This document shows positions 1 to 59,161 of a DNA stretch of 59,161 nucleotides, piece after piece (the first letter of the stretch is position 1; each line of letters opens with the position of its first letter). Source of the stretch: a virus. Made by a program: the position numbers and the translations under genes. The notes below the pieces were generated by a model. It saw only the letters and a list, made by a program, of their open reading frames with translations. It was not told where the DNA came from and made no database searches. The DNA is taken from positions 1 through 59,161 of the IMG/VR virus record IMGVR_UViG_3300030104_002956. One strand, 5' to 3'.

Positions 1-101
1 ATTGCTGCTTGTAACCTAGGGTCATCTCCAGCAGTAATCTCTAAAGCAGTAGATAAGTCTTGACTAATTCTTTCACCTGCTGTTTCATACAACATAGGGT
101 C
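1..101. repeat. Terminal overlap, left copy
   Basis: Bases 1-101 recur at 59061-59161 with a single difference (G at 99, A at 59159). The copies lie at the two ends of the window, and joining them restores an open reading frame, so this is most simply the overlap of a circular or circularly permuted assembly. A true 101-bp terminal redundancy cannot be excluded. The unique genome length would be about 59,060 bp. Confidence 0.9.
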
Positions 102-374
102 AATAGTTCTCATTTCTTGAGGATTAACCCCAGCTCTTTTATAAGCTTCTTTAACAGCTTTAGAAGCTTGTCTTTCTGCTTTTCTCATATCATCTTTAGC
201 TCTGGATGCTTGTCCTAAACTAAAACCAGAACTAGCTAGCTTAGTAACACCACTTATAATAAGCATTGCGGTCATTGGATCAACAGCTAAATATGCCTCT
301 TCTGAAGGAATAATTAAACCAAATACGTACTGAAGGACAAAGATGTTAAGGATTGCGAGTATTATCTTAATCAT
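1..374 (-). CDS. N-terminal part of a split 279-aa putative internal virion protein
   Basis: This is the 5' part of a gene cut by the window edge; the rest is at 59060-58595. Joined, the frame is 840 nt (279 aa plus stop). The start is ATG at 374-372. The first ~20 residues are hydrophobic (MIKIILAILNIFVLQYVFGL), and a second hydrophobic or small-residue stretch follows, then Ala/Lys/Arg-rich helix (ASRAKDDMRKAERQASKAVK). An Ala-rich helical texture with membrane-active N-terminus, next to two other large helical proteins, suits an ejection or internal virion protein, but I recognise no named family. A TATATTTG box (378-385, minus strand) ends 3 nt before the ATG, so the message may be leaderless. 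Confidence 0.8.
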   Translation of the reverse strand, partial: MIKIILAILNIFVLQYVFGLIIPSEEAYLAVDPMTAMLIISGVTKLASSGFSLGQASRAKDDMRKAERQASKAVKEAYKRAGVNPQEMRTIDPMLYETAGERISQDLSTALEITAGDDPRLQAA

Positions 375-377
375 ATG

Positions 378-385
378 CAAATATA
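378..385 (-). promoter_or_regulatory. TAnnTTTG promoter box before the 279-aa gene
   Basis: On the minus strand the sequence reads TATATTTG, a perfect Bacteroidota -7 box. It ends 3 nt before the ATG at 374. No clear TTTG lies 19-21 nt upstream. It is one of nine such boxes found just ahead of minus-strand genes. Confidence 0.5.
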
Positions 386-390
386 CTAAT

Positions 391-1143
391 TTAAGGGAAA
401 CTTTTCATTGTTTCAGAACTTACTGAAAATAATTCTACTTTGGAAGTAGAGGTATTAGTGAGCTCATACTCACAATAATGACCTAATACACCGTGTGACT
501 CTGCTACTGTGTTTTTAACATATAATATAAAGTCACCATTACTAGGAGCACTACCTCCACTTATAGTAGTATCTATTTTTATAATTTGGTTTGTTATAGC
601 TTTTACTTCTCCTGCTAATGTAGGGGTAGACCCATAGTAAATCATATCACCTATACTAATAATACTACCTATATCTACAGAAGAACCAAAAGCAAGAGTA
701 GTTGCAGATGGAGTAGTGGCATCAACTGTGTCTACATTAGCTATACCATTAGCATATCTCATTAATAAATTAATATCTGTTTCTAAAAATCTAATAAAAG
801 CAAAGTAATTACCTTCTTTCTTTTCAAAAAAAGTAGAGCTAATACTTCCTGTTTGAGGTAAGTCAGTGGCTAAAGTAGCAGACCAAGGTGAGTCGGATTC
901 TAGTGTTAGTGTTTTAAATAATTTAGTATCTAACGGCCCTTTATTAAATACACTTTTAATGGTGGTATTATACTGAACACCATAAAAATTATTTCTCAAA
1001 CTATTAGTATTGTGCCTATATAATTGACCGTTCTTAAAAGTATATAAATAGTTGTTCATACCTTGAATATAATCTGGTATAAATGAATAAAAAGAAGGCC
1101 ATCCTTTTACTCCTGGGCTATATGATAAGGTTACTTCTGCCAT
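391..1143 (-). CDS. Putative tail or virion structural protein, 250 aa
   Basis: It is a beta-rich protein of 250 aa with no recognised motif. The N-terminal half is rich in aromatic residues and the second half in Gly/Ser/Thr, as in tail tip or adaptor proteins. It follows the 1681-aa nozzle-like gene by 3 nt on the same strand and precedes the putative ejection proteins, so it is probably a tail component made together with the nozzle. Position is the only basis for the role. Confidence 0.75.
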   Translation of the reverse strand: MAEVTLSYSPGVKGWPSFYSFIPDYIQGMNNYLYTFKNGQLYRHNTNSLRNNFYGVQYNTTIKSVFNKGPLDTKLFKTLTLESDSPWSATLATDLPQTGSISSTFFEKKEGNYFAFIRFLETDINLLMRYANGIANVDTVDATTPSATTLAFGSSVDIGSIISIGDMIYYGSTPTLAGEVKAITNQIIKIDTTISGGSAPSNGDFILYVKNTVAESHGVLGHYCEYELTNTSTSKVELFSVSSETMKSFP

Positions 1144-1146
1144 AAT

Positions 1147-4100
1147 TTAACTTGAACATAAACTTACTTGAACAATTAATCCATTTGCATCTTGTCTTAA
1201 CCAGTATGTATCAACTACTGTTGGGTTTGGATTAACATATAAATAATAACCAGCCGCTGCAGGCACTGTCATAGCAGCATCATTATAAATAGCAGTTGCT
1301 TCAGATGGCACAGCAGCATCTAAATAATAAGTTTGTAACACGCCACTTCCTCCACAAACTATACTTTCTGTAGCGCCAAATGATAAATTAACAGCAGTTG
1401 ATGTTCTATAGTCATATATTAAATACAAGTTAGACACTGGAGTAGTACCAGTATTCGTATAAGTAAAAGAACCTTCAAAAACTCCTGTAGATGTGTTAGA
1501 TATAGTTAAGTTATTACTTGCAGCTGCAGTTAATAAGTTATTAATACCTGTTTGTGTATTAGCATAAGTAGTACTACTTAATAAATGCAATAATCTATTT
1601 CCATTATTAGTATTAAAATCAAACGTATCTGAACCTGTTTTAGCAGACTTAACAGTTATTACAGCGTTAGGCGTTGGGGTAGTTCCTACTGCTACTTGAG
1701 AAGTATATACCTGATACTGAGCAACTCTATGTGTTCCACTACCTGTTCCTGTAGCAACATTTGTAAAAGTCACAGGCTGGTTGATAAGTGGACTAGATAC
1801 AGTTGGTGTTAAACTAGTTGAAACCCATTCATATTGATTATGAATACTAGGAGCTAAACCAGTAAACTCACTATTAATACATATTTGATATACATTAATT
1901 AAACTAGCATCTGGACACTGCGCAGTAATAGAATAGTTAGCAGATGTTCCTATAATAGAAACAGTTATAATAGCAGTGTCAACAGTTGGTTTATCTTTAC
2001 TAAACTGAAAAGTACCAATTCCAGTAACACTTCCAGACGTAGCAGTATTTCCATCGTAAGTAACAGATATATCAATATTACCTGAAGTAACATTATAATC
2101 TATATCGGTTGTTCCCATTGAATTACCTAAATTAACTGTATAAGTAAAACTTGATGTTTGATTATTGAATTCTAGTTCTGATCCACAAGACACTACTTGA
2201 GCGTCAACTGGTAACGTTTTGTTATTACTACTTAAAACATACTCATTCATATATGGATCATAACCCCCTATTTTTTGAGTATTAAAATCTTCTATAAATA
2301 AATCTCTAAAATAAGATCTCATTCCTGCTTGAGATATGACTTCTAATGATTCATTGGAATAAGAACTACCGCTCAACTTTATAACAGCTCCACGTTTGGC
2401 ATCCGTAAAATATTTATCATAACCAAACTCAGCATAACTTTCTGGGTTGTGACTAATGCCATATTCTTCTAATCTAGTTATTTGCTTACCTAATATTGTT
2501 GGTGTAGAAGTAACATCAGATTGACCAGCAGCAGTAGTAAGTAAGTTTTTGTTTACTAAAACATAAGATACTTTATCTTCTTGTAGTACTAATAAATCAT
2601 TTTGTCTTGCTTTAAGAAGTTCAATATTTCCAAAGTCTTCATTTAAGTCTTTGAAATTAAGTATACCTAAATTAAATTCATTAAGTCTATTTAGTTTGGT
2701 CTCATCATTGTATACACCACTATAGGTAATAGATGCATTTCTTCGTTTTTGTTTAAATTCAGAAAGTGCTAAAGTGTAAGTTCTTTCTCCAATGTTTACA
2801 GCATCCTCTTTAAAAGAATCTTGTATTTTACAACTTTCCATACCATTTCCCCAAGCATAACAGTTAAAGAAATTAGTAACTATAATAGCGTCTGCATCAA
2901 CTGTACCTCCCTCAACTGGAGTTGCTGAACCAAAAGCCACACTTAATACAATGGTATTAGCGTCTGGTTTTTCTAATACAGTATGTTCACCATTATATTG
3001 AGGATTGGTTGGAGATAAGTTAGTTTGTTGCACATTAATAATATCGCCAACAGAAAAAGGAGCAGTAGTTAATCCTGTGCCTCCTGTACTAGTGAGTGCT
3101 AAGTTTCCACCATAATAAGTAGATGCCGATAACCCTTGAGAAGATCTATAAGCGTTATTTTGAGCATTATCATAAAAAGTCCAAGTATTTTGGTTTTGAA
3201 CACTACCAGTATGTAAATCGTTAGTTATTTCAAAAACTTGATTTCCTTCATAATATATTTCATCAGCAGCATCTTCTCCATCTGTTTCTAATACAAAAAG
3301 ACCATCAGGTATATTACTTATTTTTACTTGTATAGATACTTTTGAAGTTCCATTAGTTATGTAATTTAACCTAGTCTCAAATCCTGACTTAATTCCAATT
3401 CCTGCAACAGAAGAACCACCATCATCAAAAGTGTTAAAACTAACAATATGCTCTCCATAATTCGAAGCATTTTGAGAAGTTACTATTGGGGCATCATCAT
3501 CAGTAACTGTAATAGCATTATTTAATTTATACCTAAACTTTTCGCCTTCATTCCCACCGTAATCTATTTCATCATTTGCAAAAAAACCACTGTTATTTGT
3601 AAACTGCTGCTGCACCATTTGATTTAAATTATCTTGAAGTGTTGCTCCTGACGAATATTCCTTATCAGCTCTTCTTGTGGTTATTAGATTACTGAATTTA
3701 TTTTTGTTCTCCTTGTTTGAAGTGCTACTAGGTCTATTATCTGGTCTTTCACATCTTATTTTTATAGTGACATTAGTTCCTTCTTTTATGGTAGCACTTG
3801 AAAATGGATTAGTTGATCCAGTAGACAACACACAAACAGCGTCAATACCTCTAAATGGAAGTAAAACATTTTTTTGTTTTTTACCATTTTTTTCATTAAT
3901 TAAACCAGGTTCATTTACTCTGTATTCATTTCCAGGAGAAAACTTAGCATAAGGACCTGGTCCTGGATAAGAGGCAGAGGCAGTGTCAATATTAGGATTA
4001 GTGGTTTTCTCTAAACAAGTAGCCTCTATATAGGAATTTTTAGGCCCATCAATATCTCTTTTTACTGTATATACTTCTCCATCCGATACTTTTTGAGCGG

Positions 4101-6192
4101 TCTCCCCCTCTAATAAACAGAAAAATTCAGTAGAGTCATTTTTGTCTGGCTCAGCTCTAATAAAAAACAAAGTATCATAATTTAATTTAGATGGCTTGAT
4201 AGCAAACTTATAATATTTTGCCCAAGATGGTGGTTTTTGAGAAATAGGAATATTAACCTGTGCTTTATTAATTAATGTAGAATTTTTTGCAGGCACATTA
4301 ATACTACTATCTAAACTAACTAATGCAGTGCTAGACCTAGCATAATCATCCATATAAATTATAGCTACATCATAATCTCTATTACTGTGTAAACTCTCTT
4401 TATCTCTATTTGAACTAATAGTAAAAAAACTAGGATTAGTTTCAGGGTCAGCAAATTCAAACCCCTCAAATGACTTAACGCCTCCTGCTTCATAAACAGC
4501 CATTAAAGTTTGTAAACTTACTTGTGTTGGGCTGGTCATTGTAAACGCCTCTACAAATCCCGTTTGCCCTGTTGGGTAAGTAGATGGAGAAACAATAGTA
4601 GAAGAAGCTGCAGCAGCATTTGGAACGGCTGAATTAATAGCAGTTACACTAGCTCCGCCCACACTATTAATTGCGCTATTATCTAATAAATTACTATTAA
4701 ACTGGTCTGTTGCTGTAACCCCTGTAGCAGCACTTGCAAAAGTTTTAAAAGGAGGAGAAGTAGCAGAACCTAAACCTGTTCCTATTAAATTTTTAAAATC
4801 ATCACTACCTACAAATGAAGCCACATCAGCATAAGTATCTGTCAATTGAATAGTAGAAGTAATTGTAAATGAAAAATCAGAAGACCTGGTTAAGTTTAAT
4901 GTTGCTGCAGTTTGATTATATATATTAGCACCACTCGATAAACTTGTAAAAGTAGCTGTAAAAGAAACAAAAGCTCCTTGATTAAATTGTGTTAAACCAA
5001 AATCATAAACTGCTTTTGATTTATCCACACTTATTGTACTAGGACTTGAACTAGCATTAAGCACTTGATAGTCTGAAGATAATAATTGACCTTTAAATTC
5101 ACCAGGTATATTAACTAAACTAGTTACATAATCTAATTTAACGTCTAACCCACTACTGTCTTTCATATCATATCCATCTACATAATTACCTAACATTAAT
5201 CTGTTTCCAGATTGTGTCAAAGCTTTGGCTTTTAATGGAATGGCATCATAAAGCCTTGAAGATTCATTTGCTGAAAGAACACTAAATACTTCTTTGTTTC
5301 TAAAAAATATAGATTGAGTAGTATTATCTGCCCATCCTAAATCTGATTTACTATACCTATCTATTACTTTAATTACTAAACTTGAACTTTCTTTATAACA
5401 AACTTCTATTTCTTTTACTAAAGAAGAGCCTGTATTAAAAAAAACAGTGGCTGCGTTATATGCATTAACCATTGATTCATTTTTAATAGTATTAAAATCT
5501 ACTTCTACAGGAATGTCATTTTCTGGCTCAAATGCAGGTGAACTAAATGGAGATAAAGCAGAGTACTCTCCATCTTCATATCTAAACCTGTATGCAAAAG
5601 AAACAAACTTATCTGTTAAAAAACTTTGATCATCGTTATCAGCACTAGATAAAGTAAAAGTAGGTGGATTAATAGGTGGCTTTACTATTAACTTAATCTC
5701 ATCTGCTGTTATTTGGTCTACGCCACCAACAGGAAAAGCATAAGACCTATCTACATTTATTTTTCTAGGTGGATTTAAATTATCAGTAAATATTAAAAAC
5801 CTATCTATTAACTCAACTCCTGTTATTAAATTACTTGGGTTAAAATTTAATACAGTAGTAGATATAACGTGGTATACAGTAGCAGAGGTTTTTACATTGA
5901 ATGAAACAATTAAGTCAACTACTCCAGGATCAGTAATAAACCAATATATAGTTTCATCAGAATCATCTGCATAAGAACCAATACAAAGTGCATTAGCACT
6001 CAATGCCACTCCTTGATTGGTAATATTAGTTAATAAAGTATTTCCTTTAGTATTCTCTAAAGTTCCAATCTCAGAATCTTCTGTGGAACCTAACCTGGCA
6101 TTTAATGCATCTACATATTCTCCAGGAGGTAGTATCCTTTCGTCAGTAGACTTATTCATTACGCCTTTAAAGAATAAACTATTTAATTGCAT
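1147..6192 (-). CDS. Very large tail nozzle/tubular-B-like structural protein, 1681 aa
   Basis: It is the second largest protein of the genome. The N-terminus (about residues 8-60) contains a pattern like GVMNKSTDERILPPGEYVDA followed by LNARL and a conserved 'IGTLENTKGN', which I associate with large tail proteins of environmental podoviruses. Beta-propeller-like stretches follow, and around residues 1180-1330 there is a segment of the type LNEFNLGILNFKDLNEDFG with regular short strands. The C-terminal third is Thr/Ser/Asn-rich repeats like adhesive domains. It follows two connector-sized genes (309 and 307 aa) in the order adaptor, adaptor, nozzle seen in T7/P22-like tails (gp11/gp12; gp4/gp10). 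The nozzle role is inferred from size, order and texture, not from a conserved active site. Confidence 0.8.
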   Translation of the reverse strand: MQLNSLFFKGVMNKSTDERILPPGEYVDALNARLGSTEDSEIGTLENTKGNTLLTNITNQGVALSANALCIGSYADDSDETIYWFITDPGVVDLIVSFNVKTSATVYHVISTTVLNFNPSNLITGVELIDRFLIFTDNLNPPRKINVDRSYAFPVGGVDQITADEIKLIVKPPINPPTFTLSSADNDDQSFLTDKFVSFAYRFRYEDGEYSALSPFSSPAFEPENDIPVEVDFNTIKNESMVNAYNAATVFFNTGSSLVKEIEVCYKESSSLVIKVIDRYSKSDLGWADNTTQSIFFRNKEVFSVLSANESSRLYDAIPLKAKALTQSGNRLMLGNYVDGYDMKDSSGLDVKLDYVTSLVNIPGEFKGQLLSSDYQVLNASSSPSTISVDKSKAVYDFGLTQFNQGAFVSFTATFTSLSSGANIYNQTAATLNLTRSSDFSFTITSTIQLTDTYADVASFVGSDDFKNLIGTGLGSATSPPFKTFASAATGVTATDQFNSNLLDNSAINSVGGASVTAINSAVPNAAAASSTIVSPSTYPTGQTGFVEAFTMTSPTQVSLQTLMAVYEAGGVKSFEGFEFADPETNPSFFTISSNRDKESLHSNRDYDVAIIYMDDYARSSTALVSLDSSINVPAKNSTLINKAQVNIPISQKPPSWAKYYKFAIKPSKLNYDTLFFIRAEPDKNDSTEFFCLLEGETAQKVSDGEVYTVKRDIDGPKNSYIEATCLEKTTNPNIDTASASYPGPGPYAKFSPGNEYRVNEPGLINEKNGKKQKNVLLPFRGIDAVCVLSTGSTNPFSSATIKEGTNVTIKIRCERPDNRPSSTSNKENKNKFSNLITTRRADKEYSSGATLQDNLNQMVQQQFTNNSGFFANDEIDYGGNEGEKFRYKLNNAITVTDDDAPIVTSQNASNYGEHIVSFNTFDDGGSSVAGIGIKSGFETRLNYITNGTSKVSIQVKISNIPDGLFVLETDGEDAADEIYYEGNQVFEITNDLHTGSVQNQNTWTFYDNAQNNAYRSSQGLSASTYYGGNLALTSTGGTGLTTAPFSVGDIINVQQTNLSPTNPQYNGEHTVLEKPDANTIVLSVAFGSATPVEGGTVDADAIIVTNFFNCYAWGNGMESCKIQDSFKEDAVNIGERTYTLALSEFKQKRRNASITYSGVYNDETKLNRLNEFNLGILNFKDLNEDFGNIELLKARQNDLLVLQEDKVSYVLVNKNLLTTAAGQSDVTSTPTILGKQITRLEEYGISHNPESYAEFGYDKYFTDAKRGAVIKLSGSSYSNESLEVISQAGMRSYFRDLFIEDFNTQKIGGYDPYMNEYVLSSNNKTLPVDAQVVSCGSELEFNNQTSSFTYTVNLGNSMGTTDIDYNVTSGNIDISVTYDGNTATSGSVTGIGTFQFSKDKPTVDTAIITVSIIGTSANYSITAQCPDASLINVYQICINSEFTGLAPSIHNQYEWVSTSLTPTVSSPLINQPVTFTNVATGTGSGTHRVAQYQVYTSQVAVGTTPTPNAVITVKSAKTGSDTFDFNTNNGNRLLHLLSSTTYANTQTGINNLLTAAASNNLTISNTSTGVFEGSFTYTNTGTTPVSNLYLIYDYRTSTAVNLSFGATESIVCGGSGVLQTYYLDAAVPSEATAIYNDAAMTVPAAAGYYLYVNPNPTVVDTYWLRQDANGLIVQVSLCSS

Positions 6193-6193
6193 A

Positions 6194-7117
6194 TTACTTT
6201 ATAATCTTATCCTGGCCTCTTAAATTCATAAGTAGTCTTCCAGGGTGAATGTTACTCATTCTTATTTTGGCATTTCTTAATAGTGCTGACTTACTTTTTC
6301 TGTATCGGTTTATAACGTATTCTGGTTCGTTTAGTTTAGTATTTAATATAGAGTAACTTATATAAGAGTATAAAAACTCTTCAAACATTTTATTTACAGT
6401 AACCAAAGAGTCATTACCATTTTCCATACCATCTGAAACATATTCTAATATAACAGACCTATTAGCTGCTCCTGAACTAAAATTAATAACGCCACCCTTA
6501 CTATTTATTTTAAATGTAGGTAGTGCGTTAGCGGTCTCAGTATTTAAACCAAACCTTTTTCCTACAGCATAATCAAAGTACCAGCATCCATCTATGCACC
6601 AACCCTCCATATTGTCGTAAGGGCTATTTTTATTTAAATAAATACTTTTTTTAGTATTATTAATTCTTTCTAAATCAATAGTAGAGTTTTCTGGTTTTAA
6701 TACATTACCATCTTGATCAAATAAAATCTTATTATTATTATCTTGAAGATAGGCCTCTGCGTAATTAGTTTGAATATTTTCTGTTAAAGGAAATAAATAA
6801 CCGTTATGATATATAGATACTCTAACCCAGTTTATGTAATCTGATGGTAATATATATCTTAGATTATCTCCTACGTCTAACTGTAATATTTTTATTTCTT
6901 TAAAGGCATCGTAGTTTAATTCTTGTATTGCTCTTTTAGCGTGAAATAAAATTTGATATCTATCTACATTGTTAATTAATTTATTGTTGCCAACATACAT
7001 TAACATATAGTTATTTACGATATCCTGTAAAGAAACATATTGGTAAGAACCCCAGTTCGCATTCTCAGGAACATTACCATTGTTTTCATAATATTGATAT
7101 TGTGATATATAAGCCAT
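6194..7117 (-). CDS. Putative head-tail connector/tail tubular A-like protein, 307 aa
   Basis: It starts MAYISQYQYYENNGN and has an N-terminal helical region (about 30-75: 'INNVDRYQILFHAKRAIQEL') of the type found in head-tail adaptor proteins, then a beta-rich middle and a helical Arg/Lys-rich C-terminus ending RKSKSALLRNAKIRMSNIHP. It overlaps its upstream neighbour by one base and is followed after one base by the nozzle-like gene. Position between the portal/capsid genes and the nozzle fits a P22 gp4- or T7 gp11-like tail adaptor. Not proven by motif. Confidence 0.75.
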   Translation of the reverse strand: MAYISQYQYYENNGNVPENANWGSYQYVSLQDIVNNYMLMYVGNNKLINNVDRYQILFHAKRAIQELNYDAFKEIKILQLDVGDNLRYILPSDYINWVRVSIYHNGYLFPLTENIQTNYAEAYLQDNNNKILFDQDGNVLKPENSTIDLERINNTKKSIYLNKNSPYDNMEGWCIDGCWYFDYAVGKRFGLNTETANALPTFKINSKGGVINFSSGAANRSVILEYVSDGMENGNDSLVTVNKMFEEFLYSYISYSILNTKLNEPEYVINRYRKSKSALLRNAKIRMSNIHPGRLLMNLRGQDKIIK

Positions 7118-8046
7118 TAACTATTTTCTTGTACCATTTCCATTTTTTGCTGTGCATCAGCTACTTGAACTACTTCAGATTCTCTAATAGATAAACCAGC
7201 GTATTTTAAAATACTTATTACTAAATCCGTTTCGTCTGACAGTGGTAACTCAAAGTCTTGATAATCTGCTTGAGATTGGTCAAAAAGAGGTTGACCACCA
7301 CTAAGAGAAGTAAAAGTCCATTTAGGGTCTTTTGGATATCTAACATATTGAGTTTGTAAATCAGCTGGTCCAGATATAGTAGTTGGATAAGCAGTAACGT
7401 TATTACCTTCTAATACATAAGCTGGATATTGTGTAGTAGGAGCTGTTAAGTTAGAGTTAGTTAAATAAAATATTTTATTTTGATGCACTCTTTCTACTTC
7501 ACTAATATTATCATTATTATAAATTACATAATTTTCTCCGCTTACTATTATGTCACTGCTTAAATTAAGTGATGTATTAGCAACTGCCGTTACAAAAGCA
7601 GATGTGGAGTCATTGGTATTTACTACTATGTCACCTATATTTACTACTCCTAAAAAGTTAGCATCCACATCATCTAATTTACCTACGGTAGTTCCCGTAG
7701 TAGTTCCTGAAGCTAACTGAGTAGAGTAATAAAATATTTTATTAATTAAATAATAATCAGTAGGAAGCGAATAAATATTGGCATTAACTCTAGTTAAGAA
7801 TGACGTAACTGAAAAACTATCTATTACTTCTTCTATTCCTTTGGTAATGTCAGCATATCCTGTTCCAGATAGTCTAGTAAGTCTGTTGTTCTCTTTATTT
7901 ATTTGATTATTATACTGGTAAAAATAATCTTCAAATATATCTAATTGTGCTTGTTTTGCGAAAAGGTTAAAGTCACTGGGAGATATGTATCCGTAATTAT
8001 TTTTATTCAGTATAGAAAGAACAGTATTTCTAACAGAATTTATCAT
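7117..8046 (-). CDS. Putative head-tail connector/stabilisation protein, 309 aa
   Basis: It starts MINSVRNTVLSILNKNNYGYISPSDFN: a short helical head domain, then beta-rich central part (about 110-230) with DDVDANFLGVVNIGDIVV-like strands. A C-terminal helix (about 265-309) ends in a Gln/Glu-rich tail. It is the first gene after a terminator and a TATCTTTG box, so it probably opens a transcript including the 307-aa and 1681-aa genes. Size and position match adaptor or ring proteins of podovirus tails. Confidence 0.7.
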   Translation of the reverse strand: MINSVRNTVLSILNKNNYGYISPSDFNLFAKQAQLDIFEDYFYQYNNQINKENNRLTRLSGTGYADITKGIEEVIDSFSVTSFLTRVNANIYSLPTDYYLINKIFYYSTQLASGTTTGTTVGKLDDVDANFLGVVNIGDIVVNTNDSTSAFVTAVANTSLNLSSDIIVSGENYVIYNNDNISEVERVHQNKIFYLTNSNLTAPTTQYPAYVLEGNNVTAYPTTISGPADLQTQYVRYPKDPKWTFTSLSGGQPLFDQSQADYQDFELPLSDETDLVISILKYAGLSIRESEVVQVADAQQKMEMVQENS

Positions 8047-8062
8047 CTAAAATCTTTTGATA

Positions 8063-8070
8063 CAAAGATA
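8063..8070 (-). promoter_or_regulatory. TATCTTTG promoter box before the 309-aa connector gene
   Basis: The minus strand reads TATCTTTG (TAnnTTTG), 16 nt before the ATG at 8046 and just downstream of the terminator at 8074-8108. This fits re-initiation of transcription for the tail genes. A TTTG at the -33 position is not evident. Confidence 0.5.
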
Positions 8071-8073
8071 AGC

Positions 8074-8108
8074 AAAAAAAAAGAGGTCCTAATCTTTTTT
8101 AGAACCTC
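8074..8108 (-). terminator. Rho-independent terminator after the 101-aa head protein gene
   Basis: On the minus strand there is a stem of seven pairs interrupted by one mismatch (positions 8101-8108 with 8083-8090; the 5' arm reads GAGGTTCT) followed by a run of nine T (complement of 8074-8082). It lies about 27 nt after the stop codon at 8135. Confidence 0.8.
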
Positions 8109-8134
8109 CCTTGTATTTTAAAAATTATCAATAA

Positions 8135-8440
8135 TTAACCGAATGTTAAACCAGAAATTTCTGGTACTCCACCAGCAGCATCTGCAATTCCAGCTAAACT
8201 TAATTGAAAAGATGGTTTTGTCCAAGCTAATTGTAAAGCTTTTAACATAGCATCTTCAATAGCATCTCTAACATCTTCATTGTTAGCGGCCATTGTATCG
8301 TGAGCTACCTCTACGTGTTTTCCTGATGTATAATGAATTTTAACTGATGTAGTACTTTCTTGTTCTACAATAGCTACATCATTTATAAGCACTAATTGGT
8401 TTTGCTCATTTTTGACGGGTATACTTAAGTATTTTTGCAT
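8135..8440 (-). CDS. Putative small head (decoration or completion) protein, 101 aa
   Basis: It is a 101-aa protein with N-terminal beta strands (SIPVKNEQNQLVLINDV) and a helical segment near 50-75, with no named motif. It is a monocistron-like unit: a TATCTTTG box lies 29 nt upstream and a terminator follows. A short, separately expressed gene near the major capsid gene suggests an abundant virion protein such as a decoration protein. That is inference only. Confidence 0.65.
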   Translation of the reverse strand: MQKYLSIPVKNEQNQLVLINDVAIVEQESTTSVKIHYTSGKHVEVAHDTMAANNEDVRDAIEDAMLKALQLAWTKPSFQLSLAGIADAAGGVPEISGLTFG

Positions 8441-8469
8441 AATAAAAAAATTTATGTGTTAATAAAAAG

Positions 8470-8477
8470 CAAAGATA
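8470..8477 (-). promoter_or_regulatory. TATCTTTG promoter box before the 101-aa gene
   Basis: The minus strand reads TATCTTTG, 29 nt before the ATG at 8440, in a 77-nt intergenic gap. It is a perfect TAnnTTTG box without an obvious -33 element. Confidence 0.5.
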
Positions 8478-8517
8478 GTCTATTTTTTTTACTGTGTTAG
8501 TGTGTTAACATACCTTA

Positions 8518-9261
8518 CTAACTCTTTAACATATCTTGAAATGCTTTGTATATCTCAACACCTTCATCTCTTTGAAAAAACCCAGCTACTGTTTGTATGT
8601 GGTCTTCACCAAAAGGAACCATTAATAGTTTAGTCTTTTTAGTTTTAAGATTATAGTAAACATCCTTACCATTGTTTCTCAAACTTAATAATCCTTTTTC
8701 AAATATTTTAACTACAGTGTCTTGTAATTCCAACATTGGGTCATTAATCGCATCTAAAAAGTCAACAGGATTATTTCTAGCAAACAATATGACATCTCTT
8801 TTTAACTCAGATGTAGTAAGTATTCTAGTGTCTAAATCTAAATATACTCTAGCTAATGTTTCCATTTGATCTATAGTTAATTCAGACGCTTGTTTGAATG
8901 CTTTAGATTCTATTTCTAAATACTCTACTTCTTTTTGAGCATCTGCTTCTTTATCTATTTCTTCAAACATTACACCATTGTCTGGATGGTAATGTAAAAA
9001 TTCCTGTAACACAGGATTTGTTTTAGCAACAAACAACATTCCATCTTCAAATATAACAGGTTCTAAAACAGCATTGCTGTCCTGCTCATCCTCAAAAGGA
9101 CTTTTTTGATTAGAAGCGTAACGTAAAGGTCTATTGTGAGTGCCATCAAAATGTAATAATGGCTTTCTTCTTGTGTTTCTAGAATTAAGTGTGAAACTTA
9201 ATGGTTGTTTATCATTTTTTAATTTATAAACACGGTCTTTTAATTCTTTCTTTTTTTTCAT
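8518..9261 (-). CDS. Conserved-looking protein next to the capsid gene, 247 aa
   Basis: It has a strongly basic N-terminus (MKKKKELKDRVYKLKNDK) followed by an Arg-rich stretch (RNTRRKPLLHF). The remainder is helical and acidic, with segments like LARVYLDLDTRIL and FLDAINDPMLELQDTVVKIF. I do not recognise the family. It lies directly downstream of the capsid gene behind a strong terminator, so its expression is probably lower than that of the capsid. A head-assembly role is inferred from position. Confidence 0.7.
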   Translation of the reverse strand: MKKKKELKDRVYKLKNDKQPLSFTLNSRNTRRKPLLHFDGTHNRPLRYASNQKSPFEDEQDSNAVLEPVIFEDGMLFVAKTNPVLQEFLHYHPDNGVMFEEIDKEADAQKEVEYLEIESKAFKQASELTIDQMETLARVYLDLDTRILTTSELKRDVILFARNNPVDFLDAINDPMLELQDTVVKIFEKGLLSLRNNGKDVYYNLKTKKTKLLMVPFGEDHIQTVAGFFQRDEGVEIYKAFQDMLKS

Positions 9262-9280
9262 TTGATTTAATTTAAAGTTT

Positions 9281-9308
9281 AAAAAATAGGAGGGGATTGC
9301 TCCCCTCC
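9281..9308 (-). terminator. Strong Rho-independent terminator after the major capsid gene
   Basis: There is a perfect 8-bp stem (9289-9296 with 9301-9308, GGAGGGGA) with a 4-nt loop. On the minus strand it is followed by TATTTTTT (complement of 9281-9288). It starts 13 nt after the stop codon of the capsid gene, as expected for a highly expressed gene. Confidence 0.88.
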
Positions 9309-9321
9309 ATAAATTATGTTA

Positions 9322-10746
9322 TTATTTAAACAATACGAAATTGTTTGCACCCATAACACATAGTGCTCTTTCTGATAAGAAATGAACTTCCATCACGTCT
9401 TTTCCAGTCGTTCTTGCACCACCAGCAGAACCAGTAACCCAAGTTTTATAACGTCTGTCTTCCATTTCTGAAGCTCTATATCTTACGTGTAAGAATGGTC
9501 TCTTAGCGTTTCTTCCTAATACTTGGTCATAAACGTTAGTTGAACCAGCTGGTACTAATACACCATCAATAGCTCCACCAACTAAACCACCTCTCATAGT
9601 AGGATCGTTAAGATATTTCCAATCTGTCTTATAGAAATCATATGCTCTTCTAAATCCAGTAAATCCTAGGTTTAATGCCATCTCTTCGTCATTATCAAAT
9701 AATCCGTAAGATGAACCACCAGCACCATAAGAATTCTGAGCAGCTAACATATCATCAATCTCAAAAGATGTTTGTCTGTTTAAGAAAAGAACATTTTCTT
9801 CAATAGCTCCTTGCTTATCTAATCTTTCAATAATAGAATCAAAATCAGATAAAGCAGTAATAGCTCCTGTAAAAATATTACCTCTTGATTCAATAGCAGA
9901 AAACAATCCTTCAGATCCTTTGACATCAGCAATAGCTCCTGATCCAGCTTCAGCTTTAACAGCTTCTACCATTGCAGTTTCTAAGTAGTCTTCAAACCTC
10001 ATTCTTGTTTCGTGCTCTGCTTTTAAATACCATAGGTATCCATCAGCTCCATCTTCAGTAGATACTTCTACCCACCCAATTTGAGCCATATCAGAACCGT
10101 TAACAGCATATTTATCTTTTATGATAATAGGGCTGTTTTCTAAAATAGTGTCAAATGGCTCTAATGAACCTTCCATTGCGTCAGCTCCTTTGTTAAATTC
10201 AGAACCATAAATGAAAACACTTACTCTTTCAGTTGCAGTTACGCCAGTACCAACACCAGTATATCCACCAGCTTCAAAAAGTTTTACTGTAAACTTGTCA
10301 TTTGGTAAATCAAGACTTGTGACAATACCTTTATTAGAAATACTAGCAAAACCAGCGTTTCCAGATATCATAACTGTTTGTCCTACTCTAATAGCGATTT
10401 GAGATGCTGTAGCTGGAGCCATAACTTGATTAGCAGGGATTAACACATCATCTACTTCAAATTCAACAGTATCAGCAGCAGCTGCATTAGCAGTTTTTAC
10501 GTCTGTATATTTAATGTGCAATCTACCTTGTTCTGCCCATTTAATAAGGTCAGAGTTAGAAGGCATCTCAGCACCCACCATTCTAAGGAATGAAGAAATA
10601 GTTCTATTACCATATCTTTCAAACTCCTTTTCATAGGTGTCTGGCAAGTATTGATTCAAAAAATCAAAACTTGTCATATAGTTTGTTGCGGTTGGCACTC
10701 TAGTAGCACTTGGCTGTAGAGCGAAACCTGGTATATTTAAACTCAT
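9322..10746 (-). CDS. Major capsid protein, 474 aa
   Basis: The call rests on size (474 aa, in the range of HK97-fold capsid proteins), position immediately downstream of an acidic scaffold-like gene and the portal, and a strong terminator behind it. The sequence has an N-terminal helical part ('YEKEFERYGNRTISSFLRMV'), a beta/Gly-rich insertion around 90-180, a long helical 'spine-like' region near 225-270 (YLKAEHETRMRFEDYLETAM) and a C-terminal domain ending VMGANNFVLFK. I see no catalytic motif. It is probably the most abundant virion protein. Confidence 0.82.
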   Translation of the reverse strand: MSLNIPGFALQPSATRVPTATNYMTSFDFLNQYLPDTYEKEFERYGNRTISSFLRMVGAEMPSNSDLIKWAEQGRLHIKYTDVKTANAAAADTVEFEVDDVLIPANQVMAPATASQIAIRVGQTVMISGNAGFASISNKGIVTSLDLPNDKFTVKLFEAGGYTGVGTGVTATERVSVFIYGSEFNKGADAMEGSLEPFDTILENSPIIIKDKYAVNGSDMAQIGWVEVSTEDGADGYLWYLKAEHETRMRFEDYLETAMVEAVKAEAGSGAIADVKGSEGLFSAIESRGNIFTGAITALSDFDSIIERLDKQGAIEENVLFLNRQTSFEIDDMLAAQNSYGAGGSSYGLFDNDEEMALNLGFTGFRRAYDFYKTDWKYLNDPTMRGGLVGGAIDGVLVPAGSTNVYDQVLGRNAKRPFLHVRYRASEMEDRRYKTWVTGSAGGARTTGKDVMEVHFLSERALCVMGANNFVLFK

Positions 10747-10770
10747 TGTTTTTTATTTTTAATGTTTAAC

Positions 10771-11916
10771 TTATTTATTTTTTGGTGACCTAATTGTCAA
10801 TCCTCGCCTAGACGAGGGAGTCGTAGCTTTAACACTAAATCCTTGTTTTGATGTCACTTGCGGAGTTTGCCTCATATCTAAATTTATATTTTTAGATTTT
10901 TTAGCAGACTCATTAACCGCTGATGCCACCCCTTGCTCGTAAAAATATTTTGCGAACTTTTCAGGATTCATTGCCATTGACAACGACTTGTGATATCCAA
11001 CTACATCAGATATCTCTCCTTGATCATTAGTAAACTTTGATATAAAGTTCATAATGTCAGATTGAGACTTCTTCAGTTCGTTGAAATCGCCAGGAGAATA
11101 AACATATTCTTTATCACTGATGTTAAACTTAAAACCTTTAAATTCTTCAGTAAACAATTTATTGGTGTTCTCCTGAAAGCTCTCTGCTCGCTTTTGGGCT
11201 AAGCTTTGAGCTTCCTTGGATTTCTCCACTTGTTCTTGATAGGCTTTTAACATTTGCTGGTCTTCATCAGAAATTTTAGTGCCCATTGACTCAACAGGAA
11301 CTTTGTATTTTTCTTTTTGACCTTCAAAGTGTTTCAAAGCCTTTGCAAGTTCTTTTTTCTTATCTATGTTTTTCTTTTTAATGTCATCTTCTGAATCCAC
11401 TTCTGGATCAGTTCCAAACTTAGAGTTAAGTAGATAGTCTATTTCATCTCTATCTAAACCTTCTTCCATCTCTGCGTAGTACATAGATAATACTTGATCA
11501 GGACTTTCTTTACTATAATCTCTACTAATTTTAGCAAAGTCTTCAAATCCTCGACCAGTCTCTTTTTTGTATTGTAAGTAAGTAGCTACATCTGCTGGTA
11601 ACTCTTCTTGCTCTCTTTTAGCAAGTAAGTCATCAATAGACTCTACCTCCTTACTATACTTTTCCCTAATAAATGAAAGAACTTCTTGTTCCCCCATTTG
11701 TGGCCTTTCTTCCACAACGGGTTCTTCTTTTACGGTTTCTTCAGTTTTAGTAGGTTCTTCTGTTTTATTAGTTGCTTCTACCTTAACTGCTTCTACCTTA
11801 GTTTCTTCTGCACTCTCACCGCTTACTTCGGCTTCGTGCTTTTGTAATAATTCTTCTTCTACTTGTGCCTTAGACTTTTGCGGTCCAGCATCGTACTCTT
11901 TTACTTTAATTTCCAT
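10771..11916 (-). CDS. Putative scaffolding protein, 381 aa
   Basis: The N-terminal ~95 residues are dominated by Glu, Lys, Thr and Val (EETKVEAVKVEATNKTEEPT) and must be disordered. The middle is charged coiled helix (about 170-260), and the last 45 residues are basic and Ser/Thr-rich, ending RRGLTIRSPKNK. This acidic N-terminus, coiled middle and basic C-terminus, placed between portal and capsid genes, is typical of phage capsid scaffolds, whose basic C-terminus binds the capsid protein. A TAACTTTG box lies 19 nt upstream. Confidence 0.75.
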   Translation of the reverse strand: MEIKVKEYDAGPQKSKAQVEEELLQKHEAEVSGESAEETKVEAVKVEATNKTEEPTKTEETVKEEPVVEERPQMGEQEVLSFIREKYSKEVESIDDLLAKREQEELPADVATYLQYKKETGRGFEDFAKISRDYSKESPDQVLSMYYAEMEEGLDRDEIDYLLNSKFGTDPEVDSEDDIKKKNIDKKKELAKALKHFEGQKEKYKVPVESMGTKISDEDQQMLKAYQEQVEKSKEAQSLAQKRAESFQENTNKLFTEEFKGFKFNISDKEYVYSPGDFNELKKSQSDIMNFISKFTNDQGEISDVVGYHKSLSMAMNPEKFAKYFYEQGVASAVNESAKKSKNINLDMRQTPQVTSKQGFSVKATTPSSRRGLTIRSPKNK

Positions 11917-11935
11917 TTGATTTGATTTTATTATG

Positions 11936-11943
11936 CAAAGTTA
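11936..11943 (-). promoter_or_regulatory. TAACTTTG promoter box before the scaffold gene
   Basis: The minus strand reads TAACTTTG, 19 nt before the ATG at 11916, in the 45-nt gap behind the portal gene. It probably gives a separate transcript for scaffold and capsid. Confidence 0.5.
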
Positions 11944-11961
11944 CTAATTATTTTATTTATT

Positions 11962-14397
11962 TTATCTGGGTTCAAACTCTGCTAAATCAAACCCATCTAA
12001 ACTATCTTCTTTGGACTCAAAATTAATTGGAGGTAAATCTTTTTTTCTCTGATTAATTAATTGAGACTGCTCCGTATTTTGTTGACTTATTCTATCAGAC
12101 TTTGCTTTTTCTCTACCTTCTTCCCTTTTGTTTATTTGACTTTCTTCAACACCTTTTAGCTGCATATTAAGTTGGAACTCATAAGTCATTAACTGTTGTT
12201 TAAGAGCTGCTTCATTTTTCAACTTCTCTATCTCAAAAGCAACCTCTGCTTGTTTCTCTCTCATTTTCATTTCACCCTCTAACTGTATTTTTTGTTGTGC
12301 TGCTTGAGCGGATATTTGCTGAGACTGGAACTGTGTTTGTGCAGTCATCTGTTGTTTTAATGCTTCTGCTTCTCTATCAGCATCTTGCTTTCTTTTTCTT
12401 TTAAGTTTTAATAACTGATTAGCCATTTTAAGATTTCTTACTTCTCTAATATCAATAGCATCTTCTAAATTAATATCGTTTTTAGATAATGCCATTTGAA
12501 TATTTTGCTCTAGCATTGCTTTTTCCTCCTCATCTGGAGCTACTTCAATAAATATTCCAAAGTCATATAAATACAAGTCTTTAATATCTTCTATTCTATC
12601 TACATTGTACTTTCCTATTTGATTAGCAAACTCTTCCTTAAATGGAGCAAACTCTAGTAAGTCAGCTATTCTTAAGGACAACCCTTCAGCAATAGTTCTA
12701 CTTATATATAAACTTCCTTCTAGTATATGTCTTGTAGCTGTATTAGAGTTTAGTGCTGCTAATTTTTGAACACCTACCAATGCATTTGGATCAGGAGTAG
12801 AACCATCTCTAGCTTCATTTAATCCAGTTACTGCTCTAATCATCCCTAAATAATGATTGTAGTTTCCAATAAGTGCAGCCATTTTAGACTGACCACTACT
12901 AGTATTAAGTTGCTGTATAGGAACTCTAGCATTATTAAACTCACCATCTTGAGTATAACTTCTACCTACCACACTACCTGTTTGAAAATAAAGCCTTAGA
13001 GCATCTTCAGGATTATAGGCTTGACCAGTACCTAAGTCTACTTCATTTAATCCATCAGCGTCTATAAATACACCATCTGGAACCATTTTAGATACTACTT
13101 GTTGTAGTTTTAAGTGTGTAATTTGTATTTGGTCTGCAAAAGGAATCATTCTTCTTACTAACGATTCTATGTTTCCTTTATACATTCTTGGAGCACAAGC
13201 CACATAATTAGGCATTGCGTGTTGAGATGCTGACTTAGGTCGGACCATATTTTTAGCCATCTCCCACTTTAACATAATATTAGAGCCAGCTACCATAATG
13301 CCTTCATACCAAACCTCAATAGTTTTTTCTACTCTCTCAAACTTACCCTCTTTCATCATTTCTGTTGGTGGATTGAAACTATCGTCTTTTTCAATCATTC
13401 TTTCTCCACCACCTTCTAACATCTTTTTCTTATATACAAACTTCTTAGTGGTTTTATAATTAAAATATAATAATGTAGCAGTGTCTTTATAAAACAAACT
13501 GTTTTCATAAAATCTATTAATATTGTAATAATCATACCAACCTTGACTGTATTGAGATATCTTTTTTAAGTCTTCATTAGTTAAATCAGGGTCAATCTTA
13601 ATAAGCTCTGCAATGGGCATTGTTTTAATCTCACCCCAATAAAAACAATCTTTAAAATGCGGGTCCTCTGTATAACTATACACTACATTAGCTGGATCAA
13701 CATAATCTACCTCAATACCACTGCCTGGTAAAAACTGATGTTTAGCCATACCTACACCTAAAACAGTCATATCATAATCTACTCTTCTTTTTACATCTAA
13801 GTAGTGATTTTCATCTAGTATGGTATTAATAGCTTCTTCTTCAGCCACTTCAATAGATGGCTTATATTTTAGTTGCATATGTAATTGAAGTTCTTCATCA
13901 TTTTCTGGAAGATCTTCTACATCTGTCATAAATGGGTTGATACCGAAAGATTCTTGGAAGTCACTAAAGATATCTTTATTAAGCATATCTCTTTCAACTA
14001 ACTTCTGGTATTTGTTTCTGTGTTCACTTGATAAAGCATCTTGAGCATATGCTTTTACGTGGAATAATCTGTTAGACATTCCATTGACAACAATGTCTAC
14101 AAACTTAGGAAGGATGGGAACTGGAGTCCAATCCAAATTTAAATAAGATAAATCACCATCAATAGCTAATTCATTTTTGTATTTAGCTACTGATTGCTCA
14201 CCTCTTGCATATCTTCTTAATTGATTAAAAGATTGGAGCTGACTATAGTATCTACAGCTACCTCCACCTTTTCTAAACCACTCATACTGAATGGCCTGAC
14301 CTACCTGTAATCCATACTCCATTGTTGCTTTTTCAGCATCAGTGGCAAATTGATTTGGAAAACCTGCGGGGTTTAGTAATATCTCAACGTCTTTCAT
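11962..14397 (-). CDS. Portal protein, 811 aa
   Basis: It is the dodecameric head vertex protein through which DNA is packaged. Evidence is length (811 aa), position directly after the large terminase, and texture. The N-terminal third contains a pattern I associate with large podovirus/crAss-like portals: 'LRRYARGEQSVAKYK', then LSYLNLDWTPVPILPKFVDI and 'MSNRLFHVKAYA'. There is a central helical stem region, and a C-terminal (about 650-780) Gln/Lys/Glu-rich coiled region resembling a barrel extension (TAQTQFQSQQISAQAAQQKI). The stop codon abuts the next intergenic gap; the start abuts the terminase stop without spacing. Confidence 0.88.
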   Translation of the reverse strand: MKDVEILLNPAGFPNQFATDAEKATMEYGLQVGQAIQYEWFRKGGGSCRYYSQLQSFNQLRRYARGEQSVAKYKNELAIDGDLSYLNLDWTPVPILPKFVDIVVNGMSNRLFHVKAYAQDALSSEHRNKYQKLVERDMLNKDIFSDFQESFGINPFMTDVEDLPENDEELQLHMQLKYKPSIEVAEEEAINTILDENHYLDVKRRVDYDMTVLGVGMAKHQFLPGSGIEVDYVDPANVVYSYTEDPHFKDCFYWGEIKTMPIAELIKIDPDLTNEDLKKISQYSQGWYDYYNINRFYENSLFYKDTATLLYFNYKTTKKFVYKKKMLEGGGERMIEKDDSFNPPTEMMKEGKFERVEKTIEVWYEGIMVAGSNIMLKWEMAKNMVRPKSASQHAMPNYVACAPRMYKGNIESLVRRMIPFADQIQITHLKLQQVVSKMVPDGVFIDADGLNEVDLGTGQAYNPEDALRLYFQTGSVVGRSYTQDGEFNNARVPIQQLNTSSGQSKMAALIGNYNHYLGMIRAVTGLNEARDGSTPDPNALVGVQKLAALNSNTATRHILEGSLYISRTIAEGLSLRIADLLEFAPFKEEFANQIGKYNVDRIEDIKDLYLYDFGIFIEVAPDEEEKAMLEQNIQMALSKNDINLEDAIDIREVRNLKMANQLLKLKRKRKQDADREAEALKQQMTAQTQFQSQQISAQAAQQKIQLEGEMKMREKQAEVAFEIEKLKNEAALKQQLMTYEFQLNMQLKGVEESQINKREEGREKAKSDRISQQNTEQSQLINQRKKDLPPINFESKEDSLDGFDLAEFEPR

Positions 14398-16632
14398 TTA
14401 TTTTAGTAATTCGCTTAAATTCCCCTTATTAGCATATCTTGCAAAGTTAATGCTTATTTTTGACTCTTTTTTGACAGGAGTATATAAATGTTTTTGATTA
14501 GCCATAATAGCTAATCCTGAGCTAATTGTAGCATCAAATTTAGTTCTTTTGTTAATATCAAAACGAGCCCAATCTTCTAGAGTTCTTGTAAAGTACATTG
14601 AGCCCATTTCATCCATTGGTCTAAACTGTTCTGATAAATCTAAACCAACATATTTTTCTATATAAGATTCAATGGCTGAAGCGTGAGACTGTTTTACATC
14701 TTCTGAAGTATTAGGAATACCGCCCAGCTCTTTTTCTGTTTTAGATAGTTTATTAAATTGTTTATCAGGTCTATTCATACAATAACCACGATAGCCTCTG
14801 TTTTTAAAATGATATAGTAATCTAGGTTTGTTATTTTCACAAAGTATAGGCATACCATAAAATATGCAAGCCATTAACACTTCTTCAAAAAATATCTCTG
14901 CTGTTTGTGGCCTAGCTACATATTCTAAAAAAAATTCATTGGTTGGAGCATCATCCATATGAAACTTAGTCATTCCGTGTAAAGCTCCATTAGATCCTTT
15001 TCCCCCTACTGTTCCAGAAATGTCATAACTATCACAACCAAAAGAACCAAGGTGTTCATTGCCAGGATAATACCTTCCATTTCTTTGTTCTTTCCTGTTT
15101 TGTAATTGTTGTTTAGGAAGCCAACTAACTAAAAATCTACCACTTTTATTTGGGCTCCATATTACTCTAGAATCTTGGACACCATTCTCCCAAAAGAAAC
15201 TACCTCTTGTCAAATACCTTGCTTTGATTAAACCATCATTATAATCTATTTGTTGGTATAATTTAGTTAAGTTAAATAATGATTGTTTACTTTCATCTCT
15301 AAATGCGTGAGACTCTGTTCTAGGAAATTGACGATAAAATTCATTAAGTGCATCAGCATCATTTTTTAAAGAGTCTACCTCATTCTCCCAATAATTAATA
15401 GACCCTGTAGTAATATACTCTCCATCGTTTCCTTGAACAGCTATTTCTGGAGTGTTTAAAACAGGCATACCATACTTATCTAAATAACCTTCAAAATTCC
15501 ATTCCATAGGAATAAATAAAGAATATAAACCAGATTTAGTTTGACCATTAGCATTTCTGTTTTTTACGTCAGAATCATAGTATAGTTTTTTAAAATTATT
15601 ACCTCCTTTATCTAGCGCATTTGATGTAGAGCCCATCATACATTTCCCAATAATTTTACTACCTAATCTCAAACAAGTTTTTGTTACACGCCAGTTATTT
15701 AGTATATTCTCAGGCTTTTCCCACTTACCACTTTCATCGTGAATAAGTAGTTGTAGTTTCTCACCATCATAAGAGTTGTCAGAAGTGTTACGCCAATCAA
15801 TAGTAGTATCTAAACCTTCAAGTTCTTGATTATCAGTAAGATACATATTTCTTTTAGTAATCTTACTAGCAGGAACACGATAAGATAATTCTGTCTTTGG
15901 TTTATCCATACCATCTTGAATAGGTTTAAAAAAGAAAGGATAATTATTAGATATAGGAACTATTTTATCTGTAAACATTTTCTTGGCATCAGTACCTGTT
16001 TTAGATAGCACACCTACTCTAGCATCTTTAGATATAGTAGCTGTATTAACTGTTTCTGCTGATCCCATAAATGAAAAACCAGAACGTCTTATTTTTAAAT
16101 AACACATTCCAAAACTTCTTTTATCTGCTTTACAAGCTTCCCAAAATAAAAAGAATATTCTATTGGCTTCCCTAAATTCAGGATGACCTACATCAATTTT
16201 AGTCCATTGTAAATAACAATAATGAGTACCTGTAATATAGGTAGGTATATTATTATTATTAAACCAAAAACCTTCTTCTCTTCTATCAAACTCTTGCTCT
16301 ATATAACTTACCCAAGCGTCTTTAAATGAAGACGGCATTTCATTCCATTGAAATATAGACTTTATTTTAGATAGTGCTTTGGGATACTCAAAAGGTTGCC
16401 AACATTTTTCTTTATTAGAGTAACACTTAGATGGTGTTTTAGGTAGTCCTACTTTTAGTCCTTGAATCTCATAGATGTCACCTAGTGTTCCATCTTTAGA
16501 AATAACTACAATATCATACTTTTCATTGTAACCATATTCCCAGTTTTTGGCTTTATTTTTTTTAGCCATAGCTGTTTTTGGTACAATATCCTGTACGACT
16601 TTATATAAACTATTTCGATCTTCTCTCTGCAA
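14398..16632 (-). CDS. terL: Terminase large subunit, 744 aa
   Basis: It is the DNA-packaging ATPase/nuclease. An ATPase domain is suggested by a Walker-A-like segment near residue 180 (LKIRRSGFSFMGSAE), where the usual GK[ST] is replaced by GFS, and a Walker B near 290-298 (LQLLIHDESGKWE) with Asp-Glu. A C-terminal RNase-H-like nuclease domain has candidate acidic residues at 'GCDSYDISG' (~537) and 'PILCENNKP' (~596). The length (744 aa) is at the upper end for TerL and like crAss-like terminases. An alternative start at ATG 16569 (MAKKNKAKNWEYGYNE, 723 aa) is credible, because the first ATG overlaps the upstream gene by 23 nt. Confidence 0.88.
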   Translation of the reverse strand: MQREDRNSLYKVVQDIVPKTAMAKKNKAKNWEYGYNEKYDIVVISKDGTLGDIYEIQGLKVGLPKTPSKCYSNKEKCWQPFEYPKALSKIKSIFQWNEMPSSFKDAWVSYIEQEFDRREEGFWFNNNNIPTYITGTHYCYLQWTKIDVGHPEFREANRIFFLFWEACKADKRSFGMCYLKIRRSGFSFMGSAETVNTATISKDARVGVLSKTGTDAKKMFTDKIVPISNNYPFFFKPIQDGMDKPKTELSYRVPASKITKRNMYLTDNQELEGLDTTIDWRNTSDNSYDGEKLQLLIHDESGKWEKPENILNNWRVTKTCLRLGSKIIGKCMMGSTSNALDKGGNNFKKLYYDSDVKNRNANGQTKSGLYSLFIPMEWNFEGYLDKYGMPVLNTPEIAVQGNDGEYITTGSINYWENEVDSLKNDADALNEFYRQFPRTESHAFRDESKQSLFNLTKLYQQIDYNDGLIKARYLTRGSFFWENGVQDSRVIWSPNKSGRFLVSWLPKQQLQNRKEQRNGRYYPGNEHLGSFGCDSYDISGTVGGKGSNGALHGMTKFHMDDAPTNEFFLEYVARPQTAEIFFEEVLMACIFYGMPILCENNKPRLLYHFKNRGYRGYCMNRPDKQFNKLSKTEKELGGIPNTSEDVKQSHASAIESYIEKYVGLDLSEQFRPMDEMGSMYFTRTLEDWARFDINKRTKFDATISSGLAIMANQKHLYTPVKKESKISINFARYANKGNLSELLK

Positions 16633-16876
16633 ATCCTTGGTTAGTACTAGTTTTGTTCACACTGTTTAAAGCCTCTTCTTCTGCATCAATACGATTTAAT
16701 ATTTCAAACGCATCAAAGATGGCTAGTTTTTTTGTAGCTGCTGCATTTTTTAATCTGTCTGCTGCCAGCTCATCATCTGGGTCAGGTTTAATAATCTTTT
16801 CTTCAGCTACTTTAATTAGTTGGTCTACTGCTTTTCTTCCTGCTTGAATTATTTTTAATTTAATTTCTTTACTCAT
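16610..16876 (-). CDS. Small helical protein upstream of terL, possible small terminase subunit, 88 aa
   Basis: It is an 88-aa, mostly helical, Lys/Ala/Glu-rich protein. It lies immediately upstream of and overlaps terL, the usual place of terS. The length is short for a complete small terminase (typically 140-180 aa) and no HTH motif is clear, so the role is a positional guess. The start overlaps the stop of the 187-aa gene (ATGA-type, 4 nt). Confidence 0.6.
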   Translation of the reverse strand: MSKEIKLKIIQAGRKAVDQLIKVAEEKIIKPDPDDELAADRLKNAAATKKLAIFDAFEILNRIDAEEEALNSVNKTSTNQGFAERRSK

Positions 16877-17436
16877 AACGTCATTGTTATATTCTTAGAT
16901 TTCATTCTGTATAGTGTTTGATCATCTATTTTAAACTCATACTCTGACTCTGGTTTAAAACAAACTTTATCTCCTTTTTTAACACCTAATTCAGTAAGTA
17001 TATCATTAGTAACTTCAATAGTTCCTGTAAGTGGTTGATAAGTGTCATTATTAAATATAACAGATTTTTCTTTAGAAGATGGTTTTACAAAACAATAATC
17101 TAAATGTGACTTCCATTGACCATCTTGCTTGTACATAAAAAACTGAGTAGGTTCTACTATAAACAAGTTGTCTTTTAAAAAACTTCTACCACTCCTTTCT
17201 CTGCCTTTCATATCATTATAATACTTAAATACATTGTGGTGAACAACCAATATATCTCCTACTTTTACCTCACCATCATAGTTTATTGGAGTACATACTA
17301 CATTAGCAAAACGATTAGATGCAGTATGGTCTTCTTTAGAAGAACTAGTAATAAAATCAACATCTCCTATTTTTTTTACATTATCGTACCTGGTATTTTT
17401 TACTGGTGTCACGATAAAACCAAAAGGTGACTTCAT
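16873..17436 (-). CDS. Beta-barrel-like protein of unknown role, 187 aa
   Basis: It is a beta-rich 187-aa protein. The segment around 50-75 (CTPINYDGEVKVGDILVVHH) has the 'G..V..GD.V' spacing seen in GroES-like barrels, and a second one occurs at about 145-160 (LTELGVKKGDKVCFKPE). This suggests a Cpn10-like or related small barrel fold, but I cannot confirm homology and the genome has a clear GroES elsewhere. It is translationally coupled to the 88-aa gene and terL. Confidence 0.65.
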   Translation of the reverse strand: MKSPFGFIVTPVKNTRYDNVKKIGDVDFITSSSKEDHTASNRFANVVCTPINYDGEVKVGDILVVHHNVFKYYNDMKGRERSGRSFLKDNLFIVEPTQFFMYKQDGQWKSHLDYCFVKPSSKEKSVIFNNDTYQPLTGTIEVTNDILTELGVKKGDKVCFKPESEYEFKIDDQTLYRMKSKNITMTL

Positions 17437-17437
17437 A

Positions 17438-17656
17438 CTAAAAGTTAATATTATATTCTACAGATACGGGAATGGTTGCATTAAAACTTTTCCAAAGAAC
17501 AATTTCATTGTCTCTAATAATCCAAATTTTAAAACAGTTTTTTTCTTGTCTTATATGATGTATGGTATAATTACCTCCTAGAACATCTTGTCCAATAAGG
17601 TAGTGCATTGCTCCAGACTTATAGTCAGGACCAATTGATATTTTCCTAATTTCCAT
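17438..17656 (-). CDS. Small conserved-looking protein, 72 aa
   Basis: It is a 72-aa beta-rich protein starting MEIRKISIGPDYKSGAMHYL and ending SVEYNINF. I know similar sequences from environmental Bacteroidota phages but no function. It sits 1 nt before the 187-aa gene, in the packaging operon. Confidence 0.7.
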   Translation of the reverse strand: MEIRKISIGPDYKSGAMHYLIGQDVLGGNYTIHHIRQEKNCFKIWIIRDNEIVLWKSFNATIPVSVEYNINF

Positions 17657-17667
17657 TTCATTTGATT

Positions 17668-18834
17668 TTATGCTTGCTCGTATAAAGCCATATAATACTT
17701 AGTTGAGCCTATTTGCACTTCTATAAACTTAGCTGGAGCTTGTCCAGTTCCTAATCCATTTACATTTCCAGAGTCTGTAGTAGATAATAAGGGATATGTA
17801 GCACTACCCAACGCTAGGTTTGCTACAGTATTAGTGGCTCCTCTTCCTAAAGCAATACCACCTCCAGTTGCCGAAGCACTATCACCAACAGCAACTGAAC
17901 TAGTGCTAGCAACAGTGTTTTTTCCTATTGCAACAGCAGCATTAACACTATTAGCGTTAGCATCAGCACCTGCACCTAATATGACATTACCAGCTCCTGT
18001 TGTTAAAGTATCTCCAGAATCCGCACCTATTAAAGTATTAGTGCTTCCTATTGTAACCCCTATTCCTGCATTAGTACCTATTAAAGTATTACTTGATGCT
18101 GATGTGGTAGCAATTCCTGCTCCTTCACCTACTGCAGTTGTTTTAGTAGGGGTTCCAACTAATCCACTAGGAGTTCCATTTCCAATATACATTGATGCAT
18201 CGTTGGTAGATGATGGAAAAGATACATTAGATAAATCTCCTATAGAAGAAGATCCAGTTATAGCGCCTGTTCCATTTCCTTTTAATACACCTGTAAGAGT
18301 AGTAGCTCCTGTTCCTCCGTCTGCAACAGCTAAAGTTCCTGTTATTGAAGAAGCTCCTAAATCTACTGCTAATTCTGTTGATTCTATAACTAAACCACCA
18401 TTAGCTTTTAAGTCAGTGCTAAATTCAGAACCTGTTAAGTCTAAACCATCTCCTGCGGTATAGGGGGTTCCTGATCCTCCAGCACCCCATTCTAATCCAG
18501 TTGCACCTGAATTAACTTTCAACACTTGACCTGCTGTTCCAATAGACGTTAACCCAGTTCCTCCATTTGCTGTTGCTAAAGTGCCACCTATAGTAAATGT
18601 GCCTGTTGTAGTTATTGGACTTGTTGTGTCACTTGTTATAGTAAGACCTGTTGTTCCACCACTTAACCCAACACTAGTAACTGTACCTGAACCAGATCCT
18701 GCATACAAATCAGCTATACTTTGTAAAGTAAAAGTCTTAGTTTCTTTAGATGATGCATCAGTGCCTATTACATAATCTGTACCTGCAGGGCTTCCTTTAG
18801 TTGGGTAGTTAGTAGTGTTACTTATTTTAGCCAT
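17668..18834 (-). CDS. Fibre protein with collar and YadA-head-like repeats, 388 aa
   Basis: It is a trimeric fibre or head-fibre candidate. The N-terminal ~55 residues resemble phage fibre anchors. A region of collagen-free 'GTVTSVGLSGG' and 'LATANGGTGLTS' collar repeats follows, typical of phage tail fibres. Residues ~230-350 contain repeats such as NTLIGTNAGIGVTIGSTNTL and 'AVAIGKNTVASTSSVAVGDSAS', the left-handed beta-roll (YadA head/Hep_Hag) type. The C-terminus is short, so a host-binding tip or chaperone domain is not obvious. It probably recognises the host surface or decorates the head. Confidence 0.8.
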   Translation of the reverse strand: MAKISNTTNYPTKGSPAGTDYVIGTDASSKETKTFTLQSIADLYAGSGSGTVTSVGLSGGTTGLTITSDTTSPITTTGTFTIGGTLATANGGTGLTSIGTAGQVLKVNSGATGLEWGAGGSGTPYTAGDGLDLTGSEFSTDLKANGGLVIESTELAVDLGASSITGTLAVADGGTGATTLTGVLKGNGTGAITGSSSIGDLSNVSFPSSTNDASMYIGNGTPSGLVGTPTKTTAVGEGAGIATTSASSNTLIGTNAGIGVTIGSTNTLIGADSGDTLTTGAGNVILGAGADANANSVNAAVAIGKNTVASTSSVAVGDSASATGGGIALGRGATNTVANLALGSATYPLLSTTDSGNVNGLGTGQAPAKFIEVQIGSTKYYMALYEQA

Positions 18835-19057
18835 TTTCTTTTTGTGTTACTGTTCCGTGTTCTAAGTTAATTACAGAGTTTTCTCCGTATTTCTTTATTA
18901 ATTCGTTTTCAAGTGATTCAAATTCAACTCTTATTGAATCGACTCTTTTAAGAACTGAATTTTTTTGTATTGCCAGTTCTCCTAATTGTACTTTAAGTGA
19001 TTGAAACTCTGAGTTTAAATCTCTCAAAGATTTTAATTCTTTTTCTTCTAATTTCAT
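18827..19057 (-). CDS. Small coiled-coil protein, 76 aa
   Basis: The start was set to ATG 19057 (MKLEEKELKSLRDLN) rather than the first in-frame ATG at 19114. The former has the local AAATCAAATGAAA-like context and a TATCTTTG box 19 nt upstream. The product is almost entirely heptad-like helix, ending in a short 'YGENSVINLEHGTVTQ' segment. It overlaps the fibre gene by 8 nt. Role unknown; a fibre chaperone or assembly helper is possible from position. Confidence 0.75.
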   Translation of the reverse strand: MKLEEKELKSLRDLNSEFQSLKVQLGELAIQKNSVLKRVDSIRVEFESLENELIKKYGENSVINLEHGTVTQKENG

Positions 19058-19076
19058 TTGATTTAATTTATATTTA

Positions 19077-19084
19077 CAAAGATA
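19077..19084 (-). promoter_or_regulatory. TATCTTTG promoter box before the 76-aa gene and fibre gene
   Basis: The minus strand reads TATCTTTG, 19 nt before ATG 19057. It supports that start and a transcript covering the fibre and the packaging genes. Confidence 0.5.
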
Positions 19085-19085
19085 A

Positions 19086-19535
19086 TCATTTTCTCCTTGA
19101 TGCTGAAGAACCATAGAAATAACCGAAAATACTCAACACGATTCCCTCTGTTACCCCGATTAAATGAATCCAAATTTCTTTGTTATGCTCAGGAACCTGT
19201 AAGTAAACAATGGCATAAACTAAGAAAGAAAAACAAGAAAGCCCAACCAAACCTGTTAAATTAAACATTAGGTCAAACTTTCCTGCTTTTGCTAACTCAA
19301 CTTCTCGTTCTCTAGCTGAATCTCTATCATCTACTTCTAACTTGTAAAGCTCTACTACTTGCTGATGAATTTGGTCTTTTTCTTCTGGTGTTAAATCAGG
19401 GTCTTTACTGATAATATTTTTAACGATTCCGAGGGTTCCAGACGAAGGCAAAACGTCTCCAACAATGTCTAGTACTTTTGGTGCTTTATCTTTTAGAAAT
19501 TGACCTAATTTAGTGTCTTTTAGTTTTTTTTTCAT
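19086..19535 (-). CDS. Holin-like membrane protein, 149 aa
   Basis: The first ~85 residues are soluble and helical (a region with 'DLTPEEKDQIHQQVVELYKL', like other phage holins of the three-TM superfamily). Two transmembrane helices follow at about 90-112 and 122-142, ending in a basic tail (GSSASRRK). It lies two genes after the endolysin. The likely role is the inner-membrane pore that releases or triggers the endolysin. Confidence 0.75.
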   Translation of the reverse strand: MKKKLKDTKLGQFLKDKAPKVLDIVGDVLPSSGTLGIVKNIISKDPDLTPEEKDQIHQQVVELYKLEVDDRDSAREREVELAKAGKFDLMFNLTGLVGLSCFSFLVYAIVYLQVPEHNKEIWIHLIGVTEGIVLSIFGYFYGSSASRRK

Positions 19536-19645
19536 CCTGAACAGCTTTCACAAGTTTCATCGTGTATGTCACACGTTCTTTCTGGAACTGGTTTGTTTTC
19601 TAATTTTTCTAGCATTTTTTGAAATTCTGTTTTTTCTTCTATCAT
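19532..19645 (-). CDS. Cys-rich microprotein, 37 aa
   Basis: It is a short gene coupled on both sides (4-nt overlaps with the 62/72-aa gene upstream and the holin downstream). It encodes MIEEKTEFQKMLEKLENK followed by a C-terminus with Cys-Asp-Ile-His and Cys-Glu-Ser-Cys, a possible metal-binding cluster. The overlapping start/stop organisation supports it as a real gene. Function unknown; it lies within the lysis cassette. Confidence 0.6.
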   Translation of the reverse strand: MIEEKTEFQKMLEKLENKPVPERTCDIHDETCESCSG

Positions 19646-19830
19646 TTGTGTAAAAATAAACCTTCTATAAATGTTCCTATTCCTGTTAAAAGCACTGCTA
19701 TGGATGTCCAGAACTTCTTTTCTAAACTTCTGATTCTTTTTTCGTGGTCATTTTTTTGTTTGCTAATTTCTGTTAGCTGATTTTGCATTACTGCCTGACC
19801 TTGTAAAAGTTGATTAATTTTCTCTTCCAT
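19642..19830 (-). CDS. XhlA-like coiled-coil membrane protein, 62 aa
   Basis: The start chosen is ATG 19830 (MEEKINQLLQGQAVM). An upstream in-frame ATG at 19860 would add ten residues. The helical region has heptads (about 1-42), then a basic patch (KRIRSLEKKFW) and one C-terminal transmembrane helix (about 43-62). This order (coiled coil, basic, TM) is that of XhlA-type accessory lysis proteins, and the gene directly follows the M15 endolysin with overlap. Confidence 0.7.
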   Translation of the reverse strand: MEEKINQLLQGQAVMQNQLTEISKQKNDHEKRIRSLEKKFWTSIAVLLTGIGTFIEGLFLHK

Positions 19831-20317
19831 AGACTTTGTATTTGGTTCTATTATTATCATTTTTATAAGCCACTAGTATTTGGCCTCTTTGCTTTCCGTC
19901 TACGTTGTAACTTACGTGAACCCAAGAAGGGTTTTCTTCTGTTCCAAACTCCCAAATTAATTGATCAAAGTCTAAATTATCTTTTATATAATGAAATACC
20001 TCAGCATTATTAGGGTCGGTAGTGTGGTCCCTATCTAAATCTACAGCCTCTCCTTTACAATGTTGTGAGGTAGCTACATACTCACCTTCTACATACTTAT
20101 GAGCGCCTCCTATGGCTTTATTAAGATTTTCTGAACGATAACCACTACTAATATTAAAAGGAACTCCAAAATGGTCTCTAATCGGCTGAAATATCTTCTC
20201 AGCAAATACTTTCATATTCTCAATATGTTCTTCAGTCGGACTGTTGTCTATACCTCTTCTGCTAGCGGTTCCGCTTTTAAGCATTTCAGCAAGAGATAGA
20301 TTTTTAGATAGTTTCAT
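19814..20317 (-). CDS. Endolysin, peptidase M15 family, 167 aa
   Basis: It is predicted to cut peptidoglycan peptide stems (D-Ala-D-Ala carboxypeptidase or L-Ala-D-Glu endopeptidase type). The zinc site is visible as SQHCKGEAVDLD (residues 84-95, His86 and Asp93) and SWVHVSY (131-137, His134), with SGYRS (58-62) before it. The length (167 aa) is that of a single catalytic domain with no wall-binding module and no signal peptide. It lies in the lysis cassette with three membrane proteins. Confidence 0.9.
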   Translation of the reverse strand: MKLSKNLSLAEMLKSGTASRRGIDNSPTEEHIENMKVFAEKIFQPIRDHFGVPFNISSGYRSENLNKAIGGAHKYVEGEYVATSQHCKGEAVDLDRDHTTDPNNAEVFHYIKDNLDFDQLIWEFGTEENPSWVHVSYNVDGKQRGQILVAYKNDNNRTKYKVYGREN

Positions 20318-20562
20318 TTTTTTACTCTGTTTTTAGCTGTTAATAATATTCTTTCCTCCATCTTAGCCACCTTTACTTTAAGGTTAAGGTTTTCTTGAAT
20401 GAGTTCATCTATCTTTACTTCTAGGCTGCTAATTTTTTCCGTAAGCCTACCTATTTGATCATCCTCTTTTTTAGCGTTGATGTCAATCTTCTTCTTAATT
20501 ATATTCCATATCTCTTTGACTCCCAGCGCTGAAACCAAAGCTATTAAGATAGTTTCCTCCAT
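20314..20562 (-). CDS. Small TM plus coiled-coil protein of the lysis cassette, 82 aa
   Basis: The start is set at ATG 20562 (MEETILIALVSALGVKEIWN). It has an N-terminal hydrophobic helix (about 4-16) and then a basic and heptad-rich helix to the end (RLTEKISSLEVKIDELIQEN). The topology is compatible with an antiholin, small holin or spanin-like inner-membrane protein. It overlaps the endolysin by 4 nt. Confidence 0.65.
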   Translation of the reverse strand: MEETILIALVSALGVKEIWNIIKKKIDINAKKEDDQIGRLTEKISSLEVKIDELIQENLNLKVKVAKMEERILLTAKNRVKK

Positions 20563-20563
20563 A

Positions 20564-20671
20564 TTATCTGCCTTGACCACGGTATTTTGGTTTGTATGCC
20601 GTTTGCCCTTTAGATGCATTCTTAGAATGTACCCCAGGTCTTTTCGTTGTTATTTTCTTTCTATACTTCAC
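20564..20671 (-). CDS. Basic microprotein with GTG start, 35 aa
   Basis: It uses GTG at 20671, overlapping the stop of the 81-aa gene (GTGA, 4 nt). The product is very basic: VKYRKKITTKRPGVHSKNAS, ending KPKYRGQGR. The 'RPGVHSK...YRGQGR' pattern is one I have seen in small proteins of Bacteroidota phages, without known function. Gene coupling on one side and a 1-nt gap on the other support it. Confidence 0.6.
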   Translation of the reverse strand: MKYRKKITTKRPGVHSKNASKGQTAYKPKYRGQGR

Positions 20672-20913
20672 TCTCCAGGTTCAGCTGGTGTCCACTCTGG
20701 AGTAGCTAATAAAACTAATATCTCTTCGTGAGTATAAGTTCCTACTGGAACTAGTGACCCGTTGGTGATAAAAGAAGGCTCTACCTGAAAAGATAAAACA
20801 CCTTGCGTATTAGCTACATTTCTTCTCATTGTTTGAGCAGAAGATTGGTTCACCTGACTGAATAAAACTGAGTTGGTGTCAGATAGGTTGATTACTACAT
20901 AAGTTGTTGCCAT
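20668..20913 (-). CDS. Small virion-associated-type protein, 81 aa
   Basis: It starts MATTYVVINLSDTNSVLFSQ and ends with an acidic Pro-rich tail (TPEWTPAEPGE). It is a mostly beta protein and I know no function. A TAACTTTG box lies 14 nt upstream. It opens the cassette leading into the lysis genes. Confidence 0.65.
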   Translation of the reverse strand: MATTYVVINLSDTNSVLFSQVNQSSAQTMRRNVANTQGVLSFQVEPSFITNGSLVPVGTYTHEEILVLLATPEWTPAEPGE

Positions 20914-20927
20914 TTTTTTGTTTTTTA

Positions 20928-20935
20928 CAAAGTTA
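20928..20935 (-). promoter_or_regulatory. TAACTTTG promoter box before the 81-aa gene and lysis cassette
   Basis: The minus strand reads TAACTTTG, 14 nt before ATG 20913, in a 30-nt gap. Confidence 0.5.
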
Positions 20936-20943
20936 ATATTTTT

Positions 20944-23823
20944 TTATGATGGTACGTCTGTTCCTTTAGCTGTTACTGCCATTCCGCTTGATATTGCATT
21001 TGCCGTGCTATACGGTGCATCACCTACTAAAGCTCCAACTGCCATTCCAGTTGAAGTTCCATTAGCTGTCGTGCCTACACCGTTCGTTAAAGCTGTTTCA
21101 GCGGTGTTAACACTATCTGCGTCGTTACCAGCAGTCATTTCATCAGCATATTTCCAATTACTGCCATCAAAACTGCTATTTTCACCTAATTGCCACCAAC
21201 TAATTGGAGCTGTTCCAGAAAAAGTATTTAAATTAGAGGGGAGACCTTCATTATAAATTTCCCTTATTTCAGAAGCATTTAAAGCAACATTCCAAATAGC
21301 ATTATTTGATAAACTTAAATCTGAACTATAGGCGCTGGTATAAGCATTAAATTGAACAGGATTAGTATTTACGGATAAATTACCTATTGTAGGTGTGCTA
21401 CTTGCTACTAAATCTCCATTAACATAAAGTTTTAAAGAATTACCCTCTCTTACGCCAGCGATATGATGCCAAGTGTCAAGACTCAAAGCCGCTAGACCTT
21501 CTAAGTTATGAAAACTACCATCATTTACTTGAAATCTTGGTTTGTTTGATTCAGTGCTTTGATGTGACTTTAAAACATATGAATCTGCTTTTGCTATAAG
21601 ATGGCCATTACTTATATATGAACCGTCAATCCTTACCCAACTTGAAAGTGTCAAGTTTCCAGTTATTTGTAGTGTTGAATTATTTGGTACGTTTATATAA
21701 TCTGATAAAGTAGCGTCATCTAGCTTCATAGCATATTTACTGTAAGGAGCAACTGTTTGTAAGTCACTTTGAACAAGGTTTAATTGAGACATTCCTGTGC
21801 TATCACCAGCTAATGTATTTACAAAGCCAACGTATTCCGTAGCTCCGTTATTAGTTCCGTTGTTAGATCCTTTTGAATCTTCAATACCTGTAATTGTGTT
21901 ATCTAACTTCCACCAAGAAACCAAAGAACTAAACGAGCTCATATCAGTTAAAGGATTTCCACTATTGTAAAGAGTTTCTACTGAGTTAGAACCTGTCTCT
22001 TCTAGTTTTGTATTAAATATTTGAAAATTTGAAAGTTGCCCATCTAAGTAGTAACTACCACTTTGGATTAACCTACCTAAATAAAAGTTATTAGCCCAAC
22101 TTACTGAACCTGTACCAGCAACACTAACAGTACTAATTAAATCTCCATTTAAATAACCCTTTATAACTCTTGAAGTATCGTCATATGTGAATATTGCATT
22201 ATGCCAACTATTTATAACTACACTACCGCTTCCAAGATTAACTTGAGCAGAAGTGCCACTGCTGCCTTTATGGTACAACGCGAGTCCACCAGCATATTGG
22301 AGTGAGCTAAATAAGGTTAAACCACTATTATTAATATTACTACCAGCACACCATATACCAGCGTTTACAGTTGAATTTAAATTATACCATATTGAAATAG
22401 TGTAATCACCAGTTGGTCTAATACTACTACTACTTCCTAAGCTAATATTATTGCTTGCAGCTCTATCAAAATTTAAAGAACTTAGGTAAGCTGAAGAGTT
22501 TGCGTTATTATCTATACTCCATTCCGTATTTGAATTATTATAAATCTCACTTGCATCCAATTTATACCAAGCGTTTGGAGCTTGAGTTAAGGTTGTTGTA
22601 GACATTAAAGGAGAGCCGTAGTTATAAAGCTTATCCACATTGGCTTGGTCTATTTCATAGTTAGTAAAATACATCATATTTGAAACTTTTCCATAAGATG
22701 ACCCAGAAGAATATTGAAATAATTTAAAGCCTGATGTAAAAGAGTCTGCAGAACCATTCGTATTTGCGTTACTTTGACTGATTGAAACTTTATTTATCCA
22801 TAATTTAGAATTTGTAACGTTAGTAGTATCTACAAAAACAACCCAATGTTGCCAATCGTTACTAGTGCTTTGAGCAACAAAATATTGCCAATAATTACTT
22901 GCTAAATATACTATTGGTTTATTACTAAATTGTGTAAATCCGCCTGTTGTGGCTGCTCCGTGATCAAACGAAAATTGTCTTGTTGCGTTTTTTACCCATA
23001 TAGAAACTGTAAATTTTCCACCTGTATTAGATTGATTAATATTAGAACTAATATTAGCTCCAGCTCCAGAATCCATTTTAAAAACATAATCTCCAATTGC
23101 ATTGTTTTCTGCTAAAAAGTTACCGTTCCAAGCAGATGTACCTAAAGGATAATAAGCGATAGGTGGACTTGGTAAAGCCATAGGGTTTGGTAAAGATGAA
23201 CCATTACCATAAAGTTGAGCTATTTGACCAGTTGCTGTACTACCAACTGAAACACCACCATCTGACAACGCATAATCAAAAATACACACATCACTAAAAC
23301 TCATATTTAGAACATTCCATTGAGGGTGAGATGTACTTCCAAAACTACCAATATAAAAATCACCTCTAGCGCCTGACATTGCAGCGCCTGTAATAGAAGT
23401 ACTAGCTTTTAAAACTCCATCAATATACATATTAAACTTAGTATCACTAGAAGATATTATTACATTATGCCAATTACCATCTTTGTAGTCAAATGACGTG
23501 TCTTGAACGGTTACTACTGAAGGCATAGCATAATTATTACATTTAAACCCAAGACTTGTAGGAGGGTTACCAGCATTAGCTCCAGTTTGCAATGCTAGCC
23601 CACTGCCAGTACCTGCTTTAGGAAAAGACCATACGTGCTCATCACTATTATTTGTTGTTGTTTTTATCCAACAAGAGACTGTTATTTGAGTTAACCCGTT
23701 TATGCTATAATCAGTTTCGATATAATCTGCTTGATCAGGTTGATGTAAACTATAATTACTTTGCTTACTCTGATTAGCATTTCTTGGCATTCGCCAGCCT
23801 GGACTTAAAAACTTTGTACTCAT
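20944..23823 (-). CDS. Appendage/adhesin protein with four LamG-like domains, 959 aa
   Basis: It has four successive concanavalin-A/LamG-like domains, each with the same landmarks: an opening 'F.....YI', a 'ISIWYNLNST'-type strand, 'WHN' or 'WHH' in the middle, 'YIDG' or 'LNGDL' and 'YIGS', closing with 'YNSGNPL' and a WWKL or WYKL strand. A short C-terminal tail is Ala/Gly/Thr-rich with DAPYSTAN. LamG domains bind carbohydrates, so this is probably a host-glycan-binding tail or head appendage. It is one of three neighbouring LamG-containing genes and only 1 nt from the next. Confidence 0.85.
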   Translation of the reverse strand: MSTKFLSPGWRMPRNANQSKQSNYSLHQPDQADYIETDYSINGLTQITVSCWIKTTTNNSDEHVWSFPKAGTGSGLALQTGANAGNPPTSLGFKCNNYAMPSVVTVQDTSFDYKDGNWHNVIISSSDTKFNMYIDGVLKASTSITGAAMSGARGDFYIGSFGSTSHPQWNVLNMSFSDVCIFDYALSDGGVSVGSTATGQIAQLYGNGSSLPNPMALPSPPIAYYPLGTSAWNGNFLAENNAIGDYVFKMDSGAGANISSNINQSNTGGKFTVSIWVKNATRQFSFDHGAATTGGFTQFSNKPIVYLASNYWQYFVAQSTSNDWQHWVVFVDTTNVTNSKLWINKVSISQSNANTNGSADSFTSGFKLFQYSSGSSYGKVSNMMYFTNYEIDQANVDKLYNYGSPLMSTTTLTQAPNAWYKLDASEIYNNSNTEWSIDNNANSSAYLSSLNFDRAASNNISLGSSSSIRPTGDYTISIWYNLNSTVNAGIWCAGSNINNSGLTLFSSLQYAGGLALYHKGSSGTSAQVNLGSGSVVINSWHNAIFTYDDTSRVIKGYLNGDLISTVSVAGTGSVSWANNFYLGRLIQSGSYYLDGQLSNFQIFNTKLEETGSNSVETLYNSGNPLTDMSSFSSLVSWWKLDNTITGIEDSKGSNNGTNNGATEYVGFVNTLAGDSTGMSQLNLVQSDLQTVAPYSKYAMKLDDATLSDYINVPNNSTLQITGNLTLSSWVRIDGSYISNGHLIAKADSYVLKSHQSTESNKPRFQVNDGSFHNLEGLAALSLDTWHHIAGVREGNSLKLYVNGDLVASSTPTIGNLSVNTNPVQFNAYTSAYSSDLSLSNNAIWNVALNASEIREIYNEGLPSNLNTFSGTAPISWWQLGENSSFDGSNWKYADEMTAGNDADSVNTAETALTNGVGTTANGTSTGMAVGALVGDAPYSTANAISSGMAVTAKGTDVPS

Positions 23824-23824
23824 A

Positions 23825-26800
23825 TTAATCTCCCATTCTATACCAAGCCACTGGCGTTGGTAGGTTAGTATTATTTTCTATATCTGCTGTTTTACCTGTT
23901 GTTGTTGCGTTATATAAATCAAATTTAATTTGATCAGCTGTTAATGCTTTATCGAATATTGCTACTTCATCTATTTGACCATTAAATTTATTGCCTGGTT
24001 GTCCACCTATAACACTACTTGTATTAGAAACTGTTGAAAAAGCACCTGCGCCGGTTAAACCAATATTACTACCGTCTACGTAAATTTTATAACTTGATAA
24101 AGCCGCTTTATCTACGCCGTCAAAAACCAAGCAAATGTGCTTCCAAACTCCAATAAAATCTGCTGAAATATCACCATCTGTTCTTCCTCTTGCAAAATTA
24201 GTTGAGCTTCCAAAAAAAACTCCTGCGTAAGCTGAAGCATTAGACAGTCCAAACGTCCAACCAGTCGATGTATCTGTTTTAAATTTAGCAATTGATGGAT
24301 ATAGCGATGGTGAATAACCTGTAAGTTTTACCCAAGCAGAAACAGAAAAACTTTTAGTAGAATCAAATAAAACCTCTGAACTTAAATCAAAAATATCATC
24401 AACCCCATCAAATGTCATTTCAGAAGTATTACTTATTTGTGCTCCAACATATCCAGGTACGTAAGGTACTTTATCATCTGGAATCATATTATAACTCTGA
24501 GAGTTAGCAGTTGATAAAGGAGCATCTCCTACACGATCTACAATATCTAAATTTGTTCCTACACCATTAGCATAAGTTCCAGGTGCATCAGCTGATAGCA
24601 TTGAAGTAACAGTACCAGCTCCAGTTCCATTAGGTGCTCCAGTAATTGAGTTAGGTACGGTAAATGTATTATTATCAAAATAAGCATTTTCACCAAGTCT
24701 CCACCAAGAAATAGGTGCAGTTCCAGAGAAGTTATCTAAATCACTAGGTTTGCCATTGTTATATATTTCTAATACTTTAGCAGATGATAGTGCATAATTA
24801 AATAGTGAGGTTTCGTCTAATTGACCGTTAAAACCAGATAACCCCGCTCTACTTCCTATATAAAAATTATCAGTATTAGAACTCGCTTGAATTTTATTAC
24901 CGCCTGTAGTATTTAAACTTCCATCAATATAAATAAAAGAACTGCTACCATTTGCAACAAAAACTAAATGATGCCAATTATTATCGCTAACGTTTACACC
25001 ACTTGTATCAAAACTATTTGTGCCAGCCCATCTAATATTTCCTGATGTTAGTGTTTGAATTGCAATTTCATCGTTTGCACCTTTTTCACAAATTACTAAA
25101 TTAGTAGTTGATGTAGTTTTAATCCAAAAACTTAAAGAATAGTTAGAAGTTACAAAATTAAGTGAATTACCACAATTTATATAATCTCCTGTTCCATCAA
25201 ATTTTAAACTATAGTTACTATAAGGTGAATCAAATTGTAAATCACTTTGTTGTAGAGCTGTACTTGGTAAAGTTGTACTTACTCCATTTACTGGTTGAGG
25301 AGTTACAACGTCTGATGTTACTTGAGTAGCTCCTGGGCTACTATTAGTTCCATTATTTCCAGCAGAACCATAATCTGTTATTGTAGAACCTCCAGTATCT
25401 AATTTCCACCAGCCAATTGGAGAGAAGCTAATAGCTGTTTCAGGTGTTCCATTATTATAAAGTGTTGATACCTGTGGACTTGTTAAAGCTGAATTAAACA
25501 CAGCTACATTTGAGATAGAGCCTTTAAATCTATAAGTAGCAGCTCCTCCAATTCTTAAATTGTAACTAGTATTAGGCATAGCATTTGCAGTTTGAGTTAC
25601 TGCTACAGGGCTTCCGTTAATATAAATATCAACGTCTTTATGAGTTCCCGTTCCTGTATTTTTAAAAACAAATACTGCATTTATCCAAGTATTAGCAGTA
25701 ATAGTGCCAATACTTGTAGTAGCTGCACTTCCTCCTACATACATTAACACTTGTCCGCTTTGTTGTATCCAACAAGCAAAATCTGCATATGAGCCAGCAT
25801 AACCATCTCTACCAAAAATCATACTTGTACTATGACTAAGGTCTGTAATAAACCAAGTTGATATAGTAAATATATTTGTTGTTTTTATTGAGTCATATAC
25901 ATTTGGTACATCTATATAGTTACTACTACCATTAAAATCTAAAGCCGCTGTATAATTAGGCGTTGTAATAGGTAATGCACTTGGTATTTTCCAAGATGGG
26001 ACAACGGCTACGGAGCTACTTACTTCATTTACAGTTCCATTATGTGTTAAATCGTAACTTGAACCAGTTAAAGATCCATTACTTTGAGAACCTGTTGTTT
26101 TATTATCTAGTTTATACCAAACTAAAGGGTTAAAGGATATACTTGTTTCTGGAGTACCAAAGTTAAATAAAGTTGAAACTTGTGAAGCTGTAAGAGCTGA
26201 ATCATAAACTGCAACATTAGAAACGTTACCATTAGAACCTGCTTGAAAACTTTTGCCAATATTAATACCACTAGTTGTAGCTAGTGGAGTACCACTTGGA
26301 AAAGTTACAGCACCTTGTGATTCTCCGTCTACGTAAACATTAGCACTTAAAGAACTGTAAGAAATTACAATATGGTGGTATTTTTGATCACCTAAATATT
26401 TAATATAAATAGTACTACTATCATTTCCCTTACCGTATAGTCTAAAAAAAGTATTATCAGTAGGATTAGGCGACCCTGGTCCTAAAGCTATAGAAAATTG
26501 AGTACTTGTAGCACTATTTCCTAAATCTCCTAGAGAAACAGCGTATTCGTTCGGGTTTAATCCAGCAGAATTAGTTTTATACCAAAAAGAAATAGTTCTA
26601 TCTGCGTTTCCTGAAATTATAGAACTTGTATTATTTGAATAATTTCCATAAGTAGGGCTAGAAGTATTAACATAATCTAAAGCTGTTGTATAATTAGGTG
26701 CACTAGGCGTATAAACAGAATCTGCATTTAGTTTCCACCAGTTTTGTGGAGTAACTGTATAAGTTGTTTGAGGAGAGCCGTTGTTATAGATGTTGGCTAC

Positions 26801-28036
26801 ATTAGCTGTTTGATCAGAGTTCCATACAGCTACGTTTGAAATTTGACCACTAAAAGGGTTATTGCCAAAATTTACCTCATAACCAATAATTAATCCTTGT
26901 AAAAGATTATCTAAAGATTTTGTTTGGTTTCCTGTTACAGTTAATGGAGAGCCATCCCAATAAATCTTAGTTGTAGTTCCATTTGAAGTTAAAAAAAAGT
27001 GGTGCCAATTAGTATCTATTGCAGGGATCGTAGCTGCAGAACTTTCTGAGTTAGCTGTACCATCAAATGAATACATCTGTATTGTGGTTGAATTTGAAAA
27101 TCTTATTATAAAATTTCCATTATATCCAGCACTATAGTAATTAGGAGAACTTAAGAAAACAGATGCAGTTGGTGATGTTGTATCACTTTTAAGCCAACAA
27201 GAAAAAGAGTAGTTATTTCCTATTGTAAAACCGCTTGTTTGAACAAAATCATCTGATCCATTAAAATCCATTACATAATCTTGCAATACACCATTTGGAA
27301 ATTGCCATTCAGATCCTGATATATCACTTCCTGGATTACTAGGATCAAGATACCCTGTATTCTGCGCTTGCTCACCTAATGGATAATAAGCGAAAGGGTC
27401 TAAGTTAAGTACAGTAGCAGCCGAAGCTGGAGAGCCATTATTCCATAAAGCCTCTATGTCTTGATCACTTATAGTTTTGTTAAATATGCAAAATTCATCT
27501 AATTTTCCTTTAGAGTATAATCCTGAGTTTAAAGTTCCATCATTACCTAACCTAAAATTAGTTGTTGAGACAAGAGTTCTAGAAGACAAGTCTGTAATAG
27601 GAGTTCCATTATTTACTACACTTTTTAAAGTAGTACCATCATAAGTTGTCACAATGTGATTCCATCCCGTGTTTAATAATGAGTTTGGAATTTCGTTCCA
27701 TTGAGCACCACTACCAGGGCCAATAAAATATAAATAACTATTTAAACCGTTAACCAAAGATAAAGCTATACCTTTACCTGCATTACTTGCATCTCTATTA
27801 CCAAAAGCAACATTATCTCCTGAGTCTTGATTAGGTCTAGTAAACCAAATAGAAAAACTAAAATTAGTTAAACCATCTAATTCAGTAATTACACCTAAAT
27901 CTATGGATGAAGAAGAAGAATTACCATCAAAATTCATAGAATACAAACTATTGATACCAGTGTCATTAGCTGTGTTAGCTGAGGTATTTAATTCGTTAGG
28001 TAATAAAAAACTTGGACTTTTATACTTTGCTGACAT
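23825..28036 (-). CDS. Appendage/adhesin protein with six LamG-like domains, 1403 aa
   Basis: I count six LamG-like domains by recurring landmarks (for example YSNYSLKFDGTGDYINCGNS, 'WHHLVFVANGSSSFIYIDG', 'FYIGSRAG', then WWRLGENAYFD). The fifth domain is followed by a linker rich in Gly/Thr/Asp ending GDAPLSTANSQSYNM, which also occurs in shorter form at the end of the 959-aa protein. The sixth domain ends WYRMGD. It is probably a carbohydrate-binding fibre. Domain repeats within and between the genes imply duplication and recombination. Confidence 0.85.
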   Translation of the reverse strand: MSAKYKSPSFLLPNELNTSANTANDTGINSLYSMNFDGNSSSSSIDLGVITELDGLTNFSFSIWFTRPNQDSGDNVAFGNRDASNAGKGIALSLVNGLNSYLYFIGPGSGAQWNEIPNSLLNTGWNHIVTTYDGTTLKSVVNNGTPITDLSSRTLVSTTNFRLGNDGTLNSGLYSKGKLDEFCIFNKTISDQDIEALWNNGSPASAATVLNLDPFAYYPLGEQAQNTGYLDPSNPGSDISGSEWQFPNGVLQDYVMDFNGSDDFVQTSGFTIGNNYSFSCWLKSDTTSPTASVFLSSPNYYSAGYNGNFIIRFSNSTTIQMYSFDGTANSESSAATIPAIDTNWHHFFLTSNGTTTKIYWDGSPLTVTGNQTKSLDNLLQGLIIGYEVNFGNNPFSGQISNVAVWNSDQTANVANIYNNGSPQTTYTVTPQNWWKLNADSVYTPSAPNYTTALDYVNTSSPTYGNYSNNTSSIISGNADRTISFWYKTNSAGLNPNEYAVSLGDLGNSATSTQFSIALGPGSPNPTDNTFFRLYGKGNDSSTIYIKYLGDQKYHHIVISYSSLSANVYVDGESQGAVTFPSGTPLATTSGINIGKSFQAGSNGNVSNVAVYDSALTASQVSTLFNFGTPETSISFNPLVWYKLDNKTTGSQSNGSLTGSSYDLTHNGTVNEVSSSVAVVPSWKIPSALPITTPNYTAALDFNGSSNYIDVPNVYDSIKTTNIFTISTWFITDLSHSTSMIFGRDGYAGSYADFACWIQQSGQVLMYVGGSAATTSIGTITANTWINAVFVFKNTGTGTHKDVDIYINGSPVAVTQTANAMPNTSYNLRIGGAATYRFKGSISNVAVFNSALTSPQVSTLYNNGTPETAISFSPIGWWKLDTGGSTITDYGSAGNNGTNSSPGATQVTSDVVTPQPVNGVSTTLPSTALQQSDLQFDSPYSNYSLKFDGTGDYINCGNSLNFVTSNYSLSFWIKTTSTTNLVICEKGANDEIAIQTLTSGNIRWAGTNSFDTSGVNVSDNNWHHLVFVANGSSSFIYIDGSLNTTGGNKIQASSNTDNFYIGSRAGLSGFNGQLDETSLFNYALSSAKVLEIYNNGKPSDLDNFSGTAPISWWRLGENAYFDNNTFTVPNSITGAPNGTGAGTVTSMLSADAPGTYANGVGTNLDIVDRVGDAPLSTANSQSYNMIPDDKVPYVPGYVGAQISNTSEMTFDGVDDIFDLSSEVLFDSTKSFSVSAWVKLTGYSPSLYPSIAKFKTDTSTGWTFGLSNASAYAGVFFGSSTNFARGRTDGDISADFIGVWKHICLVFDGVDKAALSSYKIYVDGSNIGLTGAGAFSTVSNTSSVIGGQPGNKFNGQIDEVAIFDKALTADQIKFDLYNATTTGKTADIENNTNLPTPVAWYRMGD

Positions 28037-28046
28037 ATTCTATTTT

Positions 28047-30557
28047 TTAACTATCTCCCATTCTATTCCAATATACAAGTGATGAACCTAATCCACCTGT
28101 GAATAAATCACCTGTTTTTTCTGGATTATCATTAGTTGCATCGTAAATCAACCCAACCTCTGACAAAGATAAGGCTTTGTTAAATATTGCTACTTCATCT
28201 ATATCTCCGTTAACAAAAAATCCATCAGAACCATTTGTTTGTAACCCTTTACCTATAGTAAAATTCTGCCCTAAATTAGTTCTAGTACTAGAAAGTGTTC
28301 CAGAAGCACTCGTATCTGATCCGTTTAAATATATTTTACCTGAAGTTCCTGTAGCAACTACAACTATATGATGCCAAATGTTATTAGCAACAGTAGGGGT
28401 ACTTTGAATATAATTACTCTGAGCACCTAGTCCAAAATATAAAACATTATTATCTCTCTGAACATAAGTAGAATTAGTCGCAAGACTTGTTCCTGAGAAA
28501 AACATCATAGAGTTTTGATTTCCATTAAATTTAACCCATAATGAAACAGTAAAATCAGACACTTCTATTCCATTAATACTACCAGCGTTTATATAACTAT
28601 CTGTCCCATTAAATGACATAGCTGCATTGTTGTCTAGTAAGGTTAGAGCAGCAGCAGTAACTCCGAAGTTCTCTATAATACCATTATTAGCACAAGTAGT
28701 GCTAGAGCCAGCAGTTTGATAGAAAATCTTATAGGTTCCAATAGTAGAGTTAGCTAAGTCAATCTCACCAGTAGAAGAGTTAATACTCAATCCTGGAGTA
28801 GCGCTATAAGTACCACCACTTGTTCCTGGAGCACTTGTTACACTAGCTGTTCCAACTTTAGGGAAGCTAGTTCCACTATAAGCAAATGTAGTTTGGTCTA
28901 GCGGTTTAACAGTAATAGTATTATCCACGGTAACAGAACAAGTTCCTGGACTTGTATATCTTACGGTATAAGTTCCCGCATCAGATGCTTGTAAATTAAT
29001 TACACCTGTTGTTGAATTAATACTTAATGTTCCTGAACCAGATTGCTTGGTAAATGTTCCTCCAGTAGCTCCAGTTACTGTTGGTTGATCGGTCTCTGGA
29101 GTATATGGATTAGAAGGTGGGTGAAATAAAACAACTCCTGGATTTACTCCAGGAGAAGCTCCAGGCATATAATAATAAGTTCCTCCTATATAATGAGAAT
29201 GACTTTGACCATCATTACTATAAGCATTAGCAGCAGATGCGGTAGTATACATTGGATAGTAACCATTTACATTTTGAGCACCTGGTACAGTTGGCATTAT
29301 ACAGTAGCTAGATGCAGCATATTGTACAGTAGCAACATCTACAGCAGTAACTGTAATTTGTTGGGTAGCTGTATTTTGACAACCATTAGCGTCAGTTCCT
29401 GTAACAGAGAAAGTGGTTGTAGCTCCTGGAGTTACTGTTAATGGATTAGCAGTTTGACCACCTCCCCATAAATAACTCGTACCACCACTAGCAGTAAGAG
29501 TTACACTATCTCCAGCACAAATAGAAGTGCTAGATGCGCTAATAGAAATAGTTGGTAGTGGGTTGACAGTAAATGCAGCACTAGCTGTATTCTGACAACC
29601 ATTACTACCTGTACCAGTAACAGAATATGTAGCAGAAGAATTAACTGTTATCTGAGCTGTAGTTGCTCCTGTAGACCAGAGATAAGAAACACCACCTGAT
29701 GCAGTAAGTGTAGCAGAAGAACCGTCACAAACAGATAAAGATGGGTTAGGAGTAATGACAATAGTTGGTAAATTCTTTATGGTTACTTGTGTAGTAGCTG
29801 TTTCTCCAGTAGAAGCAGTATAAGTAATTGTATATGGATTACTATCTCCTGGAATAGAAGTGTCAGTATTGATAACACCATTAGATAAGTTGATAGTTAA
29901 ACCAGCTGGAGTCGCTGCAAAAGTTCCACTTCCTGGATCACCAACAACAGTAGGAGCCGCAGTGTTTCCACCATCCTCACAGAAAGCAGCAGCAGAATAA
30001 GTTATAGATAATGCAACTTGAACAGTTACATCAAAAGTGCTTGAAGTAGGGCAGTTTCCTGTAGTCGTATAAGTAATAGTGTAAGGACCACCTACAGTAG
30101 AAGCAGCTAAATTGATAATACCACTGGAACTATTAGTGTTGGTTCCGCTATCTGCAAATATGATTCCACTAGGTGCACTAAAAATACCGCCAACTAAACC
30201 TGTTATGGTTGGAGCAGGATTAGAAGCGTTTTGTCTGAAACTAGATGCAGAGTAAGAGAAAGAAGAATTATCAGCAGGTAAAATAGTTATCGTGTCTGTA
30301 GTTGGTCCAATACTATAAGTAACCGTATAAGTTCCTACAGTAGAAGCACTAACATCAATAACACCTGTAGAACTTGTGCCTGTTCCTGTATCTGCAAATA
30401 TTAATCCAGCAGGACTTGAAGAAAAAGTACCACCTGGTATTTTTATAATAGGAGTTACATCCGAACCATTTTCACAAGCTTGTGACTGTTCGTATTGAAA
30501 AAACGGTTCTTCTCTAGGGCTTGAAAAACCTACACCGATTCCCGCTCCTATGTTCAT
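28047..30557 (-). CDS. Ig-like/PKD repeat protein with a C-terminal LamG domain, 836 aa
   Basis: The N-terminal ~630 residues are tandem beta-sandwich repeats of the kind found in secreted and gliding-related proteins of Bacteroidota: 'SVCDGSSATLTASGG' then 'YLWSTGATTAQITVNSSATY', and 'SICAGDSVTLTASGGTSYLW' with GCQNTA. A single LamG domain follows (from about 650, AMSFNGTDSYINAGS to the end, 'VYWNRMGDS'). It is probably a host-contact appendage. The Cys pairs in the Ig-like repeats resemble those of extracellular host proteins. The 3' neighbour is the six-LamG gene, 10 nt away. Confidence 0.82.
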   Translation of the reverse strand: MNIGAGIGVGFSSPREEPFFQYEQSQACENGSDVTPIIKIPGGTFSSSPAGLIFADTGTGTSSTGVIDVSASTVGTYTVTYSIGPTTDTITILPADNSSFSYSASSFRQNASNPAPTITGLVGGIFSAPSGIIFADSGTNTNSSSGIINLAASTVGGPYTITYTTTGNCPTSSTFDVTVQVALSITYSAAAFCEDGGNTAAPTVVGDPGSGTFAATPAGLTINLSNGVINTDTSIPGDSNPYTITYTASTGETATTQVTIKNLPTIVITPNPSLSVCDGSSATLTASGGVSYLWSTGATTAQITVNSSATYSVTGTGSNGCQNTASAAFTVNPLPTISISASSTSICAGDSVTLTASGGTSYLWGGGQTANPLTVTPGATTTFSVTGTDANGCQNTATQQITVTAVDVATVQYAASSYCIMPTVPGAQNVNGYYPMYTTASAANAYSNDGQSHSHYIGGTYYYMPGASPGVNPGVVLFHPPSNPYTPETDQPTVTGATGGTFTKQSGSGTLSINSTTGVINLQASDAGTYTVRYTSPGTCSVTVDNTITVKPLDQTTFAYSGTSFPKVGTASVTSAPGTSGGTYSATPGLSINSSTGEIDLANSTIGTYKIFYQTAGSSTTCANNGIIENFGVTAAALTLLDNNAAMSFNGTDSYINAGSINGIEVSDFTVSLWVKFNGNQNSMMFFSGTSLATNSTYVQRDNNVLYFGLGAQSNYIQSTPTVANNIWHHIVVVATGTSGKIYLNGSDTSASGTLSSTRTNLGQNFTIGKGLQTNGSDGFFVNGDIDEVAIFNKALSLSEVGLIYDATNDNPEKTGDLFTGGLGSSLVYWNRMGDS

Positions 30558-30558
30558 A

Positions 30559-31041
30559 TTACCAGTGAGCTATAAAGTCTGAAGCTAATCCACTTCCACT
30601 AAGTGTAACAATTCTTATTACTTGTATAGGTAAAAAAGTTCCTTTCTGAACTTCTTTATAAGTAACCTCATCACCAGCAGCAGTAATTACTTTCAAATCT
30701 CCAGTTCCACCAATATATAATATGCATCCTCTAGTGCTTTGAGAATATATTTGAAATGTGTCTCCAGCAGTGGAAAATATATCACCACTTAAACTTAGTT
30801 GTGTTCCACTGTCAATGGCAGTAACTCTAGCGTAAGTACCATTAGTAACATTCTCTACAATAAAACCTGTTTGAACAGTACTTGCAGTAAAAGTGTCTGC
30901 AGCAGATACAGTTAGTTTATTAGTTGTTGATGTAGCGTTAGCTCCTGTAATTCCAGCAAAATCTGGATCAGGAATATCTATTCCTGTAGTAGTTGCATAA
31001 ACTGGTAAGGCTCTACTTACTTGTAATCTTTGATATGGCAT
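30559..31041 (-). CDS. Structural protein of unknown role, 160 aa
   Basis: It is a Gly/Thr/Ser/Val-rich beta protein starting MPYQRLQVSRALPVYATTTG. The C-terminal third has a pattern (RGCILYIGGTGDLKVITAAG...) I associate with small virion proteins near fibre genes. It lies 1 nt before the Ig/LamG gene. It could anchor the appendages, but this is inference. Confidence 0.7.
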   Translation of the reverse strand: MPYQRLQVSRALPVYATTTGIDIPDPDFAGITGANATSTTNKLTVSAADTFTASTVQTGFIVENVTNGTYARVTAIDSGTQLSLSGDIFSTAGDTFQIYSQSTRGCILYIGGTGDLKVITAAGDEVTYKEVQKGTFLPIQVIRIVTLSGSGLASDFIAHW

Positions 31042-31044
31042 ATT

Positions 31045-31194
31045 TTATTTTTTAAAAGGAAATTTTCTATTTAATGAATCTCGTCTTTCTGAGCAACCAC
31101 ACGGTTTACCCGTAGCCTGTGAAACAGTGTCTACTACTTTTTTAATACCTGTGGCTTTGGTTACGCCCTCCACTAAATCTCCTAATCCTCTCAT
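31045..31194 (-). CDS. Small Cys-Gly-Cys protein, 49 aa
   Basis: It encodes MRGLGDLVEGVTKATGIKKV followed by 'ATGKPCGCSERRDSLNRKFPFKK'. The 'TGIKKVV...GKPCGC..RR..LN..FP' pattern is one I have seen repeatedly in Bacteroidota phages (crAss-like among them) without a function. The start overlaps the stop of the upstream 51-aa gene by 4 nt. Confidence 0.7.
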   Translation of the reverse strand: MRGLGDLVEGVTKATGIKKVVDTVSQATGKPCGCSERRDSLNRKFPFKK

Positions 31195-31346
31195 TTTTTA
31201 AAAGCTAACAAAAATTCTCTAGCTCCTATACCAAAAGCAAAACCAGCATATAATGGATGTGATTCAAACACCATTAATGCTCCTATTGCTACAGCACAAG
31301 CAGATTTAAATATCGGATGAGAAAGTAATAAAGAAATTTTACTCAT
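31191..31346 (-). CDS. Small membrane protein, 51 aa
   Basis: MSKISLLLSHPIFKSACAVA starts a protein with one or two hydrophobic helices (about 13-45, rich in Ala/Gly/Phe) and a basic end (FKK). The start overlaps the stop of the upstream 76-aa gene (ATGA) and its stop overlaps the next start. Function unknown. Confidence 0.65.
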   Translation of the reverse strand: MSKISLLLSHPIFKSACAVAIGALMVFESHPLYAGFAFGIGAREFLLAFKK

Positions 31347-31573
31347 TTCTTAATTAATTTTCCTAAATGTCCTTTTACACTAGATGGATAGTGTTTTTCA
31401 TATTTCATAGAGTGGTCTCCACCATAAGCGTGTCCATAATCTTTTTTAGACATAGCCTTAGACTCATCTCTTCTATCTTTCATAGATTGTTTGTGTGGCC
31501 CTTTGTGCTTCATTCCTAATGACTCATCTAGCCTGTCGTTGTATCCTTGTGATTTATATTTTACTGTTGGCAT
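31343..31573 (-). CDS. Basic, His-rich small protein with MPTVK N-terminus, 76 aa
   Basis: It starts MPTVKYKSQGYNDRLDESLG and is rich in Lys, Asp, Arg and His (GPHKQSMKDRRDESKAMSKK). The MPTVK(Y/H/V)K N-terminus is shared with the 53-aa and 50-aa proteins at 31592-31753 and 32478-32630. It is probably disordered and nucleic-acid or charge binding. Role unknown. Confidence 0.7.
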   Translation of the reverse strand: MPTVKYKSQGYNDRLDESLGMKHKGPHKQSMKDRRDESKAMSKKDYGHAYGGDHSMKYEKHYPSSVKGHLGKLIKK

Positions 31574-31591
31574 TTTATATTGTTTTTATTA

Positions 31592-31753
31592 TTAATAACT
31601 TTTAGTTTCTGCTCCATATCCTGGATTCATTTTTATTGTTCCCCCCATTGTTTTAGCAAATTCAACTGCTTGGGCTTTTCCTACAGCATTATAAGGAAAT
31701 TTTTTTTCTTTCATTTTTCCAGTATCAGGACATTTATGTTTTACTGTTGGCAT
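31592..31753 (-). CDS. Small basic protein, MPTVK family, 53 aa
   Basis: The start is ATG 31753 (MPTVKHKCPDTGKMKEKKFP); a longer frame to 31810 is open but lies within the upstream gene. The core FPYNAVGKAQA and C-terminal NPGYG are shared with the 50-aa protein at 32478-32630, so the two are paralogues. Two Cys/His near the N-terminus (HKCPDTGK) differ from the paralogue. Function unknown. Confidence 0.7.
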   Translation of the reverse strand: MPTVKHKCPDTGKMKEKKFPYNAVGKAQAVEFAKTMGGTIKMNPGYGAETKSY

Positions 31754-31754
31754 A

Positions 31755-31931
31755 TTAAGATTTTTTAAATAAATTAATATTAGCATTTGCCATTTCATTA
31801 CCTTCGGCAATCATTCTAACTTTATCAAATCTTTTTTGCATTCTTTTCATATCGGCTAGTTTGGTGATTCCCATCCTAGAGTCTGGTCGCATATTGATTT
31901 CTCGACCAAATTTCATTTCTAAACCATCCAT
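31755..31931 (-). CDS. Small helical protein, 58 aa
   Basis: It encodes MDGLEMKFGREINMRPDSRM followed by a Met/Lys/Arg-rich helix ending NINLFKKS. A perfect TATATTTG box lies 15 nt upstream, and the stop is 1 nt before the next start. No recognised family. Confidence 0.6.
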   Translation of the reverse strand: MDGLEMKFGREINMRPDSRMGITKLADMKRMQKRFDKVRMIAEGNEMANANINLFKKS

Positions 31932-31946
31932 AGTTTGTTTTTTTTA

Positions 31947-31954
31947 CAAATATA
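31947..31954 (-). promoter_or_regulatory. TATATTTG promoter box inside the small-protein cluster
   Basis: The minus strand reads TATATTTG, 15 nt before ATG 31931, in the 24-nt gap after the 96-aa gene. It would serve the genes from 31931 downstream, including the appendage genes. Confidence 0.5.
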
Positions 31955-31955
31955 A

Positions 31956-32246
31956 TTAATATTTTCCTCTTCGACTTTTTGGAGAGCTTTTTGTAGAGCC
32001 TCCCTTGCCAGCCCATAGATGTTTGCAGGCCCAATATCGAGCTGTCAACTTCGACTTGGCTGTATCACATTTATGTCTGGCTCGGAAAGATTTTCGTGCC
32101 GCAGCACTATAGTTATGACCATATCCTTTTGCGCCAAAGTGAATTAACTTCTCTTTACCCCCCTCACAGCCTTTGACCATTTTCTTTTTGCCTGGCCTAT
32201 CACTAGACCTGACAACATTACACTTCATTTTACTTTTTTCTGCCAC
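31956..32246 (-). CDS. Lys/Arg-rich small protein, 96 aa
   Basis: It is a strongly basic 96-aa protein. The central 'SAAARKSFRARHKCDTAKSK' and 'TARYWACKHLWAG' pattern (FRARHKC...YWACKxLW) is one I know from small proteins of phages and large viruses, of uncertain role. The C-terminus is disordered and basic (SPKSRRGKY). DNA- or RNA-binding in the virion is a reasonable guess. It overlaps the next gene upstream by 17 nt. Confidence 0.72.
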   Translation of the reverse strand: MAEKSKMKCNVVRSSDRPGKKKMVKGCEGGKEKLIHFGAKGYGHNYSAAARKSFRARHKCDTAKSKLTARYWACKHLWAGKGGSTKSSPKSRRGKY

Positions 32247-32478
32247 TTCTTACTTTTGCTTTTTTAGTATTGGGAATAAATTGTTTTCTACCGCCAGAGG
32301 CTTTCTTTTTTCTGGCAGTAGCTGCTCTTTGTCTTTTACTTAAACTCCTTGCTTTTGCTAAAGGTAAACAGCGGTCAGGATTTTTTTTATTCTTACTAGT
32401 ACCACAAGCTCCTTTTATTTCTCCATCAGTACCAATACGAACCCATTTCTGATCACGCCATTTTTTTAGCTCGCCCAT
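32230..32478 (-). CDS. DUF5872-like basic protein, 82 aa
   Basis: MGELKKWRDQKWVRIGTDGE, then a 'GACGTSKNKKNPDRCLPLAK' and 'SLSKRQRAATARKKK' pattern. The Trp, Cys-Gly, Pro..Cys.P and Arg/Lys-rich C-terminus resemble DUF5872 (Trp, CGR, YPKCRP, MS..R..AV.RK), which I recall from phages and bacteria. Probably a nucleic-acid-binding virion or packaging-associated protein. The ATG shares a base with the upstream stop (TAATG). Confidence 0.75.
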   Translation of the reverse strand: MGELKKWRDQKWVRIGTDGEIKGACGTSKNKKNPDRCLPLAKARSLSKRQRAATARKKKASGGRKQFIPNTKKAKVRSGRKK

Positions 32479-32630
32479 TAATATCCAGACTTAGTTTTCT
32501 TTTCCATTCCGTAACCAGGATTGTTTTTCTTTTTTCCACCTGTCATTCTAGCAAATGAATCTGCTTGAGCTTTTCCTACAGCATTGTATGGAAATACTCT
32601 TTTTTTACCTTTTACTTTTACCGTTGGCAT
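32478..32630 (-). CDS. Small basic protein, MPTVK family, 50 aa
   Basis: MPTVKVKGKKRVFPYNAVGK...: paralogue of the 53-aa protein at 31592-31753, sharing MPTVK, FPYNAVGKAQA and NPGYG. This copy lacks the N-terminal Cys. The stop and the next start overlap (TAATG). Confidence 0.7.
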   Translation of the reverse strand: MPTVKVKGKKRVFPYNAVGKAQADSFARMTGGKKKNNPGYGMEKKTKSGY

Positions 32631-32739
32631 TTTTCTTGTTTTTTTTGGTTTTTAATACTTTAAAATCAGCTCCTGTGATTTTATCGAAAGGCATAGCCTG
32701 CCTTGCAATCTTTCTTTGTTTGGGACTTAACTTACTCAT
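32605..32739 (-). CDS. Small basic protein, 44 aa
   Basis: MSKLSPKQRKIARQAMPFDK..., ending in a Lys/Asn-rich tail (KTKKNKKNANGKSKR). 'SPKQRKIARQAMPFDKITGADF' is a coherent amphipathic helix plus loop. Its start overlaps the 3' end of the previous gene by 8 nt; its end overlaps the MPTVK gene by 26 nt. Confidence 0.6.
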   Translation of the reverse strand: MSKLSPKQRKIARQAMPFDKITGADFKVLKTKKNKKNANGKSKR

Positions 32740-32866
32740 TTTTGCAATTTTTGGATTTTTTATGAGTATAACCTTTTTCTTTTAGTTTTTTATGGTCTTC
32801 TTCTTTAAAAGCCATTTTACCTTTACAACCTTTATACATCATATGTGGTTTAAATTTCTTAGCCAT
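32732..32866 (-). CDS. Small basic Cys-containing protein, 44 aa
   Basis: MAKKFKPHMMYKGCKGKMAF..., ending HKKSKNCKNE. Lys makes up about a third of the residues. Two Cys and two His could bind metal. Stop and start overlaps with both neighbours support it. Confidence 0.6.
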   Translation of the reverse strand: MAKKFKPHMMYKGCKGKMAFKEEDHKKLKEKGYTHKKSKNCKNE

Positions 32867-33000
32867 TACTTTCCGTAATTAGGGTCTTTACAATATTTAC
32901 TTGCAGCCATATTAGCATAGGCTGAAGGATACTTATCAAACGTTCTTTTAGCCCAAGCTATACCAGCTGGACATATTTTGTTTTTCTTTCTTTTTGCCAT
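32866..33000 (-). CDS. Small basic conserved-looking protein, 44 aa
   Basis: The start is ATG 33000 (MAKRKKNKICPAGIAWAKRT), shorter than the open frame to 33054. The body 'TFDKYPSAYANMAASKYCKD' followed by PNYGK is a pattern I have seen in several marine phages. The start is divergent from the plus-strand 33016 gene, 15 nt apart. A TATCTTTG box (33009-33016) precedes it. Confidence 0.68.
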   Translation of the reverse strand: MAKRKKNKICPAGIAWAKRTFDKYPSAYANMAASKYCKDPNYGK

Positions 33001-33007
33001 ATATTTA
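32977..33007 (+). promoter_or_regulatory. Promoter of the plus-strand winged-helix gene
   Basis: TTTG at 32977-32980, a 19-nt spacer, and TATATTTA at 33000-33007 match the Bacteroidota consensus TTTG-N19-21-TAnnTTTG except for the last base. The predicted start site is within a few bases of the ATG at 33016, giving a near-leaderless message. Confidence 0.6.
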
Positions 33008-33008
33008 G

Positions 33009-33016
33009 CAAAGATA
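33009..33016 (-). promoter_or_regulatory. TATCTTTG promoter box at the divergent 33.0-kb start pair
   Basis: The minus strand reads TATCTTTG, 8 nt before ATG 33000. It overlaps the first base of the plus-strand gene at 33016, whose own promoter lies just upstream, so transcription in the two directions would interfere. Confidence 0.4.
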
Positions 33017-33489
33017 TGAAAAAGATTGTAAGGCAGGTTCACGATAGAATACATCCGTCACACGACTATTTAAAATACTGGAGAATTATTCGTTACTGGG
33101 CAAAAAAACAATACGGATTTACCGTAGCTGATTTAGATATTATGTTTTTTCTTTACTCAGAAAGACTGTTTACTAAAACACATTTTCATAAGTATGGAAA
33201 TATTATGTCTTGGGACCCAACTCGTTTTAAAAGTTTAATCGAAAGGGGATATATTCACATATGGAGAGAAAAACAAGGTAAAGAAGCTGCTCTTTATGAA
33301 GTGACTTTTAAAGGTAAAAGAGCTATTAATAATATCTATAAGAAACTAAACGGTGAAGAAATAGCAGAATCAGCTGAAATCAACCCTATATTTAAAGACG
33401 ATGTAAGATATATGGATAAAGTTTATCGTAATGCAATACTAGAACTAAACAAGTCTATAAAACAACCACAACGTCACGCTCTTGAATAA
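33016..33489 (+). CDS. Winged-helix-like DNA-binding protein, possible regulator, 157 aa
   Basis: It is the only plus-strand gene inside the minus-strand structural block. Residues ~35-110 have a winged-helix/MarR-like order: helix (FTVADLDIMFFLYSERLFTK), a second helix, a recognition-type helix ('WDPTRFKSLIERGYI') and a beta wing (EAALYEVTFKGKRAI). The C-terminus is a helical tail. It probably binds DNA and may control the flanking minus-strand genes. Its 3' end overlaps the 3' end of groES by 35 nt, and it is divergent from the 44-aa gene. The exact family is uncertain. Confidence 0.75.
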   Translation: MKKIVRQVHDRIHPSHDYLKYWRIIRYWAKKQYGFTVADLDIMFFLYSERLFTKTHFHKYGNIMSWDPTRFKSLIERGYIHIWREKQGKEAALYEVTFKGKRAINNIYKKLNGEEIAESAEINPIFKDDVRYMDKVYRNAILELNKSIKQPQRHALE

Positions 33490-33712
33490 CCACATACGAC
33501 TGATCGTTGATGATTACCTCGTGTGCTTGTGCCTTGTCGTAATAAATAACATCTCCTTCTTTAATAGTATCTACTAAAGTCCCAGGCTTTACTACCGTAG
33601 CTTTCTTATATCTAAATGCAAATGCATCTGTTTTTGATAAAAGTAAACCCGATTTAGTTTTTAGCTCTTCTTGAGCTGGAGTAATAATTATGTATTTATT
33701 TATTGGCTTCAT
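33455..33712 (-). CDS. groES: Co-chaperonin GroES-like protein, 85 aa
   Basis: The start is ATG 33712 (MKPINKYIIITPAQEELKTK); the open frame extends to 33742. The Cpn10 pattern is visible: N-terminal beta strand, mobile-loop-like 'KTKSGLLLSK', then 'KKATVVKPGTL', 'KEGDVIYYDKAQAHEV' and a C-terminal strand (YVVIQERDVVVVL). At 85 aa it is shorter than host GroES (about 95 aa). It would cap the phage GroEL encoded ~300 nt upstream in the same operon. It overlaps the 54-aa gene. Confidence 0.85.
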   Translation of the reverse strand: MKPINKYIIITPAQEELKTKSGLLLSKTDAFAFRYKKATVVKPGTLVDTIKEGDVIYYDKAQAHEVIINDQSYVVIQERDVVVVL

Positions 33713-33860
33713 TCTTTTTAATTTTTTTAAGAGCCTCATCATATCCTGGCATATGTTTAATTAGTTCGGCTGTGCCGACTGATAGTGTAACTAAATGCTG
33801 CACTGCAGCATTTAGAGATTTTATTTTATTTTGCATTTCAATCAGCTTACTCTCTTTCAT
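33696..33860 (-). CDS. Small helical protein between groEL and groES, 54 aa
   Basis: MKESKLIEMQNKIKSLNAAV..., a single amphipathic helix of ~30 residues then 'GTAELIKHMPGYDEALKKIK'. Its start overlaps the stop of the 51-aa gene by 4 nt and its end overlaps groES by 17 nt. No recognised family. It may be made in stoichiometry with the chaperonin genes. Confidence 0.65.
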   Translation of the reverse strand: MKESKLIEMQNKIKSLNAAVQHLVTLSVGTAELIKHMPGYDEALKKIKKNEANK

Positions 33861-34012
33861 AGTTTATAAGTTATTCCAACCACTACAAAAAAACCACCAG
33901 TGGCTAAAGCATAGGTATTTGGGTTCATTCCAAGTTGTTGATTGTTCCAAATCATATTGGCTCCAGATGCTGTCATCATACTTAAGCCACCTATTATTGC
34001 TAGTCTTTTCAT
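33857..34012 (-). CDS. Small two-TM membrane protein behind groEL, 51 aa
   Basis: MKRLAIIGGLSMMTASGANM starts a protein with two hydrophobic helices (about 4-20 and 34-48) separated by 'WNNQQLGMNPN'. The ATG overlaps the groEL stop by 4 nt (ATGA). Function unknown. Confidence 0.65.
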   Translation of the reverse strand: MKRLAIIGGLSMMTASGANMIWNNQQLGMNPNTYALATGGFFVVVGITYKL

Positions 34013-35598
34013 TTTATTTCTCGTGCCATTGTAATGATGGCGTTAGTACTTAATATGGTTGTTGCTACCGATACTGCATTTTTAAGTGCGTTCTTAGTTA
34101 CTTTAAGTGGGTCTAATATTCCCATCTTGTACATATCTCCAAACATACCTTCCTTTACATCATAACCCATATTGAATTCTGAATTATTTAGCAGCCCTTC
34201 TATTTCTATAATGTCCCCGTCAGAGAGTCCAGCATTTTTCATAATGGTGAAAAAAGGAGCTTTTAAAGAGTCTGCTATGTTTTCTTCTGCTAAAGTCATT
34301 TTACCTTCAGACAATTTATTTGATTCCCTAAATAATGTCACTCCTCCTCCAGGAAGTATGCCTTCGTCTAGTGCTGAACGAACTGCACACACTGCATCAT
34401 CTACCCTATCATACTTTTCTTTCTGCTCAATGTCTGAGTTGCCACCAACATATATTACGCCAATAGCACCGTTTAAGCAAGCTATTCGCTCACTCATAAA
34501 CACAACATCTGGCTTAGACTTGGTATTGTCTTTTTGAACTTTTAACTCTTTTACTCTTTCTTTAATCACCTCTTCATCTCCGTGACCACCTAGCATAATG
34601 GTTTCATCTCTGCTTACCACTACTTTATCTACCTTACCTAAATCTTCCATTCTAATTAAGTTGAGGTCATCACCAGTCTCTTCAGCGAAATACTTACCCC
34701 CAGTTGCTACTGCTATGTCATTCATTAGCTCGTGTCGTTTGTAACCAAACTGTGGCGGCTCAATCTGACACAACTTCAACCCGTTTCTAACTACATTAGC
34801 CGATAGTGTGTTCATCACATTGGTGCTACAAGACGATATGATCAGTAGTTTGTGTCCACCATTAATAATTGGTTTTAGTACGTTCTCAATTTGCAGTACG
34901 TTACTAATAACGTGGTCCGATAATAGTACATAACAATCGTCCAATATGCACTCATCCTTTTTTTGGTTATTCACAAAAGAATTGGCACCCCACCCTCTTT
35001 TTAGTTGAATACCTTTATGAACCTCACTAAACGTTTGGTCATTTTGAGAATTTTCTACCGTAACCACGCCATCAGTACCTACCTCTAAATAAGTATCTGC
35101 TATTATTTTTCCTAGCTCTCTATCGTTGTTTGCCGATATGGTAGCTACATCCAATAATCCTTTTTTGGATAATTTCTTAGTCACTTTCTCTAAGTTTAAA
35201 ATCACTTGATCGCAATGACTATTAATCTCCCTAATGTATTTGTTAGAACTAATGTTATTTTCATCCAGGTGTTTTAACCCTTCTTTTACTATAGATTCAG
35301 CTAAAACAATAGCTGTTGTTGTTCCGTCTCCTGCTACATTCGCAGTGTTTTGAGATGACTCTCTGAGCATTTGAACTGCAAGATTCTCTACTGGATCAAG
35401 TAGCTGAACTGCCTTGGCTACTGTAACGCCATCTTTGGTAACTGTGATTCCGTGGGTGTGAGCTGGTGATTCAATAACGACTGTGTTTCCGCCTGGACCT
35501 AGCGTGCTCTTAACTGCTTCGCTAATTTTTTTGATGCCAGCTTTTAGTTTAGTTCTGGCCTCCTCGTGCAAGACGAGTTCTTTTGGATTGTATGACAT
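34009..35598 (-). CDS. groEL: Chaperonin GroEL, 529 aa
   Basis: It is a complete group I chaperonin. ATP-site landmarks are present: TLGPGGNTVVI (~32-42), 'TKDGVTVAK' (~54-62), GDGTTTA (~90-96) and, in the C-terminal equatorial domain, 'VDDAVCAVRSALDEGILPGGG' (~400-420) with the Asp that activates hydrolysis. It lacks the Gly-Gly-Met tail, ending MAREIK. It folds proteins in the ring with GroES; in the phage it may serve the capsid or the very large adhesins. It is the first gene of the minus-strand block behind a consensus promoter. Confidence 0.97.
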   Translation of the reverse strand: MSYNPKELVLHEEARTKLKAGIKKISEAVKSTLGPGGNTVVIESPAHTHGITVTKDGVTVAKAVQLLDPVENLAVQMLRESSQNTANVAGDGTTTAIVLAESIVKEGLKHLDENNISSNKYIREINSHCDQVILNLEKVTKKLSKKGLLDVATISANNDRELGKIIADTYLEVGTDGVVTVENSQNDQTFSEVHKGIQLKRGWGANSFVNNQKKDECILDDCYVLLSDHVISNVLQIENVLKPIINGGHKLLIISSCSTNVMNTLSANVVRNGLKLCQIEPPQFGYKRHELMNDIAVATGGKYFAEETGDDLNLIRMEDLGKVDKVVVSRDETIMLGGHGDEEVIKERVKELKVQKDNTKSKPDVVFMSERIACLNGAIGVIYVGGNSDIEQKEKYDRVDDAVCAVRSALDEGILPGGGVTLFRESNKLSEGKMTLAEENIADSLKAPFFTIMKNAGLSDGDIIEIEGLLNNSEFNMGYDVKEGMFGDMYKMGILDPLKVTKNALKNAVSVATTILSTNAIITMAREIK

Positions 35599-35614
35599 TA
35601 GATTAAATTTTCTC

Positions 35615-35645
35615 CAAATATATAAATTATTTTAAGTCATACAAA
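35615..35645 (-). promoter_or_regulatory. Consensus late promoter before groEL
   Basis: On the minus strand there is TTTG (complement of 35642-35645), a 19-nt spacer and TATATTTG (complement of 35615-35622), a perfect match to the Bacteroidota promoter TTTG-N19-21-TAnnTTTG. The -7 box ends 16 nt before ATG 35598. It drives the leftward block. Confidence 0.8.
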
Positions 35646-35693
35646 TAAACTAATTTTTTTTATTGTTTTGACAAATAACTATTTGATTATCAA

Positions 35694-35954
35694 TAAGTTA
35701 GAAATAATCTGACGGTTTGTTTTTAGTTAACTACCTGATTATCAAGTAGTTTGACGGTTTGACGGTTTTTTCTCCAAAAATCAGCACTATATACTTTCTT
35801 CTTTTTCTTTATTTACTTTTTTATTTTTTTTATACTAAAAATCGTCAAAATCGTCAGCTATTAATAATATATAGTTGATTTACAGTAAGTTAGAGTAAAT
35901 TATATAAAGTAAAAGTTCGTCAGATTTTCGTCATAATTTTGACGATAATCGTCA
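35694..35954. repeat. Cluster 1 of paired TGACG/CGTCA pentamers with TAAGTTAGA
   Basis: TGACG starts at 35710, 35752, 35760 and 35940; CGTCA at 35843, 35852, 35918, 35929 and 35950. Neighbouring copies are 8-11 nt apart, about one helical turn. TAAGTTAGA occurs at 35694-35702 and 35886-35894. The same arrangement is repeated at 45046-45235. These look like iterons or operators for a phage DNA-binding protein. Confidence 0.75.
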
Positions 35955-36128
35955 TATTTAGCCGATCGTTGTTATATCTGGGCTTTAACCATCTTAGCTT
36001 TTCACTAATAACAACATAATACAATCGGCATTTAGACTGGTAACACAGTCAAATAAATTTACGAAATATATATAAGTTGGGGGTAACACACCTACATAGC
36101 GTATGCACGTTGCCACAGAAAACAACAT

Positions 36129-36230
36129 TTTTTTTTGGGGGTGGGGGTGTTGCTGTGGTTGATGCGTCTGTAATTTTTGCCGTTTTGTGGTGGTGGTGGG
36201 TGGGGTTGGTGGTGTTGCTTTGTGGGTGCT
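36129..36230 (+). other. GT-rich, G-quadruplex-prone stretch
   Basis: It is a ~100-nt run almost free of A, with G tracts: GGGGGTGGGGG at 36137-36147 and GGTGGTGGTGGGTGGGG around 36189-36205, preceded by a T run. In an AT-rich genome it stands out strongly. It may form G-quadruplexes on the plus strand. No coding potential is seen. Confidence 0.6.
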
Positions 36231-36526
36231 TTTGTCATTCTGCGTAAACTTTAGAGCCGTTTATTTATCGTCTTTTGTTGTTCATTCAATAGCTATTTTA
36301 TAAACTAAATAAGACCCTTTTAAGAACTTTAAAACCCTTTAAACATACTTAGAAAGGGAATAAAACCCGCCCGCCATTTAGCCCAAATAAATAAAAATAT
36401 TTTTTTATTCCTGTTTGTTATCTGTTGAAATGGTGTAAAAAGTAATATGTTTTGTTTAAGGTTGCTAAACTTTTTTTCTTCTCTGGAGTTTCTCTGTTAA
36501 TCCAGAATTTTAAAGGTTAAACAGAT

Positions 36527-36557
36527 TTTGTAGTCTCGTTTACTTGTTTTTACTTAG
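36527..36557 (+). promoter_or_regulatory. Early promoter candidate before the 59-aa gene
   Basis: TTTG at 36527-36530, a 19-nt spacer and TTACTTAG at 36550-36557, followed by CTGTCGAAA. The TTAGCTGwCGAAA part is shared with the promoter at 38816. ATG 36588 follows 30 nt later. The match to the -7 consensus is weak; the similarity between the two rightward promoters is the main support. Confidence 0.45.
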
Positions 36558-36587
36558 CTGTCGAAAATAATACTAAAAAAATACAAA

Positions 36588-36767
36588 ATGGAAACTTATA
36601 AAGTGGAATTAAATAAAAAAGAATTATCAGAGATTTCAAAACTTTTAAACAAAGAAGTGAAAAACAATCCTGAACTTATGGTTATATTATCTAAACTGAG
36701 TTTAGCATATTATGAGCCGTTAACAAATGAAATAGGGGAGTTTATAACAGATAAATTTAATCTATAA
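36588..36767 (+). CDS. Small early protein, 59 aa
   Basis: METYKVELNKKELSEISKLL..., a mostly helical 59-aa protein, first gene of the rightward block. The start has the Bacteroidota-like A-rich context (aaaatacaaaATG). No recognised family. Early genes of this sort often act on host functions; nothing in the sequence says which. Confidence 0.65.
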   Translation: METYKVELNKKELSEISKLLNKEVKNNPELMVILSKLSLAYYEPLTNEIGEFITDKFNL

Positions 36768-36778
36768 ACAATTAATCA

Positions 36779-36798
36779 GGGGGCTTTAATTAGCCCCT
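36779..36798 (+). terminator. GC hairpin between the first two early genes
   Basis: A 7-bp stem (36779-36785 with 36792-36798) with a 6-nt loop. It is not followed by a T run, so it may be a weak terminator or attenuator, or an mRNA-stabilising 3' end, rather than a full terminator. Confidence 0.45.
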
Positions 36799-36812
36799 CT
36801 TAAAACTAAATT

Positions 36813-37001
36813 ATGATAAGAATTAAAGACAATAAGCAACACGGAATCAAACCGAATATAGCTAATAAGCATAAGAAAGGGGCTAAAATTGTAAGGATTC
36901 AAACAATAATTGATAACCAAATAAAAAGCATTGACACGGCTATATTTAAAGCAGATAGAGCCGAAAAGCAAAGAGACAGAAGAAGAGCCAAAAGAAGATA
37001 A
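36813..37001 (+). CDS. Basic small early protein, 62 aa
   Basis: MIRIKDNKQHGIKPNIANKH... ends in a run of Arg/Lys (RDRRRAKRR). Nearly a third of residues are Lys or Arg. The middle is a single helix. Likely nucleic-acid or ribosome binding, with no family recognised. Confidence 0.6.
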   Translation: MIRIKDNKQHGIKPNIANKHKKGAKIVRIQTIIDNQIKSIDTAIFKADRAEKQRDRRRAKRR

Positions 37002-37094
37002 AAACACATATTTAAACACGTGGAGACCACACGCAAAACGGACACGAAAAGAATAGTTTATTGTAAACTGATGAAGCTAACAAGCAGAAACAAT

Positions 37095-37112
37095 ATAACA
37101 ACATAATACAAT
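37095..37112. repeat. 18-nt repeat, copy 2
   Basis: Identical to 36008-36025 (ATAACAACATAATACAAT). This copy lies about 40 nt before the 131-aa gene; the other is in the divergent region. It may be a shared leader or regulatory element. Confidence 0.45.
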
Positions 37113-37150
37113 ATTAAATTGTCTTTACATAACTATTAAAAAAAACACAA

Positions 37151-37546
37151 ATGAAATATACTTTAATTTTTACCGATGTTGATTCCAACAGTTTTGAAAT
37201 CGACATCAACACGAACGAACCAAAGATTAATTTAATCGCAGGCACATTATCAAACAAAGTAGTAAAATTTATTACTTTAATGAGAAAATATAACCAAAAA
37301 ATAGGGTTTAAATTTGCTCGAAAATTTGACGTGCAATTTTTAGAGAATAACAAAGAAATAAAATCATTTAACGGAATTTCTTTAAATGGTGAGCAGTTCG
37401 GCGTTAAACTAACCCTTGTAAACAATGAGAAAAGCAAAAGTAAATTTTCTTCTTTTATGGGCGACTTTATCAAAGAATTAGTTTGCACAATGGCAGGGGA
37501 TGAAGAAATTTCAACGGCTGAATTATTAGAAGAATTAGCAAAATAA
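37151..37546 (+). CDS. Early protein of unknown function, 131 aa
   Basis: MKYTLIFTDVDSNSFEIDIN... is an alpha/beta protein with a regular strand/helix pattern in the first half, a basic middle (FKFARKFDVQFL) and an acidic helical C-terminus (EEISTAELLEELAK). No family recognised. It is followed by a 145-nt stretch ending in a terminator. Confidence 0.72.
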   Translation: MKYTLIFTDVDSNSFEIDINTNEPKINLIAGTLSNKVVKFITLMRKYNQKIGFKFARKFDVQFLENNKEIKSFNGISLNGEQFGVKLTLVNNEKSKSKFSSFMGDFIKELVCTMAGDEEISTAELLEELAK

Positions 37547-37575
37547 AAAGAGTATTGAATAAACAAAAAAATAAA

Positions 37576-37716
37576 AGGGGAACACAGTCCGAAAACATAT
37601 ATAATAAAATATGATAAACACACATCCATTAAATTTTTGGGGATTTTGACGAAATGAAAGAAAATTTATGAGGACTGAAACAATACTTTTCAAGGGGGCA
37701 ATTGCCCCCTTTTTTA
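37576..37716 (+). ncRNA. Possible short structured transcript ending at the terminator
   Basis: No gene is visible from 37547 to 37716. Two distant segments, CAGTCC (37585-37590) and GGACTG (37672-37677), are complementary and could close a domain of ~90 nt just before the strong terminator. This may be a 3' UTR structure or a small RNA; the pairing is short and unconfirmed. Confidence 0.3.
37691..37716 (+). terminator. Strong Rho-independent terminator
   Basis: A perfect palindrome AAGGGGGCAATTGCCCCCTT (37692-37711) is followed by TTTT and an AT-rich tail. It ends the first early transcript; the complementary strand also has A/T flanks but a weaker T run. Confidence 0.88.
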
Positions 37717-37728
37717 TTAATTAAATTC

Positions 37729-37866
37729 GCATAGACGCAAGGTGAAAAGTAAATTTATGGCAATGTGATAAAGTAGCCCAATAAGGGTAAAATTGAAATA
37801 GAGCCTTGTACCTAAACCAAGAATTTAGGAATATGGTTAATTGGGGGTTCGACTCCCCCTCTATGC
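37729..37866 (+). ncRNA. tRNA-like RNA with a very large D-loop, class II variable arm and no U33
   Basis: Acceptor stem of 7 perfect pairs (37729-37735 with 37860-37866). D-stem-like 6 bp (37737-37742 with 37804-37809) enclosing ~61 nt instead of 7-11. Anticodon-like stem of 6 bp (37811-37816 with 37824-37829) around a 7-nt loop CCAAGAA, which has C at position 33 and AAG at the anticodon position. A 13-nt variable region that can pair 3 bp. A perfect T-arm (GGGGG TTCGACT CCCCC, 37843-37859) abuts the acceptor stem. No CCA is encoded. It is too short for tmRNA. It may be a degenerate or unusual tRNA-Leu or another RNA mimicking tRNA. Confidence 0.6.
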
Positions 37867-37892
37867 GCTAAAAACAAATAAAACCTAAAAAA

Positions 37893-38264
37893 ATGCTTAA
37901 AAGTAATTCAAATAAATATTTAAATAATATTCAAAGTTATATACTTGATTCAATAAATAGTGAAGGCTACGACATCAAGACAGAAACACCAACCGAAAAA
38001 ATACAGTTTTTATTTGACTGTTTCGAGGTAGAATTTAACTACAAAAACAATCAATTAAGATACCCAAATTTACAGGATCGTTTTGCAAATTGGTTACAGG
38101 GCTTACCCCCTGCAATAGATTTGCCTTATCAAAACTATAAAATTTTACAACTATCTAAAATATTATTAGAGGTATACACTTTGACTGAAAAACAAGAAGA
38201 AACAATTATTAAAAACTATTGGTCATTTATGGCTTATCACATAATTAAACTTAAAAACAAATGA
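37893..38264 (+). CDS. Early protein of unknown function, 123 aa
   Basis: MLKSNSNKYLNNIQSYILDS... The part 'EKIQFLFDCFEVEFNYKNNQ...RYPNLQDRFANWLQGLPPAI' is of a type I have seen in flavobacterial phage and prophage early regions. No catalytic motif. It overlaps the next small gene by 4 nt. Confidence 0.72.
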   Translation: MLKSNSNKYLNNIQSYILDSINSEGYDIKTETPTEKIQFLFDCFEVEFNYKNNQLRYPNLQDRFANWLQGLPPAIDLPYQNYKILQLSKILLEVYTLTEKQEETIIKNYWSFMAYHIIKLKNK

Positions 38265-38404
38265 AAGAATATAATTTACTATACAAGAAACTAATAAATA
38301 AAACCATAACTAAACAAGAAGAAAAAAGACTCTTTGAATTAGCTTTTGGATCAGAATTTATGAAATCAAATGATAAAGGAACTTTAAAAGAATATAAATT
38401 ATGA
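38261..38404 (+). CDS. Small protein, 47 aa
   Basis: MKEYNLLYKKLINKTITKQE..., helical and basic. Starts within the stop of the 123-aa gene (ATGA) and its stop overlaps the next start. Nothing else recognised. Confidence 0.55.
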   Translation: MKEYNLLYKKLINKTITKQEEKRLFELAFGSEFMKSNDKGTLKEYKL

Positions 38405-38541
38405 ATATTAAAAATAAAATAAACTTTATAAAAAGACACATAAAGCACACTCACAATGAGGTGGATTTTAAAGATTTAATGTCATTCAATGACCAAGAAA
38501 TAAATGAGATTTATAAACAAATAATTGAAGACTCTTTGTAA
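38401..38541 (+). CDS. Small protein, 46 aa
   Basis: MNIKNKINFIKRHIKHTHNE..., a helical protein with an N-terminal basic part and an acidic C-terminus. Overlaps the preceding gene by 4 nt. Confidence 0.55.
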   Translation: MNIKNKINFIKRHIKHTHNEVDFKDLMSFNDQEINEIYKQIIEDSL

Positions 38542-38561
38542 AACCTATAAAAACAAATACA

Positions 38562-38777
38562 ATGCTTAAAGAAACTAAATTATACATTGTGTTAGATGAG
38601 GAAACACTCAACACAATGAAAGGAAAAGGAAATAAAACGGCTAAATTCAAAACCTTTGAAGAAGCAAATCTAAAAGCAGCTGAAAAGTTGGAAATATGGA
38701 CAGTTGTTGAAGTATGGTTTGAACATAGTTGGATACATCACAGAGTAAAAAAATTAAAAGCTCTTGATACTATATAA
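38562..38777 (+). CDS. Small protein, 71 aa
   Basis: MLKETKLYIVLDEETLNTMK... with beta-alpha-beta order and a C-terminal basic helix; 'TAKFKTFEEANLKAAEKLEIW' suggests a compact alpha/beta domain. No family recognised. It ends the transcript before the 38.8-kb promoter. Confidence 0.62.
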   Translation: MLKETKLYIVLDEETLNTMKGKGNKTAKFKTFEEANLKAAEKLEIWTVVEVWFEHSWIHHRVKKLKALDTI

Positions 38778-38790
38778 ATAAATAAAGTAA

Positions 38791-38823
38791 ATTGTCAAAC
38801 TAATAAAAATTTTACTATATTAG
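38791..38823 (+). promoter_or_regulatory. Early promoter with TATATTAG box
   Basis: ATTG at 38791-38794, 21-nt spacer, TATATTAG at 38816-38823, followed by CTGACGAAA. The same TATATTAG box occurs at 42628 with similar spacing to an upstream TTTG. It would serve the genes from 38869. Confidence 0.6.
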
Positions 38824-38839
38824 CTGACGAAATTAATAA

Positions 38840-38865
38840 ATTATGAAATCAAATATAATACAAAA
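38840..38865 (+). repeat. 26-nt direct repeat, copy 1
   Basis: Identical to 39675-39700. It covers the start region of MKSNIIQ in both places, flanking the 270-aa gene. Confidence 0.85.
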
Positions 38866-38872
38866 ACTATGA
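38843..38872 (+). CDS. Leader-type mini-ORF of 9 codons before the 270-aa gene
   Basis: ATG at 38843 encodes MKSNIIQKL and its stop overlaps the next ATG (38869, ATGA). The first eight codons and five flanking bases on each side repeat the start of the 61-aa gene at 39678. It may be a coupling leader or a duplicated gene start. Confidence 0.45.
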   Translation: MKSNIIQKL

Positions 38873-39681
38873 AAACAGTATTTACAAATTCAGAAATAGT
38901 ACACGCATTTAATTTGCAAGACCAACCCTATGGACGAACGTCAAATGGTTCAATGTACTTTGAACACAACAAAATTTATTCCTATGGCTCACATTATTTG
39001 TTAGGGGAATTTATAGACGATGAAACAATTATAATTAATAATGAGGGTTACAGTGTAACAACTTCAAGACATATAGGCTTATTAACAAACGCAACAAGGG
39101 ATAAAAGACAATTTTTTAAAACGGAAACAAATCCCGAACTTGTTTTAAGTGAATTAAAGAACCTTTTTAAATTACTTTCTAGAACTCGATTAAAGGCGGA
39201 TTATTATAAATCAACAATAAATAACTTATTCAAAAGTTACTTTGAGTATATAGACTTTAAAAAGCCAAAAAAGAGTAAAGAACATAGACAAATAGTAAAA
39301 CTTTATAAGGACTTTACAGAGAATGCAGAAAATTTATTGGAAGTTGTAAAAGAACAAACTAGAAAGGACAAGGAAAAGAAATTAAAAGAGGTTAAAAAGA
39401 AGTTAAAAAAGTGGCGAACATTTGAAACAAATTGGTTAAGCAACCAAACGGGCAAAGACTTTCTGAGGATAGACAAAGCCAATAATATAATTGAAACGTC
39501 TCAAGGTGTAAAGATACCAATTGAAGAGGGTAAAAGATTATTGAAGTTAATTGATCTTAAACAAATAGTTGGAGCAAGGATTGACAATAAATACATTGTT
39601 AATGCATTCAACGGACTTTTAAAGGTTGGTTGCCACAATATAGACTTAAAAGAAATAAACAAAATTAGAAAACAATTATGA
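38869..39681 (+). CDS. Phage protein with NGSMYFE/YSYGSHY motif, 270 aa
   Basis: The N-terminal ~80 residues contain 'SNGSMYFEHNKIYSYGSHYL', a pattern (NGx.YF...YSYGxH) I know from many phage proteins of unknown function. The middle ~120-190 is a long Lys/Glu coiled helix (KDKEKKLKEVKKKLKKW), and a compact C-terminal domain follows. It starts by an ATGA overlap with a mini-ORF and is flanked by a 26-nt direct repeat. No catalytic site seen. Confidence 0.75.
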   Translation: MKTVFTNSEIVHAFNLQDQPYGRTSNGSMYFEHNKIYSYGSHYLLGEFIDDETIIINNEGYSVTTSRHIGLLTNATRDKRQFFKTETNPELVLSELKNLFKLLSRTRLKADYYKSTINNLFKSYFEYIDFKKPKKSKEHRQIVKLYKDFTENAENLLEVVKEQTRKDKEKKLKEVKKKLKKWRTFETNWLSNQTGKDFLRIDKANNIIETSQGVKIPIEEGKRLLKLIDLKQIVGARIDNKYIVNAFNGLLKVGCHNIDLKEINKIRKQL

Positions 39682-39700
39682 AATCAAATATAATACAAAA
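39675..39700 (+). repeat. 26-nt direct repeat, copy 2
   Basis: Second copy of 38840-38865; here it forms the true start of the 61-aa gene. Confidence 0.85.
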
Positions 39701-39863
39701 CGTACAACATTTAGCAAGTAAGCTATTTAACAAAGAGGTAGCCCGTATGCATTATGCAACGGACAGGCTAACAGGATTCACCTTAAATCAAATTCTAGAT
39801 TTAGAGGCTAGATTTAAAAAGGAAGTATTAATTAAAAATCAAATAAAATATAAATCAAAATAA
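39678..39863 (+). CDS. Small protein, 61 aa
   Basis: MKSNIIQNVQHLASKLFNKE..., helical and basic with 'FTLNQILDLEARFKKEVLIK'. Overlaps the 270-aa stop by 4 nt. Confidence 0.6.
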   Translation: MKSNIIQNVQHLASKLFNKEVARMHYATDRLTGFTLNQILDLEARFKKEVLIKNQIKYKSK

Positions 39864-39868
39864 ATAAA

Positions 39869-40021
39869 ATGATAAATAAAGTAACAAAAGAAGAATGCCT
39901 AGATGCTATTGAATATCTATATGGACAAGGATTTATTGAAGATATGTCAAGGGATCAAAAATGGGCAGTTGAAATACTACTTAAGAAAGTAGCAAATAAT
40001 TATAAACTTAAATTAAATTAA
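39869..40021 (+). CDS. Small protein, 50 aa
   Basis: MINKVTKEECLDAIEYLYGQ... ends NYKLKLN. The last ~10 codons and stop-to-ATG junction are repeated at the end of the next gene (positions 40001-40024 and 40230-40253). Likely helical. Function unknown. Confidence 0.55.
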   Translation: MINKVTKEECLDAIEYLYGQGFIEDMSRDQKWAVEILLKKVANNYKLKLN

Positions 40022-40253
40022 AATGGATTTAAAAAATATATCAAGTGAAGATTTGAGAAATGAATTAGAATTAAGAGGATATTATACTGAAAATTTATGG
40101 CACGTAGACGATGTGTTTCAAAAGTATGATTGTGAGCTAGAAGAGGCTCAGGAAATATTAAATAGTTCTTTAACAAATGAATGGATAACTGAGCAAATAT
40201 TTCAAACAATAAATGAAATTTCAAATGAATATAAACTTAAATTAAATTAAAAT
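40001..40253 (+). repeat. Repeated gene junction (24 nt, two copies)
   Basis: A block ending in TAAACTTAAATTAAATTAA followed by AATGG spans the stop of one gene and the start of the next, at 40001-40024 and again at 40230-40253. It makes both upstream proteins end in YKLKLN. Suggests shuffling or duplication of small gene cassettes. Confidence 0.7.
40023..40250 (+). CDS. Small protein, 75 aa
   Basis: MDLKNISSEDLRNELELRGY..., an acidic helical protein ending YKLKLN. The start 'SSEDLRNELELRGYYTENLW' is a SAP/LEM-like helix pattern (E..L..L..RGY), so a small nucleic-acid-binding helical domain is conceivable; weak evidence. Confidence 0.62.
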   Translation: MDLKNISSEDLRNELELRGYYTENLWHVDDVFQKYDCELEEAQEILNSSLTNEWITEQIFQTINEISNEYKLKLN

Positions 40254-40614
40254 GGGAAGATATTATAATGGAGATGTGAATGGTAAATTTATGTTTGCCG
40301 TTCAAGGTAGCGATGCACACGAGAGATTTGGTGCAGTCGAAGAAGAATCAAACTACATAAATTATGTAGTGTATAGAGATAGTTATGCAGAGATATGTGC
40401 AGAGTTAGATGCTATTAAACATAAAGGACATATCGAGAAGGTAGATAAAATGTTCAATGAAGAAGGAGGCTACAATGATGAAATCAAAAAACAATACAAC
40501 GTGAGCCAGAAAGATTTGGAGGAATATGCAGATTATGAGATAGGGATGGAATTAAAAGAATTCTTTGACGACAACCCAGATTATGATGAATGTAGATTTG
40601 ATGCAGAGATATGA
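40252..40614 (+). CDS. Phage protein of the MGRYYNGD type, 120 aa
   Basis: MGRYYNGDVNGKFMFAVQGS... is a start I recognise from phage proteins of unknown function (MGRYYxGDIxGKFxFGVQ). The rest is acidic and helical. It is preceded by a repeated junction and overlaps the next gene by 4 nt. Confidence 0.72.
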   Translation: MGRYYNGDVNGKFMFAVQGSDAHERFGAVEEESNYINYVVYRDSYAEICAELDAIKHKGHIEKVDKMFNEEGGYNDEIKKQYNVSQKDLEEYADYEIGMELKEFFDDNPDYDECRFDAEI

Positions 40615-40766
40615 AAAAGCTAACAAAAGAAGAACTTATATTTTTAAAAGATTGTCTTATTGATGCCTATCATAGAGAAATGGAATTAGGGAGTGGGCAA
40701 GATTTTAAAAACTATGGAAGTATTGAAGCAAGAAAATATTTACCTAAAATTATAGAAAAATTATGA
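40611..40766 (+). CDS. Small protein, 51 aa
   Basis: MKKLTKEELIFLKDCLIDAY... is a two-helix protein. ATGA overlaps on both sides support it as a translated gene. Confidence 0.58.
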   Translation: MKKLTKEELIFLKDCLIDAYHREMELGSGQDFKNYGSIEARKYLPKIIEKL

Positions 40767-40837
40767 AAGAAGAATTATTAATAATGTTTTGCGTATGTGC
40801 CTTAATTGGAGTTATGCTTATAATGACAATGATATGA
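40763..40837 (+). CDS. Single-helix membrane microprotein, 24 aa
   Basis: MKEELLIMFCVCALIGVMLI plus MTMI: almost entirely a transmembrane helix. It starts and ends in 4-nt overlaps with its neighbours. Function unknown. Confidence 0.5.
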   Translation: MKEELLIMFCVCALIGVMLIMTMI

Positions 40838-40986
40838 AAGAAATAGATAGAACTAAAATGGAAAGATTAATCAAACAGTTGGAATGGTTTAACAACTTTG
40901 CTGATTACTTAGAATCCAATAATATAAATATATATAACGAATCCTGCGATTATGCAGACAATAAAGAAAGATATGACATTTTTTAA
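40834..40986 (+). CDS. Small protein, 50 aa
   Basis: MKEIDRTKMERLIKQLEWFN... The start at 40834 (overlapping the previous stop) is preferred to an upstream in-frame ATG at 40789. Helical, acidic C-terminus. Unknown function. Confidence 0.58.
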   Translation: MKEIDRTKMERLIKQLEWFNNFADYLESNNINIYNESCDYADNKERYDIF

Positions 40987-41137
40987 AAAATATAATAGAT
41001 GTATACTACATAAAAGATATGTAGAAACGAGAGTAAATGATCTTAGAAATGAAATATGCAAAGATGCCATACTTTATGGAAAAGTAGACCCATTAAAAAG
41101 AGAGTTGCTACTTAAATATAATCACAAATTAAAATAA
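40973..41137 (+). CDS. Small basic protein, 54 aa
   Basis: Start chosen at ATG 40973 (MTFFKKYNRCILHKRYVETR), overlapping the previous gene; an in-frame ATG at 40952 is the alternative. Helical and basic. No recognised family. Confidence 0.52.
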   Translation: MTFFKKYNRCILHKRYVETRVNDLRNEICKDAILYGKVDPLKRELLLKYNHKLK

Positions 41138-41142
41138 ATAAA

Positions 41143-41232
41143 ATGACAGAATCAGAATGTTGTGGTGCAGAAATAAAATGGACTGACATATGCACCGAGT
41201 GTGGAGAACACACAGAACCAAGAGAATGTTAA
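41143..41232 (+). CDS. Zinc-ribbon-like microprotein, 29 aa
   Basis: MTESECCGAEIKWTDICTEC plus GEHTEPREC: a Cys-Cys-Gly and a Cys-x-x-Cys pair 10 residues apart, a minimal zinc-knuckle pattern (CCGAE...ICTECGEHTE) that I know from phage microproteins. A-rich start context (aataaaATG). It may act as a nucleic-acid or protein adaptor. 41233-41325 holds nothing I can call. Confidence 0.6.
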   Translation: MTESECCGAEIKWTDICTECGEHTEPREC

Positions 41233-41325
41233 AGACAAAAGTCAACAACCAGTTTTGAGGCAGGGTCATTGACTTTGAAAAAATGTTATTCAAAGATAGT
41301 AAAATAAAATATAAAACCAAATAAA

Positions 41326-41625
41326 ATGAGAAAAATAATAGCAGATTATGTGGAGCTTACTGATGAATGGGTAGGAACTCCAGACGTAGTAATGTATAGT
41401 TCAGAGACAGCAGATGGTTATGAGATATATATATTAGGGTTTACAGATAAAAGTGGTCACGTAAAAAATATGAACAATGAAGAAAATGTCTTTATGTATA
41501 AAGATAATTTAGTTGAAGTTTTGGTGGATGACTTTATAGCTGGTAAAGAATTTATTGAGATATATGTAAGTGACGACTTAATTGAAGACTTAGACTTAAT
41601 AAACGAACTAGAAGAAAGATTATGA
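41326..41625 (+). CDS. Acidic protein of unknown function, 99 aa
   Basis: MRKIIADYVELTDEWVGTPD..., a beta-rich, acidic protein ending in LEERL. The charge (many Asp/Glu) is compatible with a DNA-mimic or inhibitor role but nothing specific is seen. It overlaps the methyltransferase start by 4 nt. Confidence 0.65.
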   Translation: MRKIIADYVELTDEWVGTPDVVMYSSETADGYEIYILGFTDKSGHVKNMNNEENVFMYKDNLVEVLVDDFIAGKEFIEIYVSDDLIEDLDLINELEERL

Positions 41626-42290
41626 AAGTATTAGAATTATTTGCAGGATCACGTAGCGTAGGAAAGGCTTGTAAAGAGTTAGGTTATGAAGTTTATTCTT
41701 CCGACATAAATTCTTTCCCAGATATAGACTATGTTGCAGACATAAGGAATTTTAAGATAGATAAAGTTCCTTTTGTTCCTGATATTCTATGGGCAAGTCC
41801 GCCCTGTACAGGATTCTCAGTAGCTTGTATAGGTAGAAATTGGGTGCAAGGTGAAGTATTTACTCCTAAAACTTCCTCTGCACAACTAGGAATAGAATTA
41901 TTGGAAGCAACTTTATATATAATAAATGTATTTAAAAGTATCAACCCTAATTTGATATGGTATATAGAGAATCCAAGAGGTAAGATGAGAAAAGCTCCTC
42001 ATTGGGATGAAATAAAACACATAAAACACACAGTAAGTTATTGTAAATATGGAGATACTAGAATGAAACCCACTGACATATGGACTAACAATTTAAATTG
42101 GCAACCTAAACCAATGTGTAAACCTTTCAAGTATGACTACAGCTCTAACCCTGAAGGAGACGTTATAGATAGACATTGCCATCACGATGCCTCACCTAGA
42201 GGAACTCAAACTGGAGGTACACAAAAATTAAAAGGAAACCACGAAAGAAGTAAAATTCCTCACCAATTATGTATAGAAATATTAAAATAG
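41622..42290 (+). CDS. DNA cytosine-C5 methyltransferase-like protein, 222 aa
   Basis: SAM-binding motif I (MKVLELFAGSRSVGKACKEL), the catalytic PC loop 'WASPPCTGFS' with Cys62, and the motif-VI position ENP (Glu116; usually ENV) are visible. A 'YCKYGDTRMKPTDIW' stretch corresponds to the later C5-MTase motifs, and 'GTQTGGTQKLKG...RSKIPHQLC' to a C-terminal motif seen in phage versions. At 222 aa it is shorter than typical C5 methyltransferases (over 300 aa) and has little room for a target-recognition domain. It probably methylates phage DNA against restriction. Confidence 0.85.
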   Translation: MKVLELFAGSRSVGKACKELGYEVYSSDINSFPDIDYVADIRNFKIDKVPFVPDILWASPPCTGFSVACIGRNWVQGEVFTPKTSSAQLGIELLEATLYIINVFKSINPNLIWYIENPRGKMRKAPHWDEIKHIKHTVSYCKYGDTRMKPTDIWTNNLNWQPKPMCKPFKYDYSSNPEGDVIDRHCHHDASPRGTQTGGTQKLKGNHERSKIPHQLCIEILK

Positions 42291-42360
42291 ATCACTTTTA
42301 GTACAGTTTTTTACAGGTCCGACCATTTCTGACCACTTTTTAACAGTTAAAACATAAATT

Positions 42361-42501
42361 ATGAAAATAGATGTAAGATCAAAAAACAGTATATTTATTG
42401 AAATCAATGGATATACTTATTATATAGATGATTCAACTAATGAACAAATTATAGAAAAATGGAATACTACAGTACTACAACAATTAAGGGAGGTAAAGTA
42501 A
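42361..42501 (+). CDS. Small protein, 46 aa
   Basis: MKIDVRSKNSIFIEINGYTY..., beta-rich then helical. The 70 nt between the methyltransferase and this gene hold nothing recognised. It overlaps the next gene by 43 nt in another frame. Confidence 0.5.
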   Translation: MKIDVRSKNSIFIEINGYTYYIDDSTNEQIIEKWNTTVLQQLREVK

Positions 42502-42602
42502 ATTGGGTTACTGACCTAATTTTAAAAGAAAAATTAAAAACACGACCTAACCAACAAGAAATCAGAAGATTACAAATATTTTTAGATAAAATATCTGACT
42601 AA
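42459..42602 (+). CDS. Small protein, 47 aa
   Basis: MEYYSTTTIKGGKVNWVTDL..., ending in a basic helix (RPNQQEIRRLQIFLDKISD). Overlapping frames leave its existence uncertain, but the composition is protein-like. Confidence 0.45.
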   Translation: MEYYSTTTIKGGKVNWVTDLILKEKLKTRPNQQEIRRLQIFLDKISD

Positions 42603-42603
42603 A

Positions 42604-42635
42604 TTTGGATATTTCATTGACAAATATTATATTAG
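42604..42635 (+). promoter_or_regulatory. Early promoter with TATATTAG box
   Basis: TTTG (42604-42607), 20-nt spacer, TATATTAG (42628-42635), then CGAAC. It is the same box as at 38816. It lies just before the DnaA-like and recombination genes and would serve the replication transcript. Confidence 0.65.
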
Positions 42636-42644
42636 CGAACTAAA

Positions 42645-42815
42645 ATGGGACAAAGTAAAAGAAATTACGAAAATTTAATTATAATGAATAGTCAGTCTTT
42701 TTATGACTATGAATACTACAATTTAATACAATCAAATGACAAAAGAAGAAGCACTCCACAAAATAGAAAAGGTAGTAGTAGAAAAACTACAGGTACCAGT
42801 CGAGAGTCTATTTAA
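42645..42815 (+). CDS. Doubtful small basic protein, 56 aa
   Basis: MGQSKRNYENLIIMNSQSFY... with a Ser/Arg/Lys-rich C-terminus. It starts 9 nt after the promoter box but overlaps the DnaA-like gene by 80 nt in another frame. The second half may just be a shadow. Confidence 0.35.
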   Translation: MGQSKRNYENLIIMNSQSFYDYEYYNLIQSNDKRRSTPQNRKGSSRKTTGTSRESI

Positions 42816-43038
42816 CAAATCTAAAAAGAGAAATCATATTGATGCTAGACAGATTTACTTCTATCTATGTAAGGATAGAAATATAAGACCTTGTTACATC
42901 CAAGACTACATTCTTAGTGAGCATAATCATAAAATGGCTCATTCCAATATATTATATGGGCAAGAAAAAATTAAGAATGAAATGCGAGTAGATAGTGACT
43001 TAAGGAATCTTGTAAAAGAATTAAAATGTTCAGTATAG
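42736..43038 (+). CDS. DnaA domain IV-like DNA-binding protein, 100 aa
   Basis: Residues ~10-80 follow the DnaA C-terminal (domain IV) pattern: VEKLQVPVESLFNKSKKRNH, then 'DARQIYFYLCKDRNIRPCYI' (aRqia.yL...), then 'SEHNHKMAHSNILYGQEKI' in the place of the DnaA signature (rDHsTV.ha..ki). It is a stand-alone DNA-binding domain without the ATPase part of DnaA. It may recognise the phage origin (TGACG clusters or host DnaA boxes). It is transcribed from the 42.6-kb promoter, with start context AATCAAATG. Confidence 0.78.
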   Translation: MTKEEALHKIEKVVVEKLQVPVESLFNKSKKRNHIDARQIYFYLCKDRNIRPCYIQDYILSEHNHKMAHSNILYGQEKIKNEMRVDSDLRNLVKELKCSV

Positions 43039-43430
43039 AGGATCTCTGGAATCAAGCTAAAAACATTCGATCTGCCATATATATGGATAATAGCAAAACT
43101 AACCAAGCTATTATGCACAAAGGTGTTAAGATAGAGAAAGATAGAGATAAGTACTTTATACTTAGATGTCATAGAGAAAATTATCAAGAGATAACTAATG
43201 AAGAGTATCAAATATTTTATAATGAAGGGTGGGTAGTAGGCAGAATAAATGTATTAATGAATGACTTGGAATATAAATTAGATAAATTATTTATAAGAAC
43301 TAGAAATGCATATCAAGATGGTAATACCAGACAAGTTAGGCATTATAAAAACCAAAAAGAGAATGTACTAAGTAAGTACAGTAAATTAAATAAACAATTA
43401 AATCAAATCAAAAATGAAAAACACATTTGA
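43026..43430 (+). CDS. Helical protein of unknown function, 134 aa
   Basis: MFSIEDLWNQAKNIRSAIYM..., mostly helical with a basic C-terminal half (YKNQKENVLSKYSKLNKQLN). It overlaps the DnaA-like gene by 13 nt and the annealase gene by 17 nt, so it belongs to the replication/recombination operon. Confidence 0.65.
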   Translation: MFSIEDLWNQAKNIRSAIYMDNSKTNQAIMHKGVKIEKDRDKYFILRCHRENYQEITNEEYQIFYNEGWVVGRINVLMNDLEYKLDKLFIRTRNAYQDGNTRQVRHYKNQKENVLSKYSKLNKQLNQIKNEKHI

Positions 43431-44007
43431 AAAATTATCATCTATCAATGTAAATGAACACGTTGAAAATAAAAATGGCTTGACCTATTTATCGTGGGCT
43501 TGGGCTTGGAGCGAAACTAAAAAGACGTGTCCTGATGCTACTTATACTATTTATGAGAACGCAGATGGATTATGTTACCATCACGATGGTAAAACGGCTT
43601 GGGTTAAAACAGGTGTTACAATCGGAGACATAGAGCTTATTGAATATCTGCCTGTTATGGATTATAGAAACAAGTCAATTACTATAGATAAAATTACTTC
43701 TTTTGATGTCAATAAAAGTATTCAAAGAAGTTTAACTAAAGCCATAGCAAGACACGGGCTAGGTCTTTATATATATGCAGGTGAAGATTTGCCAGAGTCT
43801 GAATCTAAGGCATCAAATCCTAGTAAAAAATCTAATAAGAAGGCTACTGAAAAAGCTAGTTTAGATCTTGGAGATGATAAGTGGGAAGATTGCTTGAAGT
43901 ATGTAGTGGATAATAAACATTTAGGTTTTGATGGTGTAGTAAAAAGATTGAAGCAGAAGTATGAGTTAACATCAGAAGCTATTAAAACAATCAAGACTTA
44001 TGTTTAG
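43414..44007 (+). CDS. ssDNA annealing protein, DUF1071/Sak3-like, 197 aa
   Basis: The hallmark NGLTYLSWAWAW (residues 21-32) and 'YTIYENADGLCYHHDGKTAW' region are those of DUF1071 proteins, which belong to the Rad52-like phage annealases (Sak3). Residues ~75-130 ('SFDVNKSIQRSLTKAIARHG', GLYIYAGEDLP) match as well. The rest is a linker with Ser/Lys and a short C-terminal helix domain. It anneals ssDNA in phage recombination together with the adjacent exonuclease, which overlaps it by 8 nt. Confidence 0.87.
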   Translation: MKNTFEKLSSINVNEHVENKNGLTYLSWAWAWSETKKTCPDATYTIYENADGLCYHHDGKTAWVKTGVTIGDIELIEYLPVMDYRNKSITIDKITSFDVNKSIQRSLTKAIARHGLGLYIYAGEDLPESESKASNPSKKSNKKATEKASLDLGDDKWEDCLKYVVDNKHLGFDGVVKRLKQKYELTSEAIKTIKTYV

Positions 44008-44743
44008 TAAAGAAGAAACTTTATATAAGTTACAAGAAGATAAGGAATACTATGGGGACTTTGGTAAGCAGTTTTTATCTAACTCTGATATATACAGTTT
44101 ACTAAATGATCCACGCTCTTTCAGAAAACCTAAAGGAGAAACCAAAGCTATGATAGAGGGTAGATACTTTCACGTATCTATGATAGAGCCACACAAAAAA
44201 GATGAGTTTGTTATTATAGATTCAACATCAAGAAATACAAAAAACTATAAGAATCAAATACAAGAACACGGATTATCTATTGCTTTACTAAAGTCAGAAG
44301 CAGACCACATAGATAGTTTAGTTTCTGTTATGAAAAGTAATTTTAATTTTTATGAGTTTATATACAGTAAGTTTAATATGTATGAGGTTCCTGGAATTAA
44401 AACCATAAAAGGTGCTAAATGGAAAGGGAAAGCAGATATATTAGCAACAGATTATATTATTGATCTTAAAACAACCTCTGACATATCTAAATTTAAGTAC
44501 TCTGCTAAAAAGTATAACTATGATAGTCAGTCTTATATATACCAACAAATATTTGGTGTCCCTGTAGTATTTTATGTAATAGACAAGAACACAAAGATGT
44601 TAGGTGTCTATGAGCCTACTGAGTCTTTTATTCAAAGCGGAGAAGAAAAAGTAGAGAGAGCATTAGAGATTTATAATAAATTCTTTAGTAAAGATGCTAC
44701 AGAGAACATAGATGAGTTTTTCATCAAAGAGGAGCTTACCTAG
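44000..44743 (+). CDS. PD-(D/E)XK exonuclease (RecE/YqaJ-like), 247 aa
   Basis: The core motif is at about residues 143-158: WKGKADILATDYIIDLKTTS, i.e. GKADxL then DLKT (Asp..Asp-x-Lys). An N-terminal helical region has 'LSNSDIYSLLNDPRSFRKPK' and 'MIEGRYFHVSMIEP' (GxxxH) as in RecE/DUF3799-like nucleases. It is encoded with the annealase, the usual exonuclease/annealase pair for recombination-dependent replication. Confidence 0.85.
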   Translation: MFSKEETLYKLQEDKEYYGDFGKQFLSNSDIYSLLNDPRSFRKPKGETKAMIEGRYFHVSMIEPHKKDEFVIIDSTSRNTKNYKNQIQEHGLSIALLKSEADHIDSLVSVMKSNFNFYEFIYSKFNMYEVPGIKTIKGAKWKGKADILATDYIIDLKTTSDISKFKYSAKKYNYDSQSYIYQQIFGVPVVFYVIDKNTKMLGVYEPTESFIQSGEEKVERALEIYNKFFSKDATENIDEFFIKEELT

Positions 44744-44745
44744 AA

Positions 44746-44770
44746 GTCTACACTAGGTTATATTGTAGAC
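44746..44770 (+). other. Hairpin between exonuclease and SSB-like genes
   Basis: GTCTAC (44746-44751) and GTAGAC (44765-44770) form a 6-bp stem with a 13-nt loop in a 48-nt gap. It may be an mRNA processing or attenuation element; weak. Confidence 0.35.
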
Positions 44771-44791
44771 ATAATTTAAATATATATAGTT

Positions 44792-45034
44792 ATGAGCAAA
44801 GAGAAAGTTTTTGCTGATGGGTTTTTATTTAAAACTCGTGAAAATCAACCTGACTGGGTTGTTGGTTCAATGGCGGTTAAAGTTGAGGATGCAGTAGTAT
44901 TCTTAAAAGAAAACGCTAAAAATGGTTGGGTTAATTTAAATATTAACACATCTAAGTCTGGGAAACAATATGTGGAGCTGGACACTTTTGAGCCTACTAA
45001 AAAGAAAGAAACAAAAGAAGAAGTTCCTTTCTAA
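44792..45034 (+). CDS. SSB-like small protein with an acidic EEVPF tail, 80 aa
   Basis: An OB-fold-like beta pattern is suggested (FADGFLFKTRENQPDWVVGS, then 'GWVNLNINTSKSGKQYVELD'). The last five residues EEVPF, after a Lys-rich linker, resemble the DDIPF tail of single-stranded DNA-binding proteins. It sits between the recombination nuclease and the primase-helicase. The length (80 aa) is short for a full SSB, so it may be a minimal phage version. Inference from tail and context. Confidence 0.65.
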   Translation: MSKEKVFADGFLFKTRENQPDWVVGSMAVKVEDAVVFLKENAKNGWVNLNINTSKSGKQYVELDTFEPTKKKETKEEVPF

Positions 45035-45045
45035 ATTTATAAATG

Positions 45046-45235
45046 TGACGGAAATGACGGTTTTTTTAAAAAATATTTTAATATTAAGCGCTTGTTGTAT
45101 AGGATGCTTACTTATTTTATTTTTATTTATTAAAACCGTCAATATCGTCACAAATATATATAACTATATATATATCAATAAGTTAGATAAAGATAAATCG
45201 TCACAAAATCGTCATAAATATGTCACAAAACGTCA
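45046..45235. repeat. Cluster 2 of paired TGACG/CGTCA pentamers with TAAGTTAGA
   Basis: TGACG starts at 45046 and 45055; CGTCA at 45137, 45146, 45199, 45210 and 45231; TAAGTTAGA at 45179-45187. Pairs are 9 or 11 nt apart. The organisation copies cluster 1 (35694-35954): TGACG on the left, AT-rich DNA, then CGTCA pairs. It covers the start of the primase-helicase gene (ATG 45220), so it may be an operator for that gene or a second origin element. Confidence 0.75.
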
Positions 45236-47625
45236 TAACAATATTTAAAAACATAAAGGATACCACCCAGCCTTTTCATTTACCAGTAAATGACATCATA
45301 GATAGAATAAGAGATGGTCGTTCTGAGGACTTGATAAAAAAGATTAGAACTGAGAAAGATAAGAAAAAAATAAACGAATTAAAACAACAACTACCTGCTA
45401 TTTGTTTTAGTGGTAAGTTCAATAAAAGGAATGATGACTCGATTTTAGAGCATAGTGGCTTGATATGTTTGGACTTTGACAAATATGACAATCAAAAGAA
45501 ATTACATCAGCATAGAGAAAAATTAATCAAGGATGAGTATGTTTATTGTGTTTTCATCTCTCCATCAGGAAAGGGACTCAAGGTTTTAATCAGGGTCCCT
45601 TCTGATATTGATATGCACGTAAAATATTTTGCATCACTACAACAATACTTTGACTCACCTTTTTTTGATAGCACCTCAAAAAACATCTCAAGAGTATGTT
45701 ATGAGAGTTACGATCCTATTGTTCACGTTAATGAAGAATCTTTATTGTGGGATAAAATAATAGATACACCTACGGCAATAGATAAAAAAGAAATTACCAT
45801 ACCGATTACCGACCAAACCAAGATTGTGGACATACTAGTTAAGTGGTGGGAGAAAAAGTACCCAATGAATGAGGGGCAAAGAAATCAAAATGCTTTCATA
45901 TTGGCTTCATCATTCAATGACTTTGGTATTGAGAAGTCACTTGCAGAGTATGTACTAAATGGGTTTCAGTCTCAAGACTTTAATTTAAATGAGATTAAAA
46001 GAACCATTGACTCTGCATATGCCAACATAGCTAATTTTGGAACAAGAGTTTATGAAGACTCAGATACATTGAATGCTATTAAATCAAATGTATTAAAAGG
46101 TAAGTCTAAGACAGATATTAAAAAATACTTTGAGGATATAGATGAGGAAGTTTTAGATAATGTAATAGATAAAATACAGGAAGAAGGTTTTGATAATAAG
46201 TTTTGGACCAAAAATAAAAAGGGTGTGATAAAAATATTTCATTTAAAATTTAAAATGTTTTTAGAAGAAAATGGTTTTTATAAATACAATCCAGAGGGTA
46301 GTAAAAATTATGTGTTTGTAAAGGTCACTAACAATCTAATAGATCACGCATCTGAAAAGCAGATTAAAGATTTTATATTAAAACATTTACTAACTGTCGA
46401 TGACATAGAAGTATATAATTATTTTGCTGAGCACACTAAATATTTTAGAGAAGAATTTTTAACCCTATTAGACTCTATAGATGTATTCTTTATTGAAGAC
46501 ACTAAGAACGAATCTTACATATATTATAAAAACTGTGCAGTTAAAATAACCAACAATACCGTAACACCAATAGACTATATTGATTTAGGTGGATACGTTT
46601 GGAAAGACCACGTTATTGATAGAGATTACACAGACTGCGAGTCTATTGAGTGTGATTACAAAAAATTTGTATCTAACATATGTGCTAAAGATGACAAAAG
46701 AATAGAGTCTACTGAAAGTACTATAGGTTATTTAATGCACGGTTATAAGAATTTATCTTATTGTCCAGCAGTCATTTTAAATGATGAGGTAATTAGTGAT
46801 AATCCAGAGGGAGGAACAGGCAAGGGTTTATTTATGAATGCTTTACAACATATGAAAAAATTAGTAGTTATTGATGGAAAAGGATTCAACTTTGAAAGAT
46901 CCTTTGCTTATCAATTAGTATCAGCAGACACCCAAATACTTTGTTTTGATGACGTTAGAAAACACTTTGATTTTGAAAGACTATTTAGTGTCATTACTGA
47001 AGGATTAACTCTAGAGAAGAAAAATAAAGATGCTATTAAGATTCCTTTTAAAAAGTCACCAAAGGTAGCCATTACTACTAACTATGCAATAAAAGGAAAG
47101 GGTAACTCTTTTGAAAGAAGGAAGTGGGAGTTAGAGTTAAATCAATATTATAATAAATCATTTACTCCATATGATGAGTTTGGTAAGTTGATGTTTGGTG
47201 ATTGGAGTGCTGATGAGTGGTGTAGGTTTGATAACTATATGATATATTGTTTACAGTTTTATATGAATAAAGGATTAGTTAAAAGTTCTTTTGTAAATCT
47301 TAAGATACGTCAGTTATCTGCTGAAACTTGTCACGAATTTATTGAGTGGTGTGGTTTATTAGATGGGAAGAGCCCTAATGAAGATTTTGATAATGGTCAT
47401 AAAATATATAAACAAGAACTTTATATAGATTTTATTTCTGAGAATCCAGACTTTGCTCCAAAAGCCAAGATGACTGTTTCTAGAACTAAGTTTTATCAAT
47501 GGCTAAACTCTTACGCAGTATTTAAAACAGGGGTTAGTCCTGATGAAGGTAAAGACCATAAAGGAAAATGGATAAGAATGAGAAGCAAACACGAAGCAGA
47601 ATATAATAGTAAATTAGACATATGA
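45220..47625 (+). CDS. Primase-helicase with BT4734/VirE-N-like N-terminus and SF3/D5-like helicase, 801 aa
   Basis: N-terminal ~1-190: a BT4734-like (VirE-N) domain with LICLDFDKYD (Asp-x-Asp) and SPSGKGLKVLI, a primase-like arrangement typical of Bacteroidota elements. The middle contains 'GQRNQNAFILASSFNDFGIE', as in primase C-terminal linkers. The C-terminal ATPase/helicase has Walker A NPEGGTGKGLF (~527-537), Walker B 'QILCFDDVRK' (~570) and 'KVAITTNYAIKG...FERRKWELEL' (~615-640), the D5/SF3 type. Probably it unwinds and primes the phage origin. ATG 45220 lies inside the second TGACG cluster. Confidence 0.9.
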   Translation: MSQNVITIFKNIKDTTQPFHLPVNDIIDRIRDGRSEDLIKKIRTEKDKKKINELKQQLPAICFSGKFNKRNDDSILEHSGLICLDFDKYDNQKKLHQHREKLIKDEYVYCVFISPSGKGLKVLIRVPSDIDMHVKYFASLQQYFDSPFFDSTSKNISRVCYESYDPIVHVNEESLLWDKIIDTPTAIDKKEITIPITDQTKIVDILVKWWEKKYPMNEGQRNQNAFILASSFNDFGIEKSLAEYVLNGFQSQDFNLNEIKRTIDSAYANIANFGTRVYEDSDTLNAIKSNVLKGKSKTDIKKYFEDIDEEVLDNVIDKIQEEGFDNKFWTKNKKGVIKIFHLKFKMFLEENGFYKYNPEGSKNYVFVKVTNNLIDHASEKQIKDFILKHLLTVDDIEVYNYFAEHTKYFREEFLTLLDSIDVFFIEDTKNESYIYYKNCAVKITNNTVTPIDYIDLGGYVWKDHVIDRDYTDCESIECDYKKFVSNICAKDDKRIESTESTIGYLMHGYKNLSYCPAVILNDEVISDNPEGGTGKGLFMNALQHMKKLVVIDGKGFNFERSFAYQLVSADTQILCFDDVRKHFDFERLFSVITEGLTLEKKNKDAIKIPFKKSPKVAITTNYAIKGKGNSFERRKWELELNQYYNKSFTPYDEFGKLMFGDWSADEWCRFDNYMIYCLQFYMNKGLVKSSFVNLKIRQLSAETCHEFIEWCGLLDGKSPNEDFDNGHKIYKQELYIDFISENPDFAPKAKMTVSRTKFYQWLNSYAVFKTGVSPDEGKDHKGKWIRMRSKHEAEYNSKLDI

Positions 47626-47867
47626 AAAGATTAACTGACCCAGATAGAATTCACCAAGCATTTATAAATAGTTATAAAATAATAGTAGAAGGAATGACTG
47701 TTGAAGACATTATAGATGAAATTGAATTTGATGTAGTTAATCTAGATATATTATTTGCTCACGATCCAGAATATCCTGATAATAAATATGTGATAGAGAT
47801 GATGTTTGATCATTTTATGGAGTTAGAAGATTATGAAAAGTGTTCTAAAATTCAAAAATTATTATGA
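47622..47867 (+). CDS. Small acidic protein, 81 aa
   Basis: MKRLTDPDRIHQAFINSYKI..., helical with an acidic middle (VEDIIDEIEFDVVNLDILFA) and C-terminal helix. It overlaps the primase stop and the helicase start by 4 nt each, so it is translationally coupled. Role unknown, possibly a helper of one of them. Confidence 0.68.
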   Translation: MKRLTDPDRIHQAFINSYKIIVEGMTVEDIIDEIEFDVVNLDILFAHDPEYPDNKYVIEMMFDHFMELEDYEKCSKIQKLL

Positions 47868-49111
47868 AGTTTAGAGATTATCAGATAGATATTATTAATA
47901 AAGGTTTAGATATATTAAATAAATACAAACTATTGTATCTATCTATGGAGGTCAGAACAGGAAAAACATTAACTTCTTTAGGAATATGTAAGGAGCTTAA
48001 CATTAACAATGTGTTATTCATAACTAAGAAAAAAGCCATTAGTAGTATTGAATCAGATTATAATATGTTGAATCCTGATTTCAATCTTCAAGTTATTAAC
48101 TATGAGAGTTTACATAAAATAGAAGATTATGATTGGGATGTTGTTATTTGTGATGAAGCACATTCTATTGCTGCTTTTCCTAAGCCTAGCAAAAGAGCTA
48201 AAAATGTCAAGGAGCTAGTTCAATCACATAATCCTTACTTAATATTAATGTCAGGGACACCTACTCCAGAGAGTTATTCTCAAATGTATCATCAAGTTTA
48301 CGGATCTACATCCAATCCTTTTTACGATTGTAAAAACTTTTACAAGTTTGCTCATAGATATGTCAATGTAACTAAAAAGAAAATAAATGGATATGACATC
48401 AATGATTACAGCAAGGGTAAGCAAGAGATTATAGATTTAATGAAGCCATATACTTTGTCTTATACTCAGCAACAAGCAGGGTTTAAATCAAAAGTAGACG
48501 AAGAGGTTTTATTAGTAAAAATTGACGAAAAAGTTCAAGAAATTACAAAAATCTTACAAAAAGACAAGGTTTTTGAGATAAATGGAGAATTTATACTTGG
48601 TGATACACCAGTAAAATTAATGAGTAAAATTCATCAGTTATGTAGTGGCACAGTTAAGTTTGAGAGTGGCGCCTCAACGGTTTTAGATTTAAGTAAAGCT
48701 AAGTTTATAAAAGAAAAATTTAAAGGAATAAAGATTGGTATTTTTTATAAGTTTCAAGCAGAGTTAAAAGCATTGAAAGAAGTGTTTGGAGAAAATTTAT
48801 GTACTACTTTAGATGAGTTTGACAGTACAGACAAAAACATTGCACTACAAATTGTAAGTGGTAGAGAAGGAATATCACTAAGGAATGCCAAGTATTTAGT
48901 ATATTACAATATTGACTTTAGTGCTACCAGCTATTGGCAGAGTCGTGATCGTATGACTACTAAAGACAGGTTGTATAATAAAATATATTGGGTTTTTTCC
49001 GAAAAAGGCATTGAGAAGATGATATATAAAGCAGTAAATAATAAAAAAGATTATACGTTAAAACATTTTAAAAAAGATTATGCATCAATTCAATCTAGTA
49101 TACCATTTTAA
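47864..49111 (+). CDS. SF2 (SNF2/DEAH-like) helicase, 415 aa
   Basis: Q-like region MKFRDYQIDIINKG, motif I VRTGKTL (~residues 28-35), motif II DEAHS (~95-99), motif III-like LMSGTP (~127), and C-terminal 'VSGREGISLRNAKYLVYYNI' with motif VI YWQSRDRMTTKDR (~355-370). The domain order is that of small SNF2/DEAD-box-type phage helicases. It may act in recombination-dependent replication or origin remodelling. Confidence 0.9.
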   Translation: MKFRDYQIDIINKGLDILNKYKLLYLSMEVRTGKTLTSLGICKELNINNVLFITKKKAISSIESDYNMLNPDFNLQVINYESLHKIEDYDWDVVICDEAHSIAAFPKPSKRAKNVKELVQSHNPYLILMSGTPTPESYSQMYHQVYGSTSNPFYDCKNFYKFAHRYVNVTKKKINGYDINDYSKGKQEIIDLMKPYTLSYTQQQAGFKSKVDEEVLLVKIDEKVQEITKILQKDKVFEINGEFILGDTPVKLMSKIHQLCSGTVKFESGASTVLDLSKAKFIKEKFKGIKIGIFYKFQAELKALKEVFGENLCTTLDEFDSTDKNIALQIVSGREGISLRNAKYLVYYNIDFSATSYWQSRDRMTTKDRLYNKIYWVFSEKGIEKMIYKAVNNKKDYTLKHFKKDYASIQSSIPF

Positions 49112-49244
49112 TCCATATAATAATAACTGGTACTGCATACCAAGAGAAGAGTATATCAACTATTTTAAAGGCGATTGTACTAAATGTGGATCTGGATTTA
49201 GTATTGAAGGAGCTTACTTAAACTATAAAAACAAAACAAAATGA
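49080..49244 (+). CDS. Small protein with a Cys pair, 54 aa
   Basis: MHQFNLVYHFNPYNNNWYCI... then 'DCTKCGSGF': a pattern (HFNPY..W.CIPR..Y..Y) I know from small phage proteins. The start overlaps the end of the helicase gene by 32 nt in another frame; the stop overlaps the next start by 4 nt. Confidence 0.62.
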   Translation: MHQFNLVYHFNPYNNNWYCIPREEYINYFKGDCTKCGSGFSIEGAYLNYKNKTK

Positions 49245-49573
49245 CAGAAATAGAAACGTTTGAAAAACAATATCCTGAATTGTCTAAGGAGTTCAAGGAG
49301 ATACAACAAGAGATGTATAAATTATTTGCTAGAAAGCAAATGGATTATGGTTTAAATAATATCGCATTAGGCGGTGATTTAAATAAACCAGAAGACAAAA
49401 ACTTTGCTTTGACAGGTTTATCTATTAGGCTAACTGACAAGATAAGCAGATTAAAGAACTTAATTAAGAATGGAAAGAATTATGTTCCTGGTGAAAGTCA
49501 AGAAGATACGTTTATAGATATAGCTAACTATGGCATAATTGGAATGTTAGTTGGTAGAAACCATTGGAAATGA
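49241..49573 (+). CDS. DUF1599-like (nucleotide modification associated) protein, 110 aa
   Basis: Residues ~25-105 show the DUF1599 pattern: 'YKLFARKQMDYGLNNIALGG', 'LTGLSIRLTDKISRLKNLIK' and 'EDTFIDIANYGIIGMLV'. This is a helical MazG-like fold that Pfam names nucleotide modification associated domain 1. It may act on nucleotides in DNA modification or precursor supply. The context is a nuclease-rich cluster. Overlaps both neighbours by 4 nt. Confidence 0.82.
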   Translation: MTEIETFEKQYPELSKEFKEIQQEMYKLFARKQMDYGLNNIALGGDLNKPEDKNFALTGLSIRLTDKISRLKNLIKNGKNYVPGESQEDTFIDIANYGIIGMLVGRNHWK

Positions 49574-49971
49574 AAAAGAAAGAACTTCAATTAATTAAAG
49601 ATTTAAACGTTAAATACAATAGCAATTTAAAACCTACTGAAAATGACTATGAAATATTTGATGCACAGACTGATAAATCTGTTATTGAAATTAAAATAAG
49701 AGATGTTATTTACGATACTCATTATATACAAGTAGATAAGTTTTATAATTTATTAATGGTAGGCGAAGCTCTTAACAAAAATCCTTTTTATTTAGTTAAA
49801 GACCCATCTGGAGTTTATTCATATAACTTAAATGAATTAAAAGAAGAAATTATTACGTCAGAAATTGTACCTAAGTTTGCTCCATATAGAACAGAGTTTA
49901 ATAACAATAAAAAAATTACCAAATACTTTTATGAACTACATAAATATAATTCCGTAAATTTACTTAAATGA
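49570..49971 (+). CDS. Possible PD-(D/E)XK-like protein, 133 aa
   Basis: Start ATG 49570 (MKKKELQLIKDLNVKYNSNL), overlapping the previous stop. Candidate motif: 'DYEIFDAQTDKSVIEIKIRD' with Asp, then Glu-x-Lys, then 'YIQVDKFYNLL', as in small PD-(D/E)XK nucleases. The next genes include a VRR-NUC nuclease, so an endonuclease role is plausible but unproven. Confidence 0.6.
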   Translation: MKKKELQLIKDLNVKYNSNLKPTENDYEIFDAQTDKSVIEIKIRDVIYDTHYIQVDKFYNLLMVGEALNKNPFYLVKDPSGVYSYNLNELKEEIITSEIVPKFAPYRTEFNNNKKITKYFYELHKYNSVNLLK

Positions 49972-50099
49972 AAGACTGCTTGAAGTTATTAAAAGACTTT
50001 ATTAAAAAGTATCCTAATGACTACGAATTAGGAAGCAGTTTACGTAAATTATATTTTGAAAGAAAGTCAAATACAAAACAAGAAAATAAAACAACTTGA
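49968..50099 (+). CDS. Small protein, 43 aa
   Basis: MKDCLKLLKDFIKKYPNDYE..., ending Lys/Gln/Asn-rich. Overlaps the next gene (TTG start) by 44 nt, which makes the 3' half uncertain. Confidence 0.48.
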   Translation: MKDCLKLLKDFIKKYPNDYELGSSLRKLYFERKSNTKQENKTT

Positions 50100-50292
50100 A
50101 GAAGAGGGTTATTTTGTTGTAAAACTAGTTTTAACTAATAAAAATGGAATACCTGACTTATTAGCTTTAAAAGACGGAAAGGCATTATTTTTGGAAGTTA
50201 AAAAACCAAATACTAAATTAACTAAACTACAAGAGTATAGAATACAAGAACTTAAAAAACAAGGATTTGACACAGAAGTCTACAAAGGGTAA
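50056..50292 (+). CDS. VRR-NUC domain nuclease, 78 aa, TTG start
   Basis: 'ESQIQNKKIKQLEEEGYFVV', then GIPDLLAL and 'LFLEVKKPNTKLTKLQEYRI' match the VRR-NUC pattern (GxPDxxxL...ExK...Q). The conserved family start (MKESQ...) coincides with a TTG codon at 50056 and there is no in-frame ATG, so TTG is the start. Probably a structure-specific or Holliday-junction-type endonuclease. Confidence 0.85.
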   Translation: MKESQIQNKKIKQLEEEGYFVVKLVLTNKNGIPDLLALKDGKALFLEVKKPNTKLTKLQEYRIQELKKQGFDTEVYKG

Positions 50293-50344
50293 TTTATATG
50301 AAGTCCAGGACAATTTTATCATTAAACTCCAGGATGAATTTCCT

Positions 50345-50575
50345 ATGACAAAATCTTTAAAGATAGCTAAGTTAATTAATAAAAATCTAAAAACTTTAAC
50401 TCCCAAACATAGTTGCACTTATGGTGGAGTTGTACACACCCCAGATCCTACATTTTTTTCTGTAGACTGTATAAAACTATCTAATAAAGTTTATTCTTTT
50501 ACAGACATTAGGGAGATAGATTGTGATGATTACTTGGATTTAATAAACGAAAAATTAATTTTAAATGAAATCTGA
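50345..50575 (+). CDS. Protein of unknown function, 76 aa or longer
   Basis: The start is uncertain. ATG 50345 (MTKSLKIAKLINKNLKTLTP) overlaps the stop of a 16-codon reading frame starting at 50298 (ATGA), while protein-like sequence continues upstream to a TTG at 50267. The C-terminal part 'HTPDPTFFSVDCIKLSNKVY' is beta-rich and it ends ILNEI. Function unknown. Confidence 0.55.
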   Translation: MTKSLKIAKLINKNLKTLTPKHSCTYGGVVHTPDPTFFSVDCIKLSNKVYSFTDIREIDCDDYLDLINEKLILNEI

Positions 50576-50885
50576 TTATAAATTAAAACACCATACTTCA
50601 GAAACAGATATTAAAAACATAAAACACTCTTTAGTAAAAGGTGTAAGCATAGAAAAAGTAGCCAATAGATATGGTTTTTCAGTTTCTTTTATTAAAAGAA
50701 ATTTTTATATTTATGCTGTTAACACAGCTGATTGTAGATGTTCTTTGGGAAGTAAGAATGAACCTTATCACCTAAATGAAATGAATTATGGCTTTATTCC
50801 TGAATATAAAGAAGAAGATTTAAATAAAGCAGAAATAGAAGCGTATAACAAATATAAACTTAAATCAATTTTAAATGAGATATAA
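50565..50885 (+). CDS. HTH-like protein, 106 aa
   Basis: Residues ~10-50 look like a helix-turn-helix ('DIKNIKHSLVKGVSIEKVAN' followed by RYGFSVSFIKRNF, i.e. KxVAxRYG.S...I). The Cys pair (ADCRCSLG) could bind metal. It ends ILNEI like the preceding protein because both stops lie in a repeated junction. Possible DNA-binding regulator. Confidence 0.65.
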   Translation: MKSDYKLKHHTSETDIKNIKHSLVKGVSIEKVANRYGFSVSFIKRNFYIYAVNTADCRCSLGSKNEPYHLNEMNYGFIPEYKEEDLNKAEIEAYNKYKLKSILNEI

Positions 50886-51114
50886 ATTTGAGGACATTGA
50901 AAAAATATTAGAGTTCAAAACTTGGACCGATAAAGATAAGATAGATAAGTTGTTAGAGATTGATTGTAGTTTATATGCTCATTTAGGAATTGACTCTACA
51001 AGAGGAGAAAAGGATGATGTCAAACGTAAAAGTTTAGAGATATATAGAACGATAAAAACAATAGACAAAAAACTTGGTGATGAGTTATTATACTCAGAGG
51101 ATTTGAAACAATGA
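50875..51114 (+). CDS. Small conserved-looking protein, 79 aa
   Basis: MRYKFEDIEKILEFKTWTDK..., with 'KIDKLLEIDCSLYAHLGIDS' and 'VKRKSLEIYRTIKTID', a pattern I know from environmental phages without function. Helical. Overlaps both neighbours. Confidence 0.68.
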   Translation: MRYKFEDIEKILEFKTWTDKDKIDKLLEIDCSLYAHLGIDSTRGEKDDVKRKSLEIYRTIKTIDKKLGDELLYSEDLKQ

Positions 51115-51272
51115 GACATCATCTCACATATGTCAACTTTATAACTAAAATGATTAATGACACTACTGATGACATATATGAAAATTTAATAGATCAAAAC
51201 CAAGAAAACGTCAACAAGTCTTGCAAGGACTTAATTAAAATACTAAACGAATTAATTGATCAGGAAGAATAA
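51111..51272 (+). CDS. Last plus-strand gene, small helical protein, 53 aa
   Basis: MRHHLTYVNFITKMINDTTD..., acidic helical protein ending LIDQEE. Starts in an overlap with the 79-aa stop. Its 3' end overlaps the minus-strand HNH gene by 13 nt at the convergent point of the two blocks. I see no terminator hairpin here. Confidence 0.58.
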   Translation: MRHHLTYVNFITKMINDTTDDIYENLIDQNQENVNKSCKDLIKILNELIDQEE

Positions 51273-51640
51273 TGTTCTTCTACGTGACATCTAGAGCAAA
51301 GAACTTTACATTTTGCTATTTCTTTTTCTAATTTATCAATAGACATTCCTCTGTGAACGCCATTACTAACTTCAAATGATTTATTTTTCTCAAAGTGGTG
51401 AAACTCAAGAGCTTGAGTGCAAAATTTAGGATGTGTTTCTTTAGAGTATCCACAAGACTCACAGGCCATTGTTTCTTTTAATTCTCTAAGCCACCTTTGG
51501 TTAACATACCTACGATGTCTTTTCTTTATCCCATAACATTTAGAGCACTGCTTACGCCTGTATCTCTTACCGTTTTTAACTCCAGCAGATGGAAAATAAG
51601 TATCGGGAAAGGATTGATTGCAGATATTGCAAGTGGTCAT
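51260..51640 (-). CDS. HNH endonuclease, 126 aa
   Basis: An N-terminal Cys pair (TCNICNQSF) with a second (CSKCYG), then CESCGY, and 'LEFHHFEKNKSF' followed by KVLCSRCHVEEH at the C-terminus form an HNH fold with structural zinc. It is probably a phage HNH (packaging-associated or free-standing homing-type). It lies alone at the end of the leftward block, converging with the plus-strand genes. Confidence 0.88.
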   Translation of the reverse strand: MTTCNICNQSFPDTYFPSAGVKNGKRYRRKQCSKCYGIKKRHRRYVNQRWLRELKETMACESCGYSKETHPKFCTQALEFHHFEKNKSFEVSNGVHRGMSIDKLEKEIAKCKVLCSRCHVEEHYSS

Positions 51641-51709
51641 CCTTTAATTTAGTTATAATACTACTTTGTGATACCTGTGACTAAGGTTTGTTAAAAAAAG
51701 TTAAACACA

Positions 51710-54700
51710 TTATCTACTTGTAGACAGTTTAATTTCTTGTTTTTGTTTTTGCATATCTTTAACATTTCCCCTAACTATATTAGCAGTTTCAGAAGGTAAA
51801 AGACCTATAGTATATAAAAGATAAGCAACAAGATTCATTTTGGCAACATCATTATATTTAGGATCAATTTTTTTAACTTTACCTTTTTTACCCATATATT
51901 CTTTTTGATATTCTCCTCTTTCAGCCATCGGATATAAAACATCATATATATATGTAGCATTTTTTAAATTAATACCAAGTACACCTAATCTTTCTATAGC
52001 AGATTTTCTGTCTTCGGAAAATAATTGAAAAGTTTCTTTTTTCTTTGGTTGAGCAGTTTTTCTACTAGTAGACAGTTGAACCAATTCTTCAGGTTCTTCT
52101 TCAAAAAATTGTCTTAAAAGATAATTTGCAAACGCAATAATAGCAACATCTGTTACTGGTAAAGGAGAAACAATGTCCTTAATCATATTTCCTAATCTTC
52201 CTTTAACCCTATTTTCTAACATTTTTTGTTTTCTTTCCTCATCATCTTCTTCAATAGTAGCTAAATCTAAAGCTTGTAATAAAATCAACCCAATTGCGTT
52301 AAAAGCAATAGTTTCTGCTGCTAACCCTCCTAATGATTTAGCAGATGTTTTTTTATCTTGAGATGTAGAAGTTTGACTAGCTAAAGTGCTTAAGTCACTA
52401 TACATTCTAGTTTTTTGATTTAATAAAAAGTTTGCAAAAGGTAAAACTACCTTTCTACCAAATTGAATAAAAGGATTTTTACTATTAAATATTTCTCCTT
52501 GCAAATCTATATCAGAAACATTTTGTTGCCTACTCACTTGTTGCTCTGCAAAATCAGCAGCTTCTTTATTTATTTTATGAGTATTCCAATCAATTCCATT
52601 AGGATTAATTCCTTGTTTTTTTAAAGAGTTAGTATAATACGAAAGCCAAGAAGCCCTTGCTGCAAATTTATCAGGATTAGCTACAAAAGCTTTTAAGTAA
52701 GCCTGATTAACTTTATCTAATTGATCTACAGCTTTTCCTAAATTACTTTTAGCAGCATTTTCTATTTTAGAATTACTAGACTCTAAAGAACTTAACGACT
52801 GAAGACCTCTGTTTGCGATACCATAACCACTGTTATTTAAAAATTTATTTACAGCTGGATTAGTTAAAAGAGTTAATCCTTTTATAGTTGATACAGGGCC
52901 TGCGTTAGCCATTGTATTTACAATGGGAACTAGTTGTTTTATAAACTGAGTAGGACCACCTAAAGCTCTACCAACTGCTAAAGAAGAAAATTTATTTAAA
53001 CCTCTAATAAATGCTTTATTACTTGGTTTTATAAAAGAAACACCCCTTTTAGCATCTATATATCTTCTTAATCTTTCTGTAATTAAATCTCTATCTGATT
53101 TGTTTGGTATTATTTTAGAATAAGCATCTGAATTTACAAAACCTTTTAGTTGTTGAATACCTTCTGCAGTATATATATCAGTAAGAGCTGCATTTAAACT
53201 TCTACTATTTTGAGAATCAAATCCTAAATTAATTATTCTATTTTCTGGTAAAACAAAACTAGGATTTTTTGGTTTTAACACACCAGTTTCTTTATCATAT
53301 ATAACTTCTCTTGTTCCTTCAAAAATAGGTTCACCTATATCAGCTGTTGAACTAGGCTCTTCAATTAAAGTAAAGGAGTCAGGAGTATAATTTATGTCTT
53401 TACCTAATATTCTATTATATACATTTAAAGATATATCTGCTAAATCATCTCTACGAGCAGCCCATTCATTAGTAATCCATTCAACCGCTTCTTTGTTAGT
53501 AGCATCTACTTTAGCATCAACCTCATCTATGGTAGTAGCGTCTTTTAGTATTTTATCATAAATTTTTTCGTAAACCTCAGCCTTTGTTTGATCATTAGTT
53601 TCTCCAGTTTTTTTTAATCTATCTATACTTTGTTCTACTAACCCTTTTCTTCTTTTAAATTCTTTTTGTTGCTCCTCTAAAGTTCCGTCAACTGTTCTTC
53701 TCATAAAAGCAAACATCCCTCTTTCTACATCATTATCTACTGTATTAAAAGCTTCTCCATTGGGTTTTGTTTTTTTATATTTTTTTATATACTTATCAAA
53801 AACTTGATTATTTTCAGCCTCTGCCTTTGCCGATCCATTTTTTATGTCACTGAAACCACTAGCTTGTTCAAATCTCAATCCTTTTGATTGTCCTTTAAAC
53901 ATAAGTTCAAAAGATATTGGTAAAGAAGCTATATATTTTATCCAGGCTTGAGATAATCCTTTTCTTTTAAAAATTTGAAGAGGTTTAGCTACAAGCCCTT
54001 TCTTTTCTTCTGCTTTTGCTTCTTTTACTCCCTTATCTTGAAATATAGTTGCATTCATACCTCCTGTAGTTTGGTTGGTTGCAAAGTTGGTTAAAGCATC
54101 TAGTGCCCTCAATTGTTCAGCAGGGCTTAAATTATCTAAGTCAACATTTAAAAAGTTTTCAATAATTTTTTGGTCATTAGCAGATATTTTTACTTGGTCA
54201 CCAGTAAAAGGATCGATACCTGTCTTTATTTGTTTTTTTATTATCGCACTATAGGTGGAGAAAGCTTTTTTAATTCCCCTTGCTATAATGTCTGCTTTTT
54301 TCTCAGCTTTTAATTTTATCTCTTTTGGAGTCTTTACACTTTCTTCATCTACACTATTTAAAATTTCTCTCATTTCACCTAGAGATAATTCTTCAGAACT
54401 TAGACCTGTTAATTCTTCAAATGCTTTAGCTTCTTTCTCACGAAGTGTTTGATCTTGAGCTTTTAATTCTTTACTACTGTACTCATCTAATTTCTTAATG
54501 TCTACTGATTCAGCTATCTTAACATCTCCTTTAAAAGTCCTACTTTTTTTAAGCCCTTCTACTATCGCTTCTGCTTGAGAGATATAAGCATTAATGTCAT
54601 TAACTGTTCTAGGATTAATTTTCAAAAATTCTTTAACTGATTGAGCAACAGTTCCCTCTACGTCAGGTGACTTAGATAATTTATTAATTCTCTTTTTAAG

Positions 54701-57175
54701 AGACTCTGCTTTAGATGTTTGTTTAGTTGTTTGTTTAGTTGTTTTTTCTTCAACTACTTCTTCTTTAACCACTTCAGCAGTGGGAGTTTCTTCAATAGTA
54801 GTTTCGCTCTCTAATTGTTCTGCTAACTTTTTAAAAGTTTCACTTCCATACTTGTTAAATTTAGGATTGTTTACCTCACTTAATGGTCCAGTTGGTATAA
54901 ATGTCTTTCCTGTTTCAGGATTGAATGCGCCTTTAATAAAATATCCATCTTTAGCAAAACCTGGAAGTGGAACCCATTTACCTTTAGAAGCCGCACCTGT
55001 TCCAGTTCCTTTAGACTTATACATTAAAAACTTTTCTCCATTACTTGCTGTAATTTCTAGTATTTGTCTTCCATCAACAATACCCAAGTCTCTAGTAACT
55101 TCAACAGTAGCTCCTTGCTCGTCTAATCTTTGACCTAAATCAATAATATTTTGAACTTCTACTGGTATATTAGCTAAGTCTTTTCCAGACTCTACATTTT
55201 TAGTAAACTCTCCGAATACTTCTAAGTTATCATTTATATTATCATAAACCTTAACTTCTTGTTCTGTTGTTTGTTCGGTTGGTGTTGGTTTTGAATTATT
55301 CCACTCAGAAAACGATTGTGTAGTTTTTTTATTTACACGATCAGTTATATATAAGATTACTTTATTTTTAGATTGCTTGTCAAGATTTAATCTTTTTTCA
55401 ATTCCTTGAACTATTTCTTTAACTGATTTTCCTTCTTGAATATCTTTTTCAATTTGTTTTTCAACAAAATTTAATCTATTTTCTTTTTCTTCACCTTCTA
55501 ATTCATAAGAATCAATAGTTTCTTTTGTAACAGGGTCTAATGCAGGTTTACTTTTAATTTTTATTTTTTCTTCCGTTTCGATAGAAGGCTCCCGTACTTC
55601 TTCTTCCACTTCTTGTACACTTTCGGCTGGTTCAGCATCAAGTATATCTCCTGTTTCTTGCTCTTGAATGGCATCTTGTTGTAAGTTTTTAATTTGGTTA
55701 TCTATTTCTATTACTCTATTCTTTGCAGATTGAGTTGTTTTATTCTCTAAACTTTTTCTTTCTTTTTCTAACTCAACTAACTTAGTCCTTGTTTCAGGAT
55801 TAGCAATATTGGCAGGGATATCTTTATTTAGGCTATATTCTTCAAGTCTACTTTCTAACATTCCTTTTAATTCAGGATCGTTATTTATTTCTATTTTAGC
55901 ACTTCCACTACTTATGTTTTCATCAGACAATTGATTAACAAAACCTAACATAAATTCTTTAGTGACATTTTCACCATTTAATTTATAAGTTGGTTTATTT
56001 TTAGAAAAAAGTTTAGCTCCTACAGTTAATGGAGCAGAACCCAATCCTGCTGCGCCTTCTAAAAATATGTCAGCTACATCCATTTCTTGACCAGCTACAG
56101 CTTTACCACCAACCTCACCTAAACTACCGCCAACCATTTCTATTCCTCCTCCAGCTGCTCCAGCTAAACTTTTTTTAACACCTGCCTTTACTAATTTTTT
56201 AGTTACAGCACCCGCTAAACCAGCTGTCATAGCATCAATACTACCAATAGTTGCTCCTCTTCCTACCGCTCTAAACCTAAGACTACTTAGTTTTTCTGGG
56301 TTATTTAATATAGCTTTTATATTTTCTTTATTGAATTCTTTATTACCTAACTCTTCTCTAAGCAACTCATTAAATGTCATTGCGGTTTCTAAAGTTGTAG
56401 TTGCTCCTCCAAAAAAACCAGATACTGCACCTCCAAGAGTTGTAAAAACACCTAATGGACCTAAAGAAAAACCAGTTGAACCAACAACTCCACCAGAAAG
56501 CGCTCCAGCTGCACCTCCAGCAGCGGTAGCTGGGTTCATCATTGAAGCAACTGATGAAACTAAAACTTCTGGAAGTATACTTGGATTATTATATAGTCCT
56601 TTTAATACGCCAAATATACCTTGACCTTCTTTATTATAAGTCTTGTAAAAATCTTTCATTTCATCAGACTCACTATAAGGGCCTGTTTCTTGCACAGCTG
56701 CAATATATTCTTCAACATCTTGGTTTGAAACATTAGATCCTTTGGCTAAAACTTCAAGAGCTTCATCAACAGATTGCCCTTGTTGATAGCCTGTAGCTCC
56801 TGCTCTATACATATCTCCTAAAAAGTCAGTAACTGCGTTTTTACCTAACGCTCTTTCTATTAAGGTATCTTTTTCTTCTGTATCATCATATGGAGTTCCT
56901 TGTCTAGTGGCTACCTTTTCTTCAGTAGTCATCTCTCTAAATAAACTAGGATTTAACGAGGAGTCCGAAGAAGTAGGTGTTGTTTGAGTTTCTGTAATAG
57001 ACTCCGTAACTTCCTCTGGAGCAGGTAAATCTGAATCTTTTTTTTTTAAATTTTCATCATCTTCTACTAAAATCAAAAGTCCTTCAGCAACAAATTTATC
57101 AAACCTTTCTCCATATTGTTCTCTCAGCACTGACTCTTCTAATATGTTTCCGTTAGGAGTTTTGTAACTAGGCAT
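51710..57175 (-). CDS. Giant internal/ejection-type virion protein, 1821 aa
   Basis: It is the largest gene. The N-terminal ~150 residues are acidic and disordered. A Gly/Ala-rich membrane-active region lies at about 200-270 (ASMMNPATAAGGAAGALSGG, 'FTTLGGAVSGFFGGATTT'). There are long Glu/Lys coiled or linker regions (about 420-650 and 770-850) and a large helical C-terminal part with 'KKTSAKSLGGLAAETIAFNA' and hydrophobic segments. I find no polymerase or lysozyme motif. Position, size and texture fit a protein ejected with the DNA. Confidence 0.72.
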   Translation of the reverse strand: MPSYKTPNGNILEESVLREQYGERFDKFVAEGLLILVEDDENLKKKDSDLPAPEEVTESITETQTTPTSSDSSLNPSLFREMTTEEKVATRQGTPYDDTEEKDTLIERALGKNAVTDFLGDMYRAGATGYQQGQSVDEALEVLAKGSNVSNQDVEEYIAAVQETGPYSESDEMKDFYKTYNKEGQGIFGVLKGLYNNPSILPEVLVSSVASMMNPATAAGGAAGALSGGVVGSTGFSLGPLGVFTTLGGAVSGFFGGATTTLETAMTFNELLREELGNKEFNKENIKAILNNPEKLSSLRFRAVGRGATIGSIDAMTAGLAGAVTKKLVKAGVKKSLAGAAGGGIEMVGGSLGEVGGKAVAGQEMDVADIFLEGAAGLGSAPLTVGAKLFSKNKPTYKLNGENVTKEFMLGFVNQLSDENISSGSAKIEINNDPELKGMLESRLEEYSLNKDIPANIANPETRTKLVELEKERKSLENKTTQSAKNRVIEIDNQIKNLQQDAIQEQETGDILDAEPAESVQEVEEEVREPSIETEEKIKIKSKPALDPVTKETIDSYELEGEEKENRLNFVEKQIEKDIQEGKSVKEIVQGIEKRLNLDKQSKNKVILYITDRVNKKTTQSFSEWNNSKPTPTEQTTEQEVKVYDNINDNLEVFGEFTKNVESGKDLANIPVEVQNIIDLGQRLDEQGATVEVTRDLGIVDGRQILEITASNGEKFLMYKSKGTGTGAASKGKWVPLPGFAKDGYFIKGAFNPETGKTFIPTGPLSEVNNPKFNKYGSETFKKLAEQLESETTIEETPTAEVVKEEVVEEKTTKQTTKQTSKAESLKKRINKLSKSPDVEGTVAQSVKEFLKINPRTVNDINAYISQAEAIVEGLKKSRTFKGDVKIAESVDIKKLDEYSSKELKAQDQTLREKEAKAFEELTGLSSEELSLGEMREILNSVDEESVKTPKEIKLKAEKKADIIARGIKKAFSTYSAIIKKQIKTGIDPFTGDQVKISANDQKIIENFLNVDLDNLSPAEQLRALDALTNFATNQTTGGMNATIFQDKGVKEAKAEEKKGLVAKPLQIFKRKGLSQAWIKYIASLPISFELMFKGQSKGLRFEQASGFSDIKNGSAKAEAENNQVFDKYIKKYKKTKPNGEAFNTVDNDVERGMFAFMRRTVDGTLEEQQKEFKRRKGLVEQSIDRLKKTGETNDQTKAEVYEKIYDKILKDATTIDEVDAKVDATNKEAVEWITNEWAARRDDLADISLNVYNRILGKDINYTPDSFTLIEEPSSTADIGEPIFEGTREVIYDKETGVLKPKNPSFVLPENRIINLGFDSQNSRSLNAALTDIYTAEGIQQLKGFVNSDAYSKIIPNKSDRDLITERLRRYIDAKRGVSFIKPSNKAFIRGLNKFSSLAVGRALGGPTQFIKQLVPIVNTMANAGPVSTIKGLTLLTNPAVNKFLNNSGYGIANRGLQSLSSLESSNSKIENAAKSNLGKAVDQLDKVNQAYLKAFVANPDKFAARASWLSYYTNSLKKQGINPNGIDWNTHKINKEAADFAEQQVSRQQNVSDIDLQGEIFNSKNPFIQFGRKVVLPFANFLLNQKTRMYSDLSTLASQTSTSQDKKTSAKSLGGLAAETIAFNAIGLILLQALDLATIEEDDEERKQKMLENRVKGRLGNMIKDIVSPLPVTDVAIIAFANYLLRQFFEEEPEELVQLSTSRKTAQPKKKETFQLFSEDRKSAIERLGVLGINLKNATYIYDVLYPMAERGEYQKEYMGKKGKVKKIDPKYNDVAKMNLVAYLLYTIGLLPSETANIVRGNVKDMQKQKQEIKLSTSR

Positions 57176-57181
57176 ATGTTA

Positions 57182-58591
57182 TTAATTTACAGGAAGACCA
57201 TTATTGTCTACTGCAGGTCTAAAACCCCCTGCAGATTTATTAAACTTTACTTCACCTTGGGGATTTGTAAAAAAGTCATAATTTTTTATATCAACCTTGT
57301 ATTGATCAATTCTTTCTGGCTTCAACCCTTCTAGCTCGTTCATAAAGTTAGCGATTTGAGACTCACTTTGAATTTTAATTCCTTCTAGTTTTCCATTTTT
57401 TAATAAAAAGAAATCAGCATTAGGGTAAGAAGCTTTAGCTGTTTCATCTATTACCTCATCAACTTTTAAAATTCTTTTGTCTGGATCATCCATTCCTTGA
57501 ACTCTATTTACAATAACATCCACAAAAGGTTTTCCCGCTTTGATATTTTCTGTCATTTGTTTAGCAGCTATTATATTAGGCAAGAAAGTAGACTTAAATC
57601 TAGCATCATACTCTTTTGACTCTTTAAATCTTTTTGAGTCTACAGATGTTTTATAAGTAGTATCTAAACTAGCTATTATATCTTTCTTTAAGCCATCTTG
57701 AGCTAGTTTCTTAACCGCAGCAACATCTGTTGCTATTGGTAAACCGCTGCTTTTATCAATTCTTACTTGTATTTGATTAGCGTTAGTAGGTGCTTCTAAA
57801 GTTAACTCATAATTTCTTGCTCCTAAATACTCTAATGCTTGTATTCCATTAGCATCACTAGTAAGTCCTGACACGTAATTTTGTAAAGCATCTTTAAATT
57901 TTGGACTATTATAATTAGCAGAGTAACTTACATTACCCTCTGAATCTACAGTTTCAAAAGTCTTTTTAGCAAAAGAGTTATCCGCATTAGTAATATTTTT
58001 CTGATCAAACTTTTTATTTTCATAACTCATCATTGCTAAGTCATTAGTTACTGGAGTAGTAATTGTTTGTCCATTTACCACATAAGTAGACTCAAGCATT
58101 TGAGTTTCAGCATTCCAGTTAACTGATTTATTCATACCAGCCATAGTATCTACAGTGGTGGCAAAAAGATTAGTGACTAATCCAGAATTTTCATCCAATA
58201 CTTTTTCTTTGTATTTAGTATAAGCATCTTGATAAGATACAGCGTTATTTTTAAATATTTGATACTGGGTGTTAAGGGAGTTAACAGCTATCTTATACTG
58301 AGTAGCACTAATGTCACCACTCTCATATTGCTCTTTAATAGTTTGATTGGCATCACCAATATTTTGAATAGCGGATGCATAGTATTTACTTTGATCTGGT
58401 GTTGCTCCTTTGGGCAGGTTTTGTATTTCACCAGCCATTTTTTGGTCTGTCAACTCAACCTCAGCTCTTTGTTTTTGAGCCTCTGTAAAAGCCTCACCTA
58501 AAGCACCTGTAATACTAGAGCTTACTGCGCTCCAATCTATAGTAGTTTTATCTACATCTCTTTTTACGTAACCTATTCCTGGTGCTGCCAT
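57182..58591 (-). CDS. Putative internal virion protein, 469 aa
   Basis: MAAPGIGYVKRDVDKTTIDW... is helical throughout its first half (Ala/Gln/Glu/Lys-rich), more mixed later. It lies between the 279-aa and 1821-aa genes with 3- and 6-nt spacers, so they form one operon, as do internal core proteins of T7-like phages. The role is inferred from context. Confidence 0.7.
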   Translation of the reverse strand: MAAPGIGYVKRDVDKTTIDWSAVSSSITGALGEAFTEAQKQRAEVELTDQKMAGEIQNLPKGATPDQSKYYASAIQNIGDANQTIKEQYESGDISATQYKIAVNSLNTQYQIFKNNAVSYQDAYTKYKEKVLDENSGLVTNLFATTVDTMAGMNKSVNWNAETQMLESTYVVNGQTITTPVTNDLAMMSYENKKFDQKNITNADNSFAKKTFETVDSEGNVSYSANYNSPKFKDALQNYVSGLTSDANGIQALEYLGARNYELTLEAPTNANQIQVRIDKSSGLPIATDVAAVKKLAQDGLKKDIIASLDTTYKTSVDSKRFKESKEYDARFKSTFLPNIIAAKQMTENIKAGKPFVDVIVNRVQGMDDPDKRILKVDEVIDETAKASYPNADFFLLKNGKLEGIKIQSESQIANFMNELEGLKPERIDQYKVDIKNYDFFTNPQGEVKFNKSAGGFRPAVDNNGLPVN

Positions 58592-58594
58592 AAT

Positions 58595-59161
58595 TTAGTA
58601 TTGTAGAAAGTAATCTAACTCTTGTTGTGGAATATAACCTGGACCTCCAATTAGAGCCCCCATACCAGAACCACCTGTAGTAGTTCTAACAGCTGGACCT
58701 GTTATGCCAGGTGTAACAACATTACTAACAGGAGTTTGTTGAGCTCCTCCACCAAAACTAGTTTGAAAACCTTTTTGAATTTGTTGTGGTGATACTCCTG
58801 CTGCTATTAATCCAGTATAATCATCTATAATAGACACAGCAGAACCTATAGCTTGTTGCTGGCCAGCCACTCTTCTTTCTTGAGCATCTGCTGCTTGCTG
58901 TTGAAATCCTCTAGCTTGTGCTAAATCTAAATTAGCTAATCTTTGCAGTCTATTTTCTTCACCCGTAGCTATATCCCCCTCTAATTTTTGTATATCTCTT
59001 CTTTTTTGTAACTCTAAATTTTGTCTTTGTCTTGCTGATTGTTGGGCTAATCTACTACCCATTGCTGCTTGTAACCTAGGGTCATCTCCAGCAGTAATCT
59101 CTAAAGCAGTAGATAAGTCTTGACTAATTCTTTCACCTGCTGTTTCATACAACATAGGATC
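58595..59161 (-). CDS. C-terminal part of the split 279-aa putative internal virion protein
   Basis: Continues the gene that starts at 374 on the closed genome; an internal Met at 59155 is not the start. The protein contains an Ala/Gln/Arg-rich helical middle (QARGFQQQAADAQERRVAGQ) and a Gly/Pro/Thr-rich C-terminus ending YIPQQELDYFLQY. The gene precedes the 469-aa gene by 3 nt. Helical, Gln/Ala/Arg composition suits an internal core or ejection protein. Confidence 0.78.
   Translation of the reverse strand, partial: DPMLYETAGERISQDLSTALEITAGDDPRLQAAMGSRLAQQSARQRQNLELQKRRDIQKLEGDIATGEENRLQRLANLDLAQARGFQQQAADAQERRVAGQQQAIGSAVSIIDDYTGLIAAGVSPQQIQKGFQTSFGGGAQQTPVSNVVTPGITGPAVRTTTGGSGMGALIGGPGYIPQQELDYFLQY
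59061..59161. repeat. Terminal overlap, right copy
   Basis: Second copy of bases 1-101 with one difference at 59159. See the left copy. Confidence 0.9.

Follow-up and report, generated by a model that had tools for sequence, protein, structure and literature searches.

The locus at positions 37729-37866 of the window, by which we mean the whole 59,161-base stretch of DNA analysed here (the complete IMG/VR entry IMGVR_UViG_3300030104_002956), raises the question of what an RNA is that pairs its ends as a tRNA does and holds 61 nt in the place of the D-loop. A preliminary description had read it as a tRNA-like RNA with an oversized D-loop, a class II variable arm and a C at position 33, and had offered an aberrant tRNA-Leu, a decayed tRNA, an att-like site or a non-tRNA RNA that borrows the acceptor and T-arm as possible identities. 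The acceptor stem, T-arm, D-position helix and anticodon-position hairpin that it had placed here are all present, and the RNA, which occurs once in the window, is made up as follows.

37729..37866 (+): tRNA-like RNA, from acceptor to acceptor (from the sequence, 36 homologous viral loci and 130 bits with model R1)
37729..37735 (+): 5' strand of the acceptor, GCATAGA, pairing over 7 bp with TCTATGC at 37860-37866
37738..37742 (+): D-position helix, CAAGG pairing over 5 bp with CCTTG at 37804-37808 and enclosing 61 nt
37741..37767 (+): 5' half of the conserved D-domain, GGTGAAAAGTAAATTTATGGCAATGTG, invariant or nearly so (n = 26)
37754..37758 (+): inner helix of the large D-loop, TTTAT pairing with ATAGA at 37798-37802
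37776..37789 (+): variable internal hairpin GCCC-AATAA-GGGT of the D-domain, from a fold of the core segment
37797..37804 (+): 3' half of the conserved D-domain, AATAGAGC, invariant (n = 26)
37811..37829 (+): anticodon-position hairpin CCTAAA-CCAAGAA-TTTAGG, with a hairpin here in 26 of 26 sequences
37830..37842 (+): variable region AATATGGTTAATT, with a near-invariant AAT before the T-stem (alignment A2)
37843..37859 (+): T-arm GGGGG-TTCGACT-CCCCC
37867 and 37868: discriminator G and then a conserved C, 3' of the tRNA-like RNA

As the preliminary description had thought possible for standard finders, ARAGORN reported 0 tRNAs in the window and Rfam, run over its whole length, returned nothing at gathering level. 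Permissive Rfam scans of the window RNA and of two homologues (L463 and L446) gave only sub-threshold, non-reproduced matches that included T-arm fragments. A descriptor composed of the T-stem, a TTCRANY loop and an adjoining 7-bp acceptor matched 7 times in 781 kb, comprising the window phage and 14 relatives, and 0 times in the reversed sequence. The RNA folds with an energy z of -3.2. In its unconstrained minimum-energy fold another pairing displaces the D-position helix, so the support for that helix comes from covariation and not from energy. An eighth acceptor pair, C-1:G73, is possible in the window sequence but, judged by the homologues, is no feature of the family. The class II variable arm held up in length but not as an arm: the 13 nt of the variable region are of class II size yet form at most a 3-bp A/U stem, and the stretch 3' of the anticodon-position hairpin ranges from 10 to 43 nt across homologues and has no common arm.

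The same RNA was found at 36 viral loci in IMG/VR as well as in the window, and 28 of the sequences are distinct and full-length. A pattern for the variable region and T-arm (TGGTTAATTN{0,6}GGTTCGANTCC) retrieved 15 viral loci, 11 of them with a common long core inside the 'D-loop', and a pattern for this D-core alone retrieved 55 loci and 33 members, which have both an acceptor and a T-arm unless the contig is too short to show them. Because these two retrievals are reciprocal, the link between the core and the tRNA half was not created by the search. The third retrieval, with the core 20-mer AGTAAATYTATGGNAATGTG, gave 36 loci and 35 members; L675 matches this 20-mer yet was rejected as a member. 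Conservation of TATGGNAATGTG, ATAGAGC, TGGTTAATT and the T-loop was in part selected by the patterns, whereas that of GGTGA..GTAAAT, the D-position helix and the acceptor is free of pattern selection in the first two retrievals. Here TATGGNAATGTG was part of one search pattern and GGTGA..GTAAAT lay outside it, and ATAGAGC, also part of one pattern, is carried as well by members retrieved without that pattern.

Members score 110-174 bits with model R1 (one truncated copy scores 72), and other tRNAs or tRNA-like RNAs, as well as class II-sized matches in genomes, reach at most 38. There is one copy in each record searched, many of these contigs being fragments. A search for extra-large inserts returned only L449 and L456, both known already. 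Two other queries were discarded: the CCAAGAA loop gave other tRNA-like RNAs, because this loop is not conserved, and a TTGGAT minihelix pattern retrieved a different class. When the window RNA was compared by BLAST with named phages and plasmids, the yield was T-arm pieces only or nothing; BLAST of the window RNA, L463 and L446 against 50,697 named phage records yielded no member, and none was found in a sample of 401 bacterial genomes (395 Bacteroidia under strict filters and 6 others). The acceptor/T-arm matches listed in a pattern scan of genome contigs were ordinary tRNAs or chance. We found no description of this RNA in the literature searched, the coverage of which was partial.

Alignment of 26 sequences (A2) gave a consensus fold that recovers the acceptor, the D-position helix, an inner UYUAU/AUAGA helix and the T-stem. 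When the pairs of the named structure were counted in these sequences, 93.4% of cells were paired and two-sided changes were seen in 19 pairs and 105 cells. The covariation score was 0.424 vs 0.138 +/- 0.011 after shuffling and at most 0.124 with slid partners, and 0 of 500 shuffles reached the observed values. Two-sided changes affect 6 of the 7 acceptor pairs, with G1:C72 invariant, 4 of the 5 pairs of the D-position helix (variants CAAGG/CCTTG, CCAGG/CCTGG and CATTG/CAATG) and 4 of the 5 T-stem pairs, and all three helices are paired in 100% of cells. Covariation in the D-stem-like and anticodon-like helices, on which the preliminary description had staked its reading in advance, is present in the homologues; for the latter, compensatory variants include CCTAAA/TTTAGG, CCTAAG/CTTAGG, CCTACG/CGTGGG and GCTACAAC/GTTGTAGT. 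The inner helix is paired in 26 of 26 sequences with one pair alone varying (C-G or U-G), so it is conserved but contributes little covariation evidence.

The acceptor and T-arm half is that of a tRNA, as is the two-nucleotide acceptor/D junction, which is kept throughout the family. Of 35 members, 29 have the T-loop TTCGACT; with a single exception the discriminator is a purine (A or G), and every member encodes a C at position 74. The acceptor sequence is highly variable, and position 3:70 is not conserved (13 GC, 7 AU, 5 CG and 1 GU; n = 26), which speaks against a single aminoacylation identity. The D-arm has been turned into a large domain with a conserved core. Its consensus is GGUGA..GUAAAUYUAUGGNAAUGUG … AAUAGAGC, with a helix of its own and variable internal hairpins; the site of the GCCC-AATAA-GGGT hairpin is taken in other members by one or two hairpins that differ from it. 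The preliminary description sized the '61-nt D-loop' correctly, but what it read as an oversized loop is the domain in which the RNA is conserved best.

The anticodon-position hairpin, in contrast to this core, is hypervariable, with a stem of 4-8 bp and a loop of 3-18 nt in the 26 sequences. The C at position 33 is real in the window loop CCAAGAA, which has 7 nt by chance, but it is no trait of the family. Given loops of 3-18 nt, C33 is incidental and decoding is excluded. An aberrant or decaying tRNA-Leu would owe its name to the AAG that CCAAGAA places at positions 34-36; this identity is contradicted by the loops of variable length, without any conserved anticodon, and by the full covariation of the helices, and we give it practically no chance. 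The compensatory changes in the acceptor, D-position and T helices, which leave the helix constraint intact, likewise lead us, together with these loops, to reject a decayed tRNA. The Cellulophaga phages phi38:1 and Calle_1, in which a different 140-nt tRNA-like RNA lies directly upstream of rtcB, suggested a tRNA that is split or contains an intron and is mended by the RNA ligase RtcB. However, the window has no RtcB, the enzyme is encoded in just 5 of 47 records (a set both with and without aberrant tRNA-like RNAs), and removal of the conserved core leaves no excisable tRNA because no anticodon arm is fixed. The link to splicing or repair comes from these two phages and is not general, so that such an origin is highly improbable.

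The window phage has the terminase, portal, capsid, GroEL and Sak-type annealing protein that place it among the crAss-like flavophages, a group that includes the Flavobacterium elemo and Cellulophaga phages. Its GroEL and a probable GroES partner are encoded at 34009-35598 and 33455-33742 (-). The terminase type of the window, TerL phrog_6681, occurs in 7 carriers. L454 is T4-like, with a gp32-like single-strand binding protein and a helicase beside the RNA, L446 has T4-type genes (thymidylate synthase and a DnaK-like ORF), and L471 has a third terminase type, TerL phrog_38. The RNA is therefore common to at least three unrelated kinds of phage, namely crAss-like flavophages, T4-like phages and a third-terminase group, and so crosses phage lineages. 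Compared with the RNA of the T4-like L454, the window RNA shows 90% identity; the values are 73-80% for the remaining T4-like carriers and 62-66% for the remaining crAss-like ones. That it is closer to a T4-like RNA than to those of crAss-like carriers points to horizontal transfer, and transfer between phage lineages is the simplest reading of these identities. We found no convincing partner gene shared across the carrier lineages, many of the contigs being fragments.

This lack of a partner gene fits a tRNA-scaffolded regulator, in which the D-core or a hairpin loop would pair with a host or phage RNA, as an sRNA or sponge does, and the tRNA half would serve for stability only. The conserved single-stranded stretches GUGAAAAGUAAAU and GGNAAUGUG and the hypervariable side hairpins are also in keeping with such a regulator, but its conservation across unrelated phages would demand a deeply conserved target, and we regard it as somewhat unlikely.

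The RNA lies in a block of about 330 bp that is absent from the closest relative, L002, where both flanking genes adjoin and the downstream protein is 83% identical to that of the window. By this comparison the block is accessory, which would account for the absence of homologues among close relatives searched with an MCP and T-arm pattern. Two further elements of this block precede the RNA.

37550..37691 (+): second structured element with helices GAGTATTG/CAATACTT and AGTCC/GGACT (fold z = -4.1)
37692..37715 (+): intrinsic terminator AAGGGGGC-AATT-GCCCCCTT followed by a T-run (from sequence and fold)

In two relatives the second element is conserved at about 84% and shows one compensatory change, from AGTCC/GGACT to AATCC/GGATT; the stretch 37550-37715, which includes the terminator, is kept in the relatives G004 (L225) and G006 (L228) without the tRNA-like RNA. 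The terminator ends 13 nt 5' of the RNA, between it and the upstream gene, and the next gene starts 27 nt 3' of the RNA. Since we found no clear promoter and no downstream terminator for the RNA in the window, the RNA may there be made by read-through or be transcribed together with the next gene. L447, L457 and L459 have a strong terminator within 10 nt 3' of the RNA. In the L463 group G1 is the last base of a promoter-like repeat, TTTGGAACTTTTAA…AGTATAATAAGTAATA, and several contigs have elements of this kind again 3' of the RNA. A simple pattern for this element is infrequent elsewhere in the same contigs, and on that account an own promoter for the RNA is no more than suggested. In L494 another tRNA-like RNA lies directly 5' of the RNA. 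Six T4-like carriers (L446, L447, L448, L452, L457 and L459) share a conserved hairpin about 10-50 nt 5' of the RNA, with the loop CCTGATGGCAACGCGA and the covarying stems ATTAGGTGG/CCACCCCTAAT and ATTAGAGG/CCTCTAAT.

This setting bears on the possibility that the acceptor and T-arm are merely a signal for RNase P and 3' processing that cuts phage transcripts between genes. The short distance to the next gene in the window is what such tRNA punctuation would predict, as are the tRNA-like minihelices that in other phages come right after stop codons and before start codons. A minihelix would suffice for cutting, yet the D-core is conserved across lineages; moreover, the RNA is followed directly by a terminator in L447, L457 and L459, stands behind a terminator in the window and is present in a single copy per genome. 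We therefore consider punctuation unlikely. The single genomic copy, along with the T4-like contigs among the carriers, lends no support to the suggested att-like site, whereas a non-tRNA RNA that borrows the acceptor and T-arm is the proposal of the preliminary description that the family bears out.

The best explanation, to which we assign a probability of roughly 45%, is a non-coding phage RNA of about 140-215 nt that is free-standing and horizontally mobile and has a tRNA for its scaffold; most likely it would serve as a decoy for, or an inhibitor of, either a host protein that handles tRNAs or a defence nuclease directed at them. It is probably a new RNA tool, mobile among phages, that works on the machinery of the host. 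RNase P and the enzymes of 3' processing and CCA addition need no more of a tRNA than the stacked helix of acceptor and T-arm, so those of the host would be expected to mature the RNA and to protect it. They, and possibly T-loop modification as well, would handle the acceptor/T half like that of a tRNA and would leave the RNA with defined, protected ends; the conserved D-domain would most likely be the working part and bind a host factor. No gene is common to all carriers, which makes a phage protein partner unlikely, and the acceptors are too varied for one synthetase; for these reasons a decoy or inhibitor would be the likeliest role. It is our leading guess also because phage tRNAs are known to counter immunity that is directed at tRNAs, as in the case of T5 tRNA-Lys and PARIS (PMC11455837). 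The D-core may also have a riboswitch-like or ligand-binding, a catalytic or a base-pairing role. More tentatively, we hypothesize that the family represents an undescribed class of phage effector RNA, in which the tRNA top half is a handle for maturation and recruitment and the D-domain acts on a host protein of tRNA handling or defence by inhibiting, baiting or hijacking it; such RNAs would travel among unrelated phages much as an anti-host gene does.

Acceptor/T-arm RNAs missed by the tRNA finder are found in this and other phage groups, both as minihelices and as longer RNAs with replaced middles. They lie outside the family of the window RNA, but they suggest that phages commonly make use of tRNA halves that do not decode. 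Minihelix RNAs were seen in L257, L271, L287, L307, L319, L323, L342, L348, L350 and L362, and also in G027 (about 24601, -) and G041 (2905 and 6937, +). They have a 6-7 bp acceptor, a linker that is usually ATTGGATNN(N), a 5-7 bp T-stem and a TTCGAYT or TTCGAAT loop, amounting to 11-13 bp without a D-stem or an anticodon arm, and the three read in context (in G027 and G041) lie at or just past a stop codon. L349 contains at 7240-9040 (about 58300-60100 of G051) an array of about a dozen units of ~125 nt, each consisting of a hairpin that, with its loop (T/C)TGTGAA, resembles the anticodon arm of tRNA-His, and then a minihelix of acceptor and T-arm. The acceptors differ per unit and always pair, ARAGORN reports 0 tRNAs, and the array looks like split or rearranged tRNA-like RNAs.

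Among the longer RNAs are the unannotated tRNA-like RNAs of ~140 nt upstream of rtcB in phi38:1 (NC_021796.1, 20678-20817, -) and Calle_1 (NC_062744.1, 49296-49435, +), which have a covarying hairpin and, at 21 bits with R1, fall outside the window family. MW202828.1 (L377) has two tandem tRNA-like RNAs at 523-697, 5' of a terminator and with 0 ARAGORN hits; the second has an acceptor, a D-arm and a T-arm, and a 12-nt linker replaces its anticodon arm. In L013, L007, L213, L440, L444 and others, viral tRNA-Leu-like RNAs with the acceptor AGTCAGG combine a constant acceptor, D-arm (GTGGCGGAATTGGTAGACGC) and T-arm with hypervariable middles that differ in length, and L444 at least retains an ordinary-looking anticodon arm. 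Both Cellulophaga phages share a conserved orphan T-arm, GAGGG-TTCGATT-CCCTC (W04:C1:43287 in L425 and W03:C1:26817 in L419), for which no 7-bp acceptor partner was detectable within the stretch read.

Plant RNA viruses supply the most familiar examples of viral tRNA mimicry. If our reading is true, a conserved tRNA mimic that does not decode and is shared by unrelated DNA phages would represent a new type of RNA for host takeover or counter-defence. Because standard tRNA finders pass over it, this RNA goes unannotated, and the finding indicates a larger set of phage RNAs with an acceptor and T-arm but no anticodon arm, hardly any of it annotated. The covariation-supported model makes the RNA searchable, and the conserved D-core offers a specific bait for a host partner.

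Among known systems, tmRNA (RF00023) is likewise free-standing and shares the acceptor/T-arm half of a tRNA; neither RNA has an anticodon arm that decodes. A tmRNA derivative, that is, the tRNA-like domain of tmRNA minus its message part, would also have its anticodon arm replaced, and the tmRNA model does match the window RNA weakly, at 16.2 bits against a gathering score of 47. That match covers the T-arm alone, however. Unlike tmRNA, the phage RNA lacks the alanine identity G3:U70, its 3:70 pair being G-C, A-U or C-G with one G-U, and lacks a tag reading frame, since no frame after AUG is conserved and the one that follows AUGGNAAUG stops early or at different places among members (alignment A2); in addition, its D-position helix is present and enlarged. 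The pairs at 3:70, the frames and the T-arm-only match contradict such a derivation, which we rate as very improbable. DUF2693 RNA (RF02956) resembles the phage RNA in its cloverleaf-like consensus and T-arm-like arm but has no conserved D-core. We rejected this identity as well: the window match is weak (20.2 bits; gathering score 81.3) and is absent for L463 and L446. Class II tRNAs (Leu, Ser and Tyr) and tRNA-Sec share the acceptor, the T-arm and the two-nucleotide acceptor/D junction, whereas the phage RNA has no 7-nt anticodon loop with U33 and has a D-domain of at least 60 nt with a conserved core.

YrlA (RF02553) and the tRNA-like structures of plant viruses use tRNA mimicry for non-decoding ends. 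In Rfam, YrlA did not match the window RNA, though it weakly matched another tRNA-like RNA in MW202828. GOLLD and ROOL are structured phage or prophage RNAs of unknown function that are often found near tRNA islands (PMC12286853); they resemble the phage RNA in being structured and phage-encoded but are multimeric, several hundred nt long and without an Rfam match here. Phage tRNAs that escape anticodon nucleases, as in the case of T5 tRNA-Lys and PARIS (PMC11455837), provide the precedent of a phage tRNA-type RNA set against a tRNA-directed defence, although the T5 tRNA decodes and the phage RNA has no anticodon. Measured against all families tested, whether tmRNA, functional tRNA or DUF2693 RNA, the RNA of this family is a tRNA mimic that stands outside them.
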